Shown here in pieces: positions 1 to 64,000 of a DNA stretch of 64,000 nt. Every line of letters begins with the position of its first letter. The stretch's first letter is position 1. The DNA comes from Enteroscipio rubneri (GTDB lineage: Bacteria > Actinomycetota > Coriobacteriia > Coriobacteriales > Eggerthellaceae). The stretch spans positions 1 through 64,000 of the forward strand of contig NZ_PPEK01000010.1 in the NCBI RefSeq assembly GCF_002899715.1, read 5' to 3'. Both the position numbers and the translations under genes were made by a program. The notes beneath the pieces are model-generated. The model was not told where the DNA came from. It did not search any database and worked only from the letters and a program-made list of their open reading frames with translations.

Positions 1-533
1 TCAAGGTTCCCGCGGTCCCCCGAAGGGTCCCGCCGCGTCAGCCGGAGCCGAACGCGCAAGGAGATACATTACCTTCCCGCAACCAACCTGTCAAGAACTT
101 TTTTCGAAAACTTGAAAAGTTTTTCGATCGAAGACCCTGAAGGCTTCCCCCGGCGAACCGGCTTCGGTGCGATGCCGCGCCTCTCCTCGAAAAACGCAGC
201 CCGAATAAGATACCGGTCTCAGCAGGTGGATGCAAGGCCTAAAATGGAAAAGATGGCTTTGAGCGTTAGAATCGGCACGAGCAATCTTAAAAAAGAACCG
301 ATGATCTGGATAAACATATGCAGATTGGTTGTGAAGAAACGATGGATCACTTTGAAGCACGAACAACTTGGAGAGGCGAGGCGCCGTTCGGCGAGCGCCT
401 TGCATGCGGCTCCTGTTCTGCAAGGCCGCATGTTCGAACCTATATTAGTATAGGAGACGGCAACCATCATGACGATCGAAGAGCGGTCTCGCCGGCCGTT
501 CCGGAGCGCCCGGCAGAGCATTGGAGGTAGGCG
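1..533. other. upstream region without a supported gene
   Basis: No convincing gene is seen. The stretch is more AT-rich than its surroundings between about 90 and 345. It includes a run around 90-130 with TTTTCGAAAA-type palindromic sequence. TATATT/TAGTAT at 441-451 could be a -10 element for the downstream CCA enzyme, but no good -35 accompanies it. Reading frames here have atypical composition and no recognisable motif. Confidence 0.4.
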
Positions 534-1973
534 ATGCGGATTCAGTCCAACGAAGCGCACGAGAGCGACGGGCGCGTGCGTGCGAATGCTCAACCGTACG
601 ATACCCTGCGGGCATCCCTCGAACTGCCGCCCTACGCGACGGAGGCGCTCGCCGCGCTTGAAGCCGCAGGTCATGAGTCGTGGGTTGTCGGCGGATTTGT
701 ACGCGACGCGTTGCTCGGCCGCACCTCTTCCGACGTGGACATCGCGACGCGCGCCTTCTGGCGGGAAGCTCGCGGCGTCTTCGAGGACTGCGGTTGGCAT
801 GTGCATGAGACAGGGACGGCACACGGCACCATAACGGTCGTTATCGACGGGCATGCCCTTGAAGTTACGACGTTTCGATCCGATGGCCCCTACGAGGATG
901 CCCGCCACCCTCAGCGCGTTTCGTTCGTCCGAACCATCGAGGAGGATCTCGCGCGAAGAGACTTCACCGTGAACGCTCTCGCCTACCATCCCGAACGGGG
1001 ACTGCTCGATCCTTTCGGCGGTCGCTTCGATATCGAGACCCGGATGATCCGCGCGGTAGGCGATCCCGACCGACGCTTCGCAGAGGATGCGCTGCGCATT
1101 CTGCGAGCATGCCGGTTCGTTGCACAGCTGGGATTCTCTATCGACGAGGACACGTACCGCGGCATGCTCGCGAACAAGGGGCTGCTTCCCCTCATCTCCG
1201 TCGAGCGCGTAGCTCATGAGCTTTCGGCACTGCTGCTCGGACCCTTTGCGGGGGACGCCCTCATGTCCACCGTTGACGCGCTGTCCGCCGTACTACCCGA
1301 ACTCGTCTCCATGAAGGGCTTCGAGCAGAGAACTCCGTACCATATATATGATGTCCTGGAGCATACCGCTCGCGTCATCGACGGGGTGCCGGCTTATCCG
1401 CTCGTCCGCTGGGCGGCGCTCTTTCACGACATGGGCAAGCCGGCGGCGTTCTTCGCCGGGAACGACGGCGTCGGGCACTTCTACGGGCACGCCCGCATCA
1501 GCGTCGAGCTGGCTCGCGGAATTATGCGCCGTCTGTCGATGCCCGGTTCCTTCTCGGAACGCGTCCTCGAACTCGTTGAGCGACATGACGATGACATCGC
1601 ATCCACGTCCAAGGCGGTCAAGCGGGCCCTTGCGCGCCTCGGCGGAGACGCGGAGCTGTTCGCCGCCCTCTGCGATCTCAAGCGCGGCGATGCGCAAGCA
1701 CAAGCTCCCCGCTGCATCGAACGAGTCGCGCTCGCCGACGAGCTCGAGCGTATTCTCGACGGCATCCTCTCCGAAAACGAGGCGTTCTCCCTCAAGCAAC
1801 TCGCTCTTGGCGGACGCGATGTTATCGCGTTGGGCATCGAGCAGGGGCCGCGGGTTGGACAGGCGCTGAACGCAGCGCTTGAAGCCGTCATCGATGGGCA
1901 CGTATCCAACGATCGCGACGAGCTCCGTGCGTTCGTCGCGGCCTGGCGGACGGAGCGCGAGGACGTGCGGTAG
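534..1973 (+). CDS. cca: CCA-adding tRNA nucleotidyltransferase with HD domain
   Basis: This 479-residue protein is a class II tRNA nucleotidyltransferase, which adds or repairs the 3' CCA end of tRNAs in the cytoplasm. The nucleotidyltransferase core is near the N-terminus, with GGFVRDALLG at about residue 53 and the catalytic acidic motif SDVDIAT at about 66. A tRNA-binding and processing region follows (RRDFTVNALAY, then FAEDALRILRACRF). Near residue 298 the sequence LFHDMGKP marks an HD phosphohydrolase domain, as in many bacterial CCA enzymes that also have phosphatase or phosphodiesterase activity. The start is the ATG preceded by GGAGGT with 5-base spacing. The gene stands alone. The tRNAs 1.3 kb downstream encode their own CCA, so this enzyme would mainly repair those two. 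Confidence 0.93.
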   Translation: MRIQSNEAHESDGRVRANAQPYDTLRASLELPPYATEALAALEAAGHESWVVGGFVRDALLGRTSSDVDIATRAFWREARGVFEDCGWHVHETGTAHGTITVVIDGHALEVTTFRSDGPYEDARHPQRVSFVRTIEEDLARRDFTVNALAYHPERGLLDPFGGRFDIETRMIRAVGDPDRRFAEDALRILRACRFVAQLGFSIDEDTYRGMLANKGLLPLISVERVAHELSALLLGPFAGDALMSTVDALSAVLPELVSMKGFEQRTPYHIYDVLEHTARVIDGVPAYPLVRWAALFHDMGKPAAFFAGNDGVGHFYGHARISVELARGIMRRLSMPGSFSERVLELVERHDDDIASTSKAVKRALARLGGDAELFAALCDLKRGDAQAQAPRCIERVALADELERILDGILSENEAFSLKQLALGGRDVIALGIEQGPRVGQALNAALEAVIDGHVSNDRDELRAFVAAWRTEREDVR

Positions 1974-2268
1974 CACCGCAGACCGCCGTCGCCGTCGATC
2001 CGGCGGGAGCCGGACTCGGTGCAGGCACTCCCGCGCCGCATCGCAGACTGCGCGCCGACCTTCGCGTATGAGGGATCGGCCGGCTGCCGCTACCGCCGTG
2101 CCCCGGACCGTATATTCGGTCTGCCGCGCTATTCACCGAGCGCCTCGCTTTCCTCCTCGCCGTGACGTCCGCACTACTGCACCGTGACGATCGCACCACC
2201 GCGTGATCGCATGGACAGGCGCTTTCTATACTGAGCTGAAGAACGTCCGACTAGAAAGCGAGGATCCC

Positions 2269-3033
2269 ATGCCCGCACCCTCAGCACCCGTCCGAACCCG
2301 CCCCGCCCCCAGCGTCGAACCAGCCGCAACGCCGGCTCAGAGCATCACGATCACAGCCAACGGACCCTATGTCGTTCACGGCAACGTCGAGTTGACCGAG
2401 CAGGCGATCACGCCGGTGGGAGGACACCGGGAATACCGCACCGTCCGCACGTTCCCCTCTCAGGACGTCTACGCCCTCTGCCGTTGCGGCCGCACGAGCA
2501 CCCCACCCTACTGCGACGGAACCCACGTGTCCATCTCGTTCGACGGCGAGGAAACCGCCTCGCGCGAGCCGTTCGACGAGCGAGCCGACGTGTACCCCGG
2601 CCCCGGCGTCACGTTGCTCGACGATAATCGCTGCGCGTTCGCCCGGTTCTGCCATCGCGAGGATGGCGACGTCTGGACGCTCACCGAGCTTTCCTACGAC
2701 GAGCGCCTCAAGCACGAGGCTGTGAAGGCATCGTCGGACTGCCCGGCCGGACGCCTCGTCCATGTCGACACGGAGGAAGGAACCGTATACGAGCCGCGCC
2801 TCGAACCGTCCATCGCCTTGTTGGAAGACCCTGAGGAAGGGGTGAGCGGGCCTCTGTACGTGCGCGGCGGCATTCCCCTCGTCAGCGCCGACGGCTCAGT
2901 CTACGAGCTGCGCAATCGCTACGCACTCTGCCGCTGCGGCGCTTCCCGCAACAAGCCGTTCTGCGACGCCATGCACGTGACCATAGGCTACCGCGATGGT
3001 CTGACCGACCCTGACGCAGAGGAAGAGAAGTAA
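2269..3033 (+). CDS. double CDGSH iron-sulfur domain protein
   Basis: The protein has 254 residues and two CDGSH-type [2Fe-2S] ligand motifs: CRCGRTSTPPYCDGTH near residue 71 and CRCGASRNKPFCDAMH near residue 221. Each supplies the Cys-Cys-Cys-His ligand set of the family. The second has Ala in place of Gly after CD. Between them lies RCAFARFC...SSDCPAGRLV, which resembles the divergent mono-cluster [4Fe-4S] domain (YjdI/DUF1271 type) often fused to CDGSH domains. The likely role is electron transfer or Fe-S chemistry. The substrate is unknown. The start at 2269 is chosen because GCGAGGA lies just upstream. A longer frame from 2203 would place the TATACT at 2228-2233, a possible -10 box, inside the coding sequence. 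Confidence 0.85.
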   Translation: MPAPSAPVRTRPAPSVEPAATPAQSITITANGPYVVHGNVELTEQAITPVGGHREYRTVRTFPSQDVYALCRCGRTSTPPYCDGTHVSISFDGEETASREPFDERADVYPGPGVTLLDDNRCAFARFCHREDGDVWTLTELSYDERLKHEAVKASSDCPAGRLVHVDTEEGTVYEPRLEPSIALLEDPEEGVSGPLYVRGGIPLVSADGSVYELRNRYALCRCGASRNKPFCDAMHVTIGYRDGLTDPDAEEEK

Positions 3034-3040
3034 ACGATGC

Positions 3041-3075
3041 GGCCGCGGGTTCGCCTTTCGGTAGGGCCCGCGGCC
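3041..3075 (+). terminator. GC-rich hairpin after the CDGSH gene
   Basis: GGCCGCGGG (3041-3049) pairs with CCCGCGGCC (3067-3075) around a 17-base loop, seven bases after the stop codon. There is no T-run, so termination is only a guess. Confidence 0.35.
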
Positions 3076-3158
3076 CTCGGGCCCTCGAGATCCGAGTCGA
3101 CCCCCCATCCGGCCCTCGGGCTCCCCGCGGCAAATTTCAAAAAATTTGACGACGAGAC

Positions 3159-3187
3159 TTGACGAACCGGTCTGCACCCCGTAATAT
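3159..3187 (+). promoter_or_regulatory. promoter of the tRNA-Gln/tRNA-Glu unit
   Basis: TTGACG (3159-3164) and TAATAT (3182-3187) are separated by exactly 17 bp. This is close to the housekeeping sigma consensus and lies 57 bp before tRNA-Gln. Just upstream, CAAATTT-CAAA-AAATTTG (3131-3148) is an AT-rich palindrome that could act as an UP element. Confidence 0.8.
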
Positions 3188-3243
3188 ATCCACTCGCGCT
3201 CGCGTCTTGTTGCGAAAGCAGCGGATGCGCATCGGTAAGCCGA

Positions 3244-3317
3244 TGGGGTGTCGTCTAATGGCAGGACAGCGGTTTCTGGTACCGTATGTGAGGGTTCGAC
3301 TCCTTCCACCCCAGCCA
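3244..3317 (+). tRNA. tRNA-Gln (anticodon CUG)
   Basis: The sequence folds as a full cloverleaf. The acceptor arm TGGGGTG (3244-3250) pairs with CACCCCA (3307-3313), followed by discriminator G and an encoded CCA. The anticodon stem GCGGT/ACCGT encloses loop TTCTGGT, giving anticodon CUG. The T arm holds GGGTTCGACTCC. A U1-A72 pair is the usual bacterial tRNA-Gln signature. Confidence 0.96.
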
Positions 3318-3350
3318 TTTTTACGGTATACTGGCGCAGCGCAACCATGT

Positions 3351-3427
3351 GGCTCCGTCGTCTAGCGGTTTAGGACGCCGCCCTCTCAAGGCGGAGGTCG
3401 CCGGTTCGAATCCGGTCGGAGCTACCA
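3351..3427 (+). tRNA. tRNA-Glu (anticodon CUC)
   Basis: This is a cloverleaf with acceptor GGCTCCG pairing to CGGAGCT, anticodon stem CCGCC/GGCGG around loop CTCTCAA (anticodon CUC), T arm GGTTCGAATCC, discriminator A and an encoded CCA. The first acceptor pair reads G1-U72, not the usual G1-C72. It lies 33 bp after tRNA-Gln and is probably co-transcribed, although TATACT at about 3327-3332 could be an internal -10. Confidence 0.95.
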
Positions 3428-3435
3428 GAACTTTC

Positions 3436-3470
3436 AGGCCAGCGGAGCAATCCGCTGGCCTTTCGCTTTA
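3436..3470 (+). terminator. terminator of the tRNA unit
   Basis: AGGCCAGCGGA (3436-3446), loop GCAA, TCCGCTGGCCT (3451-3461) form an 11-bp perfect stem followed by a T-rich tail, starting 9 bases after tRNA-Glu. Confidence 0.85.
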
Positions 3471-3574
3471 TTACGACGACTTTGTATCATCTGCGAAGCC
3501 TGTTTCGAACCGTCCTCCCACGTGCGATTCGAGCGTACAATGGCCGCACGAAGACAAACGGAAGGCTGAACATC

Positions 3575-4690
3575 ATGGAATCGATCGAGCATGCCCCATA
3601 CGAACCCGGCAGAGCGTCCGCGAAGAACCCATCGTACCTTGAAGGGTCTTGCAGTTTCGATGCGGAGACGCTCTCCCAGACGCCCTTCGGCGTGCCGGTG
3701 CGCATCTTCGACGGTCTCTACCTTGTGCGCGTCCCCCTGCCTCACAACCCGCTCAAGGCGCTCAACTCGTACTTCATCCTAGGCGAGAGCACCACCACCA
3801 TCGTTGACGTCGGGTTCAACCACCCCGCGTGCGAACAGGCCCTCGATGACGCACTGAACGCCCTCGGGAGATCATGGGACCATGTGCAGATCGTGCTCAC
3901 GCACTCGCATCCCGACCATACGGGCAACCTCGATCGGATATACCGCGAGGGCATGCCCGTCTTTGCGAACCTTCACTCGTTCCAGGAGGTGGAGAACCTG
4001 CTGGATATGGAGGAGAGCGTGTTCGGGCCGTTGCTCGTACAAGCTGCGACGGGTGCGCAGCAGCGTGATATATCGTACGAGAACGGAAAACCGCGCCTGC
4101 ACGTATCAGCCGAGCTGCTGCCGCTGAAGAACCATCCGCTCGTCACTTACCTGAGCGAGGGAGACACGTTCGAAGCTGGCGATTTCAGATTTCGGATCGT
4201 CGAGACGCCGGGCCACGACCCTTGGCATATCTGCCTGTTCGAGCCCAACCGAAAGTTCATGATCATCGGCGACCATGTGCTCGAGCGCATCACGCCCTCC
4301 ATATCGTCTTGGTTCCCCGCCTACAATGCGCTCAAGGAGTTCCTCGAAAGCCTCGGCAAGCTCAACTCCTACGACGCGGATCTCGTGCTGCCTGCCCACG
4401 GCGCGCCCTTCCACGACCTGAAAGGGCGCGTGGTCCAGATCATCGAGCACCACGAGGCCCGTTTGCAGGAGATATACGAACTGATTGCATCGGGCCACAC
4501 CGATATTGTATCCATCTCCTCCCACGCGAGGTGGCGTTACGATACTTGGAACGAATGGGCGCTCGATCAGAAGTTCTTTTCGATGGGCGAAACGATGGCC
4601 CATGCGATTTATCTGGTCTGCCAAGGCAAGCTCAAACAGACCATCTGCGGCGACGAATACCGGTTCGAGCTGCCGTCGTCCCTGGGCTGA
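3575..4690 (+). CDS. metallo-beta-lactamase-fold hydrolase
   Basis: This 371-residue protein carries the zinc-binding signature THSHPDHTGNL near residue 109. Later metal-ligand regions are ETPGHDPWHICLF and IIGDHVLERI, the standard order of an MBL-fold hydrolase. The C-terminal portion (about residues 275-371) contains a helical region resembling the winged-helix tail of RNase Z/LACTB2-like members. The natural substrate cannot be told from sequence. The start at 3575 has GGAAG upstream. TACAAT at 3536-3541 is a possible -10. The downstream amidohydrolase follows after 139 bp with its own strong RBS, so the two may or may not share a transcript. Confidence 0.85.
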   Translation: MESIEHAPYEPGRASAKNPSYLEGSCSFDAETLSQTPFGVPVRIFDGLYLVRVPLPHNPLKALNSYFILGESTTTIVDVGFNHPACEQALDDALNALGRSWDHVQIVLTHSHPDHTGNLDRIYREGMPVFANLHSFQEVENLLDMEESVFGPLLVQAATGAQQRDISYENGKPRLHVSAELLPLKNHPLVTYLSEGDTFEAGDFRFRIVETPGHDPWHICLFEPNRKFMIIGDHVLERITPSISSWFPAYNALKEFLESLGKLNSYDADLVLPAHGAPFHDLKGRVVQIIEHHEARLQEIYELIASGHTDIVSISSHARWRYDTWNEWALDQKFFSMGETMAHAIYLVCQGKLKQTICGDEYRFELPSSLG

Positions 4691-4829
4691 TGCGCTCTCG
4701 AAAAGGACCGATGCCGTCGCCATACAGCAATCCTATGCGGAGCGCGCGGCAGTGAAGCGCGGGGTATTTGGTACGCGCGTAGTTTCGACAGTCCCGCCAA
4801 GACGGCGGAGGCGAAAGGAGTGCTCCCTC

Positions 4830-6473
4830 ATGCACATCGATCTCGTCATCGAGAGCTCCCGCGTGTTCACGGGAACGGCCGTCGTGGCAACTCCCTCCGC
4901 GATCGCTATCGCAGGCGACCGTATCGCTGCCGTGGGGCCCCACGAGGATGTGAGCGCCTTCGTACGAGAGACGAACAGCAAAACGGGCGCGCCCGAGGTG
5001 CGCGACTTCGGCGACGCGCTCGTTCTGCCGGGATTCCATGATTCCCATCTGCACTTCTTCCATTCCGCCATCTACTCCTCTCCTTTCGCCACCACGTTCG
5101 TTGGCAAGAGCGAGGCCGACTGCGTCGCGCGCATGCGCGCCTCCGCAGCCGGACGGCCCGACGGCTGGCTTCTGGCCCAGGGATGGCGGGAGTACCGCTG
5201 GAACCCGCCCATCATGCCGACGAAGCACTCGCTCGACGAGGCGTTCCCCGATCGTCCCGCAGCGCTGTATTCGGGCGACGCGCACACACTGTGGCTGAAT
5301 TCCACCGCCCTGCACGAGCTTGGCCTGACATGCGACAGCGTCCCGCCCTCCGGAGGCTCCTACGATCGCTTCGAGGACGGTGAGCTCACGGGTATCGTTC
5401 GCGAGGCGGCGGCCATGGCGCTCATGCCGCGCATCATGGGAGCGTTCAGCGACGCGGAGGTGACCGACGCTTACCGCGGATTCTTCTCCACGCTGGCTCG
5501 CAACGGCGTGACGAGCGTGTGCGACCTGTCGCTCATGGCGCACCCGGGTCTTGATTTCATCCGCGACGATATACATGCGCGCCTGCTTGCCTCGGGCGAG
5601 CTGACAGCGCGCGTGCACCTGTTCCCCACCCTGCTCGACGACATGAGGCGTTTTGAGAACATGCGGGAGAAGTACACGGGTCCATCCTTGCAGGCGCCCG
5701 GCTTCAAGCAATTCTTCGATGGCGTATCGAGCCAGCACACGGCGTGGGTGACCAAGCCCTACTCCAATGCACGCTTCCCGGAAGACTGCGGAAGACCCAC
5801 GGTGGACGTCGCCACGATGCGAGAGTATGTGCTGGCTGCAGCCGCGAAGGGATATCCCGTGCGCATCCACACGATCGGCGACGCGGCTATCCATGCTGCG
5901 CTCGACATCTTCGAGGAGGCTCGCACGGCCTACGGTCCCCTGCCGGAGGGACGGCGCAACTGCCTCGAGCATGTGGAGAACTTCCTGCCCGAGGACATTG
6001 AGCGGCTGGCGCAACTGCAGGTGGTGGCCGCCGTGCAGCCGCCGCACATGACGCTCGATCCCGGGGGCCCCGAACACGATCTGGGATCGGAGCGCGTCCG
6101 GCTCATGTGGCCGTTTAGAACGCTACTGGATGCGCGCACGGTGCTCGCATTCGGAACCGACTCGCCGGTGGTGGATGTGAACTCGATGGACGTGCTGTAT
6201 GCCGCGATCGCACGGCAGGATCCCGCCACGCACGACCCCGCGGGCGGATGGCTGCCCGAGGAGCGCATCGGGCGCGCCGAGGCCTTACGCGCCTACACGC
6301 AGGGGAGCGCCGCCGCGGCCGGGAGACGGCGCGAGCTGGGCACGCTCGAGCCGGGAATGCTCGCCGATCTTGCCGTGCTCGACCGCGACGTGCTCGCGTG
6401 CGGCATCGACGACATCCAGAAGACGCGCGTGCTGGCCACCTTCATGGGCGGCCGTTGCGCGTTCGAAGCGTGA
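4830..6473 (+). CDS. amidohydrolase family protein (YtcJ-like)
   Basis: The 547-residue enzyme belongs to the amidohydrolase superfamily, YtcJ/exoenzyme-regulatory subgroup. It opens with a small beta domain (IESSRVFTGT...AIAIAGDRIAAVG) and then the metal-binding FHDSHLHFFH near residue 69. A TIM-barrel follows with RIHTIGDAAIHAAL and CLEHVENF, and the late acidic ligand is in LAFGTDSPVVDVNSM. It closes with the C-terminal beta strand LEPGMLADLAVLDRDV. These features fit a metal-dependent hydrolase of amides or related C-N bonds. The substrate is unknown. The start has AAAGGAG 9 bases upstream. The gene is convergent with thiD, with only 26 bp between the stop codons. Confidence 0.88.
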   Translation: MHIDLVIESSRVFTGTAVVATPSAIAIAGDRIAAVGPHEDVSAFVRETNSKTGAPEVRDFGDALVLPGFHDSHLHFFHSAIYSSPFATTFVGKSEADCVARMRASAAGRPDGWLLAQGWREYRWNPPIMPTKHSLDEAFPDRPAALYSGDAHTLWLNSTALHELGLTCDSVPPSGGSYDRFEDGELTGIVREAAAMALMPRIMGAFSDAEVTDAYRGFFSTLARNGVTSVCDLSLMAHPGLDFIRDDIHARLLASGELTARVHLFPTLLDDMRRFENMREKYTGPSLQAPGFKQFFDGVSSQHTAWVTKPYSNARFPEDCGRPTVDVATMREYVLAAAAKGYPVRIHTIGDAAIHAALDIFEEARTAYGPLPEGRRNCLEHVENFLPEDIERLAQLQVVAAVQPPHMTLDPGGPEHDLGSERVRLMWPFRTLLDARTVLAFGTDSPVVDVNSMDVLYAAIARQDPATHDPAGGWLPEERIGRAEALRAYTQGSAAAAGRRRELGTLEPGMLADLAVLDRDVLACGIDDIQKTRVLATFMGGRCAFEA

Positions 6474-6499
6474 GACGACGCGCGCAGACTGCCGAAGCC

Positions 6500-7279
6500 C
6501 TAGTATTCCCACATATGGTCGAGCGGACCCGAGCCGCGACCCAGGTCGAGGCCGGCGGCGAGGGCTCCGTGCACGTAGTCCTTCGCGCTGCGCACAGCCT
6601 GTTCGATCGAATAACCCAGCGCTAAGCCGCAGGCGACGGCGCTCGAGAGCGTGCAGCCGGTGCCATGCGTGTTCGACGTGTCGATGCGCGGCGCGCGCAG
6701 CCAGAGGGGCTCCTCCCCGACGACCAGCACGTCGTCGGCACGATCATCGCTATGGCCACCTTTCACAAGAACGGCGGCCCCTGTCGCATGCGCAAGTTCG
6801 TGCGCGGCGAGCCCCATCGACGTCTCGTCCCAGACAGGGAAGCCGCAGAGCACTTCGGCCTCAGGCATGTTCGGCGTCGTCACCGTGGCGAGCGGAAGCA
6901 GCCGGCTCTTCAAGGTCTCGATTGCATCCTCGCCGATCAGGCGCGCGCCGCTCGTGGCCACCATCACCGGATCGACCACGATGTTCGCGGCTCCGTGACG
7001 TTCCAGCGCCCGGGCGATAGCTAGGATGATCTCCGAAGACGATACCATCCCGACCTTTACGGCGTCGGGCCGGATATCCTCGAACACCGCATCGATCTGC
7101 GCCTCCACGAAACCCGGATCGACGTCGAGAACGCCGGCAACACCGAGCGTGTTCTGCGCCGTAAGCGCTGTGATCGCCGTCTCGGCAAATAGGCCGTGCG
7201 CTGCGATGGTCTTGATGTCGGCCTGTATGCCCGCCCCGCCGCTTGAATCGGAACCCGCTATGCTCAGAACAGCCTTCAT
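6500..7279 (-). CDS. thiD: hydroxymethylpyrimidine/phosphomethylpyrimidine kinase
   Basis: ThiD phosphorylates HMP to HMP-P and HMP-PP, the pyrimidine precursor of thiamine. The 259-residue protein begins with the family motif VLSIAGSDSSGGAGIQADIK, includes DPVMVATSGARLI, and ends with the ribokinase-fold anion hole THGTGCTLSSAVA. It is the last gene of the thiC operon and starts 8 bp after the isochorismatase-family gene. TPP riboswitch control upstream of thiC probably reaches it. Confidence 0.93.
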   Translation of the reverse strand: MKAVLSIAGSDSSGGAGIQADIKTIAAHGLFAETAITALTAQNTLGVAGVLDVDPGFVEAQIDAVFEDIRPDAVKVGMVSSSEIILAIARALERHGAANIVVDPVMVATSGARLIGEDAIETLKSRLLPLATVTTPNMPEAEVLCGFPVWDETSMGLAAHELAHATGAAVLVKGGHSDDRADDVLVVGEEPLWLRAPRIDTSNTHGTGCTLSSAVACGLALGYSIEQAVRSAKDYVHGALAAGLDLGRGSGPLDHMWEY

Positions 7280-7287
7280 ATATCCCC

Positions 7288-7884
7288 CTACGACGCGAGA
7301 AACGCTGCGACGTCATCGGTCGAGGCGATCCTCGCCGCATAGCAGGTCTCCATGTACGCAAGGCCTTCTTCTTGATCGCCCACGAGAAAGGTGAGCGTAG
7401 CATCGTCGACGACGACGATGCTGAAGTTGTCGAAATAGGCGTCCGCCACCGTATGGCGCACGCAGATATTCGTATCCATACCGATGCAGATGAGCGTGTC
7501 GACTCCCAATTCGTCGAGCAGAAGACGCAGTCCAGTTTGGTAGAAGGCGCTGTAGCGCCGCTTGTCCACCACGAAGTCTCCCTCGGAGCACCGCAGCTGG
7601 GGCGCCGGTTGGGCCTCCGGCGTTCCCGCCAAGCCGTGCGGGCCCCACAGCTCAAGCTCGCGATCGAGGCCGGGAATGTGGGCATCGTTTGCGAACACGA
7701 CCGGAACGCCGGCGGCACGCGCCGCGTCGCACAGGTGCGCGGCGTTGTCGACGACAGGCGCAAGCGCCTCCTTCATCGGCGAGGCGTTCGGATCGCCTAG
7801 GATGTCGATGACGAGGAGCGCGCACCTGCCCTTCTCGAGGTCGGCCGGATCGAATGCGTTCTTGTTCAGTTCGTCTCCAAGCAT
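7288..7884 (-). CDS. isochorismatase-family cysteine hydrolase in the thiamine operon
   Basis: This 198-residue isochorismatase-fold hydrolase has the expected triad: Asp27 in LLVIDI, Lys108 in VVDKRRYSAF and Cys141 in DTNICVRHT. Family members hydrolyse isochorismate, nicotinamide or other amides. The sequence alone does not choose a substrate. It sits between thiE and thiD, and its first 19 bases overlap the end of thiE, which implies translational coupling and a role linked to thiamine synthesis or salvage. An amidohydrolase acting on pyrimidine or thiazole degradation products is a reasonable guess, nothing more. Such a gene is not part of the standard pathway. Confidence 0.85.
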   Translation of the reverse strand: MLGDELNKNAFDPADLEKGRCALLVIDILGDPNASPMKEALAPVVDNAAHLCDAARAAGVPVVFANDAHIPGLDRELELWGPHGLAGTPEAQPAPQLRCSEGDFVVDKRRYSAFYQTGLRLLLDELGVDTLICIGMDTNICVRHTVADAYFDNFSIVVVDDATLTFLVGDQEEGLAYMETCYAARIASTDDVAAFLAS

Positions 7885-8525
7885 AGCGTCTCCTTCACCG
7901 TCGCAAACAGCTCCTTCGTTGCAGTCCTGATATCGTCGGCTGCGAAGATGGCCGACACCACCGCCGCGCCATCCGCCCCCGTTCCAGCCAACAGGGGCAC
8001 TGTGCGAGCGTTCAAGCCGCCGATTGCCACCACAGGTATATCAACCGCAGCGCACATGGCAGCCAGCCCCGCGAGGCCCACCTCATCAGCGTCGGGCTTC
8101 GTAGACGTGCCGAATACGGCGCCAACGCCCAGGTAGTCGGCGCCGGCAGCCTGCGCGGCGAGCGCCTGCTCGACCGTCTGAGCGGACACGCCCACGATTG
8201 CGTCCGCTCCAAGGACGTCGCGCGCCTCCGAGACGGCGGCATCACCCTGCCCAACGTGCACCCCGTCCGCGCCGGAAACGCGTGCCGCTTCGATGTCGTC
8301 GTTCACGACGAACGGCACGCCCGCAGCCCGACACACGGGAATGAGCGTGCGAGCGCGCAGTGCGATCTCAGCGCACGGTGCTTCCTTCTCGCGCAGCTGC
8401 ACGAAGGTCGCGCCACCGGCGAGCGCATCTTCGACGCAGGCAACAAGCGATCGTCCGCGAAGCCACATGCGGTCGGTCACCGCGTACAGCGCGAGCGCCC
8501 GACGCAGCTTGTCTTTCGGAAACAT
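7866..8525 (-). CDS. thiE: thiamine phosphate synthase
   Basis: ThiE joins HMP-PP and thiazole phosphate to make thiamine phosphate. The 219-residue TIM-barrel protein shows LYAVTDRMW at the start, the substrate-binding TFVQLREKE, FVVNDDIEAAR, DGVHVGQGD, and GVGAVFGTSTKPDA, followed by PVVAIGGLNARTV. The start at 8525 is supported by AAAGGA just upstream. An open frame extends 51 codons further upstream but lacks family similarity. The gap to thiM is 260 bp and may contain a promoter. Confidence 0.92.
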   Translation of the reverse strand: MFPKDKLRRALALYAVTDRMWLRGRSLVACVEDALAGGATFVQLREKEAPCAEIALRARTLIPVCRAAGVPFVVNDDIEAARVSGADGVHVGQGDAAVSEARDVLGADAIVGVSAQTVEQALAAQAAGADYLGVGAVFGTSTKPDADEVGLAGLAAMCAAVDIPVVAIGGLNARTVPLLAGTGADGAAVVSAIFAADDIRTATKELFATVKETLCLETN

Positions 8526-8785
8526 TGGCGGAGTCCTTTCTGCGGTAGTTTGGAACGCCATCGGTTTGCGAAGGCAGCCGGCCCTTGCAACCGCTTCATC
8601 GGGCCGTCTGGTCATCGGCTTCGCAAGACGCTCTCGCGATCGATTCGACCGGGATGCGAGCAAACAATCATCGCACATCCCAGCAAGGGCCCGTCCATCA
8701 TTATACGCTTCGCTCGCTCGACTCCGAGCGTATGGCTCGGGCCGTACGCTTTGCTAGCGGGTCGAAGCGTTCGTCCCGTCAGATG
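8526..8785 (-). promoter_or_regulatory. thiM-thiE intergenic region with possible internal promoter
   Basis: This is the only long gap in the thiamine operon. TATAAT on the minus strand (8700-8705) is a perfect -10, without a clear -35. Within the predicted transcript, GGCCCTTGC (8683-8691 on the minus strand) can pair with GCAAGGGCC (8580-8588) over a loop of about 94 bases. I find no second TPP aptamer here. Confidence 0.4.
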
Positions 8786-9622
8786 TTACGCCAGCTCCTC
8801 CACTTGTGCGCCAGCCTCAAGCGCCTCACCGTCCATACGATAGAGCGCGTCGAGCACGTAGGTGCGGAACGATCCGTTGCCATCGAAGCCTCCCATGCGC
8901 TTTTGCGCAGTCTGGCCAGCAAGGCCCATGGCAGTCACCGCAGCCGTCGTCGCTTCGAGCGGCGCATCCGGGTTCGCCGCAACGAAAGCCGCGACAAGAC
9001 ACGAGAGCATGCAGCCCGCACCGGTGATCCGGCCCATAAGCGGCGTTCCGTTGCGGACGGCGAAGGCGCGCTCGGCATCGGCCACGACGTCGATGGCCCC
9101 GGTCACCGCCACGATCGCATTCGTCTTGGCAGCGAGTACGCGGACGAAGGCGGCGCTTTCCGCCAGGTTCTCCTCGGTGACGGCGTCGTTGGGGTTCGCA
9201 TCAACGCCGCGCGTAGCCGCCGCGGCGCCGGCGAGTGCTTTGACCTCGGACATGTTGCCGCGCACGACGCTCATATCCAGCTTGTCCAGCAGGTTGCCGG
9301 CTGTCTGCGTGCGCAGAGCCGAGGCGCCGGCCCCCACCGGATCGAGCACGATGGGATGCCCGAGCGCTCCGGCGCGCTCCCCCGCCGCGAACATCCCGGC
9401 GATGGTGCGCTCATTGAGCGTGCCGATGTTGAGGACGAGTCCGTCGCAGATGGTCTGGATATCCTCCACGTCGGCGGGTTCGTCGCTCATGATGGGGCTC
9501 GCGCCGATGGCCAGAAGCGCGTTGGCGCAGTCGTTCACCGTCACGTAGTTCGTGATGTTGTGCACGAGCGGCGTCGTCGCGCGCACGTTGTCCAAAGCCT
9601 TCTTCAAAGCGAATGCCTCCAT
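8786..9622 (-). CDS. thiM: hydroxyethylthiazole kinase
   Basis: ThiM phosphorylates the thiazole alcohol to feed ThiE, which is a salvage step. The 278-residue protein contains PLVHNITNYVTVNDCANALLAIGASPIMSDEPADVEDI, the usual N-terminal signature, then VLDPVGAGAS and the kinase motif GRITGAGCMLSCLVAAF near the C-terminus. It lies 3 bp after thiC. No thiazole-synthesis genes (thiG, thiH, thiS) are in the window, so locally the thiazole half appears to come from salvage. Confidence 0.94.
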   Translation of the reverse strand: MEAFALKKALDNVRATTPLVHNITNYVTVNDCANALLAIGASPIMSDEPADVEDIQTICDGLVLNIGTLNERTIAGMFAAGERAGALGHPIVLDPVGAGASALRTQTAGNLLDKLDMSVVRGNMSEVKALAGAAAATRGVDANPNDAVTEENLAESAAFVRVLAAKTNAIVAVTGAIDVVADAERAFAVRNGTPLMGRITGAGCMLSCLVAAFVAANPDAPLEATTAAVTAMGLAGQTAQKRMGGFDGNGSFRTYVLDALYRMDGEALEAGAQVEELA

Positions 9623-9625
9623 AGG

Positions 9626-10966
9626 TTACTCCTTCCCGAGATCGACCGTCAGGCCGTCCATAATCTGATTTACGGTGCGCATGGCGCACATCTCGCCGCA
9701 CATGGTGCAAGTGCCCTCCGTCGAGGGCGGCGCGCTCTCGAAATACTCCCGCGCACGCACGGGATCGAGCGCCTCGGCGAACATGCCCTCCCAGTCCACG
9801 CGGCGGCGCGCGTCGCTCATGCGGTTGTCGGCATCGCGCGCGCCGGGCACGCCCTTCGCGATGTCGGCCGCGTGTGCGGCGATCTTCGTTGCCACAAGGC
9901 CCTCGCGCACGTCGGCGGCGTCGGGCAAGCGCAGGTGCTCGGCCGGCGTGACGTAGCACAGGAAGTCGGCGCCCGAGGCCGCGGCCACAGCTCCGCCGAT
10001 GGCGGCCGTGATATGATCGTAGCCCGGCGCGATGTCGGTGACGAGCGGCCCCAGCACGTAGAAGGGTGCGTCGTGGCACAGGCGCTTCTCCAGCTTCATG
10101 TTGGCGGCGATCTCGTCGAGCGCCATGTGGCCCGGGCCCTCCACTATCACCTGCACGCCCGCATCCCATGCGCGGCGCGTGAGTTTGCCGATCTCGATGA
10201 GCTCGGCGATCTGCCCCGCGTCGGTGGCGTCGTAGGTGGACCCGGGGCGCATGGCGTCGCCCAGGCTGATGGTTACGTCATGCTCGTGCAGGATGGCCAG
10301 CACCTCGTCGTAGAACTCGTAGAAGGGGTTCTCGTTGCCGGTGGCCTCCATCCAGGCGAAGATGAGCGACCCGCCGCGGCTCACGATGTTCGTGAGGCGG
10401 CCCGTCTCGCGGAAGCTCTCGATGGTGCGACGGTTCATGCCCGCATGGACGGTGACGAAGTCCACGCCGTCCTGGGCATGCGCGCGCACCACGTCGAGGA
10501 AGTCCTCTGCCGTGATGGTGACGAGCGGCTTCTCCAAATAGCCGATGGCGTCGTACATCGGCACGGTACCGATCATCGCCGGCGACTTCTCCACGAGGGC
10601 GCGCCGGAACGCGGCCGTCTTGCCGCTGTTCGACAGATCCATGATGGCCTCGGCGCCCAGTTCAAGGGCCACGTCGACCTTCTTCCATTCCTCGGCCTCG
10701 CAGGCGACGTCGCCCGAGATGCCCAGGTTCACGTTCACCTTCGTGCGCAGGCCGCCGCCCACACCCTCGGGCGAGAGGCTCGCATGGTGGATGTTCGCAG
10801 GAATGGCGATGCGCCCGGCCGCCACACCCTCCCGGATGTACTCGGGGTCGCGCCCCTCCTTTTCGGCCACGGTGCGCATGGCCGGCGTGACGGTGCCCGC
10901 GCGGGCGTGGTCGATTTGCGTGACCGATGCAGGATTGCCGCGCGCTGCGGCGCTGATCTGCGTCAT
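9626..10966 (-). CDS. thiC: phosphomethylpyrimidine synthase
   Basis: ThiC is the radical-SAM enzyme that converts aminoimidazole ribotide to HMP-P. The 446-residue protein contains [62 protein letters not shown] and the C-terminal cluster motif [10 protein letters not shown]. The cysteine spacing there is CX2CX3C, one residue tighter than the CX2CX4C I recall for the long E. coli form. The start ATG at 10966 follows GAAGGGAG and lies directly after the TPP riboswitch. An ATG 27 bases upstream is inside the riboswitch and is unlikely to be used. Confidence 0.95.
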
Positions 10967-10971
10967 AGAAC

Positions 10972-11073
10972 TCCCTTCGTTGGCATTACCCATGTCAGGT
11001 TCCTCGGGTCGAAGCGTGCATCGGCGCTTCCTCTCAGCCTGCCCGGCCGCGACGCGGCTGCAAGCTCCCCGGT
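10972..11073 (-). promoter_or_regulatory. TPP riboswitch (THI element)
   Basis: Read on the minus strand, the segment holds the conserved blocks of the TPP aptamer in order: CCGGGGAGC, GGCTGAGAGG, then ACCTGACATGGGTAATGCCA and GAAGGGAG, which is also the ribosome site of thiC. Because the 3' side of the aptamer includes the Shine-Dalgarno, control is likely at translation initiation. TACAAT on the minus strand (11094-11099) is a plausible -10 for this transcript. Confidence 0.95.
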
Positions 11074-11106
11074 ATGAAAAGGTGCGGATCAGATTGTAGC
11101 GCGCTC

Positions 11107-11739
11107 TTATGCGGATAACGGGTAGAAGATGTAGAGCGTGCCGGATTCCACGGCCACCGTAGCCTCCTCGTCCAGAAGCTCGTTCGACAGGCCGCGCGAG
11201 GTGCGGTTCGACAAGGGCTCATCGTCGAGCGAGTACATCATGCCGCGCTCGATGACTCCCTGCGCGGTATCGTTGGCCGAGAACACTGACACGGTGCCTT
11301 CACCGAGTGGCGGCAGCTCGAACACGTCCGGGCCAGTGAGCAGGCGCACCGCATATGTGTCGGCAATCGCGGTCACGGTCGCATCGCGCTCCGAGAACTT
11401 GGCGAACAGCTGCAGGTTCGCCAGCGTATGGTCGAGTCGGCTGCCGAGCGCACCGTAGATCACGAGGTCGTCGTGACCCCAGTCCACGGCCTTCTCCATG
11501 GCCAGCTCCATATCGCTCTTGTCTTTCTTCACGGGATAGCGCGACACGCGCCTGCACTTCGGCACGTAGCCGAGCGAGTCAAAGTCGCCCACGGCCATGT
11601 CGGGCACCGCGCCGATAGCTTCAAGGTGAGCGAAGCCCGCGTCCACGGCGATGACGAGGTCGAACCCCCCGGCCTCCCAGCGAGCCTCGAAGTCCTCCGC
11701 ATTGAAGTCGACCGCCCCTACGAGCGCGCATGTGGCCAT
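11107..11739 (-). CDS. thiN: thiamine pyrophosphokinase
   Basis: This 210-residue protein converts thiamine to thiamine pyrophosphate, the ligand of the riboswitch next door. It has [54 protein letters not shown] and a C-terminal beta domain with [10 protein letters not shown], the usual TPK layout. The start at 11739 is preceded by GAGGAA. It is upstream of the riboswitch on the same strand, so its own expression is not under that aptamer unless transcripts overlap. It is divergent from the RNase P RNA gene. Confidence 0.92.
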
Positions 11740-11951
11740 TGGTTCCTCGATCCTATCGGCGTTCCCTCGTTCGACGTCGTAGGATACCACAAGCGCACAG
11801 AACGAGGCGCCCTGTGCGAAAGCTTCGGATCTGCAAAACCCTTCCTGAGCGACGCACTGCGCAGCACGCTGCCATCGATCACCCATCGGTTTTTCACGGT
11901 GGTTCTTGTTTCGCGCGCGCGAGCAGGGCCCGTTTTGCTAGAATACGCTCT

Positions 11952-12299
11952 GCGAGCGGGCCAGGCGATCGCGCGCCCATCGGGCGTGAGGAAAGTCCGG
12001 GCTCCGCAGGGCAGGATGCCAGCTAACGGCTGGGCGGGGCGACCCGACGGAAAGTGCCGCAGAAAAGAAGACTCCCCCGCGTCCTTGCGACGGCGGGAGA
12101 AAAGCTGAAACGGTGCGGTAAGAGCGCACCAGCGCGTCGGCGACGGCGCGGCTTGGCAAACCCCATCCGGAGCAAGCGCAAATAGGAACGCGATACGGTG
12201 GCCCGCCGTGCGTTCGGGTTGCGTGCTTGAGGCGTGCGGCGACGCACGTTCGAGATAAATGATCGTCCCCGACAGAACCCGGCTTATCGGCCCGCTCGC
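11952..12299 (+). ncRNA. rnpB: RNase P RNA, bacterial type A
   Basis: The ends pair as a long P1 helix, GCGAGCGGGCC (11952) with GGCCCGCTCGC (ending 12299). Universally conserved blocks are present in order: GAGGAAAGTCCGGGCTCC, CAGGATGCCAGCTAACGGCT, GGAAAGTGCCGCAGAAAA, GAAACGGTGCGGTAAGAGCG, ATCCGGAGCAAGCGCAAATA, GAGATAAATGA, and GACAGAACCCGGCTTATCGG. This is the catalytic RNA that matures tRNA 5' ends. TGCTAGAAT (11936-11944) forms an extended -10 upstream. Confidence 0.97.
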
Positions 12300-12332
12300 A
12301 TCTCGGAACCATAGTTTTCCCGCACGGAACCC

Positions 12333-12629
12333 CTAGCAAACGGGAAGTCCTGCAATCCAAGCTTCAATCGAAGCGGCATCGGTTTCCACCGCCAAGCGCT
12401 TGCGGCGCGCCGTATGCCCTGACGCCACTTCCACACGTGACTTTGGCACACTCAGCGCATCGGCCACAAGCTTGCACACCGCTTTGTTCGCCTTGCCGCC
12501 ATCGGGCGGCGCCGTCACGCGCACGCACACCTCGTCGGCGCCCGCCGCATCGGCGCGCACGCCCGAAACCTCGTCACGCCCCGATCGGGGCGTGACGTGA
12601 ACTGCTATGACGACAGGTTTTTCAGACAT
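12333..12629 (-). CDS. DUF167/YggU family protein
   Basis: This 98-residue protein has the YggU/UPF0235 pattern IAVHVTPRSGRDEV...VCVRVTAPPDGGKANKAVCKLVADAL...VEVASGHTARRKRLAVE. Family function is unknown. The predicted start has a weak ribosome site. It lies 64 bp beyond divIVA and is the last gene of the division cluster on this strand, convergent with rnpB. Confidence 0.85.
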   Translation of the reverse strand: MSEKPVVIAVHVTPRSGRDEVSGVRADAAGADEVCVRVTAPPDGGKANKAVCKLVADALSVPKSRVEVASGHTARRKRLAVETDAASIEAWIAGLPVC

Positions 12630-12693
12630 GGGCTGAGCGTTCGGCCATGACGCGGACTCGGAATGAGCGGCGGTCTTGAGGCCAGCGGAACAC

Positions 12694-13494
12694 CTAGTCG
12701 ATTTCCTCGAATTCGAATCCGTCGTCGGCATCGCCAAAGCCGGAAAGATCCTTCTCGACCGCCGAGGGCTTCGGCGTGGCTGGAGCGATAACAGCACCCG
12801 TAGGCTGTGGAGCTGCATATGCACTTGCGCCTTCGTGGTTGATGGGAGCCTGCGCCGAGGCGGTCACACGTTCGGACGACGCTACGCCCAGCGACGCGGT
12901 GGAGCGGGCATGGGCGCTCGGAGCCGGAGCGGCAGCAGCCGGCGCGCCCCCGATCTCGGCGAGCTTGCGCGTCGCATCGCTGATGAAGTCGGTAAGGAGT
13001 TCTTTGTATTCGTCGCGCGCATCCTCGCGGTCGTCCTCGAGCTTCTTGATGGCGTCGAGCACCTTCTGCTTCTCGGCTTCGGCCTTGCCCACGATGCGGG
13101 ACGCCTCGTCCTCGGCATCCTTGATGGTGGCCGCAGATTGAGCGTTCGCCGTCGCGATGATCTCGTCGGCAGAGCGCTGCGCGATGATGAGGGCCTGCGC
13201 GATGGCGTTGTCGTCCGCCTTCTTCGCCTCAAGCTGGCGCTCGAGCTCTGCGATGCGCTCGTCCTTCTCGGCCAGAGCCGCCTCGTCGGCTGCGGGAGCC
13301 TCAATGCGCGCCGGCTTGTCGAACCCGTCGAACCTGCCCTCATCGAGCTGGTTTTCAAGCTGGACGATCTGAGAGTTCATATCGTCGATCTCGTCAGCGA
13401 CATGCTCGAGGAACACGTCCACTTCGTCGACGTCGTAGCCCCTACGGTCGACCGAGAAGCTCTGGTTGTGAATTTCAGCCGAGGTGATTGCCAT
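12694..13494 (-). CDS. divIVA: DivIVA-domain cell division protein
   Basis: The 266-residue protein starts with the DivIVA membrane- and pole-targeting motif: SAEIHNQSFSVDRRGYDVDEVDVFLEHVADEID. A long coiled coil follows (about residues 35-175, with many Ala/Glu/Lys heptads), then an Ala/Pro-rich tail ending in acidic FGDADDGFEFEEID. In actinobacteria DivIVA (Wag31) recruits the wall-synthesis machinery to poles or septum. It is placed after sepF and yggT, as in many Gram-positive division clusters. Confidence 0.92.
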   Translation of the reverse strand: MAITSAEIHNQSFSVDRRGYDVDEVDVFLEHVADEIDDMNSQIVQLENQLDEGRFDGFDKPARIEAPAADEAALAEKDERIAELERQLEAKKADDNAIAQALIIAQRSADEIIATANAQSAATIKDAEDEASRIVGKAEAEKQKVLDAIKKLEDDREDARDEYKELLTDFISDATRKLAEIGGAPAAAAPAPSAHARSTASLGVASSERVTASAQAPINHEGASAYAAPQPTGAVIAPATPKPSAVEKDLSGFGDADDGFEFEEID

Positions 13495-13539
13495 CTGTAG
13501 TCCCTTCGTCTTGCCCGTGCAGTTCCACGAGCATATATG

Positions 13540-13800
13540 TTAGAACAGGTTCACGAGCAAGCGTACTCCGAATTGTAATACAAGCAGTGCGATTATGGGA
13601 GTAACGTCCACCATACCTCCAATAGGGGGTATCAACTTCCTGAACAGGTTGAGGTAGGGGTCGCATACCTTCGCGAGCACCCGGTTGACATCGGCCAGAA
13701 TACCGCGATCCGTAGGAAACCACGACAAAATGACGTAGACGAACAGCACCATGCTGTACGCATCGGCCAACGAAACGATCAGATATTTCAAGCTCAGCAT
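13540..13800 (-). CDS. YggT family membrane protein
   Basis: This 86-residue protein has two hydrophobic segments (about 5-25 and 60-85) flanking CDPYLNLFRKLIPPIGGMVDVTPIIALL, the YggT family signature. The family is often encoded between sepF and divIVA, as here. It is thought to act in envelope or osmotic functions. The exact role is unknown. Confidence 0.88.
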   Translation of the reverse strand: MLSLKYLIVSLADAYSMVLFVYVILSWFPTDRGILADVNRVLAKVCDPYLNLFRKLIPPIGGMVDVTPIIALLVLQFGVRLLVNLF

Positions 13801-13830
13801 ACGGTAGACTCCTTGCTGTCCGATATCACG

Positions 13831-14745
13831 CTACAGCACCCCCTGGTTGCGCAGTCCCGTCTTCTCAGCATCGGTGAGCGCAGCACCACGGGTGATGACG
13901 AATACTTTGTCGGCCACGCAGTCCACGCTCGCATCGAGAGCGCTCGACACCCCGAACGAGAAATCGAGAATGCGTTTTGCCAAGTTGTCAGGCGTGTTGC
14001 GCAAGGCGAGAACAACGGCGTCGCCGGCTTTGAGCGCCTTGGCGATGCGCTCGACCTCTCCATAGCTTGCCGGCTTGAGCACGGTGATCGAGCGTGTGGG
14101 GCTGTGCTTGGGCGACCCGGCGCCCGCAAAGGCCTCGTACGGATCGAATCCGCCGGAAGCTGCAGCGGTTCTCTTGGCCGCGCTCGAGCCATCGGCGGGA
14201 GAAGAAGCGCTCGCCGCAACGGCAGTCGAAGAGAACAGGGAGTTCAGGCTTTCGGATCGCTCGCGTTGCGATGCGGCGGCTGCCCGGGCGTTGGGCGTGT
14301 TGGACAGATCCGACGTCGAAGCGTCTACCATCGTACGTTCGCCGCGGTGCACGCCTACCGACGGCGGCGTTACGCGACGCGGCGGCAGCGGATCGCGCCC
14401 CAAGCTCTCGGGAACCTGCGTGCGGGCACGCACATCATCGATAGAGACAAGCTTTGGTGGCGTCGCACTCGTAGCGTGCGCGGGCGAGGGCGTGTAGCCG
14501 GCCCGAGACGGACGCGTGGTCACCGGCGCATAAGGATCGTACCGAGAACCTGCTGCAGCGCCGTCATCAAGGTCGTCGCGATAGTCGGGCCCGTATTCAC
14601 CCAGATCGCCGTAATCGCCGTAGTCGTCGCCGTAGTCGTCTTCGTAACGCTCGTCGTAGCCCCGGTCGGCTTCGGCGAAGCCGAGCTTCGACTTGAGGCC
14701 GTCGAGCATACCGCGCTCCGTCTTTTTCATCCTGGGCAGCTCCAT
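13831..14745 (-). CDS. sepF: cell division protein SepF
   Basis: SepF anchors FtsZ to the membrane. The 304-residue protein has a short N-terminal segment (KSKLGFAEAD), a long disordered, acidic then Ser/Ala-rich linker, and a C-terminal SepF domain from about residue 215: SITVLKPASYGEVERIAKAL, VVLALRNTPDNLAKRILDF, and DKVFVITRGA. In this cluster, which has no ftsA, SepF is the likely FtsZ membrane tether. ATG at 14745 has AGGTGA upstream. An in-frame GTG three codons earlier (14754) is the alternative. The linker is long compared with Bacillus SepF. Confidence 0.9.
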   Translation of the reverse strand: MELPRMKKTERGMLDGLKSKLGFAEADRGYDERYEDDYGDDYGDYGDLGEYGPDYRDDLDDGAAAGSRYDPYAPVTTRPSRAGYTPSPAHATSATPPKLVSIDDVRARTQVPESLGRDPLPPRRVTPPSVGVHRGERTMVDASTSDLSNTPNARAAAASQRERSESLNSLFSSTAVAASASSPADGSSAAKRTAAASGGFDPYEAFAGAGSPKHSPTRSITVLKPASYGEVERIAKALKAGDAVVLALRNTPDNLAKRILDFSFGVSSALDASVDCVADKVFVITRGAALTDAEKTGLRNQGVL

Positions 14746-14814
14746 ATCGTTCACCTGCTTCGTTTCATGTCCGACGGTCGAGCCGTCGCTGCGTCTGCGT
14801 CACCGAGCGCTGCG

Positions 14815-15522
14815 TCAATCAGAATGCGAGCCGTTCTCGAAAGCATCGTCGAACAGAGCCCGTCCAATGCGCACTATGGTAGCGCCTGCGGCGACGCCCT
14901 CGCGCCAATCTTCACTCATGCCCATAGAAAGCTCATCGAATAGTGCAGCGCGACCAGGCTCCAAGCCTCGTCGCACCTCGTCGCGCAGGCGCGCAAGCTC
15001 TTCGAAGCAGGCACGCGCCGCCGCGAGATCACCTTGCGGCGCCATCGTCATGAGGCCGCGCACGCGCACATGGTCGCACGGCTCGCACGCGATGAGCATC
15101 CTTGCAACGTCGGCCGGGGCAAGACCGCTCTTGCTGTGCTCGCCTGACACATTGACCTCGAGCAGCACGTCCTGCACCTTCCCGGCAGCAGCCGCAGCAG
15201 CCTCGAATCGATGCACATGGCGCTCCTGGTACAGTGAGTGCACAAGCGCGGCGTCGCGTACGATGTCGGGAATCCGGCGCGATTGAATGTTCCCGATAAA
15301 GTGCCAGGTCTGCTCTGGCAGATGCCCGCGCTTCTCCGCAAGGGCATCGGGACGGTTCTCACCGAAGTCATGCGCGCCGGCCGCGACCGCGGTCTCGATC
15401 TCGTCGATACCGACCGTCTTCGACACCGCGACCACCCGCACCTCGCGCGGGTCGCGCCCCGCCTTGCGAGCGCATGCGGCGACTTCTTCGAGGGTGCGAT
15501 GGTAACGCTCGCCAAATCCCAT
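14815..15522 (-). CDS. YggS-family PLP homeostasis protein
   Basis: This 235-residue PLP-binding protein shows VRVVAVSKTVG (the PLP lysine), GENRPDALAEK, TWHFIGNIQSR, LLEVNVSGEHSKSG, VRGLMTMAP and ELSMGMSEDWREGVAAGATIVRIG, the usual YggS/PLPBP motifs. The family buffers pyridoxal phosphate and has no known enzymatic turnover. It starts 5 bp after the pgeF stop with GAGGTGAG as ribosome site, so the two are translated from one message. Confidence 0.92.
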   Translation of the reverse strand: MGFGERYHRTLEEVAACARKAGRDPREVRVVAVSKTVGIDEIETAVAAGAHDFGENRPDALAEKRGHLPEQTWHFIGNIQSRRIPDIVRDAALVHSLYQERHVHRFEAAAAAAGKVQDVLLEVNVSGEHSKSGLAPADVARMLIACEPCDHVRVRGLMTMAPQGDLAAARACFEELARLRDEVRRGLEPGRAALFDELSMGMSEDWREGVAAGATIVRIGRALFDDAFENGSHSD

Positions 15523-15527
15523 GTGAC

Positions 15528-16376
15528 TCACCTCGTCTTTCGAAACGCAATCGCACCATGGCGGCCACACGTGCCTCCCGATGCACGATACGAGAAGTAG
15601 CGATCCGGGGCGCATTTTGTGCACGCGCCTGCGTCAACGATACGGTCGCGCGCCGCTCCCGCCTCCACAAGCCCGACCCTGAGAGCCTCCAATAGGTCAA
15701 CATGCAACTCGTCGCATATGCACGAGGTTCCGAAACGGGCCGCAAACCGGGCACGTACGTCCGCACCGGTCTCGAAGCATTCCGCATGGATATGGGGGCC
15801 CACGTACACGTTGAAAGCGCCAGCATCGCCGTATGCTCCGTCTGACCGATCGGCTTCGACGAGCAGCCGAACGGTCTTGCCCGCGATATTCTCAACCGCT
15901 CCGCGCCATCCTGCGTGGACGACGGCGAAGCGGCCGCTCGGCGAAACGACGATTACGGGCACGCAGTCCGCAAAGCATAGCAGCGCTGCAACGCCTTCCA
16001 CTGCAACCGCAACCGCATCGACTCCATCAGCGGCTCGCCGGCACGCTGCATCGAGCGCAGCAGAAGCTGTATCGTCAATACGTACGATCGTGTCGCCGTG
16101 CACCTGATTCGGCACGATAAGGCGCGTATCGCCGGCGCCGAGCGCATCGAGCAGAATAGCGCGGTTCGCCTCGACGGCTGCGGGATCGTCGTCGACATGG
16201 CTTCCGAGATTAAGCGAGCTGTAAGGACCCGAGCTCTTGCCGCCCTCTCGTCCCGTGAACGCAATGCGCACGCCAGCGCACTCGAACAGTGCCTCGTCGG
16301 TGAGCAGAAGAAGACGACGCGCGCCGAAACGGCGCGCGGTCAGGTGCGGAGCTGGCAACGAGTCAGGCAAAGCCAT
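15528..16376 (-). CDS. pgeF: peptidoglycan editing factor PgeF (laccase-domain)
   Basis: The 282-residue protein contains IAFTGREGGKSSGPYSSLNLG, the metal-site HG motif in NQVHGDTI, ALLCFADCVPVIVVSP and VVHAGWRGAVENI, the defining motifs of the YfiH/PgeF family. Known members remove incorrectly incorporated amino acids from UDP-MurNAc precursors or act as purine nucleoside phosphorylases. Its place directly after ftsZ supports the wall-editing role. The N-terminal 30 residues are less conserved. Confidence 0.9.
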   Translation of the reverse strand: MALPDSLPAPHLTARRFGARRLLLLTDEALFECAGVRIAFTGREGGKSSGPYSSLNLGSHVDDDPAAVEANRAILLDALGAGDTRLIVPNQVHGDTIVRIDDTASAALDAACRRAADGVDAVAVAVEGVAALLCFADCVPVIVVSPSGRFAVVHAGWRGAVENIAGKTVRLLVEADRSDGAYGDAGAFNVYVGPHIHAECFETGADVRARFAARFGTSCICDELHVDLLEALRVGLVEAGAARDRIVDAGACTKCAPDRYFSYRASGGTCGRHGAIAFRKTR

Positions 16377-16389
16377 GGACGGCGGCCCT

Positions 16390-17523
16390 CTAACGCTGGC
16401 GTTTCAGGAAATCGGGAATGTAATCTTCGTCGGCGAAGCGACCGTTGCCCCCGGCACTAGACGGCGCCGAGTATGAAATGGACGGCGGCGTCTGCTGCAT
16501 GGGCTCCGGCATGGCCGTGGGAGCGAAGAGGTCTTTGGCTGAGAAGTCCATGGAAGACTGCTGCGGCGACGCGGACTTGAAGCCGGTCGCGATAACCGTA
16601 ATGCGCACGTCGTCCTTCATGGACTCGTCGATGATCTGTCCGTAGATGATGTTCGCGTTCTCGTCGGCGCATGCCTCGACCGCGCGAGCCGCCGCATCGA
16701 CCTCGGTGAGCGTCAGATCGGGGCCGCCGGCAATGGAGAACAGAACGCGCGAAGCCCCCGCGATCGACGTCTCGAGCAGGCTCGAGTTCGTAGCCTGCTG
16801 AGCTGCTTCGAGTGCGCGGTTCTCGCCGGAGGCAAGGCCGATGCCCATCATGGCCGTGCCCGCATCCTTCATTACGGTGCGGATGTCGGCGAAGTCGAGG
16901 TTGATGAGGCCCGGGATGGTGATGAGATCCGTGACGCCCTGGATACCTTGGCGCAGCGTATCGTCGGCAATACGGAACGCATCGAGCATGCTCGTCTTCT
17001 TGTCGACGATCTCAAGCAGGCGATCGTTCGGAATGACGATGAGCGTGTCGACTTTCTGCGACAGCAGATCGACACCCTGATCGGCCTGGTTGCGGCGGGT
17101 GCGGCCCTCGAAGGAGAACGGCTTGGTGACGATACCGACGGTAAGCGCGCCAATCTCCTCGCGCGCGATCTCTGCAATGATGGGCGCGGCGCCCGTGCCC
17201 GTGCCGCCGCCCTCGCCAGCCGTGACGAACACCATGTCCGCTTCGGCAAGCGCCTCGCGAATTTCCGCACGGCTCTCCTCTGCAGCTTGGCAACCGACCT
17301 CTGGATTCGCTCCGGCGCCGAGGCCTCGCGTCAGCTCCTCGCCGATGTGGATCGTCTTGTCGGCATCCGACATGAGCAACGCCTGTCGATCGGTGTTCAC
17401 GGCAATGAATTCGACGCCGCGCACCCCCGCTTCGACCATGCGGTTCACGGCATTCGTGCCGCCGCCGCCTACGCCGACGACCTTGATGACCGCCAAATGC
17501 TCGGAACCTATTTTGTTTGGCAT
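16390..17523 (-). CDS. ftsZ: cell division GTPase FtsZ
   Basis: FtsZ forms the septal ring. The 377-residue protein has [15 protein letters not shown], the tubulin signature [10 protein letters not shown], the T7 loop region [11 protein letters not shown], and the C-terminal conserved peptide [13 protein letters not shown] that binds SepF and other partners. The start ATG at 17523 overlaps GGAGGAAAC. A dedicated promoter lies in the 303-bp gap after ftsQ, so ftsZ can be transcribed independently of the upstream cluster. Confidence 0.97.
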
Positions 17524-17592
17524 TGTTTCCTCCACACCAGCTGCGTTTTCAAATGCTGCGTTTCACTTCGTGGGTACAGTTCACGTGCGGTT

Positions 17593-17621
17593 ATTGTACA
17601 CGATGATCAACCATTTGCAAA
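17593..17621 (-). promoter_or_regulatory. ftsZ promoter
   Basis: On the minus strand TTTGCA (17616-17621) and TACAAT (17593-17598) are separated by 17 bp and preceded by AT-rich sequence. The leader to ftsZ would be about 65 nt. Confidence 0.65.
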
Positions 17622-17730
17622 TTACGCTGCGAGAATGAAAACCGCACGTCCACAATATGAAACCGGTGAGGCGACGACGCCCCCTGTCCCCCCCCTGTCG
17701 AACTCCTCCAGCGAGCGAGAATCCGGCAGA

Positions 17731-17813
17731 AGGCCGCCTTGGAAGGGGCCACCAAGCGAGTTCCGCAGCGATGCGAGGACTGTCCGAGCGACTGGGCCCT
17801 TCCAAGGCGGCCT
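17731..17813. repeat. 17-bp inverted repeat between ftsQ and ftsZ
   Basis: AGGCCGCCTTGGAAGGG begins at 17731 and its exact reverse complement ends at 17813, with 20-base arms (17731-17750 and 17794-17813) that differ at one inner position. The arms enclose 43 bases. It lies 13 bp after the ftsQ stop, in the transcript between ftsQ and the ftsZ promoter. It could be a strong attenuating hairpin or a small repeat element. Confidence 0.85.
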
Positions 17814-17826
17814 CTCGAACAGGTCC

Positions 17827-18864
17827 TCAAAGAGCCCTCCAGGTCGGACTCTCCACGATGCGCACGTTGATGTACACCACATCAGGATGCTGCTCCATGA
17901 TCTCGAGACATACTCGTTCCTTATCGCGAATATCCTTCGCCGCGCCAAAGACAATCTCGACGCCGTTGTCGAGCACGAGCGTGGTCGACTCGGTCTCGGT
18001 TGCTTTTACCGTGGTCACGCGCCCGGCGAGATCGGTCGTCATGCCGTCGACGATGGCCAGCGCGTTGTTAACGTTCGCGTCGCCGCAGTACGAGCCCACC
18101 TTCGGCTCGACGCCGTATGGCACATCGGCGATGTGCAGGGCAGAAGCCGCATCCTCGTACACCTTGGGACTCGTGTTCCGGCCCGCTTCGGAATCCTGCG
18201 CCGGAATGGGCATGAGCCACATGCCGTCAGAAGCAATGGCCCATGCTTGGGTCGAACTGGCATTTTCGGTAGAAACATCAACCACAGCGGTAATGGTGCG
18301 TTCCGTCACGACGATCTCGAGGGTGTCCGGAAACACGCGATTCGCCGACACGTCCTGTACCCAGGCATCCATAAGCAGACGCGATCGTATGGCATCCGCA
18401 TCGACGCGCAGAAGCGTGGTGCCGGCGGGCACGCCTGCTAGCTGCTCCATCTCGCTTGCGGTCAGGTGCTCGACCCCCTGCACCGAGACGCGTTCGATGG
18501 AGAAGGCGTCGGAATAGTACAGCGCGATCCCGCCCGCCAGAAGCGCAACCGCGCAGGCCGCAGCGATTCCGATGCGGATGAGGTGGCGGCGGTATGTGCG
18601 CTGAGCTCGGACGGCCCTCTCGGCGCGATCGAGATCGCCCACGCGCACCGACGTCAGAGGACGCTGGGCCTGGCCGGCGCGACGGTTCGGCAGTTGGCCG
18701 CCGGGCATGGCACGGTAGGCGCCCGCCTGAGGACCCGAACGCGATTGCGGGCGCGCACCGGGAGCCGGACGGGCCGTTCGTCCGCGACCGGAAGCGCCTC
18801 GGGTTCGCGCAGGCTGCCTACGAGAACCCGAGGAAGCGGACTTCCGGCTGTAATTCGATGCCAT
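17827..18864 (-). CDS. ftsQ: cell division protein FtsQ
   Basis: This 345-residue single-pass membrane protein has a basic, Arg/Pro/Ala-rich cytoplasmic N-terminus (about 1-90), a transmembrane helix IAAACAVALLAGGIALYY (about 100-118) and an extracellular POTRA domain, FSIERVSVQGVEHLTASEMEQLAGVPAGTTLLRVD, with the FtsQ region after it (WVQDVSANRVFPDTLEIVVTER). FtsQ bridges divisome components and works with FtsL and FtsI. Its first 47 bases overlap the end of murB in another frame. The cytoplasmic tail is longer than in most FtsQ proteins. Confidence 0.9.
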   Translation of the reverse strand: MASNYSRKSASSGSRRQPARTRGASGRGRTARPAPGARPQSRSGPQAGAYRAMPGGQLPNRRAGQAQRPLTSVRVGDLDRAERAVRAQRTYRRHLIRIGIAAACAVALLAGGIALYYSDAFSIERVSVQGVEHLTASEMEQLAGVPAGTTLLRVDADAIRSRLLMDAWVQDVSANRVFPDTLEIVVTERTITAVVDVSTENASSTQAWAIASDGMWLMPIPAQDSEAGRNTSPKVYEDAASALHIADVPYGVEPKVGSYCGDANVNNALAIVDGMTTDLAGRVTTVKATETESTTLVLDNGVEIVFGAAKDIRDKERVCLEIMEQHPDVVYINVRIVESPTWRAL

Positions 18865-19744
18865 ATGCTTCGTACACCTTACGTTTGGCCAAGTCGATCA
18901 GATCCATCACGTCGCGCGCCGTGGCGCCTCCCGTGTTCACAATGAAGTTCGCATGCAGCTCGGACACCTGGGCTCCGCCAATCGTGAAGCCTTTGAGGCC
19001 CGCCCCTTCGATGAGGGCGCCGGCCGACTCCCCTTCAGGGTTCCTGAACACGCTTCCGCACGAGGGATACGTGAGGGGCTGCGTCTTCTTGCGTCGCGCA
19101 TGCGATGCCTCCATCTTACCGCGGATGAAGAAGGGGTCGGCAGGTTCTACGGAAAGTTCGCATTCGACGATGATCTCATCGGGCAGAAACGAACTCGTGC
19201 GATACCCCCAGACCATCTCCTCGCCTGCACGCCTGACAAGCCCCCGTTCAGCCGAGTACGTAGTCACGGATACCACACGCGAGCCGATCCATTCGTCCCG
19301 CGATCCCGCGTTCATGCGCAGCGCGCCGCCGATGGTGCCCGGCGTGCCCACAGCGAACTCGAGTCCGGCGAGGGAGCGATGGAACGCGTCCTGCACTACC
19401 GAGGAAAGCGGCACCCCCGCGCCCACGCAGAAGCGATGATCGTCCTCGTCGTAGCGACACACCCGGAAATCCCGTCCAAGCGTCACGACGACGCCCGCAA
19501 ACCCCTCATCGGCCACGAGCAGATTGCTGCCCCGCCCTACGGCTACCCAGGGGGTCCCCGACGTTTCGCAAACTTCGACGAGGCGCTTGAGCGCGCCAAT
19601 GGAGCATGCCTGCACGAAAAAACGCGCAGGCCCGCCGATGCGGTACATTGTGTGTCGAGCCATAGGCTCGTTCGGATAGATGTCGGCATCGAAGGACTCG
19701 TCAACGAGCAGCGCTTCGAGCGGCGACGCGTGGCGCGCGGTCAT
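18818..19744 (-). CDS. murB: UDP-N-acetylmuramate dehydrogenase
   Basis: MurB reduces UDP-GlcNAc-enolpyruvate to UDP-MurNAc using FAD and NADPH. The 308-residue protein shows HTMYRIGGPARFFV, VGRGSNLLVADEGFAGVVV, LEFAVGTPGTIGGALRMNAG, YRTSSFL, and the proton-donor Ser region PSCGSVFRNPEG. It ends with HANFIVNTGGATARDVMDLI. The layout is that of type II MurB (no YRTxx loop insertion). It starts 7 bp after murC. Confidence 0.94.
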   Translation of the reverse strand: MTARHASPLEALLVDESFDADIYPNEPMARHTMYRIGGPARFFVQACSIGALKRLVEVCETSGTPWVAVGRGSNLLVADEGFAGVVVTLGRDFRVCRYDEDDHRFCVGAGVPLSSVVQDAFHRSLAGLEFAVGTPGTIGGALRMNAGSRDEWIGSRVVSVTTYSAERGLVRRAGEEMVWGYRTSSFLPDEIIVECELSVEPADPFFIRGKMEASHARRKKTQPLTYPSCGSVFRNPEGESAGALIEGAGLKGFTIGGAQVSELHANFIVNTGGATARDVMDLIDLAKRKVYEAYGIELQPEVRFLGFS

Positions 19745-19751
19745 GACCGCA

Positions 19752-21179
19752 TCACGCCCCGTCCCCGGAAGCGATGCCTGCGGAACGGGTCAGCACGTCA
19801 ACAAGCTGAGGGCCGATGGCTGTCACATCGCCCGCGCCCATGGTGACGAGCAGATCGCCATCGGCAAGACTCGCGACAAGATGCGGCACGACATCGATAC
19901 GCCGCGGCACATAGAAAGCCTCAGGGTGGCCTGGATGGTCGAGTACGACATTCAGGAACGTCTTTCCCGACACGCCAGGAACGGGCGCCTCGCCAGCCGG
20001 ATAGACGTCCATGAACGTGACGGAGTCGGCCGCGTCGAAAGCAGCGGCAAACTCGTTTTTCAACACCTCTGTGAACAGAGGCGCGCGCGAGTAGCGGTGA
20101 GGTTGGAACAGCACGTGCACGCGACGGTAGCCCAACTTCGAGGCGGCCTCGATGGTGGCTGCGATCTCGGTAGGATGATGCGCGTAGTCGTCCACGATCG
20201 TGATGCCCCCGACCTCGCCAACGAGGTCGAACCGACGTTTGACGCCCGCGAATTCCGCGAGCGCCTCGGCGGCCTTCGCCGGATCGTAGCCGAGCGCCCA
20301 CAGAAGCCCGATCACACCTGCCGCGTTCAGCACGTTGTGCCGGCCCGGATTCTGCTTCAGACGGCCGTCCACGGTGGTGCCATCCGGCAGCGCAAGCGAG
20401 AACGAGCTCGCGATACCGCACGGCTCGTACGACGCGATGCGCATGTCGCAACTTTCATCGAAGCCGTAGGTGAACAGCTTGCGGTCTGCCGTGCGCGCAA
20501 TGCGCACGAGCGCCTCGTCCTCGCCGCAGGCCACCACCACGCCGCCGTCTTTCGGCACCGAGCCGATGAACGAGGCGAACTTCTCGTAGATCTCGTCAAG
20601 ATCGCGGTAGTGATCGAGATGATCTGCCTCTATGTTCGTGACAAGCACGGCACGCGGAGCGAGGTGCATGAACGACTTGTCGCTCTCGTCGGCCTCCACC
20701 ACGTAATGGGGGCCGGTGCCGGAATGCGCATTCGTGCCGTAGGCGCGCACGATACCGCCGATGAGGAATGTCGGATCCTCTCCCACGCCGTCGAGCGAGC
20801 TCGCCAGCATAGAGGACGTCGTCGTCTTGCCGTGCGTTCCTGCCACGGCAAGCGTCTCGAGATCGCGCCCCAGATACGCGAGCATTTGCGCACGATGCCA
20901 GACGGAAAGCCCCCGCTCTTTGGCCGCTACCAGCTCGGGGTTGTTATCGAGGATAGCCGTGGATACCACAACGACAGGATCGCCTGCAGGAACGTTGGCT
21001 GCGTCATGGCCGATGCGCACCTCGACGCCCACATCGACGAGTTGTCTCGTGTAGCGGCTCTCCCTGATGTCCGACCCGCTCACCCGCATGCCCTGATCGG
21101 AAGCCACACGGGCTATGCCGCTCATGCCGACTCCTCCGATGCCGATGAAATGTATCTGCTCGATGCGCCTCGTGTCCAT
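19752..21179 (-). CDS. murC: UDP-N-acetylmuramate--L-alanine ligase
   Basis: MurC adds L-Ala to UDP-MurNAc. The 475-residue protein starts with IHFIGIGGVGMSGIA, has the ATP loop VAGTHGKTTTSSML, VVEADESDKSF, ITNIEADHLDHY and FFQPHRYSR-like LFQPHRYSRA, and then FMDVYPAGEAPVPGV. The start at 21179 has GAAGGGCAGAGG upstream. The frame is open 41 codons further, into the murC-murG gap, without similarity to MurC. Confidence 0.95.
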   Translation of the reverse strand: MDTRRIEQIHFIGIGGVGMSGIARVASDQGMRVSGSDIRESRYTRQLVDVGVEVRIGHDAANVPAGDPVVVVSTAILDNNPELVAAKERGLSVWHRAQMLAYLGRDLETLAVAGTHGKTTTSSMLASSLDGVGEDPTFLIGGIVRAYGTNAHSGTGPHYVVEADESDKSFMHLAPRAVLVTNIEADHLDHYRDLDEIYEKFASFIGSVPKDGGVVVACGEDEALVRIARTADRKLFTYGFDESCDMRIASYEPCGIASSFSLALPDGTTVDGRLKQNPGRHNVLNAAGVIGLLWALGYDPAKAAEALAEFAGVKRRFDLVGEVGGITIVDDYAHHPTEIAATIEAASKLGYRRVHVLFQPHRYSRAPLFTEVLKNEFAAAFDAADSVTFMDVYPAGEAPVPGVSGKTFLNVVLDHPGHPEAFYVPRRIDVVPHLVASLADGDLLVTMGAGDVTAIGPQLVDVLTRSAGIASGDGA

Positions 21180-21273
21180 CCTCTGCCCTTCGATCCGATC
21201 CGTTCGATCCCGAGAACCGCTATTGTACCTTACCGCCGCCGTGCGCGGGACGCACGCAGTCCGAAGCGTCGGC

Positions 21274-22371
21274 TCAGGCGCCTGCGGCCTCCATGACCGC
21301 ATCGGCCAACAGCCCGGCCGCGTCGCGCGTCTTCTGCGCGCGAGCGGCGGTCGACATACGCGCCCGTGCGTCGGCGTCCTCGATCAGCGTGCACAGCAGG
21401 CGCGCGAACTCGGAACCTTCGACATCGGCATCGGCAACCATGTACGCCGCGCCTGCCTCAACGCAGGCGCGTGCGTTCGTGGTCTGGTGATCTTCCGCTG
21501 CGAAGGGAAACGGTACGAGCAACGCAGGCAGCGCCCGAGCCGAAATCTCGGCGAGCGACGTCGCCCCCGCGCGCGACACGATGGCGTCTGCAGCCGCCAT
21601 GGCTTCGCCCATGCGGTCGAGATAGCCGAGCAGATGCCAACGTCGCTTTTCTTCGGAAGAGAGGGCCAATGCTTCGGCCGTTGCGTCGAGGTCCTTCGGC
21701 CCGGCGACGTGCACCACATGCAGATCCTCGTAAGAGAGCAGCTTGTCCTTGAGCCCCGCCACCGCCTGGTTCAGGTGGCGCGCTCCCAGGCTGCCCCCCG
21801 TCACGAGGAGCATGCGCGCGTCCTGCGGAATATCGAACAGCGCGCGCCCTTCCTCGCGCGTCGCCGCAAACACGCTTCCGCGTACGGGATTGCCGGTCAC
21901 GCGCACGCGGCTTTCGTCCTTGAGCGCCGAGGCCGCGCATTCGTAGGTCAGACATACGGCGGCGGCACGGCGGGCCAAATACTTGTTCGCCATGCCCATG
22001 ACCGAGTTCTGCTCGTGCACGACCACGGGAATGCCGCGCTGCTCAGCCGCACGAGCCACCGGGATGCAGACGTAGCCCCCGAAGCCCACCACCGCATCGG
22101 GGCGGATCTCGTCAAACCAGCGGCGCGCGGCCACGGTGCTTCTCTGTATCTTTGCGAGCGCCTTGGGAAGCGATAGCGGATGTCCCCGATCGAAGCCGGC
22201 GGCCTCGAAGGGCTCGAACGGAATGCCCGCAGCCGGCACAAGACGCGCCTCGACGCCGGTGGGCGTCCCGGCGAAACGCACGTCGCAGCCTCGCTGCTCG
22301 AGCACCTCCGCAAGCGCGAGCGCCGGATTGATATGACCGGCGGTCCCGCCGCCGGAAAGCACGATGAGCAT
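21274..22371 (-). CDS. murG: UDP-GlcNAc:lipid I N-acetylglucosaminyltransferase MurG
   Basis: MurG turns lipid I into lipid II at the inner face of the membrane. The 365-residue protein has VLSGGGTAGHINPALALAE, GFGGYVCIPVARAA, HEQNSVMGMANK, VTGNPVRGSV, VTGGSLGARHLN, DAIVSRAGATSLAEI and PFPFAAEDHQTTNA, the full GT28 set. Four bases separate the ftsW stop from its start. Confidence 0.95.
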   Translation of the reverse strand: MLIVLSGGGTAGHINPALALAEVLEQRGCDVRFAGTPTGVEARLVPAAGIPFEPFEAAGFDRGHPLSLPKALAKIQRSTVAARRWFDEIRPDAVVGFGGYVCIPVARAAEQRGIPVVVHEQNSVMGMANKYLARRAAAVCLTYECAASALKDESRVRVTGNPVRGSVFAATREEGRALFDIPQDARMLLVTGGSLGARHLNQAVAGLKDKLLSYEDLHVVHVAGPKDLDATAEALALSSEEKRRWHLLGYLDRMGEAMAAADAIVSRAGATSLAEISARALPALLVPFPFAAEDHQTTNARACVEAGAAYMVADADVEGSEFARLLCTLIEDADARARMSTAARAQKTRDAAGLLADAVMEAAGA

Positions 22372-22375
22372 AGGA

Positions 22376-23632
22376 CTACCTCCTGGTCCGCTGAGGCGAT
22401 TGCCGACGATCTGCACGCCCCTGCGCGCGGCGTGGCGCATCGTCGGGGACCGATCGCACGATGCGCAGATCCTCGCGCCTGCGGTCGTAGATACTGGGAG
22501 CGCCGGCCGCACGCGACACGGACAGCACCAGACCCACCATGATGAGGGTCGCGATGAGCGACGAGCCGCCCGACGAGATGAACGGCAGGGGCTTGCCCGT
22601 GGTCGGCAACACGCCCATGACGCATCCGATGTTGAGAAACGCCTGGAATACGAGCATGATCGTACAGCTGCCGGCGATCATGGCGCCGAAGTTGTCGGGG
22701 GCCGACCGGGCTATGCGCATGCCCGCATAGAGCAACAGCATGAACAGCAGAATGACCGCGAACGCGCCCACAAGTCCCAGCTCCTCGCCGATGATGGCGA
22801 AGATGAAGTCCGTCTCGGCTTCGGGCAACCATAGATATTTTTCCCGCGAGTTCCCGATGCCGACACCGAACAGGCCTCCGTCGGCGAAAGCGTAGAACGA
22901 GTGGATGAGCTGCCAGCCGTTTCCATAGCCGTTTTCCCCGTCGCCCCAAGGATCGAGAAATAGAAGCCGATCCGATCGATAACCGGTGAATACCGTGGCG
23001 AATACCGCAAAGACCGCGCCCACTCCCAGCACGAGGAGGATGATGCGCAGCGGCACTTCGCCAATCCACATGACCGCAAGGATGCCGACGAAGATGATGA
23101 GCGTCGTGCCCAGATCTGACTGCGTGCGGTACAAGAATAGGATGGGGATGAGGACGAGCACGGCGGTCTGCACGAAGAGGTCGCGTGTGGAAAGTTCGCC
23201 GGCGCGAAAGCGATCGAGAATGCGGGCACCCATGAGGATGAACGCGATTTTCGCGAACTCCGAGGGCTGGAGGCTGATGAAGCCGAGTGAAAGCCAGCGC
23301 TGCGCGCCGAGGCCTACGGTACCCATGACGGCCACGAGCACGAGCATACCGACGGCCAGCCCCCACGCCACCCATACAAGCGGGCCGCGCCATACCTCGT
23401 AGGGAAAGAACTTCCATACGACAAGCGCGCACACCACACCGATGACGGCGAATTTGATCTGATCAAATAGGTACGAAGCCGGATCGGACCCCTCGGAGAG
23501 CGCCTCCACCGTAGAGGCGGAGTACACCATCACAAGCCCGATGAGCAACAGCGCCAGCACCGTGACGAGCAGCAGCAGGCGCGGTCCGAGGATGTGCGCC
23601 GGCACATCCCGCGCTTCGCGAGCGGAGGCCAT
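22376..23632 (-). CDS. ftsW: septal peptidoglycan glycosyltransferase FtsW
   Basis: FtsW is a SEDS-family polymerase that links lipid II at the septum, working with FtsI. The 418-residue protein has about ten membrane segments and the family motifs WLSLGFISLQPSEFAKIAFIL, VMWIGEVPLRI, GYGNGWQLIHSFYAFADGGLFGVGIGNSREKYLWLPEAETDFIFAIIGEELGL (in two parts) and LPFISSGGSSLIATL. The N-terminal 20 residues and an Arg-rich C-terminal tail of about 40 residues are cytoplasmic. Confidence 0.94.
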   Translation of the reverse strand: MASAREARDVPAHILGPRLLLLVTVLALLLIGLVMVYSASTVEALSEGSDPASYLFDQIKFAVIGVVCALVVWKFFPYEVWRGPLVWVAWGLAVGMLVLVAVMGTVGLGAQRWLSLGFISLQPSEFAKIAFILMGARILDRFRAGELSTRDLFVQTAVLVLIPILFLYRTQSDLGTTLIIFVGILAVMWIGEVPLRIILLVLGVGAVFAVFATVFTGYRSDRLLFLDPWGDGENGYGNGWQLIHSFYAFADGGLFGVGIGNSREKYLWLPEAETDFIFAIIGEELGLVGAFAVILLFMLLLYAGMRIARSAPDNFGAMIAGSCTIMLVFQAFLNIGCVMGVLPTTGKPLPFISSGGSSLIATLIMVGLVLSVSRAAGAPSIYDRRREDLRIVRSVPDDAPRRAQGRADRRQSPQRTRR

Positions 23633-23641
23633 GGCGCGCTC

Positions 23642-25150
23642 CTACTCCCCGCGCGCGGCGCGGTCGGCGACGAGCGCTTTGAACACACGGCCGCGCTCCT
23701 CGAACGATGAGAACTCGTCGAACGAAGCGCAGGCCGGCGACAGCAGGACAGCATCGCCTGGCTCGGCTGTGTCGAGCGCAACCTGGAAGGCATCCTTCAG
23801 ATGAGCCGCGCGCAGCACGACAGGGCCTCCTGCCGGCGCTTTCTCGAAGGCCTCGGCGAATCGGCGGCCTGCCGCACCGTAGCAAACAACCGCATGGACA
23901 CTGTCGCGCGCGGCGGCCACGAGCGGGGCGAGGTCGGTGCCCTTGTCGTCTCCACCAAGAAGCACGACGAGACGCGTTCCGGGAAACGACGAGAGCGCTT
24001 TGAGCGTCGCATCGACGTTTGTCGCTTTCGAGTCATTGAAGAAGCGAACGCCGCGCACGTCGCCGCAGGGTTCGATGCGATGCTCGAGCGGTGCGAACGT
24101 GCGCAAGCCGCGGGCCACATCGTCCGCATCGACGCCGAGCGCGAGAGCGGCCGTTGCGGCGGCGAGCGCATTGGAAACGTTGTGTTCGCCCCTGATCAGA
24201 AGCTCATCAGCTTTGAGCAGCACATGCTCGACGCCGTCGAGCGCGACGCGCAGCACGCCTTCGCCGTCCAAAAACGCCGCATTATCGCTGCCGCATGCTC
24301 GGCGCATGTCGCCGCCCAGCCCTTCAGCCGTGCCGAGAGGCACATAGGAGAAGGCACGCGCATCGGCTTCGAGGGCGCGCAGGCGGCGCACCTCGGTCCG
24401 CACAACGTCGTTGGTTGCATCGAGCACGGCTACGGCCCCCGGTCGGCTGGACAGGTTCGCGAGCACCTTGCGCTTCGCGTCGCGGTAAGCCTCAAACGAC
24501 CCATGCCAGTGCAGGTGGTCAGGCGTGATATTGAGCAGCACGGCCACATCCGGCGCGAAGTTCTGCGTGGAGGCAAGCTGGTAAGATGAAGTCTCGACAA
24601 CGTAGACATCCACATCGCCCGAGGCCACCGCGCCAATGCATGCATCGCCAATGTTGCCCACGGCCCGCGCGCGCAGTCCTGCGGACGACAGCACATGCGC
24701 AGCGCAGGCGCAGGCTGTCGTCTTACCGTTCGTACCCGTTACCGCCACCCAACGGCTGCTCGCAGCGCTCTCGCGCCAGGCGAACTCGACCTCGCTCAAC
24801 ACTTCAGCCGACAGGGCCTGCGCCGCCTTGAACAGCGGCGAGAACGGGGGGATGCCGGGACTCGGAATGCACAGGTCGAACCGGCCGCCCGGAACGCGAG
24901 CTGCAAGTTCAACGACAGCGGCGTCTTCGAACGCCGTTTCCACACCGCAGGCTGCCACGTGGACGGCGTACTCCTCGGACTCCGCCGTCCGTGCGCCGGC
25001 GGCAACGCAGAGCGATTTGACGCGCTCGCCCAGCAGAGGCAAGCAGTATTCGACGGCAGCACGTCCGCTTCTGCCCAGACCCAGCACGAGCACGCGACCC
25101 AGGTTCCTCGCCGCGCCCGTGCGGCCCACGATACGTTCGCACACGGCCAT
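23642..25150 (-). CDS. murD: UDP-N-acetylmuramoylalanine--D-glutamate ligase
   Basis: MurD adds D-Glu to UDP-MurNAc-L-Ala. The 502-residue protein has VLVLGLGRSGRAAVEY, CIPSPGIPPFSPLF, the P-loop AVTGTNGKTTACACAAHVL, ETSSYQLAST, NITPDHLHWHGSFEAY, EPCGDVRGVRFFNDSKATNVDA and LLGGDDKGTDLAPL. It is somewhat long for MurD (about 450 is usual), with extra residues in the middle domain. The mraY stop is 3 bp upstream. Confidence 0.94.
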   Translation of the reverse strand: MAVCERIVGRTGAARNLGRVLVLGLGRSGRAAVEYCLPLLGERVKSLCVAAGARTAESEEYAVHVAACGVETAFEDAAVVELAARVPGGRFDLCIPSPGIPPFSPLFKAAQALSAEVLSEVEFAWRESAASSRWVAVTGTNGKTTACACAAHVLSSAGLRARAVGNIGDACIGAVASGDVDVYVVETSSYQLASTQNFAPDVAVLLNITPDHLHWHGSFEAYRDAKRKVLANLSSRPGAVAVLDATNDVVRTEVRRLRALEADARAFSYVPLGTAEGLGGDMRRACGSDNAAFLDGEGVLRVALDGVEHVLLKADELLIRGEHNVSNALAAATAALALGVDADDVARGLRTFAPLEHRIEPCGDVRGVRFFNDSKATNVDATLKALSSFPGTRLVVLLGGDDKGTDLAPLVAAARDSVHAVVCYGAAGRRFAEAFEKAPAGGPVVLRAAHLKDAFQVALDTAEPGDAVLLSPACASFDEFSSFEERGRVFKALVADRAARGE

Positions 25151-25153
25151 ACC

Positions 25154-26200
25154 CTACGCCACCGCCATGAGGGTCTCGGCAAAGTAGAGCGAGAAGCCGC
25201 AGGCAGCCAGCACGCCGGAGACGATCCAGAAGCGCACAACCACCTTCGTTTCGCTCCAGCCCTTCTTCTCGAAATGATGGTGCAACGGAGCCATAAGAAA
25301 AATGCGGCGCTTCGTCCGCTTGTACCAAAACACCTGGATCATCACCGACAACGCCTCGGCCACGAACAGACCGCCAATGACGATGGATACGAATTCGGAC
25401 TTGGTGAGCACGGCCAAGCATCCCAGCGCCATGCCGAGCGCAAGAGAACCGGTATCGCCCATGAAGATGTCGGCCGGAAAGGAGTTGAACCAGAGAAAAC
25501 CGATGCACGCGCCGGCAACGGCCGCGGCGAAGATTGCCGGCTCGAGAAGGTTGGAGCGATACGCGATGGCCGCCATCACGATCATCACGATCATCACGGT
25601 GCCGGCGGCCAAGCCGTCCAGACCGTCGGTGAGGTTCACGGCGTTGCACAGACCCACAAGCAGGATGTTCATAAACAGCAGATAGAGCCATGGAATGGAA
25701 ATGCCGTCGCCCACCGGAACGACGGTGGTGAGGATACCGAAGTCGAGCGTGATAACAAAGGGTATCTCCACGGTTGGCGACACCCCGAGCAAATTGACTG
25801 CCACCAAGACGAACGCCGTCGCGATGGCGAACTGCCCAACGAGCTTCATTTTGGGCGTAAGGCCCAGCGAACGCTCTTTGACCACCTTCGACGCATCATC
25901 TACGAAACCCAGAAGGCCGGTGAGCACCGTTGCAGCCAGCAGCACGAAGGTCTCAGGTGTGGGCAAGCCGATGAGCAGCACCGTCGCCACCACCGCAAGC
26001 AACATAATCACGCCGCCCATCGTGGGCGTACCCTGCTTGACGAGGTGGCTCTCGGGCCCGTCGGCACGTACCTGCTGACCGATATGGCTCGACTTGAGGA
26101 ACTTTATCCACAGCGGCGTCAAAGCCATCGTGACGACGATGGCCGCCACCACAGCGAGGAACACCAGGAATGTCGGATATTGGGAAAAGATCGCGAACAT
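25154..26200 (-). CDS. mraY: phospho-N-acetylmuramoyl-pentapeptide transferase MraY
   Basis: MraY transfers phospho-MurNAc-pentapeptide to undecaprenyl phosphate, giving lipid I. The 348-residue membrane protein shows the hallmark KQGTPTMGGVIMLL, GFVDDASKV, NAVNLTDGLDGLAAGTVM, FLWFNSFPADIFMGDTGSLALGMAL and LMAPLHHHFEKKGWSE. The start at 26200 lies one base after the murF stop codon, pointing to coupled translation. Confidence 0.96.
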   Translation of the reverse strand: MFAIFSQYPTFLVFLAVVAAIVVTMALTPLWIKFLKSSHIGQQVRADGPESHLVKQGTPTMGGVIMLLAVVATVLLIGLPTPETFVLLAATVLTGLLGFVDDASKVVKERSLGLTPKMKLVGQFAIATAFVLVAVNLLGVSPTVEIPFVITLDFGILTTVVPVGDGISIPWLYLLFMNILLVGLCNAVNLTDGLDGLAAGTVMIVMIVMAAIAYRSNLLEPAIFAAAVAGACIGFLWFNSFPADIFMGDTGSLALGMALGCLAVLTKSEFVSIVIGGLFVAEALSVMIQVFWYKRTKRRIFLMAPLHHHFEKKGWSETKVVVRFWIVSGVLAACGFSLYFAETLMAVA

Positions 26201-26201
26201 A

Positions 26202-27680
26202 TCAGTTGACCAGCCCTTCGACCACACGTTCGAACCCCATAAAATGAGAGGCCTTCACAAGGACGGCATCCCCGGGCTCGACGCAGGTATCCAAATCGCC
26301 GAACACTTCGGAAATCGAACCAGCCCGCACGATGCGGGCAGGATCCATGCCGGCGCGCTCTGCCGCGTCGGCGATGTACATCGCAAGCTCTCCTACGCAC
26401 ACAAGGCGATCGAGCGAAAGCGTCGCTGCGAACGTGCCGATACCCGCATGGCAGGCCGGCGCGAAGTCGCCGAGCTCACCCATGTCGCCCAGCACGGCCA
26501 CATGCCTGCCCGGCACATCGAGCGCACAGAACGTCGAAAGCGACGCACGCATGGAGTCTGGGTTCGCGTTGTAGGCATCGTTCACGACGGTGAACCCGCC
26601 GCGCGCTGCGATAACCTCCTGGCGGCCCGCTTCGGGCTCGGCTTCTGCAAGCGCCTCGGCGCAACGCGCAAGCGGGATGCCTGCAGCACGTCCTACGGCG
26701 GCTGCGGCGCAGGCGTTGCCCACGTTGTGCAGACCCCTCAGGTTGAGCGTGCAGGAGACGGCCTCCTCCTCGGGCGCGAAGCCGGCGGCATGCACCTCGA
26801 AACGCGGACGGCCCTGCTCGTCAAGCTCGATGCGCTCGGCCCATACGGCGGGAGGAGCGGATTCTTCTGCGCCGGCGCCTGCATGGCGCGAAGCGGCACG
26901 CTCGGAGCCGTCGAACAGCACGGTCTCGACTTGGCGAGCATCGAGGCGCGCATGCACGCGCATGAAGTCCGCGAAGTCGTCATCGGCGTTCACGAACGCC
27001 CGGCCCGACCCCTCGGGCAGCGCGCACAGCAGCTCCGCTTTGGCGCACGCGATGTTCTCGCGGCTGCCGAGAAGTTCGATGTGGCTCTCGCCCACGTTCA
27101 CTACGAGGCCCCAGTCGGGACGCACGTAGTCGCAGAGGTCGGCGATCTGGCCCGCACCGCGCATGCCCATCTCGACGACGACCATCTCGGTCTCGGGCTC
27201 GGCGGACAGTAGCGTCTTGGGCACGCCCAATTCGTTATTTTGGTTTCCCGCCGTGGCCACGACCGAATAGGCGCTGGCCAGCACTGCGCGAACAAGGTTT
27301 TTTGTGGTGGTCTTGCCGGTGGAGCCGGTGAGCGCGATCACGCGCCCATGCAGGTGAGCGCGCCATTCGCGCGCGAGGTCGGACACGGCATGCGCCGTGT
27401 CGGGCACCTCAATCACGGCGGCTCCCATCTCGCGCGCAAGCAAGCGCGCGGCCTCGTCGAGCGGCTGCATGACAAGCGCTACGATGGCGCCGGCGCGCAG
27501 GGACGCGCCCACGAAATCATGCCCATCCACGCGCTCGCCGGGCAAAGCCACGTACACGTCGCCAGGTTTCACATCACGTGAATCCCAGGTGAGCCCCGTC
27601 GCGAGCGAGCGGGAATCGAGCGGATCCACGATGAACGAGCCGCCCGTGCACGCCGCGATCTGCTTCGCGTTCAATCTCAT
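26202..27680 (-). CDS. murF: UDP-MurNAc-tripeptide--D-alanyl-D-alanine ligase
   Basis: MurF adds D-Ala-D-Ala to complete the stem peptide. The 492-residue protein has LTWDSRDVKPGDVYVALPGERVDGHDF, the P-loop ALTGSTGKTTTKNLV, NQNNELGVPKTLL, VEMGMRGAGQIADL, VNVGESHIELLGSRENIACAKAELL, and VVNDAYNANPDSMRASL with LGDMGELG. A variable insert around residues 260-285 is rich in Ala and Gly. It is 5 bp after murE. Confidence 0.95.
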   Translation of the reverse strand: MRLNAKQIAACTGGSFIVDPLDSRSLATGLTWDSRDVKPGDVYVALPGERVDGHDFVGASLRAGAIVALVMQPLDEAARLLAREMGAAVIEVPDTAHAVSDLAREWRAHLHGRVIALTGSTGKTTTKNLVRAVLASAYSVVATAGNQNNELGVPKTLLSAEPETEMVVVEMGMRGAGQIADLCDYVRPDWGLVVNVGESHIELLGSRENIACAKAELLCALPEGSGRAFVNADDDFADFMRVHARLDARQVETVLFDGSERAASRHAGAGAEESAPPAVWAERIELDEQGRPRFEVHAAGFAPEEEAVSCTLNLRGLHNVGNACAAAAVGRAAGIPLARCAEALAEAEPEAGRQEVIAARGGFTVVNDAYNANPDSMRASLSTFCALDVPGRHVAVLGDMGELGDFAPACHAGIGTFAATLSLDRLVCVGELAMYIADAAERAGMDPARIVRAGSISEVFGDLDTCVEPGDAVLVKASHFMGFERVVEGLVN

Positions 27681-27685
27681 TTCGT

Positions 27686-29194
27686 CTAGTCTCCGCTCAC
27701 TGGCTCGTCGACCTGATCGCCGAAAGCGCGCTCAAGCTCCTCGGCAGCCACCACGCGGTCGTCGAACGAGAGCGTCTTCTCGCCCACCAGCTGGTAGTCT
27801 TCGTGCCCCTTGCCGGCAACAAGAATGGAATCGCCCGGCTCGGCCATCGAAATGGCTCGGGCGATGGCGGCACGGCGGTCGGGTTGCACGTCGAAGCGAC
27901 CCGCTCCTGCCGCCATGCCGCTTACGATGTCGGCGATGATGGCGTTCGGATCCTCGGTACGCGGGTTGTCGCTGGTCACCACGGCATGGTCGGCCGCGAG
28001 CGCCGCTCTGCCCATGATGGGGCGCTTGCTCGCATCGCGGTCGCCTCCGCAGCCAAACACGCAGATGGTGCGTCCAGGCGTGAGCGCCACGATGGATGAG
28101 AGCGCCTTTTCGAGCGCATCGGGAGTGTGCGCATAGTCCACGAACACGGAGACGCCGCCGTCGTGCGATGCTTTCACGCGCTCAAGCCGACCGGGGATCT
28201 GCGGGGCCTCCTCGAGCGCCTCCACGATCACGTCGGCCGAGAAGCCCAGCTGCAGCCCGATACCGAACGCGCACATAACGTTCTCCACGTTGAACCTGCC
28301 CACCAACGGGTAGTCGAACGAGTAACGGCTCCCGCGCACATCGAGCGTGACGGAAGTGTGCGTGGGCTCGTAGGACACGTCCACGGGATGAATCTGCGCC
28401 GAGGAATCGAAGCCGGTGGTCACGATGCTGTCCTCAGCAACCGAGCACCGGCGCAGAAGTTCGTTTCCCCACTTGTCATCAATACAGATGACACGTCTGG
28501 CCGGGTAGCCTTTCGAAAACAACCGGGCCTTCGCCTCGAAGTACGCCTCGAACGTATGATGATAGTCCAGATGATCCTGCGTGAGATTGGAGAACGCCGT
28601 CACGGCGAACGTCGTGCCCCACGTGCGCTCTAAATCGAGGGCATGCGAGCTCACCTCCATGGCTACCACATCGCAGCGCTCGTCGCGCATGCGCGCGAGC
28701 AGCTTCTGCAAATCAGGCGACTCGGGGGTGGTGTGCGCCGTCTTCTCCTGCGCATTGCCGATGCGTACGCCCACGGTTCCGATGACGCCCGTGCGTTTGC
28801 CGGCCACGCGCGCCATGTGCTCCACAAGATAGGTGGTGGTGGTCTTGCCGTTCGTGCCCGTGATGCCCACGAGCGCGAAGTCCTTGGAAGGATGCTCGTA
28901 GAAGTTTGCCGCTGCAAGCGCCATGGCCTTGCGGGTGTCGGACACCACGACCTCGGTCACATCCGTGGCGTCGGCCAGATACACCTTGCGTTCCACAACG
29001 AGCACCTTCGCTCCGCGGTCAATGGCGTCCTGAGCGAACGAATGGCCGTCGGTCGTCATGCCGACGATGCAGAAGAACGCGTCGCCGGGCCGCACCCGGT
29101 CGCTGCGATAGGCGATGCCGCTCACTTCGTCGTCGGGATTGCCGAGAACGGTGCAGTCCAGCCCCGCGAACAGCTCGGTACAGGTCTTGCCCAT
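27686..29194 (-). CDS. murE: UDP-MurNAc-L-Ala-D-Glu--meso-diaminopimelate ligase
   Basis: MurE adds the third residue of the peptidoglycan stem. The 502-residue protein has GIAYRSDRVRPGDAFFCIVG, GITGTNGKTTTTYLVEHM, HTTPESPDLQKLL, VAMEVSSHALDLERTWG, NLTQDHLDYHHTFEAYFEAK, and VDYAHTPDALEKAL. The substrate-choice motif SDNPRTEDP near residue 410 matches the DNPR class that uses meso-diaminopimelate; lysine-adding enzymes differ here. The cell wall is therefore predicted to be mDAP-type, although some Coriobacteriia have other diamino acids. Confidence 0.95.
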   Translation of the reverse strand: MGKTCTELFAGLDCTVLGNPDDEVSGIAYRSDRVRPGDAFFCIVGMTTDGHSFAQDAIDRGAKVLVVERKVYLADATDVTEVVVSDTRKAMALAAANFYEHPSKDFALVGITGTNGKTTTTYLVEHMARVAGKRTGVIGTVGVRIGNAQEKTAHTTPESPDLQKLLARMRDERCDVVAMEVSSHALDLERTWGTTFAVTAFSNLTQDHLDYHHTFEAYFEAKARLFSKGYPARRVICIDDKWGNELLRRCSVAEDSIVTTGFDSSAQIHPVDVSYEPTHTSVTLDVRGSRYSFDYPLVGRFNVENVMCAFGIGLQLGFSADVIVEALEEAPQIPGRLERVKASHDGGVSVFVDYAHTPDALEKALSSIVALTPGRTICVFGCGGDRDASKRPIMGRAALAADHAVVTSDNPRTEDPNAIIADIVSGMAAGAGRFDVQPDRRAAIARAISMAEPGDSILVAGKGHEDYQLVGEKTLSFDDRVVAAEELERAFGDQVDEPVSGD

Positions 29195-29203
29195 GGCGCT
29201 TCC

Positions 29204-31042
29204 TCACTCAGACGTTATCTTGAACCGGTCGATAGCAGTAGCCATTATATCCTTAAAAATCGGCGTGACCACACGACTGCCGGGAACCTCGTTTGCACCC
29301 ACAAAACAAACCAATTGACTCGACGAGCCGGCTAAGAATCCGGTGAAGGCCAGGTTGTAGACCCCTTTTCGATAGCCGCCATTCTCTTCGTCGTAAATCT
29401 CGGCGGTGGACGTCTTGCCGGCGACATTGTAGCCTTCAATGGCTGCCGCCGTTCCCGTGCCATCGGTCACCACGGTCTTGAGCATGTCCACCATGGTGGG
29501 GATGGCTTGCTTGTTGCCGATAACGTCCTCGGAACCATACTGCGCCGTCTCGCCCGACTGCGGCTTCGACACGAGGAAATGCGGGGTACACTCAACGCCG
29601 TCGTTGACAAGGGCGCCGTAGAAGCGCGTCATCTGCAACGGAGTTACCGATATGCCCTGGCCGAAGCTGACGTTGTAAGCGCCGACGGTGCTCAGGCTTT
29701 CAAAGGGCACCATGTACCCTAAGACATCGGTCCCCTCTTCGCCCTCGGCGGGATAGTCGACGCCGGTCTTCTCGTGCAGATTGTATTTGAGTATATAGTC
29801 GTAGAGTTCTCGGAAGCCCATGTTCTCGGTGGCAAGCGAGATGCCCACGTTCGACGACTGATCGAGAATCTGGCGCAGGGTGAACGTTGCGTCGCCGCGC
29901 TCATGAGCGTCGGAGATGGTGTAGCCGTCAGCCTCGATGACCGCCGGGCAAAACAACGTATCATCAGGACCCATCGTTCCGGTTTCCAAGATGGCCATGG
30001 CCGAAACCGATTTGAAGATGGAACCTGGCTCGAACAGGTCGGTTACCGCCTTGAGTTCAGTGGCGCCCTCTTCCACGGTCGAACGGTCGGCAGGATTGAA
30101 CAGCGGCAACGACGCCGCGGCGTATATCTCGCCCGTGCCGCCGTCCATCACCACCGAGGTGCCGCTGCTGCCTTCGAGTTCTTGAACGCCCGTCGCGAGG
30201 CGTTCCTCGACGTATTGCTGCAGTTCCAGATCGATGGAAATAATGATGTCCTGTCCGTCGACGGCCGCGCGCTCTTCATGCACACCGCCCGGGATGGGTG
30301 TTCCGTCACGTCCGCGCTCGGCTTCATAGTAACCCGGCTCCCCTGCGAGGATGTCATCGTAATAGCGTTCCAAGCCGGAGATGCCGTAATAGTACTCGCG
30401 GTTGTTCTCGGCGTCGACCGCTGTGCTGCAGGCGCCGATGATCTGGCCTGCCACCTGGCCGTTCGGGTACTCACGACGCATATCTTCGACAACATAGACT
30501 CCATCGAGAGAAAGGGCCTTCACCCGATCGCCCACGTCAACATCCAGCTTGCGCTTCACGGCGGCGAAATTGGTCTTGTCTGCGGTAAGTGCGGGCAGAT
30601 AGTCTTTCGCCTCGCCTCCCAGCACGGATGCAAGGGATGAAGCGGTCGCGTTCGGATCCTTCACTTCGGAGGGGTTGGCATAGACGCTCGAAGCCTCCAC
30701 ACTCACGGCGAGGATGGTGCCGTTGCGATCATAGATGGTGCCCCGCCGCGGTTCGATGGGCAGCTGGACCGTACGCGCCTTCTCGGCCATGGACGAGAAG
30801 GAAGGGGCTGCGATAACCTGCAAATACACGAGCCTCCCCAAGAACAGCAGGGCCACGATAGCGAACAGCGCGATCGGTATAAGCATACGGTTGGAGGTGG
30901 GGGCAAACTCCGTTTGAGTGGGCCGAGGCCGACGTGCGGAAGATCCTCGGCCCACGCGCGTCGAACGCGCGGTGGAACGCGAGCTTCCATGGCCGCGCCG
31001 AGAACTGCGCGAACCCTGCGGGGCATGAGACCGGTCGGACAC
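29204..31042 (-). CDS. ftsI: class B penicillin-binding protein (FtsI/PBP2-like)
   Basis: This 612-residue transpeptidase crosslinks septal peptidoglycan. A basic, Ser/Arg-rich N-terminus of about 50 residues precedes a signal anchor (MLIPIALFAIVALLFLGRLV, about 53-72). A pedestal domain begins at RRGTIYDRNGTILAVSVEA. The transpeptidase domain has SIFK at 341-344 (catalytic Ser341), SSN at 396-398 and KTST at 543-546, where the third motif position is Ser, not the usual Gly. The start is a GTG at 31042 with GGAGAG upstream, because the ftsL stop lies just before. Gene order ftsL-ftsI-murE supports FtsI. Confidence 0.92.
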   Translation of the reverse strand: MSDRSHAPQGSRSSRRGHGSSRSTARSTRVGRGSSARRPRPTQTEFAPTSNRMLIPIALFAIVALLFLGRLVYLQVIAAPSFSSMAEKARTVQLPIEPRRGTIYDRNGTILAVSVEASSVYANPSEVKDPNATASSLASVLGGEAKDYLPALTADKTNFAAVKRKLDVDVGDRVKALSLDGVYVVEDMRREYPNGQVAGQIIGACSTAVDAENNREYYYGISGLERYYDDILAGEPGYYEAERGRDGTPIPGGVHEERAAVDGQDIIISIDLELQQYVEERLATGVQELEGSSGTSVVMDGGTGEIYAAASLPLFNPADRSTVEEGATELKAVTDLFEPGSIFKSVSAMAILETGTMGPDDTLFCPAVIEADGYTISDAHERGDATFTLRQILDQSSNVGISLATENMGFRELYDYILKYNLHEKTGVDYPAEGEEGTDVLGYMVPFESLSTVGAYNVSFGQGISVTPLQMTRFYGALVNDGVECTPHFLVSKPQSGETAQYGSEDVIGNKQAIPTMVDMLKTVVTDGTGTAAAIEGYNVAGKTSTAEIYDEENGGYRKGVYNLAFTGFLAGSSSQLVCFVGANEVPGSRVVTPIFKDIMATAIDRFKITSE

Positions 31043-31046
31043 GGCG

Positions 31047-31511
31047 CTACTCTCCGGCGGAGACAGCGAGGGCCACGCTCTTCGAAAGCGACAGGTTGCC
31101 CGCGCCGTCGTAAGCAACCACATCGGCGCCCAGTTCGATCGTGGCGATCGTTTCTGGAGCCGCCATGCCCAGCCCTGCAGCTTGCTGCTTCAAATACGTC
31201 GGGTTCGTAAGCAGGCTTTGAGACACCTCGAGGGAGGATCCGCTCGAACGAGCCTGATCGATCTGGCTCGACAGCTCCTGCGCCTGCACCGACGTCGCTA
31301 CGGTAGCCGACGAGAGGGCGATGCGCGCAAAAGCCACCAGCGAGACGACGATGAGCACCGCAGCCACTGCCTTCGCCAAAAAAACAACACTCGAAGGGAG
31401 AGCCGGGGACTGCGTGCGCGGACCTTGACCCGGCACAACGCTGATACGCGTGCGCGGGGCACGTTCGGGAGCGCGCTCAGGATAGTACGTATAAGCAGGT
31501 GCTGCGCCCAT
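31047..31511 (-). CDS. ftsL: FtsL-like septum protein
   Basis: This 154-residue protein is a single-pass membrane protein with a Pro/Arg-rich cytoplasmic tail, a transmembrane helix (AKAVAAVLIVVSLVAFARIA, about 46-65) and a short coiled coil (VQAQELSSQIDQARSSGSSLEVSQ), then a small extracellular part. Low conservation is normal for FtsL. The call rests on topology, size and position between rsmH and ftsI. The ATG at 31511 has a G-rich ribosome site. A TTG two codons upstream is an alternative. The downstream ftsI starts 4 bp later. Confidence 0.75.
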   Translation of the reverse strand: MGAAPAYTYYPERAPERAPRTRISVVPGQGPRTQSPALPSSVVFLAKAVAAVLIVVSLVAFARIALSSATVATSVQAQELSSQIDQARSSGSSLEVSQSLLTNPTYLKQQAAGLGMAAPETIATIELGADVVAYDGAGNLSLSKSVALAVSAGE

Positions 31512-31630
31512 GCCCAACCCCCTTTCTTCGTTTAGCGTGTGTGTGGCGGGTCGTGCGCGTTCAATCGGTTCGTTCTATTCGCTGCGAGCACCGAGCCGCC
31601 TTTGGAGACGGCGTCGTGCCGCGGATGCAC

Positions 31631-32587
31631 TCAGCGCTTTTGCGCGACACGGAGCTTGGCGCTGCGCGCACGGGGGTTGCGCTCCACCTCGTCTGCACGT
31701 GGCAGAATCGGTTTCCTGGTGACGATATCGAGTATCGGCTGCTTCCCGCACGCGCAGACCGGCAGGTCGGGCGGGCAGGTGCACCGGTTCGCGAACGAGG
31801 CGAACATCTCCTTGACGATGCGATCCTCGAGCGAGTGGTAGCTGATGACCGCGATCCTGCCGCCAGGGTTGAGCCAGCGGACAGCGGCATCGAGGCCGCT
31901 CCGAAGCACGTCGAGCTCGCCGTTCACCTCGATGCGCAGCGCCTGGAACGTGCGCTTCGCCGGATGCCCCCCGGCTCTGCGAGCCGAGGCAGGGATGGCG
32001 GCTTTGATGATGGCAACGAGCTGCTCGCTTGTCTCAATGGGGGCGGTTTGCCGTGCGCGCACTGCGAACTCCGCAATACGGCTTGCCCATTTCTCGTCCG
32101 AGTAGGTACGGATGATCCGAGTGAGATCTGCTGCGGTATAGGTATTGATGATCTCTGCTGCGGTGAGGGTTTGTTTCCCCGGATCCATCCGCATATCAAG
32201 AGGGCCGTTCTCCTTGAAGGAGAAGCCGCGAGACGGCGTGTCTATCTGCACCGAAGATACGCCGAGGTCGAAGAGGAACGCATCGACGCCGGGTACTTCC
32301 GTGCTCAGGAGCGCTTCGTCCATATCCCCGAAGTTGCCGCGCACGAGTTCGAGGCGCGGGCGCATCCCATCGGGCAACGTCCCGAGTTTGCGGAGGGCGG
32401 CGGCAAGCGCCACCTCGTCCTGATCGATGCCGATGAGCGTACCCGCGCTCCCGATGAGCTTGGCCGCTTCGAAGGAATGCCCTGCACCGCCGAGTGTTGC
32501 ATCCACGAATGTGTACTGTGGTTGGAGCTTCATGTATTCGAGGCACTCGGCGAGCAGAACCGGTGTATGCCGATATTCGCTTGTCAT
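31631..32587 (-). CDS. rsmH: 16S rRNA m4C1402 methyltransferase RsmH
   Basis: RsmH (MraW) methylates N4 of C1402 in 16S rRNA. The 318-residue protein has HTPVLLAECLEY, VDATLGGAGHSFEAA, GIDQDEVALAAA, FLFDLGVSSVQIDTPSRGFSF, GPLDMRMD and ISYHSLEDRIVKEMF with a C-terminal CTCPPDLPVCACG cluster. The start was set at ATG 32587, preceded by AAGGCGTGAG. An in-frame GTG at 32596 is the alternative. About 120 bp separate it from ftsL. Confidence 0.94.
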   Translation of the reverse strand: MTSEYRHTPVLLAECLEYMKLQPQYTFVDATLGGAGHSFEAAKLIGSAGTLIGIDQDEVALAAALRKLGTLPDGMRPRLELVRGNFGDMDEALLSTEVPGVDAFLFDLGVSSVQIDTPSRGFSFKENGPLDMRMDPGKQTLTAAEIINTYTAADLTRIIRTYSDEKWASRIAEFAVRARQTAPIETSEQLVAIIKAAIPASARRAGGHPAKRTFQALRIEVNGELDVLRSGLDAAVRWLNPGGRIAVISYHSLEDRIVKEMFASFANRCTCPPDLPVCACGKQPILDIVTRKPILPRADEVERNPRARSAKLRVAQKR

Positions 32588-32605
32588 TTCGCTCACGCCT
32601 TACGA

Positions 32606-33055
32606 CTAGCCGAACAACAGACCGAGATCGGTGTCGTCGTCCACGACGTCGTAGCGCTTTGCGTCCCAAATTTCGAAGTAGCCCGTGTTGCCAACGACGA
32701 CGACGTCCTTGTCGATGCCCACCGCCTCGCGCTGCTCAGCCGAGAGCATGATGCGGCCCGACGCGTCGATGGACACGTCGGCCGCCCGCGACTTGAGCTT
32801 GCGACGCAGACGTAGATGCAGATCGTTCGTATCGTCGAACTCGCCGAACTTATCCTTGAACACCTTGGTCACCCACGCATTGAAGCCCTGGGGCTCGAAC
32901 ACGTAGAGGCACTCGTCCTTCGGATTGCGGGTTACCACCAAATCCGTCGAAAGAACCTTGCGGAATGTCGAGGGAAGCGACATACGGCCTTTGGCGTCCA
33001 CCTTATGGCGGTACGCGCTGTTGAGATCGACGATCTTTTCGGTCTCTTCGGCCAA
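32606..33055 (-). CDS. mraZ: transcriptional regulator MraZ
   Basis: MraZ is a double-AbrB-fold DNA-binding protein that represses its own division operon. The 149-residue protein contains YRHKVDAKGRMSLPSTFRKVL near the N-terminus and the paralogous second half DVSIDASGRIMLSAEQREAVGIDKDVVVVG, with YFEIWDAKRYD at the end. The best start is the TTG at 33055 with GGAAGGAAGG upstream. An upstream GTG at 33082 would give a longer N-terminus not typical of the family. It is the first gene of the cluster. Confidence 0.92.
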   Translation of the reverse strand: MAEETEKIVDLNSAYRHKVDAKGRMSLPSTFRKVLSTDLVVTRNPKDECLYVFEPQGFNAWVTKVFKDKFGEFDDTNDLHLRLRRKLKSRAADVSIDASGRIMLSAEQREAVGIDKDVVVVGNTGYFEIWDAKRYDVVDDDTDLGLLFG

Positions 33056-33107
33056 GGCCTTCCTTCCCGCCGCGTCCCACACGGCCTTTCGATGTTTGGA
33101 ATTCTAT

Positions 33108-33159
33108 CCCACTTCGCCCCACTTCGCAACATAATATGCGATTTCAGCCCCATTTCAAC
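33108..33159 (-). promoter_or_regulatory. dcw cluster promoter with MraZ-type TGGGN boxes
   Basis: On the minus strand TTGAAA (33154-33159) and TATTAT (33132-33137) form a promoter with a 16-bp spacer. Two TGGGN boxes, TGGGG (33118-33122) and TGGGA (33108-33112), are separated by exactly 5 bp just downstream of the -10. A third TGGGG (33149-33153) abuts the -35. MraZ from other bacteria binds TGGGN repeats with this 10-bp period, so autoregulation is likely. Confidence 0.85.
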
Positions 33160-33260
33160 CTATCGGAAACCCCTTCGTTTTCTCGCCGTTGCAAGGTACG
33201 TCGGGTTTGCTCAAGCACATCCGGCAACATGTAGACAGAAACGCGATAGAAGGGCACAAC

Positions 33261-33692
33261 ATGTGGGATTGTGCGCGTTCCACCACCGCCGAGCGAGAAG
33301 TTATGCGAAAAGTGTGTCTGTACGCGCTCGACCCGGCAATCGCACCGCCGGCCGGCACATCCGCCGAGGAGCTCGACAGCAAAACCATAGCCGTCCTCAT
33401 CCGCTTTTTGCACAGCATCCGCCGATCTACCCGCCCCTGGCTCAGAGCGCCGCTCGTCCCAGGCAGCCTGATAGGACGGATCGATACACGAGCATTCGAG
33501 ACACTGCACGCCGAGGTTCGCGAGCGCGGCTTCCTGCCATGGAAAGAGGGGTGGGTTTGCATGGGCCTCGAGTTTTGCGTCGCTCTGCAAGGGCACGAAG
33601 CTTCGTTCAGTCGTAAGCTCGTAGATATCTTGCGACGAAATCCCAGGTCGGATTTTCGGCTTTGGAGAAACACGCCGAAAGCCTCCGCTTGA
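33261..33692 (+). CDS. unrecognised protein divergent from mraZ
   Basis: I do not recognise this 143-residue protein. Codon use has the GC-rich third positions of neighbouring genes. GAAGGG lies 6 bases before ATG 33261. TTGCTC (33207-33212) and TGTAGA (33230-33235) with 17-bp spacing make a plausible promoter. The sequence has a short stretch KVCLYALDPAIAPPAGTSAE, a helix-rich middle (DSKTIAVLIRFLHSIRRS) and a C-terminal basic part. No signal peptide or membrane helix is seen. A minus-strand frame covers the same stretch but looks like a shadow. Confidence 0.5.
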   Translation: MWDCARSTTAEREVMRKVCLYALDPAIAPPAGTSAEELDSKTIAVLIRFLHSIRRSTRPWLRAPLVPGSLIGRIDTRAFETLHAEVRERGFLPWKEGWVCMGLEFCVALQGHEASFSRKLVDILRRNPRSDFRLWRNTPKASA

Positions 33693-33831
33693 AGATCGCA
33701 AAACTCGAGAACCCTGCATTTTTGAGGCTTTCCAATGACAGAGAGGTGCAAAGCTCAAAGACTTTGCGGAAAGCACCTCGACTGCCCCTTGCCGATATGC
33801 GGCGCAGGAACCTGAACAGCGCGCACCGACG

Positions 33832-34722
33832 TCAGGCGCGGGGATGCGCGCCCAGATATTCCTTGCGGATGTGCGAGCGGTTCACGTGCGTGTATATCTG
33901 GGTCGTAGAAATGTCCGAGTGGCCGAGTATTTCCTGGATGACGCGCAGATCGGCGCCGCCTTCCAACAGATGGGTAGCAAAGGAGTGGCGCAGCGTATGG
34001 GGATGGAGGTTCGCTATCCCGATCGTCCGGCCAGCATCGGCGACGATGGCGTGCATGCCCTGTCGCGTGAGGCGGCCGCCGCGCGCGTTCAGGAACACAG
34101 CCGCCGTTGGCTTTGCGAAGGGCTTCGCAAGCGCGGGCCTGGCCTGCTCGAGATACACGACGAGCGCACGCAAAGCGGCGCCTGCTATCGGAGCGATGCG
34201 CTCCTTGCCGCCCTTGCCCACGACGCGCAGGTATCCCTCGTCGAGCATCGTATCGCTCATATCGAGCCCGGAGCATTCGCTCACGCGCAGGCCGCATCCG
34301 TACATGACCTCCAGAATCGCGCGATCGCGCAATGGCGCAGGCCCCGGTTCGAGCGGCTGCGACAACATCTCGTCGACCTGCTCGACAGATAGGACGTCAG
34401 GCAAGCGATCGGGCGTTTTAGGGAGCGGTAGCGTATCGGCGGGATTGCGGCGGGTATAGCCTTCTCGCACGAGAAATCGATGGAATCCCTTGAGTACCGA
34501 GATTCGGCGCTCGATACTGGAAGCAGCATAGCCGCGCGAAAACAGGTCGGCCTCGAAGGAGGCGACCGTGCCGCGTTCGATCTCGTCGACGCCCGAGATA
34601 CCCTTCCCCTTCAGGAATGCAGTGTAATCCCGCAGGTCGTTCGCGTACGCCTCCACGGTGAGCGGAGAGCTGCCGCGTTCTATGCGCAGATAGTCGAGGT
34701 ATTCTCGAACCAACTCATCCAT
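33832..34722 (-). CDS. xerD: tyrosine recombinase XerD
   Basis: XerD resolves chromosome dimers at dif with XerC. The 296-residue protein has an N-terminal SAM-like domain (about 1-95) and a catalytic domain with all six residues: Arg146 (GCGLRVSE), Lys170, His242 and Arg245 (HTLRHSFATH), His268 (LGHSDIS) and nucleophile Tyr277 (TQIYTHV). Length and lack of phage-type extensions favour housekeeping XerD over an integrase. GAGGATGG precedes the chosen start. Confidence 0.92.
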   Translation of the reverse strand: MDELVREYLDYLRIERGSSPLTVEAYANDLRDYTAFLKGKGISGVDEIERGTVASFEADLFSRGYAASSIERRISVLKGFHRFLVREGYTRRNPADTLPLPKTPDRLPDVLSVEQVDEMLSQPLEPGPAPLRDRAILEVMYGCGLRVSECSGLDMSDTMLDEGYLRVVGKGGKERIAPIAGAALRALVVYLEQARPALAKPFAKPTAAVFLNARGGRLTRQGMHAIVADAGRTIGIANLHPHTLRHSFATHLLEGGADLRVIQEILGHSDISTTQIYTHVNRSHIRKEYLGAHPRA

Positions 34723-35293
34723 TCGCCATCCTCGTTGCAATACTATGAAGCACATGCCTCATGTCATGTCCGATCCGGTCGAACCGTCCATACCCTCCTA
34801 GCATAGCACGACTGAACGGCGGGTGCGCCGCCGCGACATGCCCTCCGGCTTTACAGCATCGAGGCCGAGACGCAGCACCCTTGTCTCCCCGGCATCCTCC
34901 TGCTCGGCCATGAGATCGATCATCGGGAAAGCGGCTCGGCGTCGAACTCGGTCGACGTCGAGCCGGACATGCCAGCTACGTGCTGCGAAAACTCGCACTC
35001 AGCAGCCTGCAACCCCAGGCAGACGGCCTAAACGGTACGCCGCTATCGCGCATATAAGGGCAGCAGCGATATGCTCGGAAAGCCGCCACTTGAGAGCGCA
35101 TATGAGCGCCTACTGGGTCGTCTTTTCGTAAAAGACCATTCCCGACCTCGAAGAGGTGCCCGACGAGATGCGAAAGTAGGCTATAATCTAACGGTTGCAT
35201 CGAGCCGTCCGCGTCGCAGGCGGCTCTTCCGTTTGCTTCGGACACCAATGCGTCCGCAAGCAGGCTCGTCCACGCCGAGAAAGGTTCGCCTCC
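34723..35293. other. intergenic stretch with small frames and a promoter
   Basis: No recognised gene is found in these 571 bp. A minus-strand frame at 34798-34998 (66 codons, GTG start, coding-like third positions, many Arg) could be a small or remnant gene but has no clear ribosome site. A hairpin GTCTTTT-CGTA-AAAGAC lies near 35119-35136. TATAAT (35182-35187) is a perfect -10 for the downstream DUF1846 gene, without a good -35. Confidence 0.4.
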
Positions 35294-36775
35294 ATGCGCA
35301 TCGGATTCGACAACGACAAGTACATCGCATTGCAAGCGGAGCATATCCGCAACCGCATCGACCAGTTCGGCGGCAAGCTCTACTTGGAGTTCGGCGGCAA
35401 GCTATTCGACGACTACCATGCTTCGCGCGTGCTGCCCGGCTTCGAGCCCGATACCAAGATCCGCATGCTGAAGAACCTCATCGACGACGTCGAGATCATC
35501 GTCGCCATCAACGCCAATGACATTGAGAAAAGCAAGGTGCGTGGTGATTTAGGCATCACCTATGACGACGACGTGCTGCGCCTCATGGACATCTTCCGCA
35601 GCATGGGTTTTCTGGTGGGCAGCATCGTCATAACCCACTATGCCAACCAACCCGCCGCCGACGCGTTCCGACATCGGCTGGACAGTCTCGGCATCACAAG
35701 CCGGTTGCACTACCCCATCGCCGGCTACCCTTACGACATCGATCATATCGTCAGCGACGAAGGGTACGGGAAGAACGAGTTCGTCGAGACGAGCCGCCCG
35801 CTCGTTGTTGTCACTGCTCCCGGCCCCGGATCGGGCAAGATGGCCACCTGCCTCTCGCAACTCTACCACGAGCACAAGCGAGGGGTGACCGCCGGCTACG
35901 CCAAGTACGAGACGTTCCCCGTATGGAACCTGCCGTTGAAGCACCCCGTAAACGTGGCCTACGAGGCCGCCACGGTCGATCTTGACGATGCGAACATCAT
36001 CGATCCGTTCCATTTGGAGGCTTACGGGCAGACCACGGTCAACTACAATCGCGACGTGGAGATTTTCCCCGTGCTCAAAGCCATGATGGAGCGTATTTCA
36101 GGTTCGAGCCCCTACCAATCCCCCACCGACATGGGCGTGAACATGGCGGGCTCGGCTATCGTCGACGACGAGGTGGTATGCGACGCGGCCCGCATGGAAA
36201 TCGTGCGCCGTTACTTCCAGACCGCCGTCGAGGTAAAGCGCACCGGCGTCGGACACGCACAGGTGGAGAAACTCGAATTGCTCATGAACCAAGCCGGCGT
36301 GAACGCAAGTTTATCCCCTGCGCGCAGCGCCGCCCTACTGAAGGAGGAGATGACCGGACGTCCCGCCGGCGCGATGGTGCTGCCGAACGGCGCGGTGGTG
36401 ACCGGCAAAACTTCGACGCTTCTGGGCGCGGCATCCTCGCTCATGATGAACGCGCTCAAAGGCGTGGCGGGCGTAGACGACGGCATCGACGTCATCAGCG
36501 ACAACGCCATCGAGCCCATCTGTCGGCTCAAGACCGAGCGGCTTCACAGCAAAAACCCGCGTCTGCATTCCGACGAGACGCTCATCGCGTTGTCCATCAG
36601 CTCGGCAACCGACCCTTTGGCCGCACAGCTCATCGAACATGTGGACGACCTGCGCGGATGCGACGCATTCTTCTCCGTCATCATCTCATCGACCGATGAG
36701 AAGCTCTACCGCACATTGGGCATCAACGTCTGCTGCGAGCCGAAGTACGAACAGCACCGCTACTACCACAAGTAG
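35294..36775 (+). CDS. DUF1846 domain-containing protein
   Basis: The 494-residue protein matches the DUF1846 family as I remember it (FDNDKYIALQAEHIRNRIDQFGGKLYLEFGGKLFDDYHASRVLPGF at the start, split for length, and VTAPGPGSGKMATCLSQLYHEH near residue 180). The glycine-rich stretch PGPGSGKMAT looks like a phosphate-binding loop. Family function is unknown. The start at 35294 is preceded by GAGAAAGG. It is monocistronic, with a promoter upstream and double hairpins downstream. Confidence 0.85.
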   Translation: MRIGFDNDKYIALQAEHIRNRIDQFGGKLYLEFGGKLFDDYHASRVLPGFEPDTKIRMLKNLIDDVEIIVAINANDIEKSKVRGDLGITYDDDVLRLMDIFRSMGFLVGSIVITHYANQPAADAFRHRLDSLGITSRLHYPIAGYPYDIDHIVSDEGYGKNEFVETSRPLVVVTAPGPGSGKMATCLSQLYHEHKRGVTAGYAKYETFPVWNLPLKHPVNVAYEAATVDLDDANIIDPFHLEAYGQTTVNYNRDVEIFPVLKAMMERISGSSPYQSPTDMGVNMAGSAIVDDEVVCDAARMEIVRRYFQTAVEVKRTGVGHAQVEKLELLMNQAGVNASLSPARSAALLKEEMTGRPAGAMVLPNGAVVTGKTSTLLGAASSLMMNALKGVAGVDDGIDVISDNAIEPICRLKTERLHSKNPRLHSDETLIALSISSATDPLAAQLIEHVDDLRGCDAFFSVIISSTDEKLYRTLGINVCCEPKYEQHRYYHK

Positions 36776-36780
36776 AGCGC

Positions 36781-36808
36781 TTTCCGGCGCTCCGCAGAGC
36801 GCCGGAAA
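36781..36808 (+). terminator. terminator of the DUF1846 gene
   Basis: TTTCCGGCGCTC, loop CGCA, GAGCGCCGGAAA followed by AA, 5 bp after the stop codon. The 12-bp stem is perfect. Confidence 0.75.
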
Positions 36809-36821
36809 AAGCCCCGAATCG

Positions 36822-36857
36822 AAAGAGGGTGCCCGTTTTATGCGGGCACCCTCTTTT
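36822..36857. terminator. bidirectional terminator
   Basis: AAAGAGGGTGCCCG (36822-36835), loop TTTTATG, CGGGCACCCTCTTTT (36843-36857) gives a 14-bp stem with T-runs on both strands. It serves the DUF1846 gene and the convergent NlpC/P60 gene. Confidence 0.88.
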
Positions 36858-36887
36858 AGCGGCTGCTGCAACGAATGCCGCCGAGCG

Positions 36888-38072
36888 CTACGGCCGGCGA
36901 ACGAACACCATGCCGCTCTGCACAGAGCTCACCTTCACGACGTCGCCCGTGCGGGGAGCGTGGATCATCTGGCCGCCGCCGATGTAGATACCAGTGTGTT
37001 GGCGCGAGGAAGTGTGGATGACACATACGTCGCCGGGCTGGGGGTTGCTCACACGCGGCCAGCCAATAAACGTGCCGGTGGTCCCCAAACGCGAGTAGCT
37101 GCCGGTGAGCGCATAGCTCACAAGACCGGAACAGTCGTAGGAGTTCGGACCCGAAGCGCCCCAGGAGTAGGGTTTGCCGAGCTGGCTGTATGCGCGGTCA
37201 ACCACGGCGTTGCCGGTAGAGGGATTGTAGGACGGACCGGACGAGCCTCCGCCGCCGTTCGAGTTGCCGCCCGAATTGGCGTTGTTGTTACCACTCGATC
37301 CGCCGTTGTTCGTGCTGGCGCCGCCGTTGTTCGATCCGTTGTTGCCGGAAGCGCCGGCGTTATCGCTCTCGGCCGCCTGAGCAGCCGCTGCAAGCACGGC
37401 TTCGGCCTGCGCCGCTGCAGCGGCCTCTTCGGCGGCGCGCTCCTGTTCCAGAAGCTCGGCGGCCTCAGCACTCAGGCTGTCGTAGGTGGCCTGCATGGAC
37501 GCGACCGTGGACGCGGCCTCCTCCTCGATGCGCTTGGCTTCGTCGGCCTTTTCCTGGGCGACGCGCGCCTGCTCTTCGTAGACCGCCTTCTCGTCCTCAA
37601 CCTCGGCGCGCAGGTCCTTGGTCTGCTGCACCATCTCTGCGTCGCTCTCGTTGATCTGGGCCAGCATGTCCCAGTTGGTGGCGAAGGCCTGGAAGCTCGT
37701 GGAGCCCAGCAGCAGGTCGAGCATCGAGGAGCTACCCGAGCGGTACATGGTGCGGGCCCGGTCGCCCAGATGCTCCTGCATCTCAGATATCTGCCCGTTC
37801 AGCTCGTCGATGCGCGCTTGGGCGGCATCGCGGCTGTCTTCGGCCTCCTGCTGCTCGGAGAGCGCAGAGAAGTGGTTGTTGGAAGCCTGGTCGAGCTTGT
37901 CCTGCATCGCGTTCAGCGAAGCCAGAGCGGCATCAGCTTCGGCGCGCTTGTCTGCGGCCGTGGGTTCGGCTATCGCAATCGCAGGCGAGCTGAAAGCGAG
38001 GGGGACCGCCAACAGGGCGGAGAGCGTAAGGCAGAGAAAAGCCTTGAAAGTGCGTTGCGTGTTTCGTGTCAT
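36888..38072 (-). CDS. secreted coiled-coil NlpC/P60 peptidoglycan hydrolase, copy 1
   Basis: The 394-residue protein has an N-terminal signal peptide (AFLCLTLSALLAVPLAFSS), a long coiled coil of about residues 40-225 with a central LLLGSTSFQAFATNWDML, and an Ala/Asn/Gly/Ser-rich linker of about 60 residues. The C-terminal NlpC/P60 domain has Cys314 (YDCSGL), His359 (QHTGIYIG) and His371 (MIHAP). Such PcsB/RipA-like proteins cut stem-peptide bonds during cell separation. It is one of three tandem paralogs, and its coiled-coil DNA is almost identical to copy 2. It has its own promoter. Confidence 0.9.
   Translation of the reverse strand: MTRNTQRTFKAFLCLTLSALLAVPLAFSSPAIAIAEPTAADKRAEADAALASLNAMQDKLDQASNNHFSALSEQQEAEDSRDAAQARIDELNGQISEMQEHLGDRARTMYRSGSSSMLDLLLGSTSFQAFATNWDMLAQINESDAEMVQQTKDLRAEVEDEKAVYEEQARVAQEKADEAKRIEEEAASTVASMQATYDSLSAEAAELLEQERAAEEAAAAAQAEAVLAAAAQAAESDNAGASGNNGSNNGGASTNNGGSSGNNNANSGGNSNGGGGSSGPSYNPSTGNAVVDRAYSQLGKPYSWGASGPNSYDCSGLVSYALTGSYSRLGTTGTFIGWPRVSNPQPGDVCVIHTSSRQHTGIYIGGGQMIHAPRTGDVVKVSSVQSGMVFVRRP
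37421..37865. repeat. near-identical DNA block in NlpC copy 1
   Basis: These 445 bp align without gaps to 38758-39202 in copy 2, and I count only two differences (the positions following GAGGAGCT and within CTC-GATATC). Flanking sequence on either side diverges, as expected for recent gene conversion or selection for a fixed coiled coil. Confidence 0.9.
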
Positions 38073-38122
38073 GTTTGCACCTTTTCGATACTTCGTTGCG
38101 ATTGGGCGGTTGAAGTTGCTTC

Positions 38123-38171
38123 AGCATACCAACCGAAGCTCGCTTTGACAAACGATATGGGAAAGCTCCAC
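38123..38171 (-). promoter_or_regulatory. promoter of NlpC copy 1 with shared upstream element
   Basis: On the minus strand TTGTCA (38146-38151), 17-bp spacer, TATGCT (38123-38128). The -35 and the bases upstream (GACAAACGAT...GAAAGCTCCA on the plus strand, to 38171) are also present before copy 2, which implies common control. Confidence 0.75.
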
Positions 38172-38326
38172 AGGGCAGGCTCGAAAAAAGCGGAATAGTC
38201 ATCGCCGCGTTTACGTAACGACGGCGAGTCGACTCATCGGAGCCGGCTTGCATCCATACCCGCTCCCACGCGGCACGAGGACGCCCCGCTCGGACGCCCT
38301 CGCAGCACCGCACGCTAGCAGCTTGG

Positions 38327-39406
38327 TTACGGCTGACGCACGAAAATCATGCCGCTGTGCACGGGTCCGACCTTCACGACGTCGCCCGTGCGCGGGGCGT
38401 GGATCATCTGGCCGCCGCCGATGTAGATACCGCAGTGATGGTCATTCGTGCAGATGTCGCCCGGCTGAGGATCGCTTACGCGTGGCCAGGACATGAACGT
38501 GTAGGTGGTGCCCACACGCGAGTAGCCTCCCGTGAGCGCATACCCGACAAGACCGGAGCAGTCGAAGGAGTTCGGACCCGTGGCACCCCAGACGTAGGGT
38601 TTGCCGAGTTGGCTGTACGCACGATCGACGATGGCGTTGCCAGTGGAGGGAACGTACGACGGCGCGCCGCCACCCCCGCCGCCCCCGCGGTTGGTATTGG
38701 CCGCAGCGGCCTCCCGTGCCGCAGCTTCGACGGCAGCGGCGGCAGCCGCAGCGCGAGCGGCCTCTTCGGCGGCGCGCTCCTGTTCCAGAAGCTCGGCGGC
38801 CTCAGCACTCAGGCTGTCGTAGGTGGCCTGCATGGACGCGACCGTGGACGCGGCCTCCTCCTCGATGCGCTTGGCTTCGTCGGCCTTTTCCTGGGCGACG
38901 CGCGCCTGCTCTTCGTAGACCGCCTTCTCGTCCTCAACCTCGGCGCGCAGGTCCTTGGTCTGCTGCACCATCTCTGCGTCGCTCTCGTTGATCTGGGCCA
39001 GCATGTCCCAGTTGGTGGCGAAGGCCTGGAAGCTCGTGGAGCCCAGCAGCAGGTCGAGCATCGAGGAGCTGCCCGAGCGGTACATGGTGCGGGCCCGGTC
39101 GCCCAGATGCTCCTGCATCTCGGATATCTGCCCGTTCAGCTCGTCGATGCGCGCTTGGGCGGCATCGCGGCTGTCTTCGGCCTCCTGCTGCTCGGAGAGC
39201 GCCTGGCCGTAATCGGCCGAGGCTTGATCGAGCTGCTCCTGCATGGCGTTCAGCGAGGCGAGGGCAGCCTCGGCCTCGGCCTGTTTCTCGGCAGCTGTCA
39301 CGGCATGTGCCGACGTCGGAGAACCGAAGGCGACAGGAACAGCCAGCATGAGGGAAAGGAGAAGGCAGACGGCCGCCTTTGATGTGCGTTGTACGTTTCG
39401 AGTCAT
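38327..39406 (-). CDS. secreted coiled-coil NlpC/P60 peptidoglycan hydrolase, copy 2
   Basis: The 359-residue paralog has a signal peptide (AAVCLLLSLMLAVPVAFG), a coiled coil of about residues 38-225, a shorter Ala-rich and Gly-rich linker (TNRGGGGGGGAPSYVPS), and the NlpC/P60 domain with FDCSGL for the catalytic Cys and DHHCGIYIGGGQMIHAP for the two His positions. The linker and catalytic domain differ from copy 1 while the coiled coil is nearly identical. It has its own promoter, so the three genes are probably separate transcription units. A role in daughter-cell separation or wall remodelling is inferred. Confidence 0.9.
   Translation of the reverse strand: MTRNVQRTSKAAVCLLLSLMLAVPVAFGSPTSAHAVTAAEKQAEAEAALASLNAMQEQLDQASADYGQALSEQQEAEDSRDAAQARIDELNGQISEMQEHLGDRARTMYRSGSSSMLDLLLGSTSFQAFATNWDMLAQINESDAEMVQQTKDLRAEVEDEKAVYEEQARVAQEKADEAKRIEEEAASTVASMQATYDSLSAEAAELLEQERAAEEAARAAAAAAAVEAAAREAAAANTNRGGGGGGGAPSYVPSTGNAIVDRAYSQLGKPYVWGATGPNSFDCSGLVGYALTGGYSRVGTTYTFMSWPRVSDPQPGDICTNDHHCGIYIGGGQMIHAPRTGDVVKVGPVHSGMIFVRQP
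38758..39202. repeat. near-identical DNA block in NlpC copy 2
   Basis: This is the partner of 37421-37865, with two differences over 445 bp. Its 5' part (38731 to about 38910) also matches copy 3 (about 40070-40247) exactly or nearly so, and a shorter patch matches near 40348-40420. Confidence 0.9.
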
Positions 39407-39448
39407 GTTTGCACCTTTTCAATACTTCGTATTCAGAAAAGCAACCGT

Positions 39449-39497
39449 ATCATAGCAATCGAGTGCACGGTCGACAAACGATTCGAGAAAGCTCCAT
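39449..39497 (-). promoter_or_regulatory. promoter of NlpC copy 2
   Basis: On the minus strand TTGTCG (39472-39477), 17-bp spacer, TATGAT (39449-39454). The upstream element seen before copy 1 is repeated up to 39497. Confidence 0.75.
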
Positions 39498-39573
39498 AAG
39501 AGCCCATCCGACTTACCGAAGCGATTCGGTGAGGGATCGATCGCAAACGCATGGCATGGAACCCGCTGGGAAC

Positions 39574-39623
39574 GGGCGCCTTCGCTCCCTGAAACAGCGA
39601 AGGCGCCCGTACGGGCGCCTTCG
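39574..39623 (-). terminator. three-arm terminator region after NlpC copy 3
   Basis: CGAAGGCGCCC (39598-39608) can pair with GGGCGCCTTCG at 39613-39623 (loop GTAC) or with the identical GGGCGCCTTCG at 39574-39584 (13-base loop). It lies 27 bp beyond the copy 3 stop. The tight hairpin would form first on the minus-strand transcript. Confidence 0.65.
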
Positions 39624-39649
39624 GATCATTCGTCAAAACAGAGGGCTCG

Positions 39650-40738
39650 CTAGGGCCGCACGTAGATCATGTCGCTGTGGACCGCGCTGACTTTCACAAC
39701 ATCGCCCGTCTGGGGAGCGTGGATCATCTGACCTCCGCCGATGTAGACGCCGCAGTGGTGATCGTTCGTGCAGATGTCGCCCGGCTGGGGATTGCTCACC
39801 TGACGAAGCCCCATGAGCGAGCCGGTGGTGTACACATGGGAATAGCTGCCGGTGAGTGCGTAGCTCACGAGACCCGAGCAGTCGTAGGAGTTCGGCCCGG
39901 CAGCACCCCACGCATAGGGCTTGCCGAGTTGGCTGTACGCGCGGTCGACGATCGCATTGCCCGTTGAGGGTACGTAGGGCGGCTCGCTTGCGCCGTTGTT
40001 GCCATCGCCATTTGAGTTCGCGCCCCCATTGCTGCTGCCACGTGAGCTATCGTTCGTTGCCGCATCGGCAGCGGCGGCAGCCGCAGCGCGAGCGGCCTCT
40101 TCGGCGGCGCGCTCCTGTTCCAGAAGCTCGGCGGCCTCAGCACTCAGGCTGTCGTAGGTGGCCTGCATGGACGCGACCGTGGACGCGGCCTCCTCCTCGA
40201 TGCGCTTGGCTTCGTCGGCCTTTTCCTGGGCGACGCGCGCCTGCTCGGCGAAGACAGCCTCCTGCTCCTCGACCTCGGCGCGCAGATCTTTGGTCTGCTG
40301 GACGAGGTCGGCGTCCTCAGAGTTGATCTGCGTGAGAAGATCCCAGTTGGTAGCGAAGGCCTGGAAGCTCGTGGAGCCCAGCAGCAGGTCGAGCATCGAG
40401 GAGCTGCCCGAGCGGTACATGCTGCGAGCGCGGCTGCCCAAACGATCCTGCAAGTCGGCTATCTGGCCGTTCGCCTCGTCGATGCGCTCTTGTGCTGCAT
40501 CGCGGCTCTTTTCAGCCTCCTCCTGCTCGGAAAGCGCTGTGAAGTAGTTGTTGGATGCACGATCGAGCTGTTCCTGCATGGTGTTGAGGGAAGCGAGAAC
40601 CGCTTCGGCTTCTGCTCGCTTCTCCGCCGAGGTGGGATCGGCGAACGCCGTGGCCGGCACCATGAGCGAAACCGCCAAAACCACCGCCGTGAATCCTGCC
40701 AACGCGCCTTTGCCGTATGCGAACCGAGCCTGTTGCAT
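39650..40738 (-). CDS. secreted coiled-coil NlpC/P60 peptidoglycan hydrolase, copy 3
   Basis: The 362-residue paralog has a signal peptide (GFTAVVLAVSLMVPATAFA), a coiled coil of about residues 40-230, a linker rich in Ser, Asn and Gly, and an NlpC/P60 domain with YDCSGL, DHHCGVYIGGGQMIHAP and conserved PQPGDICTND. Parts of its coiled-coil DNA are identical to copy 2 and other parts have diverged (for example QINSEDADLVQQ), so conversion was patchy. The start at 40738 has GGAGG upstream; an upstream ATG 26 codons earlier precedes the signal peptide and is unlikely. Confidence 0.9.
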   Translation of the reverse strand: MQQARFAYGKGALAGFTAVVLAVSLMVPATAFADPTSAEKRAEAEAVLASLNTMQEQLDRASNNYFTALSEQEEAEKSRDAAQERIDEANGQIADLQDRLGSRARSMYRSGSSSMLDLLLGSTSFQAFATNWDLLTQINSEDADLVQQTKDLRAEVEEQEAVFAEQARVAQEKADEAKRIEEEAASTVASMQATYDSLSAEAAELLEQERAAEEAARAAAAAAADAATNDSSRGSSNGGANSNGDGNNGASEPPYVPSTGNAIVDRAYSQLGKPYAWGAAGPNSYDCSGLVSYALTGSYSHVYTTGSLMGLRQVSNPQPGDICTNDHHCGVYIGGGQMIHAPQTGDVVKVSAVHSDMIYVRP

Positions 40739-40855
40739 GCGAGAACCTCCACTTATGCTGAGACAGACGTAAACAGTGGATCCAAGTGTACCAGAATGCC
40801 CCGCGAAGCCGGCCAATGCGGACCAGATCGCTACGGGAACACCACACTCCTAGCG

Positions 40856-41347
40856 TCAGTCGGCAGCACCTGCACGGTCGAAGCCTTCATCGACAATACG
40901 GCCTTCCCCATCGGCGGCGGACGTTGCAAGCTGGTCGCATCGCTCGTTCTCCGGATGGCCTGCATGTCCTTTCACCCATACGAATTCCACGCGGTGAGGA
41001 GCCTTCGCGGCCAGCAGCCGCTTCCACAGATCGATATTTTTTACAGGTTCCTTCTTCGCATTCTTCCATCCGCGCCTGAGCCATCCGTCCACCCAATGCT
41101 GGTTGAAGGCGTTCACCACGTACTGCGAATCAGAATAGAGCGTAACCTCGCACGGCGCTTTGAGGACCTCGAGGGCCGCAATGGCGCCCAATAGCTCCAT
41201 TCGGTTGTTGGTGGTGCATTCGTACCCCTGCGAGAGCTCCTTGACGTGCAGGTTTCCGTTACCGTCAACGTGCTGCAGCACCGCGCCGTAGCCGCCGGGA
41301 CCCGGGTTGCCGCGCGCGGCGCCATCCGTATATATGGTCACGTCCAT
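40856..41347 (-). CDS. rnhA: ribonuclease HI
   Basis: RNase HI removes RNA from RNA-DNA hybrids. The 163-residue protein has the four catalytic acids in place: Asp8 ([16 protein letters not shown]), Glu51 (NRMELLGAI), Asp73 (YSDSQYVV) and Asp138 (NERCDQLA). Full length matches the family. AAAGGATCC lies upstream of the chosen ATG. It follows larC on the same strand after about 94 bp, and the two may be co-transcribed. Confidence 0.94.
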
Positions 41348-41441
41348 GTCAGGATCCTTTCGCAGGGAGACGCCCGTCATGATATCACAGCGCGCGGCAC
41401 TGATAGCCTCCCTGGATGCGAACGTACGCGATGCGGCAAGG

Positions 41442-41996
41442 TCACACCTCGAAACGATCCACGAAGTGCAGGATAATGGCGGCGGATGTAGGCGTGCAGC
41501 GCTCCCCATCGAGCCGCCGCTTGCATACCGGGATACCGCGAGCGAGGATGGCGGCGGTAGCCGGAGCTGGCACGGACAGCTCTCCGTGAGCACAGCGCAC
41601 CGTCCCTTTTCCCGCTTGCACGGCCGTCGCCACGATCTTTTCAGGTTCCACCGCCTCGACAGCTAGGCAGATGCCAAGCGCATTGCGGATAGCCGCGCCT
41701 TCGCCCACCTCATGGAAGTGCGTCGAGTCGACATCGCAGCCATGCGCGGCGGCCTCGGCTTCAGCGAGGATGCGGTAGATGCCGCGCAGATCATCCTTCA
41801 CGCGCTCGCTCGCGTCAAGCGCATCGATGACGGCGAGCACTGCCGCAAGATTGCGATGATGCCCTTCGGGGACAACGGCGGCATCCCACTTCGCCTTCAC
41901 CGCCGTACGCTCGTCATCGGGAAGCGCTGCATACGTTGCTTGCAGCAGGGCATCCCTCGTCGCCCATTCCTGCAAATCCCAGTACAGGACCGTCAT
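41442..41996 (-). CDS. LarC N-terminal-half protein
   Basis: LarC inserts nickel into the pincer nucleotide cofactor. Only the N-terminal part of the family is present: 184 residues with [36 protein letters not shown] and [17 protein letters not shown] complete LarC is about 400 residues, and in some species two frames are joined by ribosomal frameshifting. I found no second half in any frame before rnhA. It overlaps larB by 4 bases (ATGA). Either a truncated form works with a distant partner or it has another role. Confidence 0.8.
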
Positions 41997-42865
41997 GACG
42001 TCCTCGCTTTCGCATGATTGACCATGTGCGCCTGGTAGCCTGCGCCGAACCCGTTGTCGATGTTAACGACGGATACGCCCGATGCGCACGAGTTGAGCAT
42101 GGCCAGCAATGCCGCCACGCCCCCGAAGCTCGCTCCATAGCCGACGCTCGTCGGCACGGCGATAACCGGGCACGCTGCCATACCGCCCACGACGCTTGCC
42201 AGCGCCCCTTCCATGCCAGCGACGGCCACGACCACGTTTGCCGCCGCAATGTCTTCGGCATGAGCGAGCAGCCGATGGATGCCAGCAACGCCCACGTCGT
42301 AGAGACGCACCACGTCGTTGCCGAGCATCTCCGCAGTTACTGCAGCCTCCTCGGCAACCGGCAGATCGCTCGTTCCCGCCGCCGCCACGACGACGGTTCC
42401 GTTGCCGTCGGGCTCGGGAGCTTCTCCCAGGATGCCAAGACGCGGCAGTGTGCGGTACTCGAAGACAGGCAGGTCCGAGCCGTCCGGGCTCGCATGCATA
42501 TTCCCGCCTTCTCCAGGGGCGCCTCCGTCAGAAAACGCCCCGTCTTCGCCGGAGCAAAGGGCGACGCCCTGTCCAACGAGCAAACGCTCAACCCTTTCGG
42601 CCTTGTCCGCCTCGAGCCTTGTGACGAGCACGCGATGCTGTCCGCCCTCCAAAAGCGCGCGGCACACGCCCGCTATCTGCTCAGCCGTCTTTCCGGCGCC
42701 GTACACGACTTCCGACACGCCTTGCCGCACACCCCGATGGGTGTCGACTTTCGCATACCCAAGATCCTCGAAAGGCGCAACGCGCAGCGCCCGTTCCGCC
42801 TCTTCGATCGAGGCCTGCCCCGTCGCGACCCGCTCCAGCAGGCCGCGCAGCTGCCGCTGCTCCAT
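41993..42865 (-). CDS. larB: LarB, pyridinium biscarboxylate mononucleotide synthase
   Basis: LarB carboxylates and hydrolyses nicotinic acid adenine dinucleotide in the first step of nickel-pincer nucleotide synthesis. The 290-residue protein has the C-terminal PurE-like domain VVVAAAGTSDLPVAEEAAVTA, DVGVAGIHRLLAH, VVVAVAGMEGALASVVGG, and PVIAVPTSVGYGASFGG. The N-terminal part has VDTHRGVRQGVSEVVYGAGK. An Asp/Gly-rich insert near residues 105-125 is unusual. It is driven by a MerR-type promoter upstream. No larA or larE is in the window. Confidence 0.9.
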   Translation of the reverse strand: MEQRQLRGLLERVATGQASIEEAERALRVAPFEDLGYAKVDTHRGVRQGVSEVVYGAGKTAEQIAGVCRALLEGGQHRVLVTRLEADKAERVERLLVGQGVALCSGEDGAFSDGGAPGEGGNMHASPDGSDLPVFEYRTLPRLGILGEAPEPDGNGTVVVAAAGTSDLPVAEEAAVTAEMLGNDVVRLYDVGVAGIHRLLAHAEDIAAANVVVAVAGMEGALASVVGGMAACPVIAVPTSVGYGASFGGVAALLAMLNSCASGVSVVNIDNGFGAGYQAHMVNHAKARTS

Positions 42866-42924
42866 GCAAGCTCCCTTCATCGTCTTTTCCGCAACCGGGC
42901 GATACTTCGAACCCCGTTCGCATC

Positions 42925-42955
42925 ATTGAACCACGTGGAGCGTACTCCAAGTCAA
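42925..42955 (-). promoter_or_regulatory. larBC promoter with MerR-type 19-bp spacer and dyad
   Basis: On the minus strand TTGACT (42950-42955) and TTCAAT (42925-42930) are 19 bp apart, and the spacer contains the dyad TGGAGTACGCTCCA. A long spacer with a central palindrome is the hallmark of promoters activated by MerR-family proteins. The same layout recurs at 61114-61144. Confidence 0.75.
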
Positions 42956-43040
42956 GTGCCTTTGCGCCGCCCATTGAAAAAGCCGCACGGCACCGACCCT
43001 CGCACAGCAAGGGCGCGCCATGGACGTCGAGGCAGGACAC

Positions 43041-43080
43041 AAAAAGGCCCCGGAGGGCGCCGAAGCGCTCATCCGGGGCC
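43041..43080 (-). terminator. terminator of acyl-CoA dehydrogenase 1
   Basis: GGCCCCGGA (43046-43054) pairs with TCCGGGGCC (43072-43080). On the minus strand the stem is followed by TTTTT (43041-43045). It lies about 50 bp beyond the gene's stop. Confidence 0.85.
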
Positions 43081-43131
43081 GTTCATCCCGCCAATCATGC
43101 AGCAAGCGGGATGGGCAGTACGTGAACTCGA

Positions 43132-44343
43132 CTAGTCGAGATTCGTGCCGGCGATCCAGTCGTCGTACTCGATACGGCCGTTGTGCTTCTCGAGCTCGCG
43201 GGCGATCGTGATGCGCTGAACGGTCGGGGCGCCTTCCTCGAGCCACATGGCGCGGCAGTCGCGGTAGAGACGCTCGGTCTCGCCGAACGGGGCATCCTCG
43301 AAGTAGCCGTCGCCGCCGTAGATCTCAAGCATCTCGTCGGACACGAGGCGCGTGCAGTCGATCGAGAACAGCTTGCACATGGCAGCCTTCTCGGCGATGT
43401 ACTCGCCGTTGGGATCCTTGTCGTAATCCGTGGCAAAGTCCATGACCATGCAGCGCAGGGCATGCGTCATCATGGCCATGTTGGCCAGCTTCACGCGGAT
43501 AGCCTGGCGCTTGATGATCGGCTTGCCGAAGGTCACGCGAGCACGGGCACGAGCGATGCTGATCTCGAGCATGCGCTGGCACATACCGAGGTTGGAGTCG
43601 GCGATGTGCACGCGGGAGATGGCGAGGGAGTGCATAGCCACTTCCATGCCCTGGCCCTCTTTACCGAGGAGGTACTTCGGGGACAGCGTGACGTTGGTCA
43701 TCTTGAAGCCTGCATGGCCAGCGCCGCGGCAGCCCATCATGTGGGGCATCGGCACGAGTTCGAAGCCGGGGGCATCCATCGGCACGAAGAAGGCGGACAG
43801 ACGCTCGTCGCCGGTCTTCTCGGGATCGGTCACAGCGATGACGTACGCGAACTGAGCAACGTCGGTGTGGGAGATGAGCCACTTCTCGCCGTTGATGACG
43901 TAGTCGCCATTCTCATTCTTGATAGCCGTGGTGTGCAGGTCGGCGCCAGTGCCGCCGGTCTGCTCGGTCAGCGCGAAGACCGTGAAGATGGTCTTGTCGG
44001 CGAACTTGTCCATGTACTCGGCCTTGAGCTCAGGGCAGCCGTAGTCGTCGAGGATGCGCCAGTTCAGGTCGGCCGCGTAGTGCAGGTGCATGCGCATGCC
44101 GCCGGGGCCACGGGAGAACTCCTCCTGAACCTGCAGGATCTCACGCTCGGACAGGCCCCATCCGCCGTACTCCTCGGGAAGAGCGTAACGGTACAGGTTG
44201 TTCTCGATGCAGAGATCGATGAACTCCTGCGGGAACTTGTTCGTAACCTCGACTTCCTTCTGCATCTCCTCGAAGGGACCTTCGGCGAGCGCGCGGACAG
44301 TCTTCAGATAGTCGCGAAACTCCTCTTTGGATAACTTGCTCAT
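43132..44343 (-). CDS. acyl-CoA dehydrogenase 1 (CaiA-like)
   Basis: This 403-residue flavoenzyme has the acyl-CoA dehydrogenase fold: N-terminal helices, VFALTEQTGGTGADLHTTA in the middle domain, YVINGEKWLISHTDVAQF, and a C-terminal helical domain with MCQRMLEISIARARAR, VTFGKPI, and YGGDGYFEDAPFGETERLYRDCR. The position normally holding the catalytic Glu lies in WLEEGAPTVQRI. It resembles enzymes of carnitine-like metabolism (CaiA) or other unsaturated-CoA reductions that take electrons from EtfAB. The substrate is unknown. Divergent from acyl-CoA dehydrogenase 2 with a matching regulatory element. Confidence 0.9.
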   Translation of the reverse strand: MSKLSKEEFRDYLKTVRALAEGPFEEMQKEVEVTNKFPQEFIDLCIENNLYRYALPEEYGGWGLSEREILQVQEEFSRGPGGMRMHLHYAADLNWRILDDYGCPELKAEYMDKFADKTIFTVFALTEQTGGTGADLHTTAIKNENGDYVINGEKWLISHTDVAQFAYVIAVTDPEKTGDERLSAFFVPMDAPGFELVPMPHMMGCRGAGHAGFKMTNVTLSPKYLLGKEGQGMEVAMHSLAISRVHIADSNLGMCQRMLEISIARARARVTFGKPIIKRQAIRVKLANMAMMTHALRCMVMDFATDYDKDPNGEYIAEKAAMCKLFSIDCTRLVSDEMLEIYGGDGYFEDAPFGETERLYRDCRAMWLEEGAPTVQRITIARELEKHNGRIEYDDWIAGTNLD

Positions 44344-44428
44344 TCATCCTCCTTTATGTCGGACCCCGACAGATGATTTGGGCCGTACCGCCTACCATCG
44401 GCAGCACTCGTAACCCGTCTGTTCGCAT

Positions 44429-44461
44429 TTTGCACCCTAATCGTATAATTTGTCCAATAGG
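44429..44461 (-). promoter_or_regulatory. bipartite element before acyl-CoA dehydrogenase 1
   Basis: On the minus strand CCTATTGGACA, 13 bp, GGGTGCAAA. The same two blocks with the same spacing face the other way at 44687-44719. This copy lies 86 bp upstream of its gene. Confidence 0.7.
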
Positions 44462-44686
44462 AAATCATCGTCATTTTTTTCGGATTGCATAGTTTATTCC
44501 TATGGGTCGATGGTGCGAGGTGGCGAGAGCCCGTGTGCGGCCACGGTGGATAACGCGTTGCAGAAACCTATATAATACCTGTTCAATACAATTTTTATCA
44601 GTGGTTTTCTGCTTTGGTCGAACTACGCTTCGCCGCGTCATCGATAGCGCCAGCCTATGAGTCGGACGTTGATTGGCCGAAAAGAA

Positions 44687-44719
44687 CCTATTGGACATGA
44701 TGGCGATTATGGGTGCAAA
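44687..44719 (+). promoter_or_regulatory. bipartite element before acyl-CoA dehydrogenase 2
   Basis: CCTATTGGACA (44687-44697), 13 bp, GGGTGCAAA (44711-44719), 119 bp before the start codon. The remaining 495-bp intergenic space between the two genes has AT-rich runs and TATAAT at 44571-44576 but no other gene. Confidence 0.7.
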
Positions 44720-44838
44720 CTTACGATAGCAATACTCATATTCGCGTATCTATGCGCGGATGGAGAGAGCGACGAGACGAAACCGGCGCTGGGGCGTAGG
44801 AAGCGTCCTGCAGCCGGGCCAAGGAAGGAGCAGGCAGC

Positions 44839-45993
44839 ATGGATTTTAGCCTAACCGACGAGCAGCAGCTACTCGTGGAGTCCCTGCAGGAGTACGCTGA
44901 GCGCTACTTCGACGATCAGTCCGTTATGGACATGTACGAGGCGCACCAAGTGCCCGCCGAGGCTCAGGACGCCTACCGCGACGCCGGGTTCCCGTTCATG
45001 GGCCTTCCCGAAGAGGTCGGCGGCATCCCCACCGACCACGTGACGCTCGGTCTGATGACCGAGAAGCTCTACGAGTTTACCGGCGCCATGACTCCGTTCA
45101 TGACCGGCATGCTTGCCTGCGCGGACCTCGCCGAGTTCGGCACCCCCGAGCAGGCCGCCGTCATCATGGAGGAGTATGAGAAGTCCGGCCAGTCCGTCGC
45201 CGCTCTCTGCCTTTCCGAGCCCGCTGCCGGCTCCGACAACATGGGCATGACCTGCGTCACGAAGAAGCAGGCCGACGGCTCCTTTATCCTGAGCGGGCAG
45301 AAGACCTGGGTGACCAACGGCGCCGACGTTCCCTATCTCATCGTCATCGCCAAGGACGAGGACGCGTCTCGCGACAATACCAAGATGTCCCTGTGGCTTG
45401 TCAAGCGCGAGACCCCCGGTATTTCCACCGCACATCTCACCAAGATCGGCCAGCACACCGTGCCGTTCGTAGAAGTGTACTTCGACGACGTCGTGGTCAC
45501 CGAAGACCAGCGCATCGGCGAAGCTGGCGCTGGCTGGCTTCTGCTCATGAAGAACTTCGAGTTCGAGCGTTGCCTGGTCGTTGCCCAGGGCCTCGGCCTG
45601 GCGCAGGCCGCTCAAAACGATGCGGTCAAGTACGCCAAGGAGCGCATCGCCTTCAACAAGCCGATCATCACGAATCCCCGCGTTCAGGATCTGATCGAGG
45701 AGAACGAGATCATCCTGCAGCAGACCCGTCATTGGCTGTACTACTGCCTCTGGAAGCTCGACCAGGGCGAGTCCATCAACGCGGACATCGCAATGCTGAA
45801 GTCTTGGGGGACCCGCGCGCATGTCCAGCTCGCCGACAACGCGATCGAGATCTTCGGCGGCCTCGGCTACACCGAAGAGGTTCGCGTCGGCCGCATTTGG
45901 CGCGACTTGCGCGGCAACATGCTCGCCGGCGGTACCTGCGAGGTCATGGACTATATCGCGGGCCGCGCCATCCCGAAGTGGTACGCCGACTAA
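44839..45993 (+). CDS. acyl-CoA dehydrogenase 2 (CaiA-like)
   Basis: The 384-residue enzyme opens with the classic MDFSLTDEQQLLVESLQEYAERYF, has LCLSEPAAGSDNMGMTCVTKK, FILSGQKTWVTNGADVPYLIVIAK, IGEAGAGWLLLMKNFEFERC and IEIFGGLGYTEEVRVGRIWRD with the C-terminal NMLAGGTCEVMDYIAGRAI. It is more standard than copy 1 and could form a heteromeric or sequential partner. etfBA follows on the same strand after 143 bp, supporting electron exchange with EtfAB. Confidence 0.92.
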   Translation: MDFSLTDEQQLLVESLQEYAERYFDDQSVMDMYEAHQVPAEAQDAYRDAGFPFMGLPEEVGGIPTDHVTLGLMTEKLYEFTGAMTPFMTGMLACADLAEFGTPEQAAVIMEEYEKSGQSVAALCLSEPAAGSDNMGMTCVTKKQADGSFILSGQKTWVTNGADVPYLIVIAKDEDASRDNTKMSLWLVKRETPGISTAHLTKIGQHTVPFVEVYFDDVVVTEDQRIGEAGAGWLLLMKNFEFERCLVVAQGLGLAQAAQNDAVKYAKERIAFNKPIITNPRVQDLIEENEIILQQTRHWLYYCLWKLDQGESINADIAMLKSWGTRAHVQLADNAIEIFGGLGYTEEVRVGRIWRDLRGNMLAGGTCEVMDYIAGRAIPKWYAD

Positions 45994-46008
45994 CCTTTGC
46001 TCCATTCG

Positions 46009-46081
46009 CCCATGCCGCTCGCCCGCTGCCAAAAGTGGACGGGCGGCATGGGTGTTGCCAGGACCTCTCTTGTCGTACAAT
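46009..46081 (+). promoter_or_regulatory. hairpin and possible promoter before etfB
   Basis: CCCATGCCGC (46009-46018) pairs with GCGGCATGGG (46043-46052), 16 bp after the dehydrogenase stop. TTGCCA (46055-46060) and TACAAT (46076-46081) follow with a short 15-bp spacer. Together they could separate or boost etfBA expression. Confidence 0.5.
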
Positions 46082-46136
46082 GGGCGAGGAGGCACAATCA
46101 AGCAAGTCCGGTACATCGACCAGAAAGGACACGACC

Positions 46137-46907
46137 ATGAACATTGCTGTAGCGGTGAAAGTGGTGCCTGACGATCAGGACATCACCGTCGCCCCCGATC
46201 GGTCTCTCGACAGCTCGAAGGCGCATCAGATTGCGAGCGAGTACGATCTTAACGCCATCGAGGCAGCGGCCCAGCTGGCCGAGGCCGAAGGTGCGCGACT
46301 CGTCGCCATCAGCGCGAGCAACGCCAAGGCCGGCGACATGAAGGTGCGCAAGAGCATCCTCTCCCGCGGCCCTGAGGAGCTCCTCATGATCGCCGACGAC
46401 GCCTATGCGTTCGCCGATTCCCGCACCACCGCCAAGGCCCTTGCCAAGCTCGTGGGCGACGTCGAAGGCGGCGTTGACCTCGTTGTGTGCGGCGACGGCT
46501 CGGCCGACATGTATGCAGGCCAGGTGAACGTGCAGCTGGCCTCGGTGCTTGGTGTGCCTTGCATCAACTCCGTCACCGCCATGCGCATGGAGAACGGTGC
46601 GCTCGTCGTCGAGCGCACGCTCGACGACGTGGTCGAGGAGATCGAAGTCGCGCTTCCCGCCGTCGTCGGCGTCTCTCCCGACATCGCTCTGCCCCGCATC
46701 GCCGGCATGCGCGAGATTCTTGCCGCCGGCAAGAAGCCTGCGACGGTCAACGACGCAGCTGCGGCCGGCGTGGACACGAACGGCACCGTGGAGATCGACA
46801 GCGTTGTCGCTCCTGAGCTTGCTGACCGCAAGCGCGAGATATTCGACACAAAGAACGACGGCGATCTCGACGCGTTCATCGACGCGGTCGCTGGCGTCAT
46901 TCGATAG
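46137..46907 (+). CDS. etfB: electron transfer flavoprotein beta subunit
   Basis: EtfB (FixA-like) carries electrons between dehydrogenases and the membrane or ferredoxin pool. The 256-residue protein has AVAVKVVPDDQDITV, EYDLNAIEAAAQLAE, LVVCGDGSADMYAGQVNVQLASVLGVPCINSV (split motifs), VERTLDDVVEEIEVALPAVVGVSPDI and LPRIAGMREILAAGKKP. AGAAAGGAC precedes the start. It is 30 bp before etfA and shares the same ribosome-site context (CCAGAAAGG). Confidence 0.93.
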   Translation: MNIAVAVKVVPDDQDITVAPDRSLDSSKAHQIASEYDLNAIEAAAQLAEAEGARLVAISASNAKAGDMKVRKSILSRGPEELLMIADDAYAFADSRTTAKALAKLVGDVEGGVDLVVCGDGSADMYAGQVNVQLASVLGVPCINSVTAMRMENGALVVERTLDDVVEEIEVALPAVVGVSPDIALPRIAGMREILAAGKKPATVNDAAAAGVDTNGTVEIDSVVAPELADRKREIFDTKNDGDLDAFIDAVAGVIR

Positions 46908-46937
46908 GCCAACGAGGACCAGAAAGGGCGCATCATT

Positions 46938-47828
46938 ATGAAAGCATTTGTCATTGCAGAAGCGGCCGAAGCGCAGAAGGATCTGTGCGCGGGTGCCCGC
47001 ACGCTCGCCGACGAGGTCGTGCTCGTCTCCATCGGCGACGCTCCTCAGACCGGCGTTGCCGATAAGGCCTACCACATCGCTCTTCCCGAGGGCGAGCTGT
47101 ACGAGAACGCCACGGATACCGTCATCGCACTGTTCGACGAGGTCGCTCCCGAGATCGTGCTCGTCGAGACCACCCCGCGCCTGAAGATCGTCGGCGGCCG
47201 CCTTGCCGCCCATGCCGACACGAGCGTGATCAACGACGTCGCCGCCTTCGACGGCGACGCAGCCGAGAGCCTGTACTTCGGCGGCTTGGCCACCATGAAG
47301 CGCCGTCCCGCCGGCTCCGTGCGCATCTACTCCACGAACGGCTCTATGTTCTCCGAGGCCGAAGCTTCGGGTACCGACGCGGTCGAAGAGCGTGAGTTTG
47401 TTCCGGCTTCCAACCCGCTCAAGCTGCGCGGCAAGCGCGAGGTTGTGCAGGAGGGTGCCGATATCGGACGTGCGCCCATCGTCGTGGGCGCCGGCCGCGG
47501 CTTCGCCAAGGAAGAGGACCTCGATCTGGCCCGTTCGCTGGCCGCCGCCGTGCGCGGCGAGATTGCCTGCTCCCGTCCCATCGCCGAGAACGAGAAGTGG
47601 CTCCCCAAGAGCCTTTACATTGGCGTGTCCGGCCGTGTGATTTCCCCCAAGGTGTACTTTGCCGTGGGCATCTCCGGCCAGATGCAGCACATGGTGGGCG
47701 TGACCGGAGCCGACACGATTATCGCCATCAACAAGGACGCGAACGCCCCCGTCTTCAAGCAGGCCGACTATGGCCTGGTGGCCGACCTGCAGGAAGTCCT
47801 GCCGGTTCTCACCGAGAAGCTGGCGTAA
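46938..47828 (+). CDS. etfA: electron transfer flavoprotein alpha subunit
   Basis: EtfA (FixB-like) binds FAD. The 296-residue protein has the FAD domain in its C-terminal half: PIVVGAGRGFAKEEDLDLAR, CSRPIAENEKWLPKSLYIGVSG, VYFAVGISGQMQHMVGVTGADTIIAINKD and NAPVFKQADYGLVADLQEVLPVL. Together with etfB and the two dehydrogenases it forms a local redox unit. A terminator follows. Confidence 0.94.
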   Translation: MKAFVIAEAAEAQKDLCAGARTLADEVVLVSIGDAPQTGVADKAYHIALPEGELYENATDTVIALFDEVAPEIVLVETTPRLKIVGGRLAAHADTSVINDVAAFDGDAAESLYFGGLATMKRRPAGSVRIYSTNGSMFSEAEASGTDAVEEREFVPASNPLKLRGKREVVQEGADIGRAPIVVGAGRGFAKEEDLDLARSLAAAVRGEIACSRPIAENEKWLPKSLYIGVSGRVISPKVYFAVGISGQMQHMVGVTGADTIIAINKDANAPVFKQADYGLVADLQEVLPVLTEKLA

Positions 47829-47859
47829 GCGCAGAGCGCTGGGTTCCAATCCAAGATTC

Positions 47860-47890
47860 GAAGAAGCGCGCCTTCGGGCGCGCTTCTTTC
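47860..47890 (+). terminator. etfBA terminator
   Basis: GAAGAAGCGCGCC, loop TTCG, GGCGCGCTTCTTTC: a 13-bp stem with a short T-rich tail 31 bp after the stop codon. Confidence 0.88.
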
Positions 47891-48044
47891 ATGTCCAGCT
47901 TCATACGGGTTGCGGTTCGAGCTTCTACGCTGCGCAGAAGCTTCTCGACCAATTTTCACATTTGTACGGTTTTGCCTAACGGCGTAGACCATCCTCACCC
48001 CTATAATGTATGCGGGCGTTCTGACGTTTGCCGAGGAGGGGTTG

Positions 48045-48977
48045 ATGAATCTTTCGCAGCTGTACTACTTTAAAAAGCTCGCCGAGCTCCAGCACTATGC
48101 CAAGGCTGCCAAAGAGCTCTACATCACCCAGCCCTCCCTTTCAAACGCCATCAGCTCGCTTGAGAACGAACTCGGCGTGTCCTTGTTTCAGAAGACGGGA
48201 CGCAATATCCACCTTACGAAATACGGCGTGGAATTCCTCGATTATGTGACGGCCGGCCTCGAACAGATAGACAAAGGCGTGGCCATGATGAAGAGCTACA
48301 CGGGCTGCGGGGACGGGGGCAAGATTGACCTCGGATGCATCATCACCGTGCAGACCAACTACATCCCAAAGCTGATCAGCAACTACAAGGCAACGATCAG
48401 CTCGGACGTACAATTCACGGTACGGGAAGATGCATCGGCATCGCTCATCGGGGATCTCAAGCGCGGCCTTTACGACGTGGTGTTCTGCGCTCACGGCGAG
48501 ACTGATCCGGACATATGGTATACGCCTGTGCTCACCCAGAGGCTCGTCGTAGCCATGAGCTCCGACTGTCCGCTTGCCTCGAAGGAGTTTCTTGTTCCCG
48601 AGGATCTGGCCGACCAGCGTCTCATCACCTACAGCGATGCCATCCCCATCGGCAAAGCCGTGAAAAAGATGTTAGATGATCGCGGTATGAGTCACGCTGA
48701 GTACGCGTATCAGGACGAGACGATTTTGGCGGGCTTTGCCGTGAACGGCGTCGAGGTGGCGCTCATGCTGGACACGTTCTTCCTCCGCAGCGTCGAGAAC
48801 GCCGAAGTTCGCCCCCTCTACAACAATGCAGACGAACGCAAAGGTTTCTATCATCGGATATACCTGGGATACAGCACGAAGAACTACCATCCATACTGCG
48901 TCGACCATTTCATCCAATACGTGACCAACGAGAAGCAGCTACCCGCATCCGACGAGGGCGCTATCTACATCGACTAG
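48045..48977 (+). CDS. LysR-family transcriptional regulator
   Basis: The 310-residue protein has a LysR N-terminal winged helix (MNLSQLYYFKKLAELQHYAKAAKELYITQPSLSNAISSLENELG, in sections) and a C-terminal effector domain ending in DHFIQYVTNEKQLP. The start at 48045 follows GAGGAGGGG. TATAAT at 48002-48007 is a good -10. It is downstream of etfBA on the same strand but after the terminator. Target genes cannot be inferred. No divergent partner is present. Confidence 0.9.
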   Translation: MNLSQLYYFKKLAELQHYAKAAKELYITQPSLSNAISSLENELGVSLFQKTGRNIHLTKYGVEFLDYVTAGLEQIDKGVAMMKSYTGCGDGGKIDLGCIITVQTNYIPKLISNYKATISSDVQFTVREDASASLIGDLKRGLYDVVFCAHGETDPDIWYTPVLTQRLVVAMSSDCPLASKEFLVPEDLADQRLITYSDAIPIGKAVKKMLDDRGMSHAEYAYQDETILAGFAVNGVEVALMLDTFFLRSVENAEVRPLYNNADERKGFYHRIYLGYSTKNYHPYCVDHFIQYVTNEKQLPASDEGAIYID

Positions 48978-49091
48978 GCTTGCCGCAATCGTCTGTTCGG
49001 CGACGCTCCGAAGGGCTGCTGCGTTCGCATGAACCTTGCGCATACGGTGCGCCGAAGCTCGAACGCAAACTGTATTGTCGTTGGCATGGAT

Positions 49092-49170
49092 GAACGGCGT
49101 CAGCCGTTCCATGAAAGAACCCCTAAAGTCACAACCGGCCTTATTGAAACCAGTCCGAATGTAGGGGTTC
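49092..49170. terminator. convergent hairpins between lysR and the binding protein
   Basis: GAACGGC-GTCA-GCCGTTC (49092-49109) and a wider pair GAACCCCTA (49117-49125) with TAGGGGTTC (49162-49170) sit in the 218-bp convergent gap. Confidence 0.5.
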
Positions 49171-49195
49171 GCCCCAGCGAGGGATCTTTTCGATC

Positions 49196-50209
49196 TCAGA
49201 CGGTAAGTTCTTCGAGCGAGACGGCGTTAGAAGCCGGTCCTCTTTCTCCTGACACAGGTTCCGTGGGCGCCTCCTCGCCAGATTCGCCAGTATCTCCGTC
49301 GGATGACTCGCCTTCGTCGGTTCCCTCCTCGGCTCCCTCGTCGGAGGTTTTCGAAGCTGCCGGGGTGGTTGCGCCCGCCGTGAGGGGCAGCGTCGAAAGA
49401 TCCAGCGTCGTGCCTAGCCATTTCGTCTCAATGAGCGAGACGACGCCATTGCCGGAAAGCGCCGCAAGCGCATCGGAAATGGCCTGCTTGAGATCGGAAT
49501 TCGTGTCGAGCACGCCAATGCAATACCCGCTCGGCTGCTGCATAAGCGCCACGATCTGCACCTCGTCGTCGGCGGTGTGCGCCGCATACGTGCCGATGAT
49601 GGCATCCGAAGCGACATACTGGACCTGACCCGATTCAAGCGAGGAGAACGCGCTCTGCAGATCGCTCGTCGTCACGATGTTTCCCTGATCGAACTCGTTC
49701 GTGACAGCCCAGGCGCTCTTCGAAGACACCTGCGCGGCAATCGATGGCTGCGACTCGTTTGTGGGCACCGTTGTGTTTCCCGGCGTCGAGAACAGGACGA
49801 TCGCTGTGGGCAGATAGGTGTCGGACATCCAGAACGACGCATCCGTACCAGACTTGTCGACACCCATGACGATATCCACCGTCCCCCCGTCAAGCGCCGC
49901 TTGGGCATCGGTGCCGACATCCACGAGCTCAAGCTTCAGCCCGAAGCTATCGGCGAGGTACGCAGCAATATCGACGTCGAGGCCCACAATGTTCTGCGAC
50001 GAGGTGGACACGCCGGCAAGCGGTTGGTTCTGGGTGTTGACGCCGACGCGCAGAACGCCGTCTTTGCCAATAGCTGGCGACGCGAGCGTAGGCGACTTCT
50101 CCGGCGGCGTGTACTCCTCCTGCGATGCACAGCCCGCCATGACGGCGAGCAGGCATGCGACGCACGCGACCGCCAGGCAGCGGGTCGCAAGCTTGGTAAA
50201 GCGCTTCAT
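49196..50209 (-). CDS. extracellular solute-binding lipoprotein (family 3-like)
   Basis: The 337-residue protein has a lipoprotein signal (ACVACLLAVMAGC, Cys at about 27) followed by a bacterial solute-binding family 3 domain: LRVGVNTQNQPLAGV, IVGLDVDIAAYLADSFGLKLELVDV, GGTVDIVMGVD, LESGQVQYVASDAIIG and GYCIGVL. An acidic tail of about 50 residues (rich in Glu, Asp, Gly and Ser) is unusual for this family. No permease or ATPase is adjacent, so it is an orphan binding protein, or it acts in sensing. It is convergent with the LysR gene. Confidence 0.87.
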   Translation of the reverse strand: MKRFTKLATRCLAVACVACLLAVMAGCASQEEYTPPEKSPTLASPAIGKDGVLRVGVNTQNQPLAGVSTSSQNIVGLDVDIAAYLADSFGLKLELVDVGTDAQAALDGGTVDIVMGVDKSGTDASFWMSDTYLPTAIVLFSTPGNTTVPTNESQPSIAAQVSSKSAWAVTNEFDQGNIVTTSDLQSAFSSLESGQVQYVASDAIIGTYAAHTADDEVQIVALMQQPSGYCIGVLDTNSDLKQAISDALAALSGNGVVSLIETKWLGTTLDLSTLPLTAGATTPAASKTSDEGAEEGTDEGESSDGDTGESGEEAPTEPVSGERGPASNAVSLEELTV

Positions 50210-50836
50210 ATGCGATGAGCCTCCATCTGATTGCTTCTCATAACGCCTCTTCCGACTGACCTAGTCTTTGCCCCCACACTCGCGCACCGGGGTCGAGCTT
50301 GCACCCGGTACCCTCTCGTCCGGCGCAGCCATGTGCCGCGCAAGGTAGCGGACGGTGCGACTTACCTCTAGGATGCGCCATGATCGTCGCGCTGAAAAGC
50401 GCGGCTTACGTGGGTCCTTTCGACCGCATCTGCCGTGGACTGAGGTTGTGAAACCCGCAACTACAGACTCGAAAGAAGCGACAAACAGTGTAGCAGATCA
50501 TGAAAAGCCCCGGAACAAGGCGCGCATAATATGCGGAATCGACGGCATGCTCCGCGGCATCGACGGCATGCGAGAAGTAGAGAAAACGGTTTGGAATGCA
50601 AAGCCGAATACGACGATTGGCGATCGAGCTCGTCCGGACGGAGATTCGACCGGCACGACGCGCGCGCCGAAACGAGGTGGAGTCGATGCGATACTCGTGC
50701 TGGAACGACGTTGGAATGCCGCTCGGTCGGAGCTTACTCGGCAGCACGGCGGTCGTTGGTTTCCATCGGGTGGGCATCGGCTCGCGCTCGACCGACGGCA
50801 AGGTTTCCGCTGGAGGGCCCATGGTAGGCTCGATCC
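50210..50836. other. intergenic stretch before comF
   Basis: I see no recognisable gene in these 627 bp. Short frames exist on both strands (for example 50406-50822 minus and 50596-50925 plus) without motifs or good ribosome sites. CGACGGCATGC is repeated at about 50539 and 50560. The promoter of the minus-strand lipoprotein must lie near 50210-50300. Confidence 0.35.
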
Positions 50837-51682
50837 ATGGAGCATCAGACTGTCACAACGCAGCGCGTCCCCTGCAATGCCTATCGAAGCGAGCCTCGCG
50901 GCCCGCGGAAACGAGCACGGGATAGCGGAGGTGCCGGATGCTGGGAGCGCGCTTTCGAACGTGCGCTTGCTTACGGGGAAGCTGCGGGCACCGCCCTGGC
51001 CGAAACGCTTTGGCCCACGCGCTGCGCGATTTGCGACACGCCGGGCGAGGCAGTCTGCCAAGCATGCCTTCGATCCCTCCCCTACCTTGACTGGTGGCGC
51101 GCATGTCCTCGCTGCGGGGCGCCGTTCGGGCGCGTGCAGTGCAGCGAATGCAACCCTGTGACGATGGCCGCTCTGGATCGGCACGAGCTTCCGTTCGATG
51201 CATGCGCGAGCGCCGTTGTGTACAATGACGCGACCGCACGCATCGTGCGCGCATGGAAGGATGCAGGAGAGCGCAGGCTCGTCGAAACCTTGGCCGACCT
51301 CATGGCCTCGGTCACGGCGCCATCCTGGCGCGCCGAGCGGCCGACAATCGTTCCCGTGCCAGCGACGGCTGCGGCGCTGCGCAGGCGAGGCTTCGATCAT
51401 GGAGCGGACCTCGCCCGCGCACTAGCCGAGCGCCTAAGCCTTGACGAGATTCCGCTGCTGGCTCGACCTCGCTCCTTCGACCAGCGCTCATTGGCGCGAA
51501 GCGGGCGCATTAAAAACATGGAGAACCGCTTCAAACCCCTTCCAGGGGCACGCGCGCCGGCATCTGTTTTGATCGTGGACGATGTCTATACGACCGGCGC
51601 GACACTGTTCGCCGCCTCGGAAGCCGCACGGGCTGCGGGCGCGCGGCAGGTACGCTGCGTCACGTTTGCCCGCGTATGGTAA
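50837..51682 (+). CDS. ComF family phosphoribosyltransferase-like protein
   Basis: The 281-residue protein has a zinc-ribbon-like N-terminal part with CAIC, CQAC, CPRC and CSEC pairs (about residues 60-110), then a PRTase-type domain with IVPVPATAAALRRRGFDHG and the PRPP signature VLIVDDVYTTGAT. ComF proteins act in DNA uptake or have unknown roles in non-competent species. No other competence gene is nearby. About 45 residues precede the conserved part, so a later start is possible. Confidence 0.88.
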   Translation: MEHQTVTTQRVPCNAYRSEPRGPRKRARDSGGAGCWERAFERALAYGEAAGTALAETLWPTRCAICDTPGEAVCQACLRSLPYLDWWRACPRCGAPFGRVQCSECNPVTMAALDRHELPFDACASAVVYNDATARIVRAWKDAGERRLVETLADLMASVTAPSWRAERPTIVPVPATAAALRRRGFDHGADLARALAERLSLDEIPLLARPRSFDQRSLARSGRIKNMENRFKPLPGARAPASVLIVDDVYTTGATLFAASEAARAAGARQVRCVTFARVW

Positions 51683-51712
51683 AGCTACCGATGCCCGGTG
51701 TACGAAAAAAAG

Positions 51713-53044
51713 CTACATTGTGCGACGGCTCTTGCTTTGGGCTTGCGAGGCGTCGAGAGAGAGTTCGGCCACATCCACCGAAATGCTGTGGCGAATAGGT
51801 TTCCAATTGCACTTCTTCACGAGGGCCACAAGGGCGATGGGAATATAGGTGATCATGAACACGGGGAAGGTGAACATGTACAACACCTTCTTACCCGTGG
51901 TCGAGCGGATGGAGTCCCACTCGACGAAGGTGGTGAGCACGCCGAACATAAACATGAACACAACGTAGTTCATCAGGCAGAAGAAGATGGACGACAGCGA
52001 CGAGGCCACCATGACACCCGTTGACATGGCCCCGGTAAGACCAAGGAACACAATGATACCGTTAAAGACAACCGAGACGATGGTGAGCAGCATGCCCGGC
52101 GCAATGGTCATGAGCATATCGTAACAGGCGAAACGCGCGCCCTTCGGGTTGGTGGCCACGCCTTTCACCAGACGGGCGCCATAGTGCCAGAACACCTGAT
52201 AGAAACCTTTGGCCCAACGAAAGCGCTGGTTCCACGAGTCGCGAAACGTGATCGGCTGCTCGTCGTACAGGATGGCCGTGGGCGTATAGCTGATACGCAC
52301 GCCCTCGAGAATGCTGTTCGCCGAGAACTCGATGTCCTCGGTCAAGAGATGCCACTTCCAACCACCATGCTTCTCGATGATGTCGGCGGCAATGAAGAAG
52401 CCCGTGCCCGATACCGCACAGCTTGTGTTCAGCGTAAGGCGCGCTTGGTTCAGGAACTTGGCTTCGCGCAGGAACCATACGGCGTAGCCAGCGGAGATCC
52501 AGTTCGAGTCGTAGTTCTTGGAGTTGCGATAGCTGGTGGAAGCCTTCGCGCCGCTATCGAAGGTCTTGTTCATCTCGCGGAAGTAGTTCACGTCGAGCAC
52601 ATTATCGGCATCGAACACGAAGTAGGCTTCGTAGCCACGGTCGGCGTACTGTTCGCGGATGACCTGGAAACCGTAGTCAAGAGCGTAGCCCTTCCCCACT
52701 TCTTTATCGTTCGTGCGCGGAAACACGATGGCGCCGGCCTCGCGGGCCACATCGGCCGTGCCGTCGGTGCAGTTGTCTGCGATCACGAACACGTCGATGA
52801 GTTCCTGGGGATAGTTCTGCACCCTGATGGAATGGATGAGATCCGCGATGACGGCGCCTTCGTTACGGGCCGACACAACCACGGCAAATTTGTGGTTCTT
52901 CTTGGCCGTGCGCTCTTTGGGCTTGCGCGTGAGCACGACGAACACATAGTACAGCTGATAGGTGTAGCAACATGTAAACGTGAGGAATACGCAGAAGTTG
53001 AAGATGTCGACAAACGATATCTGCGAGAAAAACTGGTCCAGCAC
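51713..53044 (-). CDS. membrane glycosyltransferase, GT2 family
   Basis: The 443-residue protein has an N-terminal membrane segment (IFNFCVFLTFTCCYTYQLYY), a GT2 catalytic region with VVSARNEG, VIADNCTDGTAD, FVFDADNVLD, LTEDIEFS and the processive QRFRW motif, then three or four C-terminal membrane helices (MLLTIVSVVFNGIIVFLGL, IFFCLMNYVVFMFMF, VFMITYIPIALVAL). It resembles BcsA/HasA-type synthases that polymerise and export glycans, or membrane GT2 transferases. The product is unknown. It is convergent with comF (30-bp gap) and stands alone. Confidence 0.88.
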   Translation of the reverse strand: MLDQFFSQISFVDIFNFCVFLTFTCCYTYQLYYVFVVLTRKPKERTAKKNHKFAVVVSARNEGAVIADLIHSIRVQNYPQELIDVFVIADNCTDGTADVAREAGAIVFPRTNDKEVGKGYALDYGFQVIREQYADRGYEAYFVFDADNVLDVNYFREMNKTFDSGAKASTSYRNSKNYDSNWISAGYAVWFLREAKFLNQARLTLNTSCAVSGTGFFIAADIIEKHGGWKWHLLTEDIEFSANSILEGVRISYTPTAILYDEQPITFRDSWNQRFRWAKGFYQVFWHYGARLVKGVATNPKGARFACYDMLMTIAPGMLLTIVSVVFNGIIVFLGLTGAMSTGVMVASSLSSIFFCLMNYVVFMFMFGVLTTFVEWDSIRSTTGKKVLYMFTFPVFMITYIPIALVALVKKCNWKPIRHSISVDVAELSLDASQAQSKSRRTM

Positions 53045-53420
53045 CTTTGCTCCTTTGTCGGGCCGCTCCGCGCTTCAGCGGCCGTACCATCGCACACCCA
53101 TCTATGGGCGGCGCTCGCCCCCTTGCAGCAGTTTGCGTTTCGACTGGGGTTTTCCGAAATGCCACACATGTGCGGCATGACTCACCGCCCGTGATGCATT
53201 TCAAGCTTGGGTGATTATAGCCGCTGGCAAGCCCGATGGGGCAACAACTAGCTCGTCCGTTACCGTTTCTTCTGGTTTTACCTGGATAAAACACCGGTTT
53301 TCACAAAGGTTCTACATATGAACTTCATAACCACTCGTGCTCGCACCGTTCCCGAATAGGTCCATACTATCGTACAATGTCGAACACTCTTTCATTCGAA
53401 TCACCGCACAGGGAGGCAGC

Positions 53421-54686
53421 ATGCCCGAGAACAACGACATCAAAGACATCGCGCTGGCCGACGAGGGCCTTGCCCGCATCATGTGGGCCGACCGCGACAT
53501 GCCCGTGCTCGCGTCCATCCGCGAGCGCTTCGAGCGCGAGAAGCCGCTCGCGGGCGTGCGCATCGGCGCCTGCATGCACGTGACCACCGAGACGGCGAAC
53601 CTCATGCGCGCACTCACGGCCTCCGGCGCGCACGTCACGCTGTGCGCTTCGAACCCGCTGTCCACCCAGGACGATACCGCAGCCTCGCTCGTGCGCGATT
53701 TCGGCATCGACGTGTTCGCCGTCGCCGGCGAGGATGCCGACACCTACAACCGCCATATCGAGGCCGTCATCGCCACCGACCCGCAGATCATCATGGACGA
53801 CGGCGCCGACCTCGACACGGCGCTGCACACGAAGTTCACCGACAAGCTGGCGCACGTGGTGGGCGGCACCGAGGAGACCACGACGGGAGTCGTGCGCCTC
53901 ATGTCCATGGCCGCCGAGGGCACGCTCGCCTACCCCGTGTTCAACATCAACGACGCCAACACCAAGCACTGCTTCGACAACCACTACGGCACCGGCCAGT
54001 CCACGCTCGACGGCATCATCCGCGCCACGAACCGCCTCATGTGCGGGCGCACCATCGTCATCTCGGGCTACGGCTACTGCGGAAGCGGCCTGGCGCTGCG
54101 CGCGAAGGGCATGGGCATGCGCGTGATCGTGTGCGAGGTGGACCCGCTGAAGGCGCTCGAGGCGCACATGGAGGGCTACGAGGTGATGCCCGCGGCCGAG
54201 GCGGCGCGCTTCGCCGACGTGTGGGTTACCGTGACGGGCAACTGCAAGGTGGTGGACGCGCCCGCCTTCGAGAACATGAAGGACGGCGCCATCGTCTGCA
54301 ACTCCGGGCACTTCGACTCCGAGATCAACCTGGTGTGGCTCGAGGAGCACGCGGTGAAGAAGGAGGAGATCAAGCCGCTCGTGGAGGAGTACACGCTGGC
54401 CGACGGCCGCACGGTCATCGTGCTGGCGCAGGGGCGCCTCGTGAACCTGTCGTGCGCCGAGGGCCATCCCGCATCCGTGATGGACATGAGCTTCGCGAAT
54501 CAGGCGCTGGCCGCCGAGTACCTCTACCTCCACGCGGGCGAGCTGGAGAACAAGGTGTACGACGTGCCGGCCGCCATCGACGACGGCGTGGCCCGCGTGA
54601 AGCTAGAGACGCTCGGCATCGCCATCGACACGCTCACTGAGGAACAGATCGCGTACATGAGCAGCTGGAATTTCGAGACGCTGTAA
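53421..54686 (+). CDS. ahcY: S-adenosylhomocysteine hydrolase
   Basis: AhcY splits SAH to adenosine and homocysteine. The 421-residue protein has IGACMHVTTETANLM, CASNPLSTQDDTAASL, IMDDGADLD, the NAD site VISGYGYCGSGLALRAKGMG, NDANTKHCFDNHYGTGQS and VVLAQGRLVNLSCAEGHPASVMDMSFANQALAAEYL (in two motifs). The length is shorter than eukaryotic forms. The start follows GGGAGG and TACAAT (53371-53376) is a possible -10. A decayed copy of its last about 45 codons lies 1.3 kb downstream. Confidence 0.94.
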   Translation: MPENNDIKDIALADEGLARIMWADRDMPVLASIRERFEREKPLAGVRIGACMHVTTETANLMRALTASGAHVTLCASNPLSTQDDTAASLVRDFGIDVFAVAGEDADTYNRHIEAVIATDPQIIMDDGADLDTALHTKFTDKLAHVVGGTEETTTGVVRLMSMAAEGTLAYPVFNINDANTKHCFDNHYGTGQSTLDGIIRATNRLMCGRTIVISGYGYCGSGLALRAKGMGMRVIVCEVDPLKALEAHMEGYEVMPAAEAARFADVWVTVTGNCKVVDAPAFENMKDGAIVCNSGHFDSEINLVWLEEHAVKKEEIKPLVEEYTLADGRTVIVLAQGRLVNLSCAEGHPASVMDMSFANQALAAEYLYLHAGELENKVYDVPAAIDDGVARVKLETLGIAIDTLTEEQIAYMSSWNFETL

Positions 54687-54812
54687 GGCGCCTTCCCCAT
54701 ACGCCTCTTTTGCACCGTTGAATATTCCGCTTTCCACCCTCCCTCCGATCGGCTGGGGGTCTCCTTTATTCGGAAAGAATGAGAGTTGCATGCGCGCCTC
54801 GAACCAAGCCAT

Positions 54813-54836
54813 GCCGTTCGACTATCGCCGAACGGC
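54813..54836. other. perfect 8-bp hairpin before the AraC gene
   Basis: GCCGTTCG, 8-base loop, CGAACGGC. It sits in the 238-bp gap between ahcY and the AraC-family gene and could be an operator or a weak terminator. Confidence 0.5.
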
Positions 54837-54924
54837 AACGATCGCAAGTTGAATCAAGCGCGAGCATTTTGTATCCCGTATAGTGCACTGCAGCGTACGC
54901 TGAAGGCAAGGAGAACAAGACGGC

Positions 54925-55893
54925 ATGCATGAATGGCGGCTGCAGATACAGGACATCATCGACGCAATTGACGAGAGCATCGAGAGCCACGACGACGAGG
55001 CGCTCACGCTGCGCGCTCTCGCGCGTCGGCTAGGATACTCCGAGTTCCACACCACGCGAAAGTTCAGAGAGGTTTCCGGCATGCAACTGCGAGACTACTT
55101 GCAGGGGCGCAGGCTGGCCTTCGCCCTCAAGGAGGTGCGCGACAGCGATACGACTCTGCTCGACATCGCGCTCGCCCACGGGTTCTCGTCGCACGAGGCG
55201 TTCACCCGGGCGTTCAAGCGCACCTTCGGAGTGACGCCAAGCGCGTACCGCAAGGACCCGAGCCCCGTGGTGCTGCGCACGAAGATCACCGCCTTCGACC
55301 GTTACGTGCTGGGAATGGGAGAGATCGGCATGGAGAAATCGAACGACCGCATCGAGCAGTACTTCGTCACGGTACCAGCGCACCGGTTCTTGCACGTAAG
55401 AAACTACGAGAGCAACGGCTACTGGGACTTCTGGCAAAAGCAGGCTGAGATACCCGGACAGGACATGGCCACCGTCTGCGGCTTTTTGGACAGCGTAAAA
55501 GGCAAGCTTGACGACGAAGGCGGCGCCGAGGCGCATGCTGGCGGCGGCCAAGTGATGGCCTACATGAGCGACCCCGAGGGCCGCCTGTGCGCCTGGGGCT
55601 TCCCGCGCGTCGAGTGCCACGGGGCACGCCTGCCAGCGGACTGGGCGGGCGAGGTGCCGCCGAACCTGCAGATCATGGACGTGGACGCGGGCGAGTACGC
55701 CGTGTTCGAGCACGGGCCCTTCAACTACAACCAGGAGATGCGCACTGTAGAAGAGAAGATCGAAACCGCAATGGCCGCGTTCGAGAACGCAGACAACGGC
55801 TGGCAGTTCGACACGGCGCACGGCAAGGTGATCTACCTCTACTTCGACCCCGAGCGGTTCTGCAAATACATCCGCCCGGTTCGCAAAGCGTAG
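54925..55893 (+). CDS. AraC-family regulator with GyrI-like domain
   Basis: The 322-residue protein has the AraC double helix-turn-helix in its N-terminal 115 residues (LTLRALARRLGYSEFHTTRKFREVSG, then LLDIALAHGFSSHEAFTRAFKRTFGVTPSAYR) and a C-terminal GyrI-like effector domain (about 150-320; IMDVDAGEYAVFEHGPFNYN). Such proteins sense small hydrophobic ligands. It sits between ahcY and a fragment of ahcY. Targets are unknown. Confidence 0.9.
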   Translation: MHEWRLQIQDIIDAIDESIESHDDEALTLRALARRLGYSEFHTTRKFREVSGMQLRDYLQGRRLAFALKEVRDSDTTLLDIALAHGFSSHEAFTRAFKRTFGVTPSAYRKDPSPVVLRTKITAFDRYVLGMGEIGMEKSNDRIEQYFVTVPAHRFLHVRNYESNGYWDFWQKQAEIPGQDMATVCGFLDSVKGKLDDEGGAEAHAGGGQVMAYMSDPEGRLCAWGFPRVECHGARLPADWAGEVPPNLQIMDVDAGEYAVFEHGPFNYNQEMRTVEEKIETAMAAFENADNGWQFDTAHGKVIYLYFDPERFCKYIRPVRKA

Positions 55894-55943
55894 AACACGT
55901 TTTGCCACCTGTTCGAACGGCCTCAAAAGCATGCCCAGCGAAG

Positions 55944-56073
55944 CAGAGCAAGGGATACGGCCGCCATCGACGACGGCATGGCGCGCGTGATGCGGGAGAC
56001 GCTCGCCATCGCCATCGACACGCTCGCCGAAAAGCAGATCACGCGCATGAGCTCCTGAGGCTTCGAAGAGATC
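55944..56073 (+). pseudogene. decayed duplicate of the ahcY 3' end
   Basis: From 55954 the frame reads DTAAIDDGMARVMRETLAIA, then IDTLAEKQITRMSS, stop, GFEEI. The end of intact AhcY reads AAIDDGVARVKLETLGIAID and TLTEEQIAYMSSWNFETL. The conserved Trp codon has become TGA (56056-56058). Similarity at the DNA level extends a little upstream but with an 8-base deletion that breaks the frame. Only the tail is present. The AraC gene now lies between the intact gene and this remnant. Confidence 0.85.
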
Positions 56074-56175
56074 GAGGAGAGCTTCGACCGCTCGGCTGCC
56101 TGGCCCCGCCCGCATATCGCAGGCGAAGCGTTTTTGGTACAATAGAGCCATCCTCGAGGGAAGGCGGTGGCCCGC

Positions 56176-56379
56176 ATGATGCTTGAACAGGTTTTTCCCA
56201 TTCTTTTCATCGTGGTCATGTACCTGCTCGTCTTTCTGTTCATCCTGTTTCTCGGCTATCAGGTGGTCAGGCGCGCCGTCCGCGACGGCGTCCTTGACGC
56301 ACGCGCTCGCATCAAGGAACTTGAGGAGCCATGGCCTTCTGTCGACGAGCCGGGGGCGCACCCAAGCGCACAACAATGA
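56176..56379 (+). CDS. small single-pass membrane protein
   Basis: The 67-residue protein begins MMLEQVFPILFIVVMYLLVF and continues through one long hydrophobic helix (about residues 5-30), followed by a short cytoplasmic tail (RRAVRDGVLDARARIKELEE). GGAAGG lies upstream of ATG 56176; a GTG at 56167 is an alternative. TACAAT (56139-56144) in the context TGGTACAAT gives an extended -10. I cannot assign a function. Confidence 0.65.
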   Translation: MMLEQVFPILFIVVMYLLVFLFILFLGYQVVRRAVRDGVLDARARIKELEEPWPSVDEPGAHPSAQQ

Positions 56380-56835
56380 CGTCTATGCGAGCTGCGGATC
56401 GCAACCGATCGCTTTTCTTCGATCTGCTTTCACGTTTCCTCAGTGGGCGTCCGTCTTGTCTTCGTCCGGATCGTGTCGCCAGCTCAAAGGGGTAGTGCGA
56501 AACGCACTCGGAATAAAGAGGACGCGACCGCTTCGAACGAGCATGTTGGTCGAATTGAGCTGATTGCACTGGAGGATCATATTCAAAAGCGCACTGTGCG
56601 GGTATGGACTTGTCAAGAACAAGATGGAGACAGAGCGAGCGCTTTCCCATCCCTAGAGCCTTTTGCTGATTCATCAATGAACGACGATTGCGGTTTAGTC
56701 TTTCTGCAAATAGGCAACCGATACATGGATGCTTCTGACAGGTTCGAAATAGTGCTTGACTTGGAGCGCGCTCCAGGGTTCATGATAGGCGTCGAAGCAA
56801 TGACGAACGATCATGATTCACGATAGGAGATGCAC
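56380..56835. other. intergenic stretch of lower GC
   Basis: No recognised gene. A plus-strand frame runs from 56443 to 56826 (GTG start, 127 codons), with lower GC than its neighbours and no motif. It may be spurious or a remnant. Its end is 9 bases before the dehydrogenase start and overlaps that gene's ribosome site. Confidence 0.3.
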
Positions 56836-58002
56836 ATGTTAGGAACGTTCAGTTATACGAACCCCACCAAGCTGTACTTCGGGGAGGACGCGCTCGACTC
56901 CCTGCCCAGGGAGTTGGCGCGCTACGGCGACCGCGTGCTGCTGGCGTACGGCGGCGGCTCCATCAAGAAGACCGGCCTCTACGACGAGGTGCGCGGCATC
57001 CTCGAAGCCGCCGGCAAGGAGGTGTTCGAGGTGCCGGGCGTCATGCCGAACCCCACCGTGGAGAAGCTCTACGCCGGATGCACGGTCGCGCGCGACAACG
57101 ACGTCGATCTGATCCTGGCCGTGGGCGGCGGTTCGGTGGTGGACTACGCGAAGGCCGTGAGCGTGTCGGCCTGGTGCGACGAGGATCCATGGGAGAAGTA
57201 CTACGCGCGCCTCGAGGAGCCGGACAACCGCATCATCCCCGTGGGCAGCGTGCTGACCATGACGGGCACCGGCTCCGAGATGAACGGCGGCTCGGTGATC
57301 ACGAACCGCGCGACGAAGCAGAAGATCGGCCACGTGTTCGGCGAGGAGGTGTTCCCGAAGTTCGCCATCCTGAACCCGCGCCTCACGTTCACCGTGCCGC
57401 GCTACCAGATGGTCGCCGGCATCTTCGACGTGATGTCGCACATCCTGGAGCAGTACTTCTCAGGCGACGACGACAACACGTCGGATTACCTTGCCGAGGG
57501 CCTCATGCGCTCGCTCGTGCACTCGTCGCGCATCGCCGCGGTCGACCCGGAGGACTACGAGGCGCGCAGCAACATCATGTGGACGTCCGCCTGGGCGCTG
57601 AACACGCTCATCGCGAAGGGCAAGTCCACCGACTGGATGGTGCATATGATCGGCCAGGCAATAGGCGCGTACACCGACACCACGCACGGCATGACGCTGT
57701 CGGCGATCTCGCCGGCGTACTACCGACTCGTCATGCCCTATGGCCTGCCGAAGTTCGCTCGATTCGCCACCGCGGTGTGGGACGTGGACGCCTCCGGCAA
57801 GACCGACGAAGAGACGGCCGCCGAGGGCCTCGAGCACATGGAGGACTGGATGCGCGAGCTGGGGCTCGTGATGAACATCTCCGAGCTGGGCGTGACCGAC
57901 GACATGATCGATGGCATCGCCGACGGCTCCTTCGTCATGGACGGCGGCTACCACGTGCTCGACCGCGACGAGATCGTGGCCGTGCTCGAAGCCAGCAAGT
58001 AA
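56836..58002 (+). CDS. iron-containing alcohol dehydrogenase
   Basis: This 388-residue protein is a group III alcohol dehydrogenase (butanol dehydrogenase/YqdH-like). It has the nucleotide-binding VLLAYGGGSIKKTGLYDEV, DLILAVGGGSVVDYAKAV, TMTGTGSEMNGGSVITN, and metal-site regions with FDVMSHILEQYF and TTHGMTLSAISPAY. The metal is usually Fe or Zn. The substrate is an aldehyde or alcohol, not further defined. Start 56836 has AGGAGATG upstream. Confidence 0.92.
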   Translation: MLGTFSYTNPTKLYFGEDALDSLPRELARYGDRVLLAYGGGSIKKTGLYDEVRGILEAAGKEVFEVPGVMPNPTVEKLYAGCTVARDNDVDLILAVGGGSVVDYAKAVSVSAWCDEDPWEKYYARLEEPDNRIIPVGSVLTMTGTGSEMNGGSVITNRATKQKIGHVFGEEVFPKFAILNPRLTFTVPRYQMVAGIFDVMSHILEQYFSGDDDNTSDYLAEGLMRSLVHSSRIAAVDPEDYEARSNIMWTSAWALNTLIAKGKSTDWMVHMIGQAIGAYTDTTHGMTLSAISPAYYRLVMPYGLPKFARFATAVWDVDASGKTDEETAAEGLEHMEDWMRELGLVMNISELGVTDDMIDGIADGSFVMDGGYHVLDRDEIVAVLEASK

Positions 58003-58083
58003 CAAGGACGGCGCGGAACGGGACGACGACGCAGCAGCTGCGCCTCACCCGTGTTCGGACGGGGCGGCGGCGCTGCCCGCACG

Positions 58084-59154
58084 TCAGCGCTTCACAGGCA
58101 GGCGCCTCACGGCTTTCGAGATTTCCTTGTACTTCCGTTCCTTCTGGGCCAGGTAGCCCGCTTTGTCCTCGGCGAACGCGGCCTCGGCCTTCAGCTTGCG
58201 GTACGCCTGCCAGCGGCGCTCGGACAGCTCGCCGTCCGCGATGGCCTCGTAGACGGCGCACCCCGGCTCGGAGGTGTGGGTGCAGTTCGAGAACCGGCAC
58301 GAGGCGAACAGGCGCTCCACGTCGGCGAACCCCTGCTCGAGGCCCTCGGTAACGTCCCCCAGCCCCAGCTCCCGCATGCCGGGCGTGTCCATCACGAGGC
58401 CGCCTCCCGGCAGCAGCACGAGCTGGCGACGCGTGGTGGCATGACGGCCGCGGCCGTCGGCGCGCACGTCGCGCGTTTCGAGGACGTCCTCCCCCAGCAA
58501 GCGGTTGACCAGCGTCGACTTGCCCACGCCCGACGAACCCAGAAGCGCGACGGTCCTGCCGGGCTGCAGGTAGGGGCGCACGGCCTCGCAGCCGCCCTCC
58601 TCCATCGACGACACGGCCAGCACGTCGATGCCGAAGGCCACCGACTGCACGGCGCGCAGCCGTCGCCCCAGGCTTTCGCACGCATCGGCCTTCGTCAGCA
58701 CCACGACGGGCACCGCCCCGCCCTCCCACGCGAGCGCGAGGTAGCGCTCGAGCCGTCGCAGGTTGAAGTCCCCGACGAGCGACATGCACAGAAACGCGGT
58801 GTCGATATTGGCCGCCACCACCTGCTGCTCGAACGACGCGCCGGCCGCCTTGCGCACGAAGGCGCTCGTGCGCGGAAGCACCTGCGAGACGATGGCGCGC
58901 CCGCCCGCGTCGTCCGCACGGTCCAAGAGGACGAAATCGCCAACCGCCGGAAAGTCGGCGGCCGAACGGGCGGCATGGCGCAGCTTGCCCGCCGCTTCGG
59001 CGAAGAGCTCGCCCTGCTCGCCGACGACGCGGTACAGCTCGTGGGCCTGGGACAGGACGCGCCCCACGACGGGGTCCTCCAAGCCGGACGCCTCGCGCGC
59101 CCGCTGCATGATCGCGTCGGTCATGCCGTAGGCGCGCAGGTCGACGGCCGCCAT
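58084..59154 (-). CDS. rsgA: ribosome small subunit GTPase RsgA
   Basis: RsgA (YjeQ) is a circularly permuted GTPase for late 30S maturation. The 356-residue protein has VVVLTKADAC (G4), VSSMEEGG (G5-like), the P-loop ALLGSSGVGKSTLVNRLLG, RGRHATTRRQLVLLPGGGLVMDTPGMREL (G2/G3) and the C-terminal zinc site CRFSNCTHTSEPGCAV. The OB-fold precedes the GTPase. The start ATG overlaps the RNHCP stop in TGATG, so the two genes are coupled. Confidence 0.92.
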   Translation of the reverse strand: MAAVDLRAYGMTDAIMQRAREASGLEDPVVGRVLSQAHELYRVVGEQGELFAEAAGKLRHAARSAADFPAVGDFVLLDRADDAGGRAIVSQVLPRTSAFVRKAAGASFEQQVVAANIDTAFLCMSLVGDFNLRRLERYLALAWEGGAVPVVVLTKADACESLGRRLRAVQSVAFGIDVLAVSSMEEGGCEAVRPYLQPGRTVALLGSSGVGKSTLVNRLLGEDVLETRDVRADGRGRHATTRRQLVLLPGGGLVMDTPGMRELGLGDVTEGLEQGFADVERLFASCRFSNCTHTSEPGCAVYEAIADGELSERRWQAYRKLKAEAAFAEDKAGYLAQKERKYKEISKAVRRLPVKR

Positions 59155-59570
59155 CACGCCTCGCCTCCCTCGCGCGCCTGCGAGCCGGGCGCGTCCGCTT
59201 GTAGGCCCTCGAGGGGAAACGGCGGCTCTGCCAGCGGCTTCACGGCGATGGACATGAGCTTGACGGGGTTGTCGTCGGCGGCGATGCGGTTCGAGCTCAG
59301 GTGACCGCAGCGCTTGCAGCGGTGCACGATGGCCCATTCCCCGCCTTTGCGCACCCACACGCTGATGGGCTCCATGATGCTTTCGCACACGGACGCCCGG
59401 TCGCCGGGCCGCTCGTCGACGTGCAGGCTGTGCAGGCATTGAGGACAGTGGTTGCGATGACGGCTCCCCGCCTCGTCGGGCGTGACGAGCTGGCCGCACT
59501 GTTTGCAGATGAAGCTGTCCATGCAGGCATGCGCCTGGTAGAAGGCGGTGCCTCTCTTGATTTTTTCCAC
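59154..59570 (-). CDS. RNHCP domain protein
   Basis: The 138-residue protein contains the family-defining SRHRNHCPQCLHSLHVD near residue 40, plus FICKQCGQLV and IVHRCKRCGHLSSNRIAADDNPVKLM, so it carries three CxxC zinc-binding pairs. The family is found mainly in actinobacteria. It may act on nucleic acids, but this is not shown. The GTG start at 59570 has GGGAG upstream. It is transcribed with rsgA. Confidence 0.85.
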   Translation of the reverse strand: MEKIKRGTAFYQAHACMDSFICKQCGQLVTPDEAGSRHRNHCPQCLHSLHVDERPGDRASVCESIMEPISVWVRKGGEWAIVHRCKRCGHLSSNRIAADDNPVKLMSIAVKPLAEPPFPLEGLQADAPGSQAREGGEA

Positions 59571-59852
59571 GGTGGTTCTCCCAAAACGTTGATGGTCGTT
59601 GCCCTGTTTGGGAGGTTCCAGCGGAGACTAGCGCTCGCAAACCTCCCGGCTTGCGACAATCTCCACGCTACATCCTTGTGACAAAAGTCATGCTCCTCAA
59701 GTAGTGTTGACGCCGTCGTTTATACCACAGGAGGGCGAAGGGCCACAAGGGGGGCCGCCGCGCACGTCGAACGGCCGGCGCGCCCTCAGCCCTCGTAGCG
59801 CTTCAACATGTGCAGCCACGTGGCCTCGATGCGGACCGTAATCTCCGCAAGG

Positions 59853-59953
59853 GCGCAAGCCTCAGACGCATACGGTACGTAACCGTTTCAAGAATGCGCG
59901 CGCCAGACGCATGCAGATCGCCCTCTCCCCGACGGCGCACGCCCCAGACGCAT
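59853..59953. repeat. three degenerate direct repeats
   Basis: On the minus strand ATGCGTCTG followed by a GC-rich GCGC end occurs at 59953-59935, 59912-59896 and 59871-59853, at periods of 39 and 43 bp. Confidence 0.6.
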
Positions 59954-60009
59954 GCGAGCCGCTCTTCCTCGCGGCCGCAGGCGACATCCGCGGCAAAGAT
60001 TGCGAAAAT

Positions 60010-60160
60010 GGCAGAGATTTCGAGGAGTGTGATTTTCTGTTCAGACTGTCCAAGCAGAAATGATCGGATGGCAAAGCATGACCTGGCTTTTTGCATGCGC
60101 ATTCCCATTTTTCGGTGATTCCTCACTGGGACAAAAATCACATACCTCGTAATCTCTGCC
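60010..60160. repeat. 27-bp imperfect inverted repeat
   Basis: GGCAGAGATTTCGAGG at 60010 begins an arm of 27 bases ending at 60036. Its inverted counterpart at 60134-60160 matches at 24 of 27 positions. Partial similarity continues about 14 bases into the loop with one gap. The 97-base centre has no gene. Confidence 0.85.
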
Positions 60161-60196
60161 AAAAAGCACTCCTCACGGTGCCGTCCGCATGCATAG

Positions 60197-60228
60197 CTGC
60201 CGTTATCGCACATACCTGCCGTTATCGC
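60197..60228. repeat. tandem repeat of CTGCCGTTATCGC
   Basis: CTGCCGTTATCGC occurs at 60197-60209 and 60216-60228; with the preceding CATA and one variable base the unit is 18 bp, repeated every 19 bp. Confidence 0.85.
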
Positions 60229-60462
60229 GAGATTTTTTCTACCCGTTTCGCACGATCAGAACGGCAGGGCGCTGACCTCGAGGGAATTGCCGTATGAGCT
60301 GAAGGACGACACGCGCAGGATGCGTACTCCAACCAAACGTCCCTCTGCAACTTGAAGCATTCTTGGAGCGGTTCTCAACTCGATTCGCCCATCGTCCAAC
60401 GAGAAGTCAGAGACTCACGGGGGAAGGCGGGCGCCGGTAGGGGCTGCGGAGGCTCGGACGCT

Positions 60463-60473
60463 CCCCCCCCCCC
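60463..60473. repeat. run of 11 C
   Basis: Homopolymer of 11 C on the plus strand, 113 bp beyond the flavodoxin stop. It is outside any supported gene. Confidence 0.8.
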
Positions 60474-60586
60474 GAATCACTTCCATCGAACTGCAGGCTC
60501 GCGCACGCCGTCCGGACCCCTCGGCTCGGCGGCCGCCCCGGCGACCGCAGGCAGAAGATCGCCCCGGGAGGCGTCCGACCCACGCG

Positions 60587-61078
60587 TTACAGCCCGAGGC
60601 TCTCCACCCAGCGGCCCACCTCGGCCTCGCTTGCGTGGCTCGAGAGGCGTTTGCCGGGCTTCCACGTCGTCGCCGGCGAGCAGCAAGCGTGCAGGATGGA
60701 CTCGGTGCCGCCCAGGCCGCTGCCGCCCGACGTGGCGAAGGGCACGACCGTCTTGCCCGAGAAATCGTAGGCTTCCAGAAACGTGCTGATGATCGTCGGC
60801 GCCACGTACCACCAGATGGGGAAGCCGACGAACACGATGTCGTAGGCGTCCATGTTGCCTACGCGACTCGCGACAGCCGGGCGCGAGGAGGGGTCGTTCA
60901 TCTCGACGCTGCTGCGGCTTCGCTTGTCGTTCCAATCGAGGTCGGCCGCCGTGTAGCGCACGGCGGGCTCGATCTCGTGCAGGTCGCCGCCCGTCGTCTG
61001 CGCGATCGTCCGCGCGAGCCGCTCCGTCTCGCCGCTTGCGGAAAAGTACGCCACGAGGATCTTCTTGTCGTTCGCCAT
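60587..61078 (-). CDS. flavodoxin-like protein
   Basis: The 163-residue protein has the FMN phosphate loop ILVAYFSASGETERLART and YDIVFVGFPIWWYVAPTIIS plus VVPFATSGGSGLGGTE, which define the flavodoxin_4 type. It lacks a signal peptide and is presumably a cytoplasmic FMN electron carrier or a quinone/FMN reductase. AAAGGAGAC precedes the start. Its promoter is of MerR type and a broken MerR gene lies upstream and divergent. Confidence 0.9.
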   Translation of the reverse strand: MANDKKILVAYFSASGETERLARTIAQTTGGDLHEIEPAVRYTAADLDWNDKRSRSSVEMNDPSSRPAVASRVGNMDAYDIVFVGFPIWWYVAPTIISTFLEAYDFSGKTVVPFATSGGSGLGGTESILHACCSPATTWKPGKRLSSHASEAEVGRWVESLGL

Positions 61079-61113
61079 GAGGGTCTCCTTTTGCTCGAAT
61101 CGGTTGCGATCCC

Positions 61114-61144
61114 ATCGTAGTACCTGGAGCGAACTCGAAGTCAA
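61114..61144 (-). promoter_or_regulatory. flavodoxin promoter with MerR-type 19-bp spacer
   Basis: On the minus strand TTGACT (61139-61144), 19-bp spacer, TACGAT (61114-61119). The spacer holds CGAGTTCGCTCCAG, an imperfect dyad closely related to the larB one. Confidence 0.75.
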
Positions 61145-61289
61145 CGGGTAATTTCACGGAAGCGCAGAAAGGCCCAGCCGGCGCGCGCTTCCTCATCCGA
61201 AACGGCGCGGCCGAACGAAGGTCGCCAAGATTTCCCGGGCTTGCCTGCGTTCGTTCGCTGCCCGAAGATTTGCGCTTGATTTTTTTTAA

Positions 61290-61633
61290 ACCATCTGTTA
61301 CTACGAGCGCATAGGACTCATCCCTCATGTCACGCACCTGCCGAACAACACCCGCAACTTCACCGAATACGATTGCGGCTAGGTGGAGTTCATCCGTTGC
61401 ATGCGCGAATCGGATGTGCAGATAAAAGCCCTTGTCGAATACGTGGGCTCTTCCAGATAGGCGAGCGCATCACCACCGCACGTCTTGAGATACTCGTCGA
61501 GCAACGCGACATACTGAACGCGAAGCTCGAGGAGATGAAGGTCACCGTACAGCGCCTCGACGGTAAGATCGCCAGCTACCGGACCGATGGAAAATACGTC
61601 GAAACCGGCGACGAATGGCTACGTCGGGAATAA
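61290..61633 (+). pseudogene. decayed MerR-family regulator
   Basis: Translation from 61290 gives YYERIGLIPHVTHLPNNTRN then FTEYDCG, a stop at 61380-61382 where MerR proteins have Trp, and VEFIRCMRESDVQIKALVEY. After a frame change near 61443-61450 the other frame reads ERITTARLEILVEQRDILNA and KLEEMKVTVQRLDGKIASY to the stop at 61633. These are MerR DNA-binding and coiled-coil segments in the right order. The N-terminal recognition helix region is missing, because an AT-rich run precedes it. One premature stop, one frameshift and a lost start argue for inactivation. Confidence 0.85.
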
Positions 61634-61675
61634 CCGCTTGCGCGCTCCGTCCGCGCCACCGATTTAGAGAATCGT

Positions 61676-61834
61676 GGCCGTTTTCGACGGAAATTCACCG
61701 CCTTGGGCAGCGCGATGCAGTCGAAACCGCGAGCGGATTGCCTCGCGTCTACGTTTTACCAGCTCAGTGTTGAGCGTTAAACAGCGTGGATCCCCGAGGA
61801 CCCGATCGACGACGAATTTCCGTCGAAAACGGCC
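61676..61834. repeat. 21-bp perfect inverted repeat element
   Basis: The arm at 61676-61696 starts GGCCGTTTTCGACGG and its perfect 21-base complement occupies 61814-61834. The 117-bp centre has no gene. The element is 159 bp, lies between the MerR pseudogene and the LysR gene, and shows no clear target-site duplication. It could be a miniature transposable element or a relic. Confidence 0.88.
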
Positions 61835-61903
61835 GCCAGTCGGCTATGCGTCGTCTCTTCTTCGCAATCGCCGGAACGGGCTCGCGCGCGCCGCCGCTTC
61901 GTC

Positions 61904-62782
61904 TTAGCCGCATTCCTCCTGCAAGCAGCCTAGAAACGTCTCGGCGGCCTTCGAGAGGCGGCGATGCTTCTTCCAAACCACGTCAATGTTCGAGGAGAGC
62001 GGCGGGTCGAGCGGCCGGAAGCACAGCGGGCCGCCAGGGACCGTCTTCACCAGCCCGTCGTAGCAGATGGCCGACCCGAGGCCCTCCTCCACCATGAGCG
62101 CCCCGTTGAACACGAGGTTGTACGTGGCCACCACGTCCCAGGAATCGAACGCCTCGCCCGCCCACGCCTGCATGACGCCCGCCTTGAGCGCCTGGCGCGA
62201 GCAGATGACGGGATGCGCGGCCAGGTCGTCGGCGCGCACGGCGGGAAGATCCGCCAAGGGGGAATCCGCGCGCATGAGCACGCCCCAGGTGTCGAGCGTC
62301 GGCAGCGGGCACGACAGGCAGTCGGGACGGCTCACGGCCTCGAATTCCACCATGAAGTCGAACAGCCCCTCGTTGAAGCGGTTCATCAAATCGGCGCTTG
62401 TGCCGCTGAACAGATGGAAATGCACGCCGGGATGCTCGTCGCGCGCCCGTTTCGCCGCACGCAGGATGATGCGCATGGCGTCCGACTCGCCGCACCCGAC
62501 GTACACGTCGCCGGCCACGGCGCGCTCGGGCTGGGCCAGCTCGGCCTCGGCCTTGTCGGCCAGCTCCACGATGGCCTCGGCGTACTCGCGCAGGCGCACT
62601 CCCTCGTCGGTGAGCACGATGCGCTTGGCCCCGCGCTCGAACAGCTGCTTGCCGAAGCCCCGCTCCAAGTCGGCCAGCTGGCGCGACAGCGTGGGCTGCG
62701 TCACATGCAGCGCCTTCGCCGCGTTCGAGACGGTGCCCTCCTGCGCGAGGGCGAGGAAGTACCTGAGCGTCCGAAGCTCCAT
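61904..62782 (-). CDS. LysR-family transcriptional regulator, divergent from MFS gene
   Basis: The 292-residue protein has the LysR winged helix (MELRTLRYFLALAQEGTVSN then AAKALHVTQPTLSRQLADLE) and an effector domain with VYVGCGESDAMRIIL and a C-terminal YDGLVKTVPGGPLCFRPL. GGAGGACG lies before ATG 62782. It is divergent from an efflux-type MFS transporter, a common LysR arrangement, and probably controls it. Confidence 0.92.
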   Translation of the reverse strand: MELRTLRYFLALAQEGTVSNAAKALHVTQPTLSRQLADLERGFGKQLFERGAKRIVLTDEGVRLREYAEAIVELADKAEAELAQPERAVAGDVYVGCGESDAMRIILRAAKRARDEHPGVHFHLFSGTSADLMNRFNEGLFDFMVEFEAVSRPDCLSCPLPTLDTWGVLMRADSPLADLPAVRADDLAAHPVICSRQALKAGVMQAWAGEAFDSWDVVATYNLVFNGALMVEEGLGSAICYDGLVKTVPGGPLCFRPLDPPLSSNIDVVWKKHRRLSKAAETFLGCLQEECG

Positions 62783-62904
62783 GTCGTCCTCCGATTCTCT
62801 ATACCCGATAGGCATATAAAGACTTTCATTATAAGCATTGGCTATTTTACCACGAGGGCGGTACGGTGGATAAGGAAGACAGGGACCATTCGTTGGAGGC
62901 CTCT
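62783..62904. promoter_or_regulatory. shared LysR/MFS promoter region
   Basis: This 122-bp divergent gap is AT-rich around 62810-62860. TATAAT is present on the minus strand (rc of ATTATA near 62830). The expected LysR T-N11-A motif cannot be assigned uniquely by eye. Confidence 0.5.
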
Positions 62905-64000
62905 ATGAGCACCGGAAACCTCGCGAGCCCCCGGCGCACCGCGTTCGCGGCGGCGCTGCTGGTCGCGCTCGCGTTCGCGCTCGGCTTCGCCGAGTTCGTG
63001 CTGATCGGCATCACACCCGCCGTGGCCGAGGGGCTGGGCGAGCCGCTCACGCTCGTCGGCGACCTCGTGGGTTATTACGCGCTCGCCTGCGCCGTCGCCA
63101 CGCCCGTCGTTGCGCTCGCCACGGCGCGCGCCGACCGCTTCAAGGTGATGGCAGCGCTGCTGGCGGTGTTCTGCGTCGGCAACCTGCTCACGCTGTTCGC
63201 CGACGATTACGCGCTGCTGCTCGTCTCGCGCATGCTGCCCGCCGCCACATCAGGCACGCTTTTGGCCCTCGCGCTCACCTACGTGCCCGACATCGTGGCG
63301 AAGGAGCGCGTGGCCGCCGTGCTGGGCCTCGTGCTGGCCGGGTTCTCGGTGTCGAGCGTCGTCGGCGTGCCCATCGGCACTGCGCTGGCCGACATGCTCG
63401 GATGGAAGGCGGCCTACGCCTGCGTGTTCGCGCTCGGCCTGGCCGTGAGCGCCGCCCTGCTGCCGGCGCTCCCCCGCGGCTCCTCCGCGCATGCTGCAGG
63501 CGCTGCTCCCACCCTGCGATCGCAACTGCGCTTGCTCGGCGACGCGCGCGTGCTGGGCGCCGCCGCCATGATCCTCGTAGGCGCGGCATCCACCTACGTG
63601 TTCTACACCTATCTCGCGCCCGTCCTCGCCGACGTCGTCGGCCTCGACGCGCCCGGCGCGAGCCTCGTGCTGCTGCTGTTCGGCGCTGCGTGCGTGGGCT
63701 CGAACCTGCTGTCGGGCTGGGTGGCGGGCCGCTTCGGGCTGCGCGCGCTGCCCGTCGTCTTCGCGGTGCACGCGGCCTTGCTGGCGCTTTTGGCCGCGAG
63801 CCTTCCCGCCGGGGTAGTCGGCATCGCGAACATCCTCGCGGTGGGCCTGCTCATGTACGTGATGAACTCCACCGTGCAGATGCTGTTCCAGGACGTCGCC
63901 CGCGCCGACTACCCGAGCGCCCTCACGTTCTCCGCCTCACTGCACCCCATGGCGTTCAACGCGGGCATCGCGCTGGGATCGTTCGCGGGAGGCCTCGTGG
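62905..64000 (+). CDS. MFS transporter, AraJ/DHA1-like (partial, runs off the end)
   Basis: The first 365 codons are present. The protein starts MSTGNLASPRRTAFAAALLV and has at least ten hydrophobic segments. ALGFAEFVLIGITPAVAEGL marks helix 1, RADRFKVMAALLAVFCVGN the loop and helix 3, and SRMLPAATSGTLLALAL helix 4, typical of sugar-efflux or drug-efflux DHA1 proteins. It is divergent from the LysR gene. The stop lies beyond the window, so length is unknown. TTGGAGG is the ribosome site. Confidence 0.9.
   Translation, partial: MSTGNLASPRRTAFAAALLVALAFALGFAEFVLIGITPAVAEGLGEPLTLVGDLVGYYALACAVATPVVALATARADRFKVMAALLAVFCVGNLLTLFADDYALLLVSRMLPAATSGTLLALALTYVPDIVAKERVAAVLGLVLAGFSVSSVVGVPIGTALADMLGWKAAYACVFALGLAVSAALLPALPRGSSAHAAGAAPTLRSQLRLLGDARVLGAAAMILVGAASTYVFYTYLAPVLADVVGLDAPGASLVLLLFGAACVGSNLLSGWVAGRFGLRALPVVFAVHAALLALLAASLPAGVVGIANILAVGLLMYVMNSTVQMLFQDVARADYPSALTFSASLHPMAFNAGIALGSFAGGLV

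Follow-up and report, generated by a model that had tools for sequence, protein, structure and literature searches.

Tracts shared by the coiled coils of three tandem NlpC/P60 hydrolase genes suggest recurrent gene conversion in a predicted FtsX-docking hairpin

Why does one block of coding DNA stay almost identical between neighbouring hydrolase genes that have diverged on both sides of it? The question is raised by an array within the window, the 64,000-nucleotide stretch of DNA analysed here, which belongs to a draft genome of 2.83 Mb (43 contigs, 99% complete) whose closest named relatives by array protein are Eggerthellaceae. A preliminary description had placed three tandem NlpC/P60 genes at 36888-40738, which is where they lie, all on the - strand and transcribed in the order W3-W2-W1. 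The genes and the elements around them are as follows.

36888..38072, - strand: W1 (copy 1), secreted hydrolase with CC_PcsB and NlpC/P60 domains, 394 aa, with the longest Gly/Asn linker
38327..39406, - strand: W2 (copy 2), CC_PcsB and NlpC/P60 as in W1, 359 aa
39650..40738, - strand: W3 (copy 3), CC_PcsB and NlpC/P60 as in W1 and W2, 362 aa, transcribed first
Upstream of the W3 ATG: GGAGG, ribosome-binding-like, read directly from the sequence
39449..39477, - strand: promoter-like site upstream of W2, TTGTCG-17-TATGAT, a consensus match only
38123..38151, - strand: promoter-like site upstream of W1, TTGTCA-17-TATGCT, a consensus match only
36821..36857, - strand: strong GC-rich inverted repeat past W1, read directly and not called by the scan
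40856-41593: neighbour read as rnhA, named from its translation
35195-36775: neighbour facing the array, read as DUF1846, named from its translation

The two promoter-like sites were the only ones found in the stretch scanned, where 0.5 were expected, and they occupy matching positions upstream of their genes; the inverted repeat past W1 is probably the terminator of the array. In the one congener returned (G001), two such genes occupy the corresponding position, flanked on both sides by the same neighbours. Long ORFs run antisense to the array (36639-38198 and 38357-39382, + strand, 519 and 341 aa), and these are probably a by-product of the 63% G+C content rather than genes. Elsewhere in the window, a raiA RNA (50247-50477, - strand), a large conserved structured RNA, scored well above its gathering score, and a TPP riboswitch (10955-11081, - strand) scored narrowly above it (55.8 vs 54.3 bits).

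All three proteins combine a signal peptide, a CC_PcsB coiled coil, a low-complexity linker and an NlpC/P60 domain, where the N-terminal signal peptides are as we read them from the translations. W1, W2 and W3 exceed the curated cut-offs for both NlpC/P60 (PF00877; 62.7, 53.4, and 53.6 bits vs 23) and CC_PcsB (PF24568; 48.8, 49.0, and 45.4 bits vs 27). The Cys-His-His triad is present in each, in DCSG, as the His before [TC]G[IV]YIG, and in MIHAP; among 41 sequences, the first Cys and His are invariant and the third His is at least 90% conserved. A difference around the first catalytic His had been described as a pair of residues preceding it, and the residues indeed differ (QHT in W1, HHC in W2 and W3), although one precedes the His and the other comes after it. 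The residue after this His varies among other homologues as well.

The near-identity with two differences claimed for W1 and W2 was borne out as a 447-bp tract made up of exact runs of 80, 50, and 315 bp with single mismatches between them, both synonymous (W2 residues 69-217). W3 shares patches, as had been noted: its exact matches measure 69 and 173 bp to W2, and 53 and 156 bp to W1. A run of 28 identical polymorphic sites, as seen between W1 and W2, was not reached once when the 308 polymorphic columns were shuffled 20,000 times. The tracts are located as follows.

37419..37865, - strand: conversion tract in W1, 447 bp with 2 differences from W2
38756..39202, - strand: conversion tract in W2, partner of W1 37419-37865, W2 aa 69-217
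40074..40246, - strand: W3 tract identical to W2, 173 bp
38724..38911, - strand: W2 partner of the 173-bp W3 tract, in helix 2, a 188-bp span including a 15-nt alignment gap
40353..40421, - strand: W3 tract identical to W2 39018-39086, 69 bp, at the hairpin tip (lip)

Structure prediction gives a hairpin at residues 38-235, with helices at 38-110 and 141-235 and the tip between them (mean pLDDT 82, pTM 0.51). The W1/W2 tract covers most of this hairpin, and the earlier statement that only the coiled coil is homogenised is right in that the tract falls within it; helix 1, however, begins with ~30 residues (about 38-68) that lie outside the tract and are diverged.

Synonymous divergence (NG86 pS) was compared along residues 36-75, 76-222, and the catalytic domain at 249-358. 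Between W1 and W2, pS was 0.66, 0.05, and 0.43 in the three blocks, which agrees with the divergence previously ascribed to linkers and catalytic ends; W2/W3 gave 0.73 before, 0.19 within, and 0.57 after the middle block, and W1/W3 gave 0.55, 0.24, and 0.58. Counted per site, the W1/W2 coiled coil carries 4.5 synonymous changes in 99.7 sites compared with 52.6 in 108.0 for the flanks (Fisher p 1.6e-14). Purifying selection acts on the catalytic domains (pN 0.12-0.16 vs pS 0.43-0.58). A recent whole-gene duplication is rejected, since synonymous divergence is unequal along W1-W3. Equal divergence along the genes had been named as the result that would speak against gene conversion, and it did not occur; conversion between tandem copies is well supported and is the simplest explanation of the tracts.

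The comparison was extended to the window plus 41 other loci (67 genes; one genome, G040, belongs to a different family within the order), loci that were taken mostly from best matches, so that distant arrays are under-sampled. In 22 of the 42 genomes the stretch compared contains two or more coiled-coil NlpC genes, giving 28 within-genome pairs. The second array gene of G117 was omitted because an unread base breaks its frame past the coiled coil (L173 5701-6714, - strand), in all likelihood owing to a sequencing gap. Across 2183 between-genome pairs, the synonymous divergence of the coiled coil divided by that of the flanks averages 1.04 (sd 0.13), with a minimum of 0.64. Six of the 28 within-genome pairs, from four of the 22 genomes, fall below this minimum: the window (0.09, 0.31, and 0.41), G099 (0.26), G073 (0.50), and G094 (0.56). 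None of the 28 lies above the 95th percentile of the between-genome ratios.

G099, which matches Adlercreutzia faecimuris JBNU-10, has two genes with 309 identical bp at W2 residues 73-175, and the tracts in G073 and G094 (W2 aa 154-185 and 162-184) lie in helix 2, outside the FtsX-contact part discussed below. The window contains multiple tracts, and three more of the 22 array-bearing genomes, from related genera, present clear cases; the word recurrent, which had been used from the window alone, is supported. Conversion is nevertheless not a general rule, as a recent tract is absent in 18 of the 22 array genomes, whose 22 pairs have ratios of 0.81-1.26. Among these, the arrays of G018, G030, and G068, which share flanking genes with the G099 array, have ratios of 0.86-1.11 and behave as ordinary old duplicates without excess coiled-coil identity.

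An older signal appears in the trees. The coiled-coil tree (147 columns) groups the copies of a single genome together in 11 of 22 cases, eight with support of at least 95/80, and the catalytic-domain tree does so in 1 of 22. For the quartet of W1 and W2 against the two G001 genes (G001a and G001b), amino-acid sites split 22:0:0 for the coiled coil and 3:0:8 for the catalytic domain. The catalytic tree rejects a clade of the G001 genes (AU p 0.018), and does not reject same-genome clades for G073 (0.12), G094 (0.18), G099 (0.44), or the three window genes (0.31); thus one of five within-genome sets is rejected, on a poorly resolved tree. All four cross-genome sets tested on the coiled coil are rejected, but these sets were picked after the trees were seen. 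A catalytic clade of W2 with G001a is not rejected (p 0.325), and at catalytic third positions W1 goes with W2 at 10 sites, more than the 3 at which W2 goes with G001a. The catalytic tree being weakly resolved, the argument for the window rests on the tracts and not on the trees.

What the converted part may do is suggested by RipC. As described in the portions of PMC10694151 dealing with the FtsEX/RipC complex, the lip and adjoining helix ends of RipC touch FtsX, mutation of Tyr111 and Met112 abolishes FtsX binding, the start of helix 1 (residues 47-62) plugs the active site in autoinhibition, and Tyr288 and Trp290 wedge the catalytic domain into the hairpin. The corresponding part of W2 is the following.

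38960..39109, - strand: counterpart of the RipC FtsX-contact part, W2 aa 100-149, including Tyr109, from alignment to 8idc_E and the portions of PMC10694151 cited above

This segment comprises the end of helix 1, the lip, and the start of helix 2 and lies within the W1/W2 tract; by homology, it is predicted to be the part that contacts FtsX. Tyr109 aligns with RipC Tyr111 and is kept in at least 90% of the 41 sequences, in which Trp273 is also at least 90% conserved and Tyr271 is invariant. Met112 is replaced by Arg110 in W2, a point against the predicted docking. The 38 relatives from named loci served only the structure alignment. Exactly one FtsX extracellular domain was found in 59 of 60 genomes and none in the remaining one, and all 41 genomes searched for CC_PcsB domains carry between one and six. 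In the window genome, the single FtsX is encoded at L141 5682-6587 (FtsX_ECD 68.5 bits vs a cut-off of 23.5), just downstream of a gene that we read as FtsE. A fourth CC_PcsB protein of this genome (L142 6536-7657, G000 contig 5) has an M23 peptidase in place of NlpC/P60, which may represent the same docking-type module on a different hydrolase. In G040 (L147 5265-13212), ftsE and ftsX are followed ~3.5 kb on by two tandem coiled-coil NlpC genes together with a shorter NlpC gene, an arrangement that ties FtsEX loosely to these hydrolases at the genomic level.

The reading that we favour, and consider probable, is that the array encodes three secreted RipC/PcsB-like peptidoglycan hydrolases whose FtsX-docking hairpins have been overwritten by repeated ectopic conversion between divergent flanks. 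The hairpin tip of each is predicted to dock on the extracellular domain of the only FtsX in the cell, and a flexible linker would join the hairpin to the Cys-His-His peptidase. Conversion would have overwritten the remainder of helix 1, the lip, and helix 2, leaving the signal peptide, the helix 1 start, the linker, and the catalytic domain with their own divergence. We infer that the three hydrolases compete for, or share, one FtsX socket, and FtsX compatibility may be the reason why converted coiled coils persist; the simplest model would be one socket and several hydrolases with a common plug. Coevolution is not counted as support, since lip distances showed no relation to FtsX extracellular-domain distances given FtsE (partial r 0.04-0.07; 22 genomes, 231 pairs); the corresponding values were 0.25-0.27, a weak relation, for the whole coiled coil and 0.27-0.37 for the N-terminal part.

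Other origins of the tracts were weighed against this reading. Misassembly, with reads from a single coiled coil assigned to both genes, is conceivable in a draft of 43 contigs, but we regard such an artefact as extremely improbable: two fixed differences split the W1/W2 tract, G099 has its independent 309-bp exact tract in a 520-kb contig of another genome, and in our judgement such confusion could arise only for near-identical copies. We give practically no credence to a constraint at the DNA level, by RNA structure or an antisense gene, that would keep the stretch identical. The + strand ORFs of 519 and 341 aa opposite the array would fit it, but the same stretch compared with the syntenic congener G001 has near-saturated synonymous sites (pS 0.59-0.94), which refutes it and indicates that this DNA is free to change. 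Another alternative reverses the roles, with recent duplications whose catalytic ends were replaced by recombination with other hydrolases. It could account for the lower correlation of catalytic-domain distances with those of FtsE (r 0.26-0.27 vs 0.53 for the coiled coil) and for the catalytic domain of G001b, which is of another type than those of W1-W3. However, divergence ahead of the tract (pS 0.55-0.73) is on a par with that of the catalytic domain, so that a 3'-end swap alone is insufficient for W1-W3, and the catalytic domains of W1 and W3 are closest to that of W2 and not to a foreign donor; we find this alternative very unlikely for W1-W3, and G001b may have undergone such an exchange.

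A further alternative accepts conversion and removes its purpose: tracts would arise neutrally wherever long homologous blocks stand in tandem, with the indel-rich linker stopping them and no selection for docking. The coiled coil is the longer block (147 vs 110 codons), and by block length the location of all four recent cases in it has p = 0.11; the G073 and G094 tracts, off the FtsX contact, also suit a neutral process. So does the N-terminal part, which in the 22 pairs without recent tracts is likewise more alike within genomes (0.594) than between them (0.496). Against it, tree-discordant genomes favour the coiled coil in 10 cases and the catalytic domain in none (p = 0.004 under independence, an assumption that does not fully hold), and amino acid identity between genomes is equal for the coiled coil (0.523) and the catalytic domain (0.527), so that the coiled coil is not merely the most conserved part. 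In genomes lacking recent tracts, copies resemble each other more in the coiled coil than in the catalytic domain (0.634 vs 0.549); the four conversion-positive genomes were excluded from these averages, and 66 close between-genome pairs were left aside, as they had been picked by catalytic-domain identity and were hence biased. Taken together, neutral conversion appears somewhat unlikely, and a preference of conversion for the coiled coil is suggestive, no more. Conversion may serve to keep the coiled coil common while the catalytic ends specialise. It may also be guessed that the helix 1 start, the counterpart of the RipC autoinhibitory plug, co-diverges with its own catalytic domain; the points at which tracts begin, W2 residue 69 (window) and 73 (G099), fit this idea, and the arrays without recent tracts, in which the helix 1 start behaves like the coiled coil, speak against it.

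FtsEX systems have mostly been described with one main coiled-coil partner. Returning to conversion of docking hairpins, it is a tentative generalisation that in Eggerthellaceae one FtsX drives tandem hydrolases and recurrent conversion copy-edits an interchangeable docking hairpin, leaving the catalytic ends free. If true, these arrays would form a natural series of cassette-swapped division hydrolases. One FtsX with several converted partners would reveal which residues have to fit FtsX and which are the catalytic end's own; the arrays would also be a clean bacterial example of domain-restricted concerted evolution. The parts are already known, namely FtsEX-dependent coiled-coil hydrolases and conversion between tandem genes; no report joining such hydrolases with gene conversion came up in searches of open-licence full texts.

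Among known systems, mycobacterial RipC (Rv2190c) comes closest. It is the first-ranked Foldseek match, in the FtsEX/RipC complex (E 3e-9), as well as the best PDB sequence match, and it shares the signal peptide, the hairpin with lip, the linker, and the NlpC/P60 Cys-His-His domain. W1-W3 match the RipC model NF038345 over nearly its full length at 120-123 bits, below its cut-off of 425, and differ from RipC in the Gly/Asn-rich linker, the Arg in place of Met112, the three tandem copies, and the converted hairpins. PcsB, the streptococcal FtsEX partner, has the CC_PcsB domain in common with W1-W3, in which it scores above the Pfam cut-off, but the array proteins reach only 26-39 bits against a cut-off of 450 in the PcsB model, and their catalytic domain is NlpC/P60. 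Cg1735, the RipA of Corynebacterium, takes Foldseek ranks 2 and 3; the triad of RipA homologues ends in Glu according to the portions of PMC10694151 cited, whereas the third residue of W1-W3 is His. In the combination of duplication, conversion, and divergence within one gene family, the array resembles the vertebrate TLR1 family as presented in the part of PMC3125219 drawn on here, with the difference that the genes concerned are bacterial wall hydrolases.
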